21,311 nucleotides of DNA. It comes from a virus. The stretch is taken from positions 1 through 21,311 of the IMG/VR virus record IMGVR_UViG_3300036760_000501. One strand, written 5' to 3'. The translations under genes and the position numbers were made by a program. The notes beneath the pieces are model-generated. The model did no database searches and was not told the origin of the DNA. It was given only the letters and a program-made list of their open reading frames with translations. The number at the start of each line of letters is the position of its first letter. Positions within the stretch are counted from its first letter, which is position 1. Shown here piece by piece: positions 1 through 21,311 of the stretch.

Positions 1-135
1 GCAACAGGTCCTCAGGGCGTTACGGGTCCTATCGGTCCTACGGGTGCAACAGGTCCTCAGGGCGTTACGGGTCCTATCGGTCCTACGGGTGCAACAGGTC
101 CTCAGGGCGTTACAGGTCCTATCGGTCCGACGGGT
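1..135 (+). repeat. Three tandem 45-bp collagen-coding repeats
   Basis: The unit is 45 bases (15 codons). Copies lie at 1-45, 46-90 and 91-135. Copies 1 and 2 are identical; copy 3 differs by two third-position changes (acg to aca, cct to ccg), both synonymous. More copies may lie upstream of the window. Near-identical DNA repeats of this kind can gain or lose units by slippage or recombination, which would change stalk length. Confidence 0.9.
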
Positions 136-186
136 CCAAACGCTGTATATGTTGCCGAATATCATTGCTTAGAGATTGAGTATTAA
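1..186 (+). CDS. Collagen-like phage fibre protein, 3' end only
   Basis: The window opens inside this gene; its start lies upstream. The visible 61 codons read as glycine-X-Y triplets ([15 protein letters not shown] units, three of them), then a short non-collagen tail ending in EIEY and a TAA stop. Collagen-like triplets in phages usually form trimeric stalks of tail fibres or capsid decorations, and the neighbouring fibre gene at 278 also has such a stalk, so a fibre role is inferred. The repeat section is much richer in G and C than the rest of the window. The short C-terminal part (about 16 residues) has no domain I recognise. A hairpin follows the stop within 20 bases. Whether the full protein is a fibre, a spike or a decoration protein cannot be decided from this fragment. 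Confidence 0.75.
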
Positions 187-199
187 TTTTTAGATAAAT

Positions 200-225
200 G
201 AAGGGAGAATTAATTTTCTCCCTTC
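200..225 (+). terminator. Stem-loop after collagen-like gene, terminator-like without U-tract
   Basis: The left arm gaagggaga (200-208) pairs perfectly with tctcccttc (217-225) around an 8-base loop. It starts 13 bases after the stop codon at 186. No run of T follows (the next bases are cccaaaaa), so it may be a weak terminator, a processing site or a 3'-end stabiliser rather than a canonical intrinsic terminator. Confidence 0.55.
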
Positions 226-236
226 CCAAAAATATG

Positions 237-242
237 TATAAT
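237..242 (+). promoter_or_regulatory. Possible -10 promoter element (TATAAT)
   Basis: A perfect TATAAT lies 35 bases before the fibre gene's ATG, between the hairpin at 200-225 and the gene. No good -35 hexamer is visible at the usual distance, and AT-rich DNA produces this hexamer by chance, so this is only a candidate. Confidence 0.25.
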
Positions 243-277
243 ATATTAATCATAAATTTTAAAGAGGAATAAAAATT

Positions 278-2107
278 ATGTCATTTAAAAGAGTTTCTAT
301 ACTTGATGAATTCTCCTGGCAACCATCTGTAAAAAGTAAAGATTTGACTTCTCCTCCTGCAGCTTCTAAAGGAGATAGATATCTTATTATTGATGCTGAA
401 GGCGGAATAGATACTTATACAAAATTAATGTTACATTGTAATGGAGTAGATGCTTCTACTACTTTTACAGATGATTCTTATATTCCGTATACTATAACTC
501 CTACTAATCAAGCACAAATTGATACAGCCGATAAAAAATTTGGTACTGCATCAGGTTTATTTGATGGTACTGCCGATTATTTATCTGCTATTGCTTCTAC
601 TGATTGGAATTTTGATGCAGATTTTACTATAGATTTTTGGTTTAAAACTCCATCAGTTACCTACAATCAAGTTTTAATAAAATCAGTATCAAATCAAAAT
701 TGGACAAGTGCATCAACAAATGATTGGGTTTTAATGCTTGGCGTTGATGGAAGACTTACTCTTTATATCAAAAATGTAGGTTATAGTGGCGGAAATGGCA
801 CTGCTTTATTAAATAACACATGGTATCATATTGCAGTAGTGAGATATGGAACAAGTGTAAAAATATATAGAAATGGTGTAGTAGATGGAACTGCATTAAC
901 TTCTTCTGCTACTTTTGGAAATACACAAGTATTAGAAATAGGAAGAATTGAAACTAATGCATCAGTAAAAGATATTTATGGTTGGGTAGATGAACTTAGA
1001 ATATCAAAGGGAATAGCCAGATGGACTACTAATTTTACCCCACCTACAGAAGAATATAGTGGCGAAACCGAATGGGTAGGTCATAATAATTCAATTACTT
1101 ATTACGACGGAAGTAATTGGCAATTTATTTCTCCAATAGAAGGAATGATTTGTTGGATAAATGATGAGAATAAATATTATAAATATGATGGAAGTATTTG
1201 GTCTGAATATATTGGTCAGGCTGGTCCTACAGGTCCGACAGGTGCAACAGGTCCCACAGGTCCTACAGGTCCGACTGGTCCTACAGGTGCGACGGGTGCA
1301 GGATATCCTAATGATGGAACAGTAAATCCAACTAATCTTCTTACTAACGGTGATTTTGAAAGTTGGAGTGCTGGTACTACAGTTGCTCCTGATGGTTGGA
1401 CATTGGCAGGAGCAGGGGCAAGTATAGCGAGAGAAGCGACGATTATTAAATTAGGGACATATTCGGCAAAAATCACAAGAAGTGGAGCTGATTGTTTTTG
1501 TTATCAAAATATAGAAAGTATTAAGGGACTTAATTATTGGGCAAATAGAACTATTACTTTAGGTTGTTGGGTATATGCGACAGTAGCAAATCGAGCCAGA
1601 ATTGTTATTAATGATGGAGATATTAATGGTAGTGATTATCATCCAGGTGATTCTTCATGGCATTTTTTAACAGTTACACATACAATTAAAAATGGAGAAT
1701 CCCTTGTTAGATTAATGCCAGTAATAGATAATGGAGATACATCAGCTTATTTTGACGGTGCAATGTGTGTAGAAGGTTCATCTATTTTTGCTTTTAGTCC
1801 GAAACCAGCACAGGATATAATGGGAGCAAAAGTATGGGTAAATTATAATGGTATTACCAAAACTATTTTGTCTTCATTTAATGTTTCAAGTGTTACTTAT
1901 AATTCAGTTGGAAATTATACTATTAATTTTATTAATGCAATGCCAGATGATAAATATGGAGTTTTATTTTCATCTGATAAAACTATAACAGAATTAGATT
2001 GTAATGACCAAAGTGCAGGTAGATATTCAGGGTATATAATTGTTACACATAAAGAAAATAATGTGGCAGCAGAAGCAGCACCAATAATGGTAGTAATATT
2101 TAGATAA
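278..2107 (+). CDS. Mosaic tail fibre / receptor-binding protein with LamG and collagen-like stalk
   Basis: 609 residues, start supported by aaagagga about 9 bases upstream. Domains in order: residues 19-42 (LTSPPAASKGDRYLI) look like the first half of a DUF2793-type fibre domain; 43-261 are a LamG / concanavalin-A-like lectin fold (FDGTADYLS, FTIDFWFKT, WYHIAVVR, GWVDELRISKGIARW); 263-310 resume the DUF2793-like pattern (WVGHNNSITYYDGSNWQFI, GMICWINDENKYYKYDG); 316-341 are collagen-like GXT triplets; 347-505 resemble a carbohydrate-binding jelly roll (NLLTNGDFESWS, YFDGAMCVEGSS); 508-609 resemble a fibre-tip domain common in phage tail fibres (WVNYNG, SSFNVSSVTYN, YTINF, AMPDDKYGV). The protein probably binds host surface sugars. 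DNA 404-524 is identical to 21191-21311, so the lectin part appears to be a shared module. Domain names come from pattern recognition; exact receptor unknown. Confidence 0.85.
   Translation: MSFKRVSILDEFSWQPSVKSKDLTSPPAASKGDRYLIIDAEGGIDTYTKLMLHCNGVDASTTFTDDSYIPYTITPTNQAQIDTADKKFGTASGLFDGTADYLSAIASTDWNFDADFTIDFWFKTPSVTYNQVLIKSVSNQNWTSASTNDWVLMLGVDGRLTLYIKNVGYSGGNGTALLNNTWYHIAVVRYGTSVKIYRNGVVDGTALTSSATFGNTQVLEIGRIETNASVKDIYGWVDELRISKGIARWTTNFTPPTEEYSGETEWVGHNNSITYYDGSNWQFISPIEGMICWINDENKYYKYDGSIWSEYIGQAGPTGPTGATGPTGPTGPTGPTGATGAGYPNDGTVNPTNLLTNGDFESWSAGTTVAPDGWTLAGAGASIAREATIIKLGTYSAKITRSGADCFCYQNIESIKGLNYWANRTITLGCWVYATVANRARIVINDGDINGSDYHPGDSSWHFLTVTHTIKNGESLVRLMPVIDNGDTSAYFDGAMCVEGSSIFAFSPKPAQDIMGAKVWVNYNGITKTILSSFNVSSVTYNSVGNYTINFINAMPDDKYGVLFSSDKTITELDCNDQSAGRYSGYIIVTHKENNVAAEAAPIMVVIFR
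404..524 (+). repeat. 121-bp direct repeat, copy 1 (LamG module in fibre gene)
   Basis: Every base of 404-524 matches 21191-21311. The repeat begins exactly at codon 43 of the fibre gene and stays in reading phase in both copies. Flanking DNA upstream differs at once. The right-hand limit is unknown because copy 2 runs into the window end. Confidence 0.97.
1223..1300 (+). repeat. Collagen-like GXT coding tract inside fibre gene
   Basis: Twenty-six codons (residues 316-341) dominated by GPT and GAT triplets, built from ggtcct/ggtccg, acr and gcr codons. It is shorter and less regular than the tract at 1-135 but uses similar words (gcaacaggtcc occurs in both). It likely forms a trimeric stalk joining the lectin part to the C-terminal domains. 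Confidence 0.85.
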
Positions 2108-2139
2108 AAGGAATATAAAATTATAGAAAGTAGGAAACA

Positions 2140-2859
2140 ATGACAAGTAAGGAACGATTAATAAAAAGACTAAAATCTCTAAAACAATATAAAGACCTTT
2201 CTCAAGATGAATTGGAGAAAGTAGTAGATAAAAAACTTGAAGAAGATGAGTTAATCAATTCTTTTGTAGGGTTGAATGAAAAAGAAAAAGAAAAAGCCCT
2301 ACAGCTCTACGACAAATACATAGGTGAAAATTCTTTTGAGAATCTAGCAGAAAAAAGTTCTTTGACAAATTTAGTATATTTGGAAGCCTTAAACGACCGA
2401 ATCAAGCTCTTCATCGAAAAGGAAGATAAGAATAAAGATGGAGCTGTTCCTATTCAAATGGTAGAACAACTTATCTCCAATAATGAACAGATAATGAAAT
2501 TGAAAGACCAATTAGGGATGATGAAGGATAAAACTAATAACTCTTTTATAGTTGCATGGGAAGAATTAAAGAAAAAAGCACTGACATACTACAGCGAACA
2601 TTGTGGGTCTACAATTGTAAAATGTCCGTATTGTCAACAACTATTTCATTTATTGATGAATATTGATAATTTGACAGCAGAAAAAAGTTCATTCTTTAAA
2701 GGTACGATGCTTTATAATTTACCACTACTCAATCTTTATCACCAAAAACGCATTACTAAAGAAGAAGTAGCTGATATATTGGGAGTACATGCTAAATATG
2801 TTGATTTTATATATTCTAACCTTTATTTAAAGGAATTGAGTAAAAATGAAGAGAAATAG
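2140..2859 (+). CDS. Protein of unknown role with zinc-type motif; possible small terminase-like
   Basis: 239 residues, mostly helical and strongly charged, with a taggaaa site before the ATG. The first 130 residues read as helices with coiled-coil character (many K, E and L). Around residues 154-170 the cluster HC...CPYCQQLFH could hold a zinc ion. Residues 204-228 (ITKEEVADILGVHAKYVDFIY) look like a helix-turn-helix. It lies directly upstream of the portal region, where many phages keep the small terminase, and a DNA-binding helical protein would suit that role, but I do not recognise the family. The large terminase is more than 10 kb away, which weakens the argument. It is the only gene here ending in TAG. 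Its last 14 bases overlap the following HNH gene. Confidence 0.6.
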   Translation: MTSKERLIKRLKSLKQYKDLSQDELEKVVDKKLEEDELINSFVGLNEKEKEKALQLYDKYIGENSFENLAEKSSLTNLVYLEALNDRIKLFIEKEDKNKDGAVPIQMVEQLISNNEQIMKLKDQLGMMKDKTNNSFIVAWEELKKKALTYYSEHCGSTIVKCPYCQQLFHLLMNIDNLTAEKSSFFKGTMLYNLPLLNLYHQKRITKEEVADILGVHAKYVDFIYSNLYLKELSKNEEK

Positions 2860-3412
2860 ATGTATTGACTGTAAAAAATTACTGGGAATTAAATCTTTTT
2901 GGAAACATACAAAAAGGTGTCGAAAATGCTATGCTAAATGGTTTAAAATTTCTTCTAATAATTCTAATTTTAAACATGGAGAAACATTAAAAAATCATCA
3001 TTGTATTATTTGTAGAATAAATAAGATTTGTTATAATAATTTTATTGATGGAACTAGAAAATGTCGTTCTTGTGCTAGTAAAGAAATATTTAAAAATCCA
3101 AAGAAAAACCCTTGGTTTATTCATGGAAATGGAAGAAATCCCTATTCCACTGAATTTAATAATAATTTAAAGGAAAAAATCAGAAACAGAGATAAATATC
3201 AATGTAAAAAATGCAATAAAATACAAGAACAGGAATTAAAAGATTTGCATATAAAATTAGCAGTTCATCACATAGATTATAATAAGAAAAATTGTAATGA
3301 GAATAATTTAATTACTTTATGCCACAATTGTCATTCTACAACAAAAGGAAATAGAAAGTATTGGAAAAAATTTTATAGTGCCAAAATTTTAACTATAAAA
3401 GAAAAGGAGTAA
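2846..3412 (+). CDS. Free-standing HNH homing-type endonuclease with zinc ribbons
   Basis: 188 residues. The N-terminal half carries paired CxxC knuckles (C6/C9 with C25/C28, C53/C56 with C73/C76), probably DNA-binding zinc ribbons. The C-terminal half is a clear HNH nuclease: the LKEKIRNRDKYQC lead-in at 108-120, C120/C123, HH at 141-142, N154 and C159/C162 in AVHHIDYNKKNCNENNLITLCHNC. Such proteins nick or cut DNA at a target site and spread their own gene into lacking genomes. The gene overlaps the previous gene by 14 bases and ends 4 bases before the portal gene. Its last codons (aag gag taa) form the portal Shine-Dalgarno site. It is visibly richer in A and T than its neighbours and is related to the HNH protein at 13025. 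A role as a packaging-associated HNH is less likely given the zinc ribbons. Confidence 0.88.
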   Translation: MKRNRCIDCKKLLGIKSFWKHTKRCRKCYAKWFKISSNNSNFKHGETLKNHHCIICRINKICYNNFIDGTRKCRSCASKEIFKNPKKNPWFIHGNGRNPYSTEFNNNLKEKIRNRDKYQCKKCNKIQEQELKDLHIKLAVHHIDYNKKNCNENNLITLCHNCHSTTKGNRKYWKKFYSAKILTIKEKE

Positions 3413-3416
3413 TAAT

Positions 3417-5102
3417 ATGGCTAACGCACTTCCAATGTTTGAACAATTTCTCAATTACTTATATCAGACTGGAGAAATCTCTGTACCAGAAAATTATCAT
3501 GAGAGATGTGGTAAAGTGGAAGAGATGTTGGATAACGATATTTCTGGAATGGTCAATTCTCTTTTAGATTATGCTGTGAATTCATCTTCTGAAGCGAATT
3601 ATAGAGTAGAATGTTCTGAACCTACTCTTCAGAAATTATTGAATCTCTGGTTAGACCAGATTAATTTAGAGATTAAAGGCATCCCCACTGGTCTCCAGGC
3701 TCTTTCTACCGAATATTTCAGAGAAAGGTGGGAAGGTTCTTCGTTTTGTATTTTGAGAATAAAAGACTGGCAAAAAATTACAGCAGATAATATTACAATT
3801 GAAGTACCTACTACAATGTGGTTTGTAAATGGTGGTTCTATTTATGTTACTAGACCCAAAGATAAAAATTATCAATTGGGTTCTGACAAATATTATTTAG
3901 ATAAAGAAGCAAAAGTTGAAATTCCAGAAAATAAAAAAGAAAAAATAATTATACAAAAACCTTATGATAGATGGTTCGACCAATATTCAACACCCTACCT
4001 TATTAGAAAAGGTGTATATAAAAATTGGTTAGCTATGAAAACATTACAGGATAAATCTGATGAAGTAATAGCTAAGATTTTACCTTATTTATTTTTAATC
4101 TCAAAAGGTACCGAAAATATGTTTATACAGGGTGAAGTTGATTATTCCGATGAAGAGTTAAAGACCTTGACTGACAATTTTAAGGACCAACTTGAAAAAT
4201 ATAAAGGACAAAGAGGGGGAACTCCACTGAATGCAGTTCCTTTTGACCAAAAATATGAACATTTAATTCCTGATTTAAGAAATATTCTAACTGAGGAACT
4301 ATATCGTCAGGGAGTCAGGGCTATGTTAGCTGGTCTTGGATTTATTGATATGTTAGAAATCACTCCTTCCAGACAAGAAGATAGATTGAATCCAAAACCA
4401 TTTTTAGCAGAAGTTAATAATGGAGTGGCTGGCTTTAAAGCTATGTTATTAGAAACAATTTATTTAATAATAGATAGAAATAAAGCAAGTCATCGTAAAT
4501 TATTTAGTGATTCAGGAAAAATTATAGTTATAAATTCTCCACTGAAAATTAATACAGAGAAAATACTTGATGCTATTCGTTCTGGATTTGACAGAGGTAC
4601 TTTAAGTTTACAATCTTATACAGAAACATTAGGATTTGATTATCCAACAGAGAAAGAACTGAGAAGTAAAGAATTAGAAAATGGTGATGAAGATTTAATG
4701 TATCCTCATATGATTCAGAATACCGAAAAGGACCCAAATACTAATGTTCAACCTTCGAAACCACAGAATCCGAAAAATGAAAATCAGAATAAATTAAAAA
4801 ATACACCAGAAACAAAAACAAAGACTGCTGAAGTGATTAATGAACCTATAGACCCAAATTTAGAAGTAATAAATCCCAATGAGTTAGAAATGGCTCCTTA
4901 TGATAAATCCAACCCCCCAGCATTTTTAAAGAAATATCCTGCTGGAGCTATTGATGTATTTATTACTGTATTTAATGAATCTTATCCAAAAGGAGAAGAT
5001 TATGCCTTCCCAGTGGCTTGGACAGCATTAAAAAGATGGATGAAAAAACATGGTTATCATAAAGAAGGTGAGAAATGGGTAAAATCTCAGGAGATAAAAT
5101 AA
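3417..5102 (+). CDS. Portal protein with C-terminal ChaB-like domain
   Basis: 561 residues. The body matches the phage portal pattern: an N-terminal helical region (MLDNDISGMVNSLLDYAV), a beta-rich wing with FRERWEGSSFCILRIKDW, a long stem-helix region (KTLQDKSDEVIAKILPYLFLISKG) and a crown-like helical part after residue 290. Portals form the dodecameric ring through which DNA enters the head and on which the neck is built. The last 62 residues (500-561, with AWTALKRWMKKHGYHKEGEKW) resemble the small ChaB domain, which turns up in phage head proteins with unknown role. Residues 474-482 are INEPIDPNL, also found at residues 14-22 of the capsid protein. Its ribosome site is inside the HNH gene just before it. 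The TAA stop shares its last A with the next ATG. Confidence 0.85.
   Translation: MANALPMFEQFLNYLYQTGEISVPENYHERCGKVEEMLDNDISGMVNSLLDYAVNSSSEANYRVECSEPTLQKLLNLWLDQINLEIKGIPTGLQALSTEYFRERWEGSSFCILRIKDWQKITADNITIEVPTTMWFVNGGSIYVTRPKDKNYQLGSDKYYLDKEAKVEIPENKKEKIIIQKPYDRWFDQYSTPYLIRKGVYKNWLAMKTLQDKSDEVIAKILPYLFLISKGTENMFIQGEVDYSDEELKTLTDNFKDQLEKYKGQRGGTPLNAVPFDQKYEHLIPDLRNILTEELYRQGVRAMLAGLGFIDMLEITPSRQEDRLNPKPFLAEVNNGVAGFKAMLLETIYLIIDRNKASHRKLFSDSGKIIVINSPLKINTEKILDAIRSGFDRGTLSLQSYTETLGFDYPTEKELRSKELENGDEDLMYPHMIQNTEKDPNTNVQPSKPQNPKNENQNKLKNTPETKTKTAEVINEPIDPNLEVINPNELEMAPYDKSNPPAFLKKYPAGAIDVFITVFNESYPKGEDYAFPVAWTALKRWMKKHGYHKEGEKWVKSQEIK
4836..4862 (+). other. Shared-peptide segment INEPIDPNL, portal copy
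   Basis: Codons 474-482 of the portal gene encode INEPIDPNL. The same nine residues are encoded at 6833-6859 near the start of the capsid gene. The two DNA stretches differ at four of 27 positions, all third-position synonymous changes. Both copies are followed within about 10 residues by a P-x-E-L or P-N-E-L stretch. Confidence 0.9.
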
Positions 5103-6706
5103 TGGATAATAAAAAATTAATAGCGGAAGCATTACTTGATTTAGCAAAAAACTCTTTAACTACTATTATCGAGGTATCTGATGATAAAGAATTAATTGCT
5201 GCTGCTAAAATAATAGGAATAGTAGTTCCATCACCCGATTTGGCAGTATTAAAAACGGTTTATGCCGAAATAGATAAGGCAAATAGGAATGGAGTTGTTT
5301 TACCAAAAAATGCAGTAGAAAAAGGATTACCTACATTAATTGGTAAACAGATAAACTGGGAACATGAAGGTGCTGGAAGAATTTGTGGATATATTATTGA
5401 TGCAAAAATAAATGAAAATAAAATCGAGATAATTGGTGTAGTATTTAAATCTTTATTTCCAGATGAGATGGTAGGAGTCAAAGAGAAATTTGCAGATAAA
5501 GAGTTAGCAGTTTCTTTTGAAATCTGGAATCGAAATCCCGAAGATGGAGAATCAGTAGTACACGAATTAGCAAATGGTTTTCGTTCTATTGACCCCATTA
5601 TATTTCATGGTTGCGGTTTACTTTTAGCGAATCAACCAGCTTGTCCTAAAGCCATAGTATATAAATTAATAGCAAGCAAAGAAATCGAAGCAGCAGAAAA
5701 AATAGTAGATAAAATATTTGAAGAGAACTTAATTTGTGCAAGTATGGCTATAGAAGAGCCAAAGTGCAAAAATTGTACATCTTGTACATGCGAAAAGGAG
5801 GGACAAAAAGTGGAAGAAATAAAGTTAGAAGAGATTTTAGTCAATGATTATGAAGGCGGAGAAATAGAGGAAGCTGCGAAATTAACTACTGAACAACGTA
5901 ATGCATTACCTGATAGTGATTTTGCGTTGATTCAGGAAAGAGATGGTAAAAAGGTTCGTAGATTCCCAATTAATGATGAAGCACATGTTAGAAATGCTCT
6001 TGCTCGTTTGCCCCAGGCAAAAGACATAACAGAGGAAGAGAGAACAAGTGCACTGGCAAAGATTTTGAAAAAAGCCAAAGCATTGAATATGACAGAATTG
6101 TTAAAGAAATATGAAAAATCTTCCGAAGAAACCCAGACTGAAGTTAAAACAGAGGAAACCAAGCCAGTAGATGCTGGTGTTGAAACGAAACCTGTAGAAA
6201 CAAAAGTCGAAGAAACGAAGGAAGAAATTAAAACAGAAGCTGTTTTCTCACCTATTGACAAAAAAGTTGTATGTGTCGTAAATGAAGAGACAACCACTAT
6301 AACTGATACAATGGATGGTAAAGTTGAAAGAAAAGGCATGAGGAAAACTACTAGAAAATTCGACGATGGTACTGAAGAAGTATTTGCAGAAGAATTTCAA
6401 GCAGTAAGTACTTATACTCAGGCTCAAGTCGATGAGCAAGTTAATACTGCAAAATCCGAAAAGGATGCAGAAATTACTGCTCTAAAAGTTGAGCATGATA
6501 AAACCTTACAGGCTAAAGATGAAGAATTAAAAAATAAAAATACAGAACTTGAGCAAAAGACTCAAGAGATTGCTAAGTTGACGGTAGTCGAAGAGCCCAA
6601 AACAGAAAAGATAATGACTGTCGGGGCTGTTGAGACAGAAAAAATTAGTGAAATAAAAAGGCAAGCAAAAAAAATCAATGATATAATTGCTTCCAAACAT
6701 AGTTAA
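5102..6706 (+). CDS. Prohead protease fused to scaffold-like coiled coil
   Basis: 534 residues from the ATG at 5102, chosen because caggag lies 8 bases before it and its A is the last base of the portal TAA. A start at 5075 would have no well-spaced site. Residues 60-185 look like the herpes/HK97-type prohead protease fold: NWEHEG with candidate catalytic His88 and ELAVSFEI with candidate Ser138. A Cys cluster at 222-230 (CKNCTSCTC) may bind metal. Residues 262-330 match a module frequent in phage protease/structural proteins (LTTEQRNALPDSDFAL, RRFPINDEAHVRNALARL). A repetitive T/E/K-rich linker (340-380) leads to a long coiled coil (about 440-495) typical of scaffolds. It probably guides capsid assembly and then cleaves the scaffold. 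Gene order, between portal and capsid, agrees. Confidence 0.82.
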   Translation: MDNKKLIAEALLDLAKNSLTTIIEVSDDKELIAAAKIIGIVVPSPDLAVLKTVYAEIDKANRNGVVLPKNAVEKGLPTLIGKQINWEHEGAGRICGYIIDAKINENKIEIIGVVFKSLFPDEMVGVKEKFADKELAVSFEIWNRNPEDGESVVHELANGFRSIDPIIFHGCGLLLANQPACPKAIVYKLIASKEIEAAEKIVDKIFEENLICASMAIEEPKCKNCTSCTCEKEGQKVEEIKLEEILVNDYEGGEIEEAAKLTTEQRNALPDSDFALIQERDGKKVRRFPINDEAHVRNALARLPQAKDITEEERTSALAKILKKAKALNMTELLKKYEKSSEETQTEVKTEETKPVDAGVETKPVETKVEETKEEIKTEAVFSPIDKKVVCVVNEETTTITDTMDGKVERKGMRKTTRKFDDGTEEVFAEEFQAVSTYTQAQVDEQVNTAKSEKDAEITALKVEHDKTLQAKDEELKNKNTELEQKTQEIAKLTVVEEPKTEKIMTVGAVETEKISEIKRQAKKINDIIASKHS

Positions 6707-6793
6707 TCCCCCTAAGATAAGGGAGAGATAAGCAAAAGGTATAAGCCTAGCTTAAAGATAGAACAAAAAAAAAAAAGAAAAAGGAGAACTAAA
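6707..6793 (+). promoter_or_regulatory. A-rich leader and strong ribosome site of the capsid gene
   Basis: This 87-base spacer holds a run of 12 A residues (6765-6776), then gaaa and a strong aaggag (6781-6786) placed 7 bases before the capsid ATG. A-rich leaders keep mRNA unstructured and favour ribosome loading, which fits the most heavily made virion protein. A 4-bp inverted repeat near 6710-6723 is too weak to call a terminator. No convincing promoter was seen. Confidence 0.45.
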
Positions 6794-7741
6794 ATGGAGC
6801 GAAAAGATGTAATCGAAAGAGCTTATCAGCTTATTAATGAGCCGATAGACCCTAATTTGAGATGCCCGATTGAGTTAATGGACATCGTGAATTATCGTGA
6901 ATCTGATGCTGGAGAGACTGTTGAGTATTTTGCTTCTTCTGCACAGGATAGAGCTGCTGATGATATTTATGCTGCGTCTGCTGTTGGTACTATAGTTTAT
7001 AATAAAATAGCGTTGAAGACCGTTCTTCCTTTGACATTTGTTGGTTTGCAGTCAAAGTTAGAAACAATATTGATTGAAGAGATTTTGAATTCTAAAGACC
7101 AGTCCGCCCTGGCTGCGAAGAAAGATGGTATTATTCGTGCTATGGATTGTGAGGAAGTTCGTAGAATTCTTAATCTAGTGTTAGCAGTTCCTTCCCAGAA
7201 GATTACCAAAGTCGCTGGCGAAGATTTGCTTGATGTTATTATCAGAATGAAACAGTTAGTGTCTGATTATGCTACAGACTATGTTTTGTTAGTAGCTTCT
7301 GATGTTATGAATAAAATCGAATCTTATGATAAAGAAAATGTAGATAATTTTCATTATAAAATGGAGATTATGGCTGAGATAGCAAAGTTAGGTATTGCGA
7401 AAGTCGTTAAAGTTCTCGGAAATTCTGGTTTAGCTGCTGGCGATACCCCAGTTATTGCTGCTGGAAAAGCAATTTTAGTGGGTCGCAATTCTAGTTTAGC
7501 TGCTGGTAGACCTATTACCTTTTTGCGTAGAAAATTCGCAAAAGAAATAGCTGAACTTAGTGGTGCTGCCGAGGGTGCAGTTCGTTTAATTGATGTTGCA
7601 AAGACACCTACAGTTATTAATGGTGCTGGTGCGAATACATTAGGTTATGGCGTATTTGGTTATGAATCTATTATACAGGTTCTAACTAATTACAGAGCTG
7701 TTTCTTTCAGTGAAAATATTATAGCTGTTATTGCTCCATAA
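6794..7741 (+). CDS. Major capsid protein (HK97 fold inferred)
   Basis: 315 residues, preceded by an A-rich leader and a strong ribosome site. It sits directly after the protease/scaffold gene, the usual place for the capsid subunit. It has a helical N-terminal arm, then alpha/beta segments consistent with the HK97 fold (EILNSKDQSALAAKKDGIIRAMD, TDYVLLVASDVM, ILVGRNSSLAAGRPITFLRRKF, GYGVFGYESIIQVLTNYRAVSF). Codon choice shifts toward cgt, gct and gtt and away from the very AT-rich codons of neighbours, a usual sign of heavy expression. Residues 14-22 (INEPIDPNL) recur in the portal. No long removable N-terminal delta domain is present, in line with a separate scaffold in the preceding gene. 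A hairpin follows the stop. Confidence 0.87.
   Translation: MERKDVIERAYQLINEPIDPNLRCPIELMDIVNYRESDAGETVEYFASSAQDRAADDIYAASAVGTIVYNKIALKTVLPLTFVGLQSKLETILIEEILNSKDQSALAAKKDGIIRAMDCEEVRRILNLVLAVPSQKITKVAGEDLLDVIIRMKQLVSDYATDYVLLVASDVMNKIESYDKENVDNFHYKMEIMAEIAKLGIAKVVKVLGNSGLAAGDTPVIAAGKAILVGRNSSLAAGRPITFLRRKFAKEIAELSGAAEGAVRLIDVAKTPTVINGAGANTLGYGVFGYESIIQVLTNYRAVSFSENIIAVIAP
6833..6859 (+). other. Shared-peptide segment INEPIDPNL, capsid copy
   Basis: Codons 14-22 of the capsid gene encode the same nine residues found in the portal at 474-482. The position, in the N-terminal arm, is where capsid subunits often contact scaffold or are trimmed by the maturation protease. Confidence 0.9.
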
Positions 7742-7758
7742 ACTTAGTCGATATAAAA

Positions 7759-7783
7759 GGGAGGGGTCAAATTGCCCCCTCCC
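7759..7783 (+). terminator. Stem-loop after capsid gene, terminator-like without U-tract
   Basis: The left arm gggagggg (7759-7766) pairs perfectly with cccctccc (7776-7783) around a 9-base loop. It is very GC-rich for this genome and starts 18 bases after the capsid stop. The following bases are ccacaaaaa rather than a T run, as in the hairpin at 200-225. It may attenuate transcription or protect the 3' end of the capsid message. Confidence 0.6.
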
Positions 7784-7820
7784 CCACAAAAATTATATCA
7801 CTAAAAAGAAAGGTAAAGAA

Positions 7821-8306
7821 ATGATTGAAAGATTAACGAAGAAAAATATAATAGATATCATTACTTTCTTATTAGATAATAAGGATTACTGCGAAGATTT
7901 TTATTTTACCATTGATAAAGAAAGACTCTTTCTAAAAAACAATCAATCTTTAACAAAAAAGATTTTAGAAAAGCAAGAATGTTATGGTTATTTTAATAAT
8001 GGTTTAAAAGGTATTTTGATAATTTATAAAAGTAAGGGATTTCGACCATATCTAAAAATGTTAGCAGTAGATTATAATGCTACAAGTAATCTAATGAAAT
8101 TTTTTGTATGGAATAAGAATGAAATAGATATTTTTTGTAAATTAAAAATAAATAATCCAATAATAAATGTTATAAAGAGATTTGGATTTTTTGTAAAAGC
8201 AAATAGAGGAAAAGAAGTATTATTCTTTAAACAAGGATTTAAAACACTCAATAAATTAGTACCTAAAGACGACTATTTACCGAAAGAAGAGAAACGACTT
8301 TATTAA
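7821..8306 (+). CDS. Small GNAT-like (acetyltransferase-fold) protein, uncertain
   Basis: 161 residues from the ATG at 7821, which has aaagg upstream. A longer TTG-started frame from 7731 would run through the capsid stop region and the hairpin and is unlikely. Residues 75-135 follow a GNAT-like pattern: a strand pair (GILIIYKSKG, KMLAVDYN), a helix, then NNPIINVIKRFGFFVKANRGKEVLFFK, which resembles the end of GNAT proteins where an N-P residue pair leads to a G-F turn. The acetyl-CoA pyrophosphate loop (Q/RxxGxG/A) is not visible, so activity is doubtful. It sits alone between capsid and neck genes, is AT-richer than the capsid gene, and could be an accessory gene inserted into the head module. 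Function is not established. Confidence 0.6.
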   Translation: MIERLTKKNIIDIITFLLDNKDYCEDFYFTIDKERLFLKNNQSLTKKILEKQECYGYFNNGLKGILIIYKSKGFRPYLKMLAVDYNATSNLMKFFVWNKNEIDIFCKLKINNPIINVIKRFGFFVKANRGKEVLFFKQGFKTLNKLVPKDDYLPKEEKRLY

Positions 8307-8321
8307 ATAGAGGAGTTTAAA

Positions 8322-8936
8322 ATGACTGGAATATTAACCAAAATAAGAAATTTAATTGAAGATGGTTTGAAAACTGATGGTAGAGATGTATTTCAATACG
8401 AGTCCATTACTTCATCTAAGATTTTTACATTGACAGAAAATAATGTCTCTTCTTCAACAATTATTGTGTATAAAAATGGTACCTTATGGGCGGGCACGAA
8501 TTATTCTTATTCTAGTACGACTGGAAAAATAACAGTAACTGGGACTTTAGGAGCAGGAGATTCATTAGAAGTTAATTATTCATATTATTTAAAATATTCT
8601 GACACAGAATTGCAAGGATTTGCTAGAGGAGCTATTAGTTATTTGGTGGTAGATAAATATAAATGTTATATAGTAAAACCACCCTCACTTATTTTTCCAA
8701 CTCCAACAGAAGATGAAGAGAATCTTATTGCAATAGTGGCTACTATTCTTATAAAAGGGGATGTAATAAGTTATCGTACACCAGAATTAACTATAAATTT
8801 TGAACGAGGCGACAGTAAAGAAAAGAAGATTAAAAAACTTATTAGACAATTCCAGAAGACATTTGGTGTATTAGATTATGTAAATTTAGAATTAGATTTA
8901 ACCGAATCAACAGATGATGAAGACAAGGATGATTAA
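8322..8936 (+). CDS. Head-tail adaptor-like connector protein
   Basis: 204 residues with gaggag-like site before the ATG. Residues 27-92 form a beta-rich insert (FTLTENNVSSSTIIVYKNG, YSYSSTTGKITVTGTL, DSLEVNYSYY), a small Ig-like or SH3-like domain often seen in phage neck proteins. After it come KYSDTELQGFARGAISYLV and ENLIAIVATILIKGDVISYRTPELTINF, a pattern of helices I associate with head-tail adaptor proteins that dock onto the portal. The C-terminus is acidic (ESTDDEDKDD). It is the first of four small genes between capsid and tail tube, which is the standard siphovirus order adaptor, stopper, completion, terminator. Assignment rests mainly on this order. Confidence 0.65.
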   Translation: MTGILTKIRNLIEDGLKTDGRDVFQYESITSSKIFTLTENNVSSSTIIVYKNGTLWAGTNYSYSSTTGKITVTGTLGAGDSLEVNYSYYLKYSDTELQGFARGAISYLVVDKYKCYIVKPPSLIFPTPTEDEENLIAIVATILIKGDVISYRTPELTINFERGDSKEKKIKKLIRQFQKTFGVLDYVNLELDLTESTDDEDKDD

Positions 8937-8938
8937 AA

Positions 8939-9316
8939 ATGGATAAAAGAGTAGACCTATTTAATCTTTTTCGTAATGAAGGTAAACTTGAAACTCTTCA
9001 GGTATATGCAGCAAAAGAGACTCAAGATGACCCCTATGAAAAAACTTCGACAAAAACCTATAATAATCCTTTACCAATTAAGGGATTAATTAGACAAGTT
9101 TCATTTGAGGCTCTTCATTGGAAATACTTCGGTCTTATTCCAGTAGGTTCAATAGAATGTATTGCAGAAAAAAAATATTTAACACTCTTTAGAACTGCTG
9201 ATAAGATTAAATATGGTGATAACTTCTATAAGTGTTGGAAAAATGATGCGAAAGGGTTTGCAATTCTAGAACGGACCGATTATGTAATAGTAGTATTGGC
9301 AAAAAAGGTAGAATAA
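8939..9316 (+). CDS. Head closure / stopper-like neck protein
   Basis: 125 residues, starting two bases after the previous stop. The composition is beta-rich with a barrel-like ending (LFRTADKIKYGDNFYKCWKNDAKGFAILERTDYVIVVLAKK), where the 'KIKYGDNFYKC...' step resembles the small SH3-like stoppers that seal the head after packaging. An N-terminal segment (VDLFNLFRNEGKLETLQVYAAKE) is typical of this group, which often opens with a description of a metal-free coat loop. Evidence is size, strand pattern and position between adaptor-like and completion-like genes. I see no catalytic motif. Confidence 0.6.
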   Translation: MDKRVDLFNLFRNEGKLETLQVYAAKETQDDPYEKTSTKTYNNPLPIKGLIRQVSFEALHWKYFGLIPVGSIECIAEKKYLTLFRTADKIKYGDNFYKCWKNDAKGFAILERTDYVIVVLAKKVE

Positions 9317-9317
9317 A

Positions 9318-9827
9318 ATGATTAAAGTAAGTATAGATTGGCTTGGTGAGAAAAGTTTTCAAAATCTCATTCGATATATAGAAGATAATAGTGTTTATTT
9401 TGAGGCTCAAGCTGAGATAGTAACTTTAGGAGAAAATACAGCCGAGTCTATGAAGGTTGTAATTAAAAATGAAAGGAAAAACCCAGCTAGACCAGACCTT
9501 AGATTAGAAAATGCTATTACTTCTGAAATTTTAAATGAAACTGCTGGAGTAGAAGTTGGAATAGGAAGAATTTCTACATTAAATAGTGAAGCCCCTTATT
9601 GGGAATTGATAGATGTAGGTGGTACTTATGTTACCAGAAAAACACATGTAGTACCCACAACATATTTTGCAGACCCTGGGTCTGGATTTGTTACGTTTAA
9701 AGAAGGAAGTAGTCATACAATTATAGGAATAGATTTTGTTGGAAAAGCAATAAGAAGTTTAGATAAAGAACTTAGAATGGTTATGGAAAAATTAGGTTCA
9801 AAATTCATCAGTGGTATGGGTAAATAA
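9318..9827 (+). CDS. Tail-completion / HK97 gp10-like neck protein
   Basis: 169 residues, starting one base after the previous stop. The pattern of a short N-terminal strand, a long amphipathic helix (FQNLIRYIEDNSVYFEAQAEIVTLGENTAESMKVVI), a segment RPDLRLENAITSEI, and then beta strands with VGIGRISTLNSEAPYWELIDVGG matches the HK97 gp10-like / tail-completion family that joins neck and tail. A closing helix (FVGKAIRSLDKELRMVMEKLG) is also usual. The gene order agrees. The molecular partner is expected to be the tail terminator encoded next. Confidence 0.6.
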   Translation: MIKVSIDWLGEKSFQNLIRYIEDNSVYFEAQAEIVTLGENTAESMKVVIKNERKNPARPDLRLENAITSEILNETAGVEVGIGRISTLNSEAPYWELIDVGGTYVTRKTHVVPTTYFADPGSGFVTFKEGSSHTIIGIDFVGKAIRSLDKELRMVMEKLGSKFISGMGK

Positions 9828-9841
9828 AATGGAGAATATAA

Positions 9842-10309
9842 ATGTATCGCATCTCACGTAATATCGAGGCGAGCTTAATCGACCGAATAACTTCAGATTT
9901 AGCAACTGATGGTTGGACTGGAATTCGGATAGAAAAGGCATTTTCTGAAATATATAAAGGTACTCTGCCATGTATCGTAGTAAATGCTTTAGAAATAAGA
10001 CCTCAGAAACTAGAAATAGGTTCAAAAACTAATTTAAAATATTTTACAGTTAATATTCGAATTTTTGCACTCAACGATGGTCAGAGATTAGATTTAAGCG
10101 ATTGGATGTTGGATAAACTAGAAGACGATACCAATTATTATGCTTATACTATTGTCAATGGTGTAGTTTCTGCAAAAGTTTTAACAGGTAGAATTGTAAT
10201 TACAAGATGGTTTGATAATAGAAAAGAATTAACAAATACAGAAGTACTTGAAAAGGAAGATAGGTACCGTAGTTTGTTAAGTTTTGAAGCAATCGTTGCT
10301 AGGGCATAA
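9842..10309 (+). CDS. Tail terminator-like protein
   Basis: 155 residues, with ggaga upstream. An N-terminal helix (SRNIEASLIDRITSDLA), alternating strands (PCIVVNALEIRPQKLEIGS, KYFTVNIRIFALNDGQRLDLSDWMLDKL) and a final strand (YRSLLSFEAIVARA) fit the alpha/beta fold of tail terminator proteins, which cap the tail tube and set the docking surface for the head. Position as the last small neck gene before the tail tube agrees. The TAA stop is immediately followed by the ATG of an endonuclease gene, so the original downstream neighbour was probably the small membrane protein at 11070. Confidence 0.6.
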   Translation: MYRISRNIEASLIDRITSDLATDGWTGIRIEKAFSEIYKGTLPCIVVNALEIRPQKLEIGSKTNLKYFTVNIRIFALNDGQRLDLSDWMLDKLEDDTNYYAYTIVNGVVSAKVLTGRIVITRWFDNRKELTNTEVLEKEDRYRSLLSFEAIVARA

Positions 10310-11080
10310 ATGATTACATGTTCTATTAAATTTAAAATGGATAAATTACCAAAAACTCAACAAAAATATTTTTGTAAACATTGTGGATACCCAATAAGTA
10401 TGATAACAGGCATTTATGGTCAATCTCAATGTAAACAATGTCAAAATCGTAAATTTTTTATAGACAAAGATGACCTTTATAAAGAATATCTACAAAAAAA
10501 TAAAGCAATTACAGAAATAGCAAAAATATATAAATGTTGTTATGGAACTATTTATAAATGGTTATTAAATTATAATATTCCAATTAAAAGTAAAAGAGAA
10601 ACACATTTAGGTAAAAAACGACCAGAACAAAGTTTAATGATGATGAGTGATAAAAATCCTACTAAAGGAACACATAGACCCAAATCTGTTAGAAATCAGA
10701 TAAGTAAAGCAAGAATAGGAAAATATTCTGGAAAAAATAATCCTATGTTTGGAAAAAAAGTTTCTTATAAATGCAGTTATGGTCATGGTGGCAAATATAA
10801 AAATACATGGTTTAGAAGTTCTTATGAAATTGCATATGCTAAATATTTAGATTGTAATAAAATTAAATGGTTATACGAGTCCAAAGCATTTGATTTGGGA
10901 GAAACAACGTATAGACCAGATTTTTATTTAATTCAAAGTAACACATATATTGAAGTAAAAGGATATTGGACTAAAGATGCTTTATATAAATTTAATTTAT
11001 TCAAACAATTATATCCAAAAATTAAAATAATAGTTTTTGATAAGACAAAATTAATGAAGGAGGGAATAGATGTTCGATAA
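10310..11080 (+). CDS. Homing-type endonuclease: zinc ribbon, HTH, NUMOD3-like and PD-(D/E)XK-like nuclease
   Basis: 256 residues. Parts in order: a zinc ribbon (C22/C25 and C41/C44); a helix-turn-helix at 66-92 (AITEIAKIYKCCYGTIYKWL); a NUMOD3-like DNA-binding stretch at about 126-150 (SVRNQISKARIGKYSGKN, NPMFGK), typical of homing endonucleases; and a C-terminal nuclease of PD-(D/E)XK type with E173 (FRSSYE), D204 (YRPDFYL) and E215-x-K217 (YIEVKGYW). This combination suggests a free-standing homing endonuclease of the VSR-like/PD-(D/E)XK group, unlike the HNH proteins nearby. The start directly abuts the previous stop and no good ribosome site is seen; ATG at 10337 is an alternative. Its end overlaps the next gene by 11 bases and holds that gene's aaggaggg site. 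Confidence 0.8.
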   Translation: MITCSIKFKMDKLPKTQQKYFCKHCGYPISMITGIYGQSQCKQCQNRKFFIDKDDLYKEYLQKNKAITEIAKIYKCCYGTIYKWLLNYNIPIKSKRETHLGKKRPEQSLMMMSDKNPTKGTHRPKSVRNQISKARIGKYSGKNNPMFGKKVSYKCSYGHGGKYKNTWFRSSYEIAYAKYLDCNKIKWLYESKAFDLGETTYRPDFYLIQSNTYIEVKGYWTKDALYKFNLFKQLYPKIKIIVFDKTKLMKEGIDVR

Positions 11081-11291
11081 TCTTGGGTTTTGGTCTTTAG
11101 GTTTAAATCTTTTAGTTTTAATAGTATCTATTAGTGGATTTGTAAAGATAACAAGAAATGATTTAGTCCATCTTGAAAAAGATGTAAAAGAAATAAAAAA
11201 TACATTATCTAATATTGATAAAAAATTAGATAACACCACTGAAAGAATTGCTAAGATTGAAGGAAAATGTACTGCAAATCATGGGATTTAA
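11070..11291 (+). CDS. Small membrane protein with coiled coil, unknown
   Basis: 73 residues. Residues 7-26 (FWSLGLNLLVLIVSISGF) form one clear membrane helix, followed by a charged amphipathic coiled coil (33-66, heptads of L/I/V). This architecture recalls small phage membrane proteins such as holin-associated XhlA-type proteins, although in those the coiled coil usually comes first. The strong aaggaggg site (11057-11064) lies inside the end of the endonuclease gene. The gene ends near residue 73, but a different reading frame continues as a plausible helix to 11335 (see findings), so the C-terminus may be shortened. Placement between tail terminator and tail tube is unusual for a lysis gene; a virion-assembly role is also possible. 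Confidence 0.65.
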   Translation: MFDNLGFWSLGLNLLVLIVSISGFVKITRNDLVHLEKDVKEIKNTLSNIDKKLDNTTERIAKIEGKCTANHGI

Positions 11292-11395
11292 AAGATAGTG
11301 TTTGTGTGGAAAAATTAGATAAGTATGTAGAGTAATAAATTTCCTACGAAGAGGAAATGAAACCGTATCATCAACAATCATAGGAGGATTAAAAG

Positions 11396-12601
11396 ATGAT
11401 TCATGCTAAATATGTAAAACCAAGAATATTCTGTTTCAATAGTGCTAGAGTTCCAGAGCAAATTGATAGGTCTCAGGATATTGGAGGCGATTTAACCCTT
11501 AATAGGGAAAAAGTTTATGAAATAGGTAGAGATGGTCTTTTGGGATATAGACAAAAGACTCCGTCATTTGCGTATTCAATGACACAATTTGAATATGGTT
11601 CAATGGCGTTCTGGTATGATTTGGCAAATAAAGTTACGCCAGGTGCACCACCTTATGATGTAGATTTAGATGATTTAAAAGAAACACAATGTGATATTGC
11701 TGCATTTTTAACAGATGATGATAATACATTTAGAGGAACTATTTGGTTTCCTAAATTGAGAGTTAATGGATTTTCTTTAAATATAGCAGACCCAGAGTCT
11801 ATTATAGAAAGAAAATTTGCTCTTATTGGTGAAGATTATAAAATGTTAGATGAAAAATATTTTGCTTATGAAACAGCAACAAATTCAGTTCCTGGGGATG
11901 AAACAATTGTATTAGACCCAGTTCCAGTGCTATATGCTGCTACATCTTATATTTTTAGAGTGTTAAGAGTTCGTGCAGGAGCAGTCAGTGAATTATTAGA
12001 GGGAGTTGCAAGTGGACAATATACATTTACAGGTCCAGCAACAGTTGTTGTACATGGATGTTTAGTTGCAGATATTTGTAAAGTATATTATGAAGCTGCT
12101 ACAGCCTATACAACGACATGGGCAAATAATGATAGCGACCCTGATTTACTACTTGCAGAAAATGCTGAGATTTATATGAAAGTTGGTACAAGTACTAGAA
12201 TTTATCGTTTACAGACAGTAGGTATTGATGTTAAATTTGATAGAGCAGATTATAAAGAAATAGGTAATAGTGAAGTTGTTCAGACTGGTGTTAAATCAAA
12301 AACAGTTACAATTTCATTAGATAGATTTGCTACTGATTTTTCTTTGGAAGATATTCTTGCTTCGGATACAACTTATCCTTATATTGACCCAAGAAACTTT
12401 GCAGAGAATATACAGTTAATGGTTAAAATTTATCAAGAAAAATCACATACCAATTTTAAGATTGGTTATTTGATGAATAACATTTCCCCATCAGCTTTGT
12501 CAACTACACAAGCAATTGAAGATTATAATAAGAGAACTAATTCATTAGAATGTGATAATTTGAAGATTTCTGACCATGCAAATGAAATAGTTTTTGCCTA
12601 A
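11396..12601 (+). CDS. Major tail protein (tail tube subunit)
   Basis: 401 residues, with taggagga 10 bases before the ATG. The N-terminal pattern (SQDIGGDLTLNREKVYEIGRDGLLGYRQKTPSF, MTQFEYGSMAFWYDLAN) is one I associate with phage major tail proteins. The protein is beta-rich throughout and has an internal region (about 160-235: VPGDETIVLDPVPV, YIFRVLRVRAGAVSELLEG, VASGQYTFTGPATVVV) that reads like an inserted Ig-like or decoration domain, which would project from the tube. The C-terminal part returns to a tube-like pattern (RLQTVGIDVKFDRADYKEIGNSEVV, TVTISLDRFATDF). It follows the neck genes as expected for a siphovirus. Codon use is fairly even. A series of hairpins ends in a terminator after the stop. 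Confidence 0.78.
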   Translation: MIHAKYVKPRIFCFNSARVPEQIDRSQDIGGDLTLNREKVYEIGRDGLLGYRQKTPSFAYSMTQFEYGSMAFWYDLANKVTPGAPPYDVDLDDLKETQCDIAAFLTDDDNTFRGTIWFPKLRVNGFSLNIADPESIIERKFALIGEDYKMLDEKYFAYETATNSVPGDETIVLDPVPVLYAATSYIFRVLRVRAGAVSELLEGVASGQYTFTGPATVVVHGCLVADICKVYYEAATAYTTTWANNDSDPDLLLAENAEIYMKVGTSTRIYRLQTVGIDVKFDRADYKEIGNSEVVQTGVKSKTVTISLDRFATDFSLEDILASDTTYPYIDPRNFAENIQLMVKIYQEKSHTNFKIGYLMNNISPSALSTTQAIEDYNKRTNSLECDNLKISDHANEIVFA

Positions 12602-12609
12602 AATAAAAT

Positions 12610-12640
12610 GAAGGGTAAGTACAATTTGTACTTATCCTTC
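12610..12640 (+). terminator. Stem-loop directly after major tail gene
   Basis: The left arm gaagggtaagtaca (12610-12623) pairs with tgtacttatccttc (12627-12640) with one G-U pair and a 3-base loop, a 14-bp stem. It starts 9 bases after the stop. No T run follows (ccagaag), as for the hairpins after the collagen-like and capsid genes. Confidence 0.6.
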
Positions 12641-12642
12641 CC

Positions 12643-12727
12643 AGAAGTAGTAAATCTTCTAAGAAGTGCCTTCATTATCAGACATAAACTGTATGTATTA
12701 CAGTCGACTTAGAAGTTACTTCGTAAG
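12643..12727 (+). other. Structured spacer with four small hairpins
   Basis: Between the strong hairpin at 12610-12640 and the terminator at 12756-12786 there are further self-complementary pairs: agaag/cttct (12643-12660), gaag/cttc (12663-12673), actgta/tacagt (12688-12704) and cttagaag/cttcgtaag with one bulge (12708-12727). No open reading frame or tRNA cloverleaf was recognised. Each is short and could be chance, but the density is high. It could be a structured 3' region or a small RNA. Confidence 0.4.
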
Positions 12728-12755
12728 GTATGGTAAGGAATAAATTATAAATCCG

Positions 12756-12786
12756 AAGCCCTATCTTACACAGATTGGGCTTTTTT
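12756..12786 (+). terminator. Canonical intrinsic terminator after the tail tube operon
   Basis: The arms aagccctatct (12756-12766) and agattgggctt (12772-12782) pair with one T-T mismatch around the loop tacac, and a T run (12781-12786) follows at once. This is the only hairpin of the window with a proper U-tract. It separates the head/neck/tail-tube block from the block beginning at 12799. Confidence 0.8.
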
Positions 12787-12798
12787 ATTGAGGAATAT

Positions 12799-13035
12799 AT
12801 GGAAAAAAATATCTTATTAGATGAACAACTTCTAAAATTTCTTCTGACTCAAGCCTCTCAGAAAGCGGTCGGAAAATGCATGAAGAGATTCGAACTTTCT
12901 GATAATAAAGAAGAAATTAAAAAACAAATTAAGGAACTTCTTTATGAATGTTTTCGGGATTTATCTGATTCTATTATTAATTGTAGTAAGACAGATAATG
13001 CAATACATTTAACAAAAGGCGAAAATGCTAAGTAA
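12799..13035 (+). CDS. Small hypothetical protein upstream of terminase region
   Basis: 78 residues from the ATG at 12799, with gagga just upstream. A TTG-started reading from 12775 would begin inside the terminator stem and is rejected. The protein is helical and charged (EQLLKFLLTQASQKAVGKCMKRFEL, NKEEIKKQIKELLYECFRDLSDSI) with no motif I recognise. It is separated from the large terminase only by an HNH gene, so before that insertion it may have been the direct neighbour of the terminase; a small helical partner such as a small terminase subunit is conceivable but it is shorter than most. Its last 11 bases overlap the HNH gene. Confidence 0.6.
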   Translation: MEKNILLDEQLLKFLLTQASQKAVGKCMKRFELSDNKEEIKKQIKELLYECFRDLSDSIINCSKTDNAIHLTKGENAK

Positions 13036-13573
13036 ATGTTTAGATTGTAAAAGAGAAATAGACAAACGAGCCAAAAGGTGTTGTAAATGTTATCATAAAC
13101 ATCAAATAGGTTCTGAGAATGGAAATTATAAACAAGGAAAATATATTAGAAATGAATGTATTGATTGTAAAAAGAAAGTCGACCCAAGAGCAAAAAGATG
13201 CAAAAGTTGTGCTGCTCAATATAAATGGAAAGTTAGTATAGGGTTAATTCATAGAAATCAAACAGGAAATAAAAATCCAAACTGGATAGATGGTAGAAGT
13301 TATGAACCATATCCTTTAGAATTTACAGAAGAACTTAAAGATAAGATTCGCCAACGTGATAATTATACTTGTCAAAACTGTGGTATGACAGAAGAGGAAC
13401 ATTTAATAGTTATAGGTCAAGTTTTACATGTTCATCATATTGATTATGATAAAACAAACTGCAAAAAAGAGAACTTATTGAGTTTATGCAGTTCTTGCAA
13501 TACAAGAGCGAATTATAACAGAACATATTGGCAGAAATTTTATAAAGGAAAAATTCAATGCTTACAAAAATAA
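13025..13573 (+). CDS. Free-standing HNH homing-type endonuclease next to large terminase
   Basis: 182 residues. Two zinc-ribbon units (C5/C8 with C19-C22, C45/C48 with C59/C62) share the text pattern CxDCK...RAKRC, suggesting an internal duplication. Then NPNWIDGRSYEPYP leads into the HNH nuclease: LKDKIRQRDNYTCQNCG (C116/C119), HVHHIDYDKTNC (H137, H138), N150 and C155/C158. It resembles the protein at 2846 in domain order and motif spacing. It overlaps the upstream gene by 11 bases and the terminase gene by 16 bases, and its aaagga near 13545 serves as the terminase ribosome site. HNH proteins beside terminase genes can act in packaging, but the zinc ribbons and similarity to the other free-standing copies favour a homing role. 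Confidence 0.88.
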   Translation: MLSKCLDCKREIDKRAKRCCKCYHKHQIGSENGNYKQGKYIRNECIDCKKKVDPRAKRCKSCAAQYKWKVSIGLIHRNQTGNKNPNWIDGRSYEPYPLEFTEELKDKIRQRDNYTCQNCGMTEEEHLIVIGQVLHVHHIDYDKTNCKKENLLSLCSSCNTRANYNRTYWQKFYKGKIQCLQK

Positions 13574-15147
13574 AAAACGAAGAATTAATTATGTATCAAA
13601 CACTTACTCACCCTATTTCTGGGTCTGAAATCCTTTTCCACGATTTTGATTCTTTAGGTTCGTGGGATAAAGAAAAGTTTGGCCATATAAGAGTATATCA
13701 ATACCCAATGCTATCATTCGATTCATTATTTTTAGCAGACCCAAAATTATCAGAAAAAGAAAATCATCTAATAAAGAACGGCCTGGGTGAAGCATATAAT
13801 TTAGGTGGTCGCTTAACAGGTAAATCAATTATAAGTATAATCGTAGATGCATTATCAGCCATTTTTAATAAAACGTTCAATTGGGGATTAATTAGTTCTT
13901 ATGATGCCATTCATGTTAGGGGAATATTCGAAAAAATTATTTCATCTTTAGAAAATCATTTAATTATGAGATTATTAAATCCCAAAATTTTAAGGAGTCC
14001 TTCTTATAAAATTACAACGGATAATGGATGTTTATTAGAATCGGTAAATATGAATATAATGGGTAAGAATCCTGGGGGGCAATTTTTTGGTAAACATGCT
14101 GATAAAATGTGGATGGAAGAGTCTTCATTTTTAACTAAAGAAGTATCTGCAAAAATGCTCATGTCTCAATCTGAGAATGGTAGTATCAATCGTTTTAGTG
14201 GAATGACTACTTTTAGCAAACACGCACCAATGGGCAAAATTTTCTTAGATTTAAAAAATAATGCTAGAGTTACCAATCTTCCTTCTTATGTTAATCCTAC
14301 ATGGAATACTAAAAAAGAAGAGGATGCTATTCTAGAATTTGGCGGAAGAGAATCAATTGGTTATAAGGTTCAAATTGAAGGTAAAGTAGTAGAGGATTCA
14401 GATTCTGTATATGACATTGAGAGAATAAGAGAATCTTATAATACAAAAGTAGATATAAAAACCTTTGAAATTACGAAAGACAATTTTTTTAGATTTAAAG
14501 AAATTTTAGTTATTGAGAAATTAGTCAATGCCGATTTCTGCTATTTATGTTCAGATATAGGAGAAGGTGCAGCTCCTACTGAAATTATTATTATTTTTAA
14601 AGTAAAAGATAAATATAAATATACCTATAATATTACTGCTACAAGATTATCCAGTGATGAACAAGAAGAATTTTTTAAATTTATTATAGAAGTAATAAAA
14701 CCTAATATTATAGGATTGGATACGACATCAGGAATGGGAAAAGCAATCGCTTCAAAATTAACAAAAATGTATCCAGAGAATGTAATTTGGGTTTCATTTA
14801 ATGAAAAAATTAGAATAGATTATGAAAAAAATGAAAAGGGAGATTTTATTATAGATGCAAAGGGTCAATATCAATATAAAGAGGAATATATAACAGATTG
14901 GTCAATACAAAGATTAAAACATCTTTTTTATAATAATAAAATGGAATGTCTAACTGATTATAAATTGGATGTACAATTTAGTGGTATTGTGGCTACTCGA
15001 AGTGGATTAAGGACGGTTTATGCAAGCAAAACAGCAAATCATCTACATCAGGCTTTTCAGGTATTTAGTATTGTTGAATGGCAATCAGAATTTTCTACAT
15101 TAAAACCTACACATAGACGTAAACCAGGTATGGGAATTTTTGGCTAA
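13558..15147 (+). CDS. terL: Terminase large subunit (DNA packaging ATPase and nuclease)
   Basis: 529 residues. The start at 13558 has aaagga 8 bases upstream; ATG 13591 has no such site. ATPase part: Walker A-like GGRLTGKS (83-90), Walker B-like MWMEESS (184-190) with Glu187/188, and a coupling-type motif GMTTFS (215-220). Nuclease part (RNase H-like): Asp333 in CSDIGEG and Asp388 in GLDTTSGMG. The third acidic position usually found near the C-terminal helix is not obvious; the segment there reads KTANHLHQAF (491-500) with no Asp. The protein pumps DNA into the prohead through the portal and cuts concatemers. It lies between the tail tube and tape measure genes instead of next to the portal, which is unusual. 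The partner small subunit is not certain in this window. Confidence 0.87.
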   Translation: MLTKIKNEELIMYQTLTHPISGSEILFHDFDSLGSWDKEKFGHIRVYQYPMLSFDSLFLADPKLSEKENHLIKNGLGEAYNLGGRLTGKSIISIIVDALSAIFNKTFNWGLISSYDAIHVRGIFEKIISSLENHLIMRLLNPKILRSPSYKITTDNGCLLESVNMNIMGKNPGGQFFGKHADKMWMEESSFLTKEVSAKMLMSQSENGSINRFSGMTTFSKHAPMGKIFLDLKNNARVTNLPSYVNPTWNTKKEEDAILEFGGRESIGYKVQIEGKVVEDSDSVYDIERIRESYNTKVDIKTFEITKDNFFRFKEILVIEKLVNADFCYLCSDIGEGAAPTEIIIIFKVKDKYKYTYNITATRLSSDEQEEFFKFIIEVIKPNIIGLDTTSGMGKAIASKLTKMYPENVIWVSFNEKIRIDYEKNEKGDFIIDAKGQYQYKEEYITDWSIQRLKHLFYNNKMECLTDYKLDVQFSGIVATRSGLRTVYASKTANHLHQAFQVFSIVEWQSEFSTLKPTHRRKPGMGIFG

Positions 15148-15164
15148 AAAGAAAAGGAGCATGT

Positions 15165-15797
15165 ATGGAAACCAGATTAGAAGATGCAGAAAAAATAGTT
15201 AAAGATATGAATATGGAAAGTGGTCTTGCTAAAGTTGAAGAATTAGTTAAAGAAAATAAAATTTCTTTCATCCATAATGAGAAGAAATATCGAGTTCGTT
15301 TATTAAATCTTGAAGATAAAGAAGAACTGGATATGCTTCGAAGAAAGAAATTTGGTCAATTGCTTAAAGATAAAGATATTCTGTTTGAGAAAGATTTAAT
15401 TGTTGCTTATAAGGATAAAGGAATTGATATTGAAATGGAAATTGATGACAAATTTAGAAAATTAGTTGCCGAAGAATTTAATTTACAAATACAGTTAGGC
15501 GAAGCCATTTCAAAAAATGAAGGCGAGACAATTTTAAAGAATTATAAAGAACAAATTGAACAACTAAGAAGTCAAAAAAATATTTTAAATACTCAGAGGA
15601 CCCTATTATTAACTTATTCTTTAGAAAATGCATTAGAATCTTTTGTATATCAAGTTATTACTTACTTAGCCTCTGAAATACAAATGGATGAGAAATGGAT
15701 TAAAGTATTTAAGTCATTAGAAGAATTCCAAAGATGTGAAGACGAAAAATTAATAAGTAAATTAGGAAGTTATGCGGTACTTTTACAACTAGTATAA
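15165..15797 (+). CDS. Tail assembly chaperone-like protein (upstream partner)
   Basis: 210 residues, with aaaggag 5 bases before the ATG. It is helical and charged, with a beta start (ISFIHNEKKYRVRLLNLEDKEELDML) that resembles tail chaperones and tail-tube-binding proteins, then a long helix pair (about 105-145). It lies two genes before the tape measure, the standard place of tail assembly chaperones that coat the tape measure during assembly. Most phages make a longer version by frameshifting into the next gene. Here the next gene (15801) is in the same frame, one codon beyond this TAA stop. Family not recognised from sequence alone. Confidence 0.6.
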   Translation: METRLEDAEKIVKDMNMESGLAKVEELVKENKISFIHNEKKYRVRLLNLEDKEELDMLRRKKFGQLLKDKDILFEKDLIVAYKDKGIDIEMEIDDKFRKLVAEEFNLQIQLGEAISKNEGETILKNYKEQIEQLRSQKNILNTQRTLLLTYSLENALESFVYQVITYLASEIQMDEKWIKVFKSLEEFQRCEDEKLISKLGSYAVLLQLV

Positions 15798-15800
15798 AAA

Positions 15801-16145
15801 ATGAATATCTATTCACTATTACGAGAGTTAGCAAAAACAAATAAAGCTCAAAATGTATTTTTAGCTGCAAAAGAAATACATGGTATTCATATTTTTAAGA
15901 ATATAACTGATTTATCTAATATTCAAGAATTTTATCTTACATGGTTATATACTTATGATATGATAACAAAAGATATTATAACAAATAAAATAAGTGGAAA
16001 AGTACTTACCGATAATATGTATGAAGATGCATATTTATTATGGAAAAATAAAAGAAAATCTAGTGAAGAAATTAAATCACAAGATAATCCAAAAGAATTA
16101 CATCTTGTTGCAGGAAAGACTATAACTTTTCCTAAAGAGGTATAA
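15801..16145 (+). CDS. Tail assembly chaperone-like protein (downstream partner)
   Basis: 114 residues, all-helical in the first 80 (YSLLRELAKTNKAQNVFLAAKEIHGIHIFK, EFYLTWLYTYDMITKDIITNKISG, NMYEDAYLLWKNKRK), ending with a looser tail. Size, position directly before the tape measure and the L/Y-rich helices fit the T part of a G/T tail chaperone pair. No ribosome site is visible before the ATG: the upstream bases read ctagtataaaaa. The gene is in the same frame as 15165-15797, separated by TAA AAA only. It is therefore likely made by translational coupling or by reading through the stop. Confidence 0.6.
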   Translation: MNIYSLLRELAKTNKAQNVFLAAKEIHGIHIFKNITDLSNIQEFYLTWLYTYDMITKDIITNKISGKVLTDNMYEDAYLLWKNKRKSSEEIKSQDNPKELHLVAGKTITFPKEV

Positions 16146-16147
16146 AA

Positions 16148-18187
16148 ATGAATCAGAGTGGAGATTTCTTAGCTAAAATCCGATTGGCTTTGGAAGGTAA
16201 AGAAACAGTAGTTGGTGGTTTAAAAGAAACCCAACAAGCTGCTCAACAACTTTCTAAAACTAAAGTTACTACAACTTTTGATAAAGAAGGAGTGGCAACG
16301 GGTAAACAATTAGAAGAAACATTTACTAAAATAGGTGATAATGCTAAAAAGACCACGCCACTTATGGCTCAATTAGGAATGGCTATGTCTAGAGCTCTAA
16401 TTGTTGCTCCAGTGTGGATGGCTATGAGGGCATTAACTCAAGCATTAATTGCTCCTGTTCAAGAATTAACCAAAGCATTTTTTGAATTGGATGAAGGAAT
16501 GGCAAAATTAGGTACAGTCTCTAGCGGTAGTACTATACAGCAAAAGAAATTTTTTGGAGAAGTTAGTGCTGCTGCTTGGGAATATTATAGAACATCTACT
16601 ATGTCAATGAAACAAATTACAGAAGCTATGTATACATTAGGAAAAGCGGGAAGAGATAATACTGGAATATTAACTGGATTTCAACATGTTTTAGATTTAA
16701 GTGAGGGTACTTTTAATGATGTGACAACTGCTGCCAATTTAACACAGGGAGTATTAAATACATTTGGCGATTCTTTAAAAAAACTTCCTACAGAAGAAGC
16801 AAAAACACAATATGTTACAGATTTATTGGCTTATTCATTAAATAAAACTAGAGCAGATGCTGGAGAATTATCTCAGGTATTGGGATTAATCGGAGGTTCT
16901 GCTCAGGGATTAAATATAGATTTAACTACTGTTTTGGGTACAGTTGGATTTTTAAGTACAGGTATGTTACAAGGAAGAAGAGCGGGAATGGCATTATTGT
17001 CTATCTTTTCAGATTTATCTACTCGTTCAGATAAATTAAAAACTATCGGTATTACATTTGATGTAAGACGACCAGTAGATTTTTTAAATATTATGACACA
17101 ATTAAAAGCAAAATTTGCAGATAGAAAGGATTTAGTCGCAACTCAAGAATTGGTTTCTATTTTTGGTACTACAGGAGCTAATGCTGTTAGAAAAATTATA
17201 GATAACTGGGATGAATGGATTTCTAAAATTCATACAGGAGAAACCGATTTTGGTGGTGCTGCTAAAAAATTTCATGAGGCAGCCGAAAGTTCATTGGGAC
17301 AAACTTTCAAAAAAGTTATAAGAGATGATACAATGGCTATAGCTAAATTTATTGGAGTAATGTCTCCTATTACATATGCTTTAAAGGGATATGCTATGAT
17401 ATTAGATGTCATCATAGATAAAGTAGCTAAGACTCGCAATGCTCACGCATTAACTAAAAAAGATATGGCACTTTCCGCACCATCCCCTGTTCCTGGACTC
17501 GATTTAAGTACCTATAATAAAATGAAATCGATGTTAGATGTAACAAAAAAAGTTAATGTAGATATTGGTGCTGAACTATCTTCGCAAATTAATAAACAGA
17601 GAGATGCTCTAAAATTAGAAATGTTAAAACAAGCAGGAGCAACAGAATCTGAAGTAGCTTATAGAGAGTTAAGTATGGCTCTTGATAGAATAAATAAAAA
17701 TGCATTAGAATACAATAAAGCCAATAAAGATTCTGGTGCAGAATTATTCCATATTGTTACTGTAGCAGAAGTATTACAAGGAAATTGGAATAATATTATC
17801 AATTTGGGCAAATCTGATTTAGATGTTCAGAAAGATATTTTAGAATTAGAAAAATTAAGAAATGTATATATTAAAGATAGAGCAGGTTTAGAATCTAAAG
17901 TACAGAAACCAGTTGTTTTCCCAGCTATGTATCCTGGTCAAGCTCCTTATGTTGTCGAACCTTATATACCTTTTTCTGAAACTGGAAAGGGATTTAAAGG
18001 ACAACAAATGATTCCTCCAGCAAAAAAATTTGAAACTACATCTAATATTCATTTGACCGTTACTTTGCCTGACAAAGAAAAGACAGCAAAAAATGTAGAT
18101 ACATCAATTCAGAATTTTATAAAGAAATTACAGAATGACCCAGAATTTGCAAAAGCTGTTGCAGATTATGTAAGACCTAGAATATAA
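16148..18187 (+). CDS. Tail tape measure protein
   Basis: 679 residues, with aaagagg upstream inside the end of the previous gene. A helical N-terminus is followed by a hydrophobic stretch at about 72-105 (SRALIVAPVWMAMRALTQALIAPV), then a region resembling the TP901-type tape measure core at about 110-345 (DEGMAKLGTVSSGSTI, TEAMYTLGKAGRD, AANLTQGVLNTFG, SYSLN-like segments, LSQVLGLIGGSAQGLNIDL, GMLQGRRAGMALLSIFSDLS, FGTTGANAVRKIIDNWDEW). The C-terminal 250 residues are helical with no recognised peptidase domain. It sets tail length and occupies the tube lumen. For a rough guide, known tape measures span about 1.5 angstrom per residue, so this short one would suggest a tail of about 100 nm. 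It follows the chaperone-like pair as expected. Confidence 0.85.
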   Translation: MNQSGDFLAKIRLALEGKETVVGGLKETQQAAQQLSKTKVTTTFDKEGVATGKQLEETFTKIGDNAKKTTPLMAQLGMAMSRALIVAPVWMAMRALTQALIAPVQELTKAFFELDEGMAKLGTVSSGSTIQQKKFFGEVSAAAWEYYRTSTMSMKQITEAMYTLGKAGRDNTGILTGFQHVLDLSEGTFNDVTTAANLTQGVLNTFGDSLKKLPTEEAKTQYVTDLLAYSLNKTRADAGELSQVLGLIGGSAQGLNIDLTTVLGTVGFLSTGMLQGRRAGMALLSIFSDLSTRSDKLKTIGITFDVRRPVDFLNIMTQLKAKFADRKDLVATQELVSIFGTTGANAVRKIIDNWDEWISKIHTGETDFGGAAKKFHEAAESSLGQTFKKVIRDDTMAIAKFIGVMSPITYALKGYAMILDVIIDKVAKTRNAHALTKKDMALSAPSPVPGLDLSTYNKMKSMLDVTKKVNVDIGAELSSQINKQRDALKLEMLKQAGATESEVAYRELSMALDRINKNALEYNKANKDSGAELFHIVTVAEVLQGNWNNIINLGKSDLDVQKDILELEKLRNVYIKDRAGLESKVQKPVVFPAMYPGQAPYVVEPYIPFSETGKGFKGQQMIPPAKKFETTSNIHLTVTLPDKEKTAKNVDTSIQNFIKKLQNDPEFAKAVADYVRPRI

Positions 18188-18197
18188 GGAGAAAAAT

Positions 18198-18611
18198 ATG
18201 TTTTCTAATTATCCCGTACAATTTATTTTTAATGCTGGGTCTGGAGATTATATTCTTCCACATGTTTTCGAGATATCGGACCCAAAAGAGGGAATGAAAG
18301 CTACTGTCATCAATGGTACACGAGCAGATGGAGCAGTTATAATTCCTGGAGGGAAAAGAAGTCAAAATATAACTATTAAAGGTAATTTATTTGCAACTGA
18401 TGGTTATAATGCTTTATCTGCTTTAATAAGTACATTAAAATCATCAGTAACAACTAATGTTGCTACACTTACTGTTAAATATTATGCCAGTGGAATTTGG
18501 CAAACAGATGAAAGTTGGACAGTAAGAAGAATAGAAGAAATAACATTTCCACAGAGTTATCGATTAGATGCACAAGAATATAACGTTTCATTTTTAGTAA
18601 TTTCATATTAA
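18198..18611 (+). CDS. Distal tail (Dit-like) or tail-tip protein
   Basis: 137 residues with aaggaga upstream, directly after the tape measure gene. It is beta-rich: FIFNAGSGDYILPHVFEISDPKEGMKA, VIIPGGKRSQNITIKGNLFA, then a helix (YNALSALISTLKSS) and strands (TLTVKYYASGIWQTDESWTVRRIEEITF, LDAQEYNVSFLVIS). This is close to the N-terminal ring-forming domain of distal tail proteins, in which strands and a helix form a hexameric ring below the tube. It has no carbohydrate-binding extension, and its size is that of a short Dit. Assignment rests on fold pattern and position; the exact family is not certain. Confidence 0.6.
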   Translation: MFSNYPVQFIFNAGSGDYILPHVFEISDPKEGMKATVINGTRADGAVIIPGGKRSQNITIKGNLFATDGYNALSALISTLKSSVTTNVATLTVKYYASGIWQTDESWTVRRIEEITFPQSYRLDAQEYNVSFLVISY

Positions 18612-18623
18612 AGGAGGAAATAA

Positions 18624-19256
18624 ATGGCTACCGTATTAGATGTAAGAGTAAATTATGTAGATGCAGATGTTACATATGGAATAACACCTGCAGATTATAT
18701 TACAATGGATTTGAGTAATGATTATTTAATTTGGTCGAAATTATTAGCAGATTTAATGACTCATGAACCATCTCCCAGTGAATTAAATGCTGCAGCAGAA
18801 ATAATTGACCCATTATCTGATGTAACTGTGGCTAAATGTTTATTAATGGATTATTCTCATAATGTTGGCGGGGCGTATTATACTCATTTAGTAAAAGGAA
18901 TGGGCGAAAACAAAAGATATGTTTATTGTTTTAGTTTTGATGGAGCTACAGCTACAGAACCTCAATTAGAAGCGTGGGATGATTCAAATCATACTACAGC
19001 CCTGAAAAATGTATTGGGTTTAGGAACAAATAATGATTCTTTTATTAAAGCAGTATGTACGACATTAGCACTTCCTGGAGGTGGTTGGGCAGGAACTGCA
19101 TTAGCAGGAAGTAATGTTCTTTTATTAAATGCGGGCAATGGTGCCTTAACAATAGCATCAGACTTATATGCTAATCTCAAGATTGTGATTCCAGCAACCT
19201 ATGCAACTCCAGCAGCCGAAACATTTGTAATAACAGTTCGTTATACATTCTTTTAA
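18624..19256 (+). CDS. Tail/baseplate structural protein of unknown family
   Basis: 210 residues, strong aaaggagg site 7 bases before the ATG. It is rich in T, A, D and Y, with alternating strand and loop patterns (VRVNYVDADVTYGITPADYITMDL, YVYCFSFDGATATEPQLEAWDDSNH) and a glycine/alanine-rich section (LALPGGGWAGTALAGSNVLLLNAGNGAL). The ending FVITVRYTFF is a strand that could pair in a barrel. I do not recognise the family. Between a Dit-like gene and other small structural genes, a tail-tip or decoration role is likely. No enzyme motif and no signal peptide were seen. Confidence 0.6.
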   Translation: MATVLDVRVNYVDADVTYGITPADYITMDLSNDYLIWSKLLADLMTHEPSPSELNAAAEIIDPLSDVTVAKCLLMDYSHNVGGAYYTHLVKGMGENKRYVYCFSFDGATATEPQLEAWDDSNHTTALKNVLGLGTNNDSFIKAVCTTLALPGGGWAGTALAGSNVLLLNAGNGALTIASDLYANLKIVIPATYATPAAETFVITVRYTFF

Positions 19257-19275
19257 ATTAAGAAAGGAGTAAAAA

Positions 19276-19644
19276 GTGAATAAACCATTATTTCAGATAG
19301 TATTCGAAAACGGTGAAGTCTTCAATGGTGGAGATTATCAGAATACAAGATGGCTAGAAATTCCTGCAGATAAAAAAATAAGAAGTTTATTCTATTTACT
19401 CCCTACAGGCGATTATTTAGGAATGGGAGGATATGAAAGGTTTTATCATTTTATTGAATGTACAGAGGATTTAAATGGTGATAAAGCTGGACAAAAAAAT
19501 CTAGAATTTGCTTATATTATAGGTCAGAAAAAAGAATATACAACAATCTATCAGATAGATTTAAAAAGTGGATGTATTAATCTAAAGAATGTAAAGAATG
19601 ATGAAAAATTTGTAACAAAGTTAAATCCAGATGGTTGGAGATAA
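19276..19644 (+). CDS. Hypothetical tail-region protein, GTG start
   Basis: 122 residues starting at GTG, with aaaggag 6 bases upstream. Pattern: two strands (LFQIVFENGEVFNGG), then WLEIPADKKIRSLFYLLPTG, FYHFIECTED and IYQIDLKSGCINL. The order of a short N-terminal strand, a K-I/L-F/Y hydrophobic strand and a final strand pair is similar to that of the product of 20773-21183, suggesting that the two are distant relatives. No known domain recognised. The position among distal tail genes suggests a small structural or assembly role. Confidence 0.55.
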   Translation: MNKPLFQIVFENGEVFNGGDYQNTRWLEIPADKKIRSLFYLLPTGDYLGMGGYERFYHFIECTEDLNGDKAGQKNLEFAYIIGQKKEYTTIYQIDLKSGCINLKNVKNDEKFVTKLNPDGWR

Positions 19645-19671
19645 AATAATAAAAAAGGAGGATAAATACAA

Positions 19672-20145
19672 ATGCCAGCTACACATCAATTTTCGGAGAG
19701 TAATACAAGTGAAGTAGTTACAGATGGAATAGCCAATTTAAATTTTGGTAGTAATGATTCTTATGAATTAAATACAACGACCTATCCTATTCCCAGAGGC
19801 ACTGCATCTTTTGAGAAATATCTTCGTTGTAAATTTAGTGGTACATTTACTGAAATTAGTAATATAAAATATTGGAGAAGTGATGTTTTAGGGTATAAAA
19901 CAGGTGAAACATTAAAAGCAGCAGCGAATGTTGCCTTTGCTACCCCATCAGCAACACCCAATGCAGATTCTGATATACCTTTAAGTGAAGGTACATCTTT
20001 AGCAATTCAGTCTGCAGCAGGAACATCAACGATTACTGCTCCTGGTTATACTAAGTACATTAGGAATCAGTTACAAACGACGGGAAGTACCCCTTCAGGG
20101 GTGGTGTTCCAAAAAACGTTAACATGTCAGTATGACGAGATATAA
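19672..20145 (+). CDS. Phage structural (tail/baseplate-type) protein
   Basis: 157 residues, aaggagg upstream with a 10-base spacing. Mostly beta: TYPIPRGTASFEKYLRCKFSGTFTEISNIKYWRSD, then GYKTGETLKA, SDIPLSEGTSLAIQSA and a C-terminal GYTKYIRNQLQTTGSTPSGVV, ending in CQYDEI. I recognise the general pattern 'SxxKYLRxKFSGTFTxISNIKxWxS' as that of uncharacterised virion proteins in tailed phages, but cannot give a function. It is followed by an 85-base spacer with two hairpins and an endonuclease gene. Confidence 0.65.
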   Translation: MPATHQFSESNTSEVVTDGIANLNFGSNDSYELNTTTYPIPRGTASFEKYLRCKFSGTFTEISNIKYWRSDVLGYKTGETLKAAANVAFATPSATPNADSDIPLSEGTSLAIQSAAGTSTITAPGYTKYIRNQLQTTGSTPSGVVFQKTLTCQYDEI

Positions 20146-20165
20146 TTTATTGCTAGACAATGACT

Positions 20166-20218
20166 TGCAACAATTCAATGTTGCACAAATTTAGCATTTT
20201 TAATACAATAAAAATGCT
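20166..20218 (+). promoter_or_regulatory. Two hairpins ahead of endonuclease gene
   Basis: Hairpin 1: tgcaaca (20166-20172) with tgttgca (20179-20185). Hairpin 2: agcattttt (20193-20201) with aaaaatgct (20210-20218), loop aatacaat. They fill the spacer between the structural gene stop (20145) and the ATG of the endonuclease at 20231. There is no T run after hairpin 2 and no clear Shine-Dalgarno site before the ATG. Stem-loops before phage homing endonuclease genes are known to damp their translation, so a repressive leader is a reasonable inference. Confidence 0.45.
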
Positions 20219-20230
20219 CGGACTCATAAA

Positions 20231-20785
20231 ATGAAAAAAATCTGTAGCAATTGTAAAAAAGAAAAATTTTTAAAAGAATTTCATCAAGATAAAAGAGCAA
20301 AAGATGGATTGCGTTGTGAATGTATATTATGTAGAAAACAAGATTCTAAAGAATATTATTTAAAAAATAAAATAAGAATTAAAAAACAAACTAAAATATA
20401 TCGAGAAGTCCATAAAGAAGAACAAAAAGATTATAGTAGAATATATAAAAATAAAAGAAGAAAAACCGATATAGATTTTAGATTATTAGAATGTTTACGT
20501 AATAGATTGCATTGGGCTTTAAAAAATAATAACAAAATACAAAAAACAATTAATTTAATCGGATGCAATATTAAATTTTTAAAAAAATATTTAGAAAATC
20601 AATTCAAATCAAATATGTCTTGGGATAATTATGGTCTTTGGCATATAGACCATATTAAACCATGTTGTACGTTTGATTTATCGAAAACAAGCGAACAAAG
20701 AAAATGTTTTAATTTTAAAAATTTAAGACCACTGTGGAAAATAGAAAATTTACAAAGACCGAAAGGATTAAAATGTCTGAATTAA
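20231..20785 (+). CDS. HNH endonuclease (IDHI-type) with N-terminal zinc knuckle, free-standing
   Basis: 184 residues. The N-terminal part has C5/C8 and C31/C34, a zinc-knuckle pair, then a long basic helix with Y/K-rich repeats (YYLKNKIRIKKQTKIY, DYSRIYKNKRRK). The C-terminal nuclease follows the pattern LIGCNIKFLKKYLENQF, GLWHIDHIKPCCTFDLS, CFNFKNLRPLW, IENLQ, with H138, D140, H141 and N164/N173 as likely active-site residues. This HNH type differs from those at 2846 and 13025. No Shine-Dalgarno site is visible; two hairpins precede it. The end overlaps the next gene by 13 bases and supplies its aaagga site. It is very AT-rich compared with the structural genes around it. Confidence 0.85.
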   Translation: MKKICSNCKKEKFLKEFHQDKRAKDGLRCECILCRKQDSKEYYLKNKIRIKKQTKIYREVHKEEQKDYSRIYKNKRRKTDIDFRLLECLRNRLHWALKNNNKIQKTINLIGCNIKFLKKYLENQFKSNMSWDNYGLWHIDHIKPCCTFDLSKTSEQRKCFNFKNLRPLWKIENLQRPKGLKCLN

Positions 20786-21183
20786 TTTTTTTCTGGATTG
20801 CTTTATTTAAAGATAATACCAAAATTGAACAATTTAACGAAGACGGAACAGAACATAAATTTAAAGAAGTTCAAGAAAAAATGAAAGACCTTGCTTATTT
20901 TAATTTAACAAATAAAGAAGGTAAATTTTTTACGGTAGATTTATTAAAGGGTATAATTGGTTACAATGATTTAGTATTACCTTATAGAGAAGTAAAAGAA
21001 AAGAAAAACAATATTAGATTAATCTTTTTTCGTAGACATACAATTCACATGACTGAAGCGGGGCATCCAATTGACCATACAATTATATATCATTTGGGAT
21101 ATCAATGGAATGATGAATCTGGAAAAAATAGACAGATTATTTTAAAAATAGATGAACAAGGTAATTGGATTCTAGGAGAATAA
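20773..21183 (+). CDS. Hypothetical tail-region protein
   Basis: 136 residues from the ATG at 20773 (aaagga 5 bases upstream, inside the end of the HNH gene); a GTG at 20734 is a poorer start because it would lie deeper in the HNH gene and has no site. Pattern: FFWIALFKDNTKIEQFN, then HKFKEVQEKMKDLAYFNLTN, a central basic strand (NNIRLIFFRRHTIHM) and an ending HLGYQWN...NRQIILKIDEQGNWIL. The general layout is similar to the product of 19276-19644. No domain recognised and no function offered. It is followed one base later by a LamG-type gene. Confidence 0.55.
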   Translation: MSELIFFWIALFKDNTKIEQFNEDGTEHKFKEVQEKMKDLAYFNLTNKEGKFFTVDLLKGIIGYNDLVLPYREVKEKKNNIRLIFFRRHTIHMTEAGHPIDHTIIYHLGYQWNDESGKNRQIILKIDEQGNWILGE

Positions 21184-21184
21184 A

Positions 21185-21311
21185 ATGGCTGGAATAGATA
21201 CTTATACAAAATTAATGTTACATTGTAATGGAGTAGATGCTTCTACTACTTTTACAGATGATTCTTATATTCCGTATACTATAACTCCTACTAATCAAGC
21301 ACAAATTGATA
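21185..21311 (+). CDS. LamG-type lectin / tail fibre gene, 5' end only
   Basis: The ATG lies one base after the previous stop; 42 codons are visible before the window ends. After Met-Ala the sequence is identical, base for base, to codons 43 onward of the fibre gene at 278. In that gene the same sequence opens a LamG-like lectin domain, so this gene encodes the same domain but starts almost directly with it. No ribosome site other than aggagaa near 21173-21179 is seen. It is probably a second receptor-binding or adhesion protein. Confidence 0.8.
   Translation, partial: MAGIDTYTKLMLHCNGVDASTTFTDDSYIPYTITPTNQAQID
21191..21311 (+). repeat. 121-bp direct repeat, copy 2 (truncated by window end)
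   Basis: Identical to 404-524 without a mismatch, in the same codon phase. The match starts at codon 3 of the new gene and continues to the last base of the window, so the full repeat is longer than 121 bases or exactly this long by chance. Confidence 0.97.

Follow-up and report, generated by a model that had tools for sequence, protein, structure and literature searches.

The DNA analyzed here, referred to as the window, is an entire IMG/VR record of exactly 21,311 bp and represents a fragment of an unclassified tailed phage. Near its left end lies a side fiber gene, located upstream of small-terminase-like and portal-like genes; at its right end the record breaks off within a second gene which opens with a stretch of the same DNA. 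Names such as portal and terminase were assigned from size, order, and mutual similarity; the portal-like and terminase-like window genes gave no match in Pfam or PHROGs. The following features were located:

1 to 186, plus strand: C-terminal end of the preceding collagen-like fiber gene, syntenic with L026:2-406
278 to 2107, plus strand: side fiber of 609 aa, consisting of N-terminus, DUF2793 part 1, LamG insertion, DUF2793 remainder, collagen-like repeats, and C-terminal domain
314 to 403, plus strand: split DUF2793 domain, portion before the LamG insertion, beginning at about profile position 12
404 to 1063, plus strand: LamG/ConA-like module, left copy, placed by profile and model, with the right border predicted from the family end motif FTPPTxxY
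404 to 524, plus strand: stretch matching 21191-21311 exactly by direct comparison
1064 to 1204, plus strand: split DUF2793 domain, portion after the LamG insertion, covering profile positions about 41-86
20776 to 21183, plus strand: conserved gene of ~149 aa marking the slot in relatives (alternative start 20734)
21185 to 21311, plus strand: start of the second gene, Met-Ala followed by LamG, cut by the record end
21191 to 21311, plus strand: right copy of the LamG module, of which the record contains the first 121 bases, assigned by DNA identity to the left copy

The LamG module and its place in the side fiber

The left copy of the module was scored with the Pfam profile Laminin_G_3 (PF13385) and reached 60.5 bits (curated cut-off 27.6). 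The right copy comprises 42 residues and is too short for profile scoring; its DNA is identical to that of the left copy. An AlphaFold2 model showed pLDDT values mostly above 90 across the module (residues about 45-258). In a fold search the model resembled laminin G and glycan-binding domains, with matches to laminin LG5, AbnA domain 4, and phage LamG proteins. The profile score and the quality of the model supported the original prediction of a LamG module, which, as modelled, is LamG/ConA-like with a jelly-roll fold. Binding domains of clostridial neurotoxins were also found among the top PDB fold matches; at ~10-16% identity they reflect the generic jelly-roll lectin fold and have no meaning beyond it. 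A PDB sequence search with both proteins was uninformative.

Relatives of the module were detected in 386 phage records, every one under 60% identity, and in at least 586 IMG/VR stretches. Among the closer relatives, GIDxxT-like module starts and ARWTxNFTPP-like ends are found repeatedly; therefore, both module ends can be placed, at 404 and at about 1063. The family end motif thus predicts a right border near 1063 and a module length of ~660 bp. LamG proteins opening with MA-GID were found elsewhere too (L062, L087).

The module had been described as following a 42-residue fiber N-terminus. This description could be refined: the regions flanking the module matched DUF2793 (Pfam PF10983) with 17.2 and 43.0 bits when scored separately, and joined without LamG they gave a single match of 67.6 bits covering profile positions 12-86. 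LamG is inserted inside the DUF2793 domain of a collagen-like side fiber, and base 404, which is the first base of both the LamG module and the 121-bp identity, is the insertion junction.

A related locus, L026, shows the gene order fiber, fiber, small-terminase-like, large-terminase-like, and portal-like, with HNH-type genes interspersed. Its counterpart of the 609-aa fiber has a similar N-terminus and DUF2793 without LamG, and the C-terminal end of its preceding fiber (15 residues) resembles that of the preceding fiber in the window (13 residues). Synteny and likeness of the fibers therefore indicate that the left 403 bases of the window are in their natural place. The LamG-less fiber of L026 is compatible with a gain in the window fiber and also with a loss in L026. 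Collagen-like Gly-X-Y repeats in tandem units of 45 bases were observed in the adjacent fiber genes (window 1-186 and 1223-1306; L026:2-406).

The 121-base match and the second module position

Direct comparison across the whole window revealed that bases 404-524 and 21191-21311 are identical at 121 of 121 positions, and in the left flanks of both copies only 2 of 10, 4 of 20, and 8 of 40 bases agree. A simple composition estimate from the length and base content of the window gave ~16 bp for the longest chance repeat, and apart from the 121-bp match the window contains no long repeat of non-tandem type. In the left copy, counted from the fiber start at 278, base 404 opens codon 43; in the right copy, counted from the ATG at 21185, base 21191 opens codon 3 in the same phase. 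The predicted identity, common codon phase, and unrelated DNA on the left were thus all recovered. Apart from this match, no pair of template/variable or inverted repeats fitting a DGR or an invertase was found within the window, which covers a minor part of the genome; some of the window proteins were searched for an RT or a recombinase. The 121-mer and its first 27 bases had no exact match in the viral contigs scanned, and a DNA search of bases 1-8000 against phage records returned collagen-repeat matches only.

The compared 121 bp contain only about 26 synonymous sites. With zero differences in 121 bp, the rule of three bounds divergence between the copies at roughly 2.5%. The probability of zero differences in 121 bp is about 0.002 at 5% divergence, which excludes an old duplication; at 1% and 2% divergence it is 0.30 and 0.09, respectively, and both values are compatible with the identity observed. 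The original prediction had proposed either a very recent duplication or ongoing gene conversion. Recency is supported insofar as an old duplication is excluded; ongoing conversion is not needed to account for the identity, given the bound on divergence.

The right gene starts with ATG-GCT in frame behind a ribosome-binding-like GGAG. Homologues of the 149-aa gene in front of it were found in G001, G002, L021, L116, and L117; the locus L024 was identified through its slot protein, i.e., the product of the gene in this position, and no 149-aa homologue was detected there. Up to codon 2, the window shares 40 of 45 bases with L021 and 37 of 45 with L116; beyond codon 2 these values drop to 18 of 45 and 13 of 45. 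Since identity with both loci is lost after codon 2, the right copy begins where the slot usually changes its content. Indeed, the first module of the slot protein differs among the relatives: it is BNR-like in L021 and F5/8C- or DUF5000-like in L024, scoring 17.6 and 22.8 bits, respectively, both below cut-off, and it has no name in G001 and L116; in the distant relative L117, F5/8C domains come after a divergent LamG (22% identity, E 5e-7). The N-terminal parts of the slot proteins from L021, G001, L024, and the window showed no significant mutual similarity. In G001, an HNH-type gene is located between the 149-aa gene and the slot gene.

The slot modules of G001, L021, L024, L116, and L117 lead into LSD-type (LSDxKIK) repeats, and a conserved C-terminal part following these repeats is common to G001, G002, L021, and L024. 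G002 is exceptional in that its 343-aa slot protein is encoded by a separate gene and the next repeat protein is without a long N-terminal module; hence, the right copy could also belong to a stand-alone protein. The slot protein, termed a tail protein because its gene is surrounded by tail genes, had no family match, and a structure model (of L021) was too poor to use. From synteny we infer that the right gene represents the N-terminal slot of a long LSDxKIK-repeat tail protein which would continue past 21311; it is probably not a second side fiber. Thus, the idea of a module exchanged between fiber-type genes stands as far as two unrelated protein contexts are concerned and is amended as to the second context, probably a slot in a tail protein.

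The record stops within the right copy; therefore, 121 bp is a lower bound and the right border is out of view. A border out of view would also be expected if the right gene were a second full copy of the fiber from LamG onward. A copy beginning exactly at the module border would then be a coincidence, and the slot of the relatives holds other modules and a different tail protein, which makes this explanation extremely unlikely. The original prediction had named a match continuing as a whole duplicated gene as an outcome that would speak against it; the slot content of the relatives renders this outcome unlikely.

Origin of the two copies

The nearest long relative of the window phage is G001 with 97 kb, which seems near-complete. 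Its ends (1-111 and 97035-97145 of 97,145 bp) are identical over 111 bp that belong to a repeat of collagen type, which suggests that the map is circular and near-complete. The structural block of G001 is likewise bordered by the side-fiber region on one side and the slot gene on the other, at a distance of about 20 kb. The long relatives measure 97-102 kb, and in these the slot gene is followed by further tail genes.

We consider it probable that the ~660-bp lectin module was recently copied between the side fiber and the N-terminal slot of the tail protein, both in one phage genome. The LamG module would then occupy two adhesin positions at both ends of the head-tail gene block, namely an insertion into DUF2793 of the collagen-like side fiber and the N-terminus encoded by the gene that follows the conserved ~149-aa gene. 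One copy would recently have been made from the other through recombination, either inside a single genome or between close relatives infecting the same cell, and the record would end inside the module because the assembler failed to pass the second copy. The left record end falls in a collagen-type tandem repeat, and repeats at both ends of a record are consistent with short-read assembly. A correspondence of 121 to an assembler k-mer length is a guess; contig-end repeats in other loci revealed no common k-mer length.

A match of this length located at a record end is what breaks in an assembly graph typically produce, as would be expected if one of the left contexts had been falsely joined to the LamG module. 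Both contexts, however, look biologically sound rather than chimeric: on the left, the DUF2793 halves flank the module in frame and synteny with L026 is maintained; on the right, the in-frame ATG-GCT lies behind GGAG, and codon 2 is exactly where the DNA identity to L021 and L116 stops. We therefore regard a false join as very unlikely. Somewhat less improbable, yet still unlikely, is a mixture of strains, one carrying the module in its side fiber and another in its slot gene, which the assembler merged into a metagenome consensus ending at the shared stretch. The module would have moved recently in this case as well, without two copies per genome. A single contig carries both left contexts, connected by an uninterrupted series of genes, and the sequence itself does not require a mixture; both copies probably lie within one genome.

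A contig end repeating an internal stretch is also the pattern given by a closed loop, here a circle of 20,787 bp which would rejoin itself at base 404, bases 1-403 forming a side branch; recombination between the two direct copies could excise a circle of this size. Three observations leave this explanation hardly credible: the window proteins searched included no recognizable replication or lysis gene, the long relatives are 97-102 kb in size with further tail genes after the slot gene, and bases 1-403 are syntenic with L026 and hence not a stray branch.

Other LamG loci were inspected for similar pairs. More than one module was present in 31 of 80 loci, and in 0 of these 31 was the pair near-identical. 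Judged from these sequences, near-identical module pairs do not appear to be common in assembled data; as such repeats tend to break assemblies, they may be under-counted. A standing exchange, in which the same cassette with the same left border is repeatedly copied between the DUF2793 site and the tail-protein slot and keeps the adhesin specificities matched, is considered very improbable.

Related systems and putative function

Adhesin module shuffling as such is a known process. Phage tail fibers, tail spikes, and baseplate proteins show domain mosaicism, with modules shared at high identity in otherwise unrelated receptor-binding and tail proteins (Smug et al. 2023, PMC10684548). That study compared proteins across many phages, whereas here two contexts with identical DNA are located on one contig. 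Carbohydrate-binding modules decorate several virion proteins of 936 lactococcal siphophages, including evolved Dit (PMC6669499); there, binding modules were likewise added to different structural proteins of one phage. Binding was measured for two of those modules; the phage considered here is uncultivated, and its module is LamG. Synechococcus phage S-SKS1 also has multiple LamG modules, with related stretches of 87-88% DNA identity over about 200-260 bp; these are older copies in neighboring genes or one gene, whereas the window copies are identical and 20.8 kb apart. Recent duplications of adhesin segments are known from EfV12-phi1, in which tail-fiber segments were duplicated during experimental evolution (PMC6365445), and from the T4 adhesin (Tetart 1996, as cited in PMC6365445). 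Unlike the copies in the window, those duplications were tandem, inside one gene, and under selection with resistant hosts. A literature search for gene conversion or intragenomic duplication of tail fibers found no direct precedent. The particular feature of the present case is the DNA identity between a DUF2793 insertion and an N-terminal slot ~20.8 kb apart which share the module start.

Both proteins are likely to be virion adhesins, as deduced from neighborhood and domain content. They may display the same jelly-roll lectin and help to bind surface sugars; from what is known of the family, two adhesins equipped with one and the same lectin module would be expected to prefer the same sugars. 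Provided that a single genome harbors both copies, adhesin module shuffling would have been caught soon after the event, with joins falling at a domain border, one of them in a protein site that tolerates insertions and the other at codon 3 of the second protein. Furthermore, the position after the 149-aa gene emerges as a module slot in a phage group with few annotated relatives. A host search in genome contigs with the slot protein and a capsid-like protein returned no relative.

Additional features were observed in this phage group. Several structural genes of the window are separated by free-standing HNH- or endonuclease-like genes (2846-3412, 10310-11080, 13025-13573, and 20231-20785), whose places vary among the relatives and of which many related copies exist in G001, as expected of homing endonucleases. 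The large-terminase-like protein of G002 is encoded by one frame of 911 aa (L013:3104-5839), whose halves match the window protein around ~350 extra residues; these are perhaps an intein or another in-frame insertion, and the frame had no intein match in Pfam. Finally, sugar-related genes are located near the tail block of relatives (L021:7058-14589, L024:13523-22030, and G001 63460-68275 and 95669-96391). By reading, they are sugar nucleotidyltransferase- and glycosyltransferase-like; an O-antigen-ligase-like protein of G001 scored 20.7 bits, below cut-off. These genes hint at a modification of surface glycans.

Follow-up and report, generated by a model that had tools for sequence, protein, structure and literature searches.

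The window, that is, the whole stretch of 21,311 bases analysed here, is the record of an uncultivated virus and carries a head-gene cluster ordered portal, presumed protease/scaffold, capsid. The portal gene (3417-5102, plus strand) encodes a protein of 561 aa with a core reaching to about residue 430, a linker (residues 439-490) and a C-terminal ChaB-like domain (about residues 500-557), the last being assigned from a weak Pfam match (E 0.0071) below the Pfam cut-off. As modelled (mean pLDDT 76.3), the 3417-5102 product has a portal fold: a Foldseek search of the PDB returned 11 chains at E 0.001 or less, all of them portal, neck or connector entries (phage 812, Bas63, P7-1, Sf14, lambda, Milano, G20C and Chi). 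The capsid gene (6794-7741, plus strand) encodes 315 aa, and its product belongs, according to an AlphaFold2 model built from an alignment of 48 sequences (mean pLDDT 79.8) and Foldseek, to the major capsid proteins with HK97 fold. Phage capsids and encapsulins were the structural matches in the PDB (best E 4.2e-9), and a second structure comparison gave Z scores of 14.2 to the HK97 mature capsid (1ohg_A) and of up to 16.5 to encapsulins. In most encapsulin rows the model was aligned from residue 5-9 on, and its N-terminal helix (residues 6-14) lies inside the stretch aligned to the encapsulin starts. Sequence-family matches were weak (phrog_2522 in 2 and SU10_MCP in 1 of 48 members), and comparing the capsid profile with PDB sequences yielded chance-level matches only.

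Between portal and capsid lies the gene of a presumed maturation protease fused to a scaffold (5102-6706, plus strand; ATG at 5102, the listed ORF opening at 5075), so named from gene order and H/S motifs. Residues 268-334 of the ORF match phrog_16160, and for the N-terminal protease domain no clear Pfam or PHROG match was obtained with the window protein and six relatives. A histidine (H88) and a serine (S138, within AVSFEIW) are conserved in all three protease/scaffold relatives that were aligned. Elsewhere in the window, positions 278-2107 encode a putative fibre or appendage protein with a collagen-like GPTGPTG run, and three ORFs resembling HNH-type endonucleases, named by eye from their motifs, are found between head and tail genes (2846-3412, 13025-13573 and 20231-20785); such ORFs occupy different places in relatives L001 and L002.

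Portal and capsid share the peptide INEPIDPNL. It occupies residues 474-482 of the portal (4836-4862, plus strand) and residues 14-22 of the capsid (6833-6859, plus strand), directly after the N-terminal helix of the latter. The identity pointed out in an earlier, sequence-only reading was recovered from both ORF translations, and codon comparison confirmed its count of four silent third-position differences (ATT AAT GAA CCT ATA GAC CCA AAT TTA in the portal, ATT AAT GAG CCG ATA GAC CCT AAT TTG in the capsid). If the peptide is encoded twice, independently and with the codon usage of the window, the average number of differing positions is 4.1, and four or fewer differences are expected with a probability of 0.60. 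The DNA likeness is thus what codon usage alone predicts and gives no sign of a recent DNA copy, which leaves a recent duplication unsupported. Among the 26 window proteins (6779 aa) INEPIDPNL is the only peptide of at least seven residues common to two of them; in 500 shuffles of these proteins the longest shared peptide had eight residues (6 of 500), and a 9-mer never occurred (0 of 500). These shuffles, together with the recurrence of the motif in relatives described below, rule out a chance origin. The weaker likeness that the same reading had seen downstream (PNELEM versus PIELMD) is present in the letters, but it is not kept in the carriers L014 and L012.

In the capsids the peptide is part of a conserved N-arm motif of the form [IL]-[GN]-[EQ]-P-[IVK]-[DN]-..., which is found near the N-terminus of all 48 distinct aligned proteins. 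Its proline (residue 17 of the window capsid) is invariant (48 of 48) and constitutes one of four invariant columns of the alignment. The residue before it is mostly Glu (35), otherwise Gln (10) or, once each, Thr, Val and Ser; the residue after it is Ile (32), Lys (5), Val (5), Leu (4) or Arg (2), followed by Asp (29), Asn (18) or Gln (1). Three versions can be distinguished: approximately [IL]NEPIDPNL in clade 1, IG[EQ]PINxQLPxP in clade 2 and IGEPxDPRK in clade 3. By contrast to this uniform presence in capsids, the portal motif is patchily distributed. Queries with portal and capsid gathered 63 contigs including the window, of which 62 have a portal, 52 a capsid, 51 both and 54 a protease/scaffold (these are counts of contigs, grouped by hand from the locus list). 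When co-occurrence was checked in these relatives, as the sequence-only reading had proposed, most proved to have the motif in the capsid only, an outcome named there as counting against the idea: a portal copy is present in 6 of the 62 portal-bearing contigs, which encode five distinct proteins (the portals of L012 and L019 are identical) from two distant portal clades, and in 4 of the 51 contigs with both genes. The row-wise comparison of portal copies with capsids (51 rows), in which three contigs are counted twice (L048/L064, L033/L068 and L047/L080) and L012/L019 is entered as one copy, has carriers in 3 rows. The motif is absent in 56 of the 62 portal-bearing contigs, among them two whose portal ORF is cut or split (L045 and L051). 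In general it can thus be dispensed with, and a universal portal motif is ruled out.

A profile of the arm motif was run against 4193 ORFs in 90 loci, which overlap, so that ORFs repeat. The best matches outside capsids were the protease/scaffold of L069 (20.9 bits) and the portals of L023 (16.7), L027 (16.6), the window (14.1), L014 (13.3) and L012/L019 (5.8), followed by a next match at 5.3 bits; by profile alone, the L012 copy is not separated from the background. A scan with 11-mers of each contig's own capsid (3323 ORFs, 70 loci) ranked portals at 52, 52, 44 and 44 and the L069 scaffold at 43, the next match being at 31; a weak case in the L068/L033 scaffold (score 24) falls within the background. 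No other clear non-capsid bearer was found among the 4193 ORFs of the profile scan, and the ranking confines clear copies to head-assembly proteins, namely the portal and one protease/scaffold. The latter placement is known from a single contig: the 1065-aa ORF of L069 (L069:6698-9892, plus strand) bears the arm motif of the clade-2 capsids at about residues 243-257 (KIIGEPINVQLPSPI), between the presumed protease domain and the scaffold part. The same ORF also holds a tandem repeat (ADLKTGKPDMDRTV). The window 5102-6706 protein is without the motif by both the 11-mer and the profile scan. In clade-2 protease domains (e.g. L048, L052 and L084) the strand of the presumed catalytic His, IGKP(I/V)(N/D/S)xxH, resembles capsid IGEP(I/V)(D/N); this likeness is probably coincidental, and we rejected IGKP(I/V)..H as a copy of the arm motif.

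The motif was also looked for in viral contigs with two patterns. A clade-1 pattern, which demands Ile at the first position and therefore misses L012/L019, matched three viral contigs, i.e. two relatives and L004; the match in L004 lies in a 2901-aa protein of an unrelated phage and is taken as chance. A clade-3 pattern matched 17 viral contigs, of which 13 belong to the family (11 capsid contigs and the portals of L023 and L027). The other four (L109, L110, L113 and L115) have no portal or capsid relative; in L109 and L110 the matches fall in unrelated ORFs, no ORF match was listed for L113 or L115, and one short ORF of L113 matches the protease/scaffold profile at 13 bits. No contig had two matches in the clade-3 scan, and a clade-3 portal carrier together with its own capsid was not found. 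The search of genome contigs found no capsid and two contigs with a portal, neither with the motif in it, and tblastn with capsid and portal against annotated phages gave no match. One contig binned as a Candidatus Lokiarchaeota MAG (L106; JAEOSD010000030.1) has a portal and a capsid like those of the viral contig L048/L064; it could be a virus that was binned wrongly, or it could point to an unusual host.

The non-capsid copies follow the version of their own capsid clade. For the four carriers with known capsid (window, L014, L012 and L069), none of the 48 capsids matches the copy better than the carrier's own, and the match extends five residues past the proline in portals and eight in L069. 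The Ile of the window and L014 is replaced by Leu in both the portal and the capsid of L012. The contigs of L023 and L027 end before the capsid gene; their copies match the clade-3 capsids of portal neighbours, with scores of 42-52 for six capsids from the portal clade of L023 and L027 and of 31-33 for a single capsid from each of the other two. The carrier label requires three or more changes on a tree of 58 distinct portals, from which L051 (split ORF) and 20 identical rows were left out, and a single change suffices in 0% of the bootstrap trees. The window and L014 portals share AEV...E around the motif, so that these two clade-1 carriers may go back to one acquisition moved by recombination. 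Counting clade 1 as possibly one acquisition, and adding the clade-3 portal and the clade-2 scaffold, at least three placements result.

Within the portal, the copy sits in a predicted-disordered stretch (residues 439-490, pLDDT below 50) between the core and the confidently modelled ChaB-like domain. This linker is, on comparison of the sequences, a swap site. The closest portal relative of the window, L009, has similar flanks (NTPETKxKTA ... APYDKxNPPAFLKKYP) and no motif, and L018 has a Zn-ribbon-like module at the place of the window motif. Zn-ribbon-like modules or another module (YIRLRQ...KAVIG) stand at this place in the linkers of L010, L018, L026, L029, L030, L041, L013, L015, L016, L028 and L033. 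Where the motif is present, it is the peptide and not the DNA that is kept: over 13 codons around the motif the window and L014 portals show six silent and no coding differences, and over 11 codons L023 and L027 show four silent and no coding differences, with unlike flanks. Judged from these alignments, the portal motif is a short linear motif maintained at the amino-acid level in a predicted-disordered tail.

What might such a peptide do? We give about an even chance to the reading that a peptide on the portal tail functionally mimics the N-terminal arm of the phage's own capsid and serves as a swappable docking peptide that tethers the portal to the shell. Inside the growing shell, the N-arm motif of the capsid would dock on a site of a capsid subunit, either its own or a neighbour's. 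On the capsomers that surround the portal vertex, sites of this kind would receive the identical peptide from the flexible portal tails, candidates being e.g. those that the missing penton would have filled. Portal and shell would thereby be tethered during assembly without matching of the 12:5 symmetry, and a scaffold bearing the same peptide, as in L069, would use the same socket. A broader version of this proposal, which we put forward more tentatively and at less than an even chance, regards the N-arm motif as a portable address tag: phages would repeatedly graft the arm peptide of their own capsid onto an internal protein that needs a tie to the shell (the portal in two clades, the scaffold in a third), where it would compete with or replace real arms in the sockets at the portal vertex. 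The shell protein itself would then be the source of an encapsulin-like targeting code, and this code would absorb the 12:5 mismatch.

Three other explanations have to be weighed against the arm mimic. Given the precedent of SPN3US, the strongest of them is a shared processing site, according to which capsid and portal, and in L069 also the maturation protease itself, would be cut by that protease at a common I/L-x-E-P site. The capsid would thereby lose about 16 residues, and the portal would be cut ahead of its ChaB-like domain; we consider this explanation rather unlikely. The T4 gp21 protease uses (L/I)-x-E, and all six copies outside the capsids do read [IL]-x-E-P with Glu before Pro; the location of the L069 copy, at about residue 243 between protease domain and scaffold part, would suit a cut as well. 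However, the invariant residue in the 48 capsids is the proline, which would be P1', a position at which serine proteases normally disfavour it. The preceding residue varies, capsids using Gln, Ser, Thr and Val besides Glu, whereas prohead-protease motifs (I/L-x-E or A/S/G-x-E) have a fixed Glu at P1 and a free residue next to it. Moreover, the clade-specific match continues 5 to 8 residues past the proline, beyond the usual protease subsites, and the site is missing from most portals and from almost all protease/scaffold proteins, which 54 contigs possess. The published precedent is close in one respect: according to the account used here, the protease of the giant phage SPN3US recognises a single AxE motif when it processes the capsid, the portal and its own C-terminus, so that in SPN3US/phiKZ-type phages, too, one motif is found in capsid, portal and protease (PMC5694885). 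It differs in that this site consists of three residues, AxE/SxE, with Glu fixed (PMC5694885), whereas the window family has a fixed Pro within a longer conserved segment.

Less probable still is the partnership suggested by the sequence-only reading, in which the 5102-6706 protein would bind the two peptides and so gather portal and capsid on one core. Scaffolds of 80alpha, P22 and phi29 contact the capsid N-arm helix (PMC12749128, PMC5644958), and in HK97 the contact between portal and capsid protein is described, in the sections drawn upon, as running largely through the scaffold domain (PMC10275583). Yet the scaffold of L069 itself bears the motif and would need to act as ligand and receptor at once, and no scaffold feature peculiar to carriers was seen in the three that were aligned. 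Docking to the capsid, or processing, fits this placement better than docking to the scaffold, and the proposed partner finds no support. The least likely explanation is a hitchhiker without a role, i.e. a capsid fragment picked up by recombination in a portal linker that is an insertion hot spot. The Zn-ribbon-like and other modules in the linkers of relatives and the patchy presence (6 of 62 contigs) would agree with it, but not the silent-only change of the motif next to diverged flanks in two pairs, its recurrence in distant clades in the version of the own capsid, or its confinement to two head-assembly proteins among 4193 ORFs. What stands of the idea of one signal recruiting both shell components is the match to the own capsid and the recurrence, both in portals of a distant clade and in a single scaffold/protease; the signal is, however, optional and repeatedly placed rather than universal. 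It is shared and recurrent, and is probably read by the capsid.

Several known systems resemble the arm mimic in part. In HK97, N-arm and scaffold alternate at one capsomer site, the N-arm moving into about the place that the scaffold left, and flexible scaffold parts bridge the portal region (PMC10275583). The likeness lies in scaffold and N-arm being in about the same place in successive states; the difference is that the HK97 scaffold is within the same polypeptide and that the consulted part of this source describes no N-arm copy in the portal (PMC10275583). The N-whisker of the T4 portal anchors to the N-arm/P-domain of gp23, and the gp23 N-fists facing the portal are disordered (PMC7136217). 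There, too, the portal is tied to the capsid at the mismatched vertex by one of its flexible ends, which assembly requires, but the whisker is N-terminal, its contacts are of a methionine-metal type and, in the portion of that report considered, no resemblance to a capsid sequence is described (PMC7136217). The 80alpha scaffold and CpmB of SaPI1 share a short conserved peptide, RIIK, that docks to the capsid interior beside the N-arm helix and in this way occurs on two internal assembly proteins; its bearers are two scaffolds, however, and the excerpted text does not describe it as a capsid copy (PMC5644958), whereas the window peptide is the capsid's own N-arm motif and sits on the portal. 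Furthermore, RIIK-type motifs lie at the scaffold C-terminus and are common to the scaffolds, while the window scaffold has no copy of the arm motif and that of L069 has it at about residue 243 of 1065.

A further parallel is the targeting (cargo-loading) peptide of encapsulins, which binds in a groove of P-domain and N-helix via a flexible linker (PMC6668986). The portal motif has in common with it the short tag, the flexible linker and, as proposed, the anchoring of an internal protein to a shell of HK97 fold. In its model the portal, an internal protein, likewise has the short motif on a linker predicted to be disordered, and encapsulins are also among the closest solved folds to the window capsid. 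The portal peptide would act like such a targeting peptide, with the shell protein's own arm as the tag. To our knowledge, no encapsulin tag copies a segment of the shell protein; the case described here differs further in that the bearer is a phage portal with capsid-clade-specific versions. Searches of the open-access literature turned up no account of a portal that copies the N-arm of a capsid. Tethering by peptides within HK97-type shells is already known, and a copy of the capsid arm on portal or scaffold would be a further form of it.

Phages differ in the way they hold a 12-fold portal in a 5-fold capsid vertex and in the way they recruit one portal per shell, and these processes are only partly understood. 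If the proposed role is true, the docking site is indicated at once, namely the N-arm socket, and the arm peptide would be usable to load chosen proteins into phage shells. For the phages themselves, a capsid arm that is repeatedly grafted onto portal or scaffold would then represent a simple and general solution to this problem.
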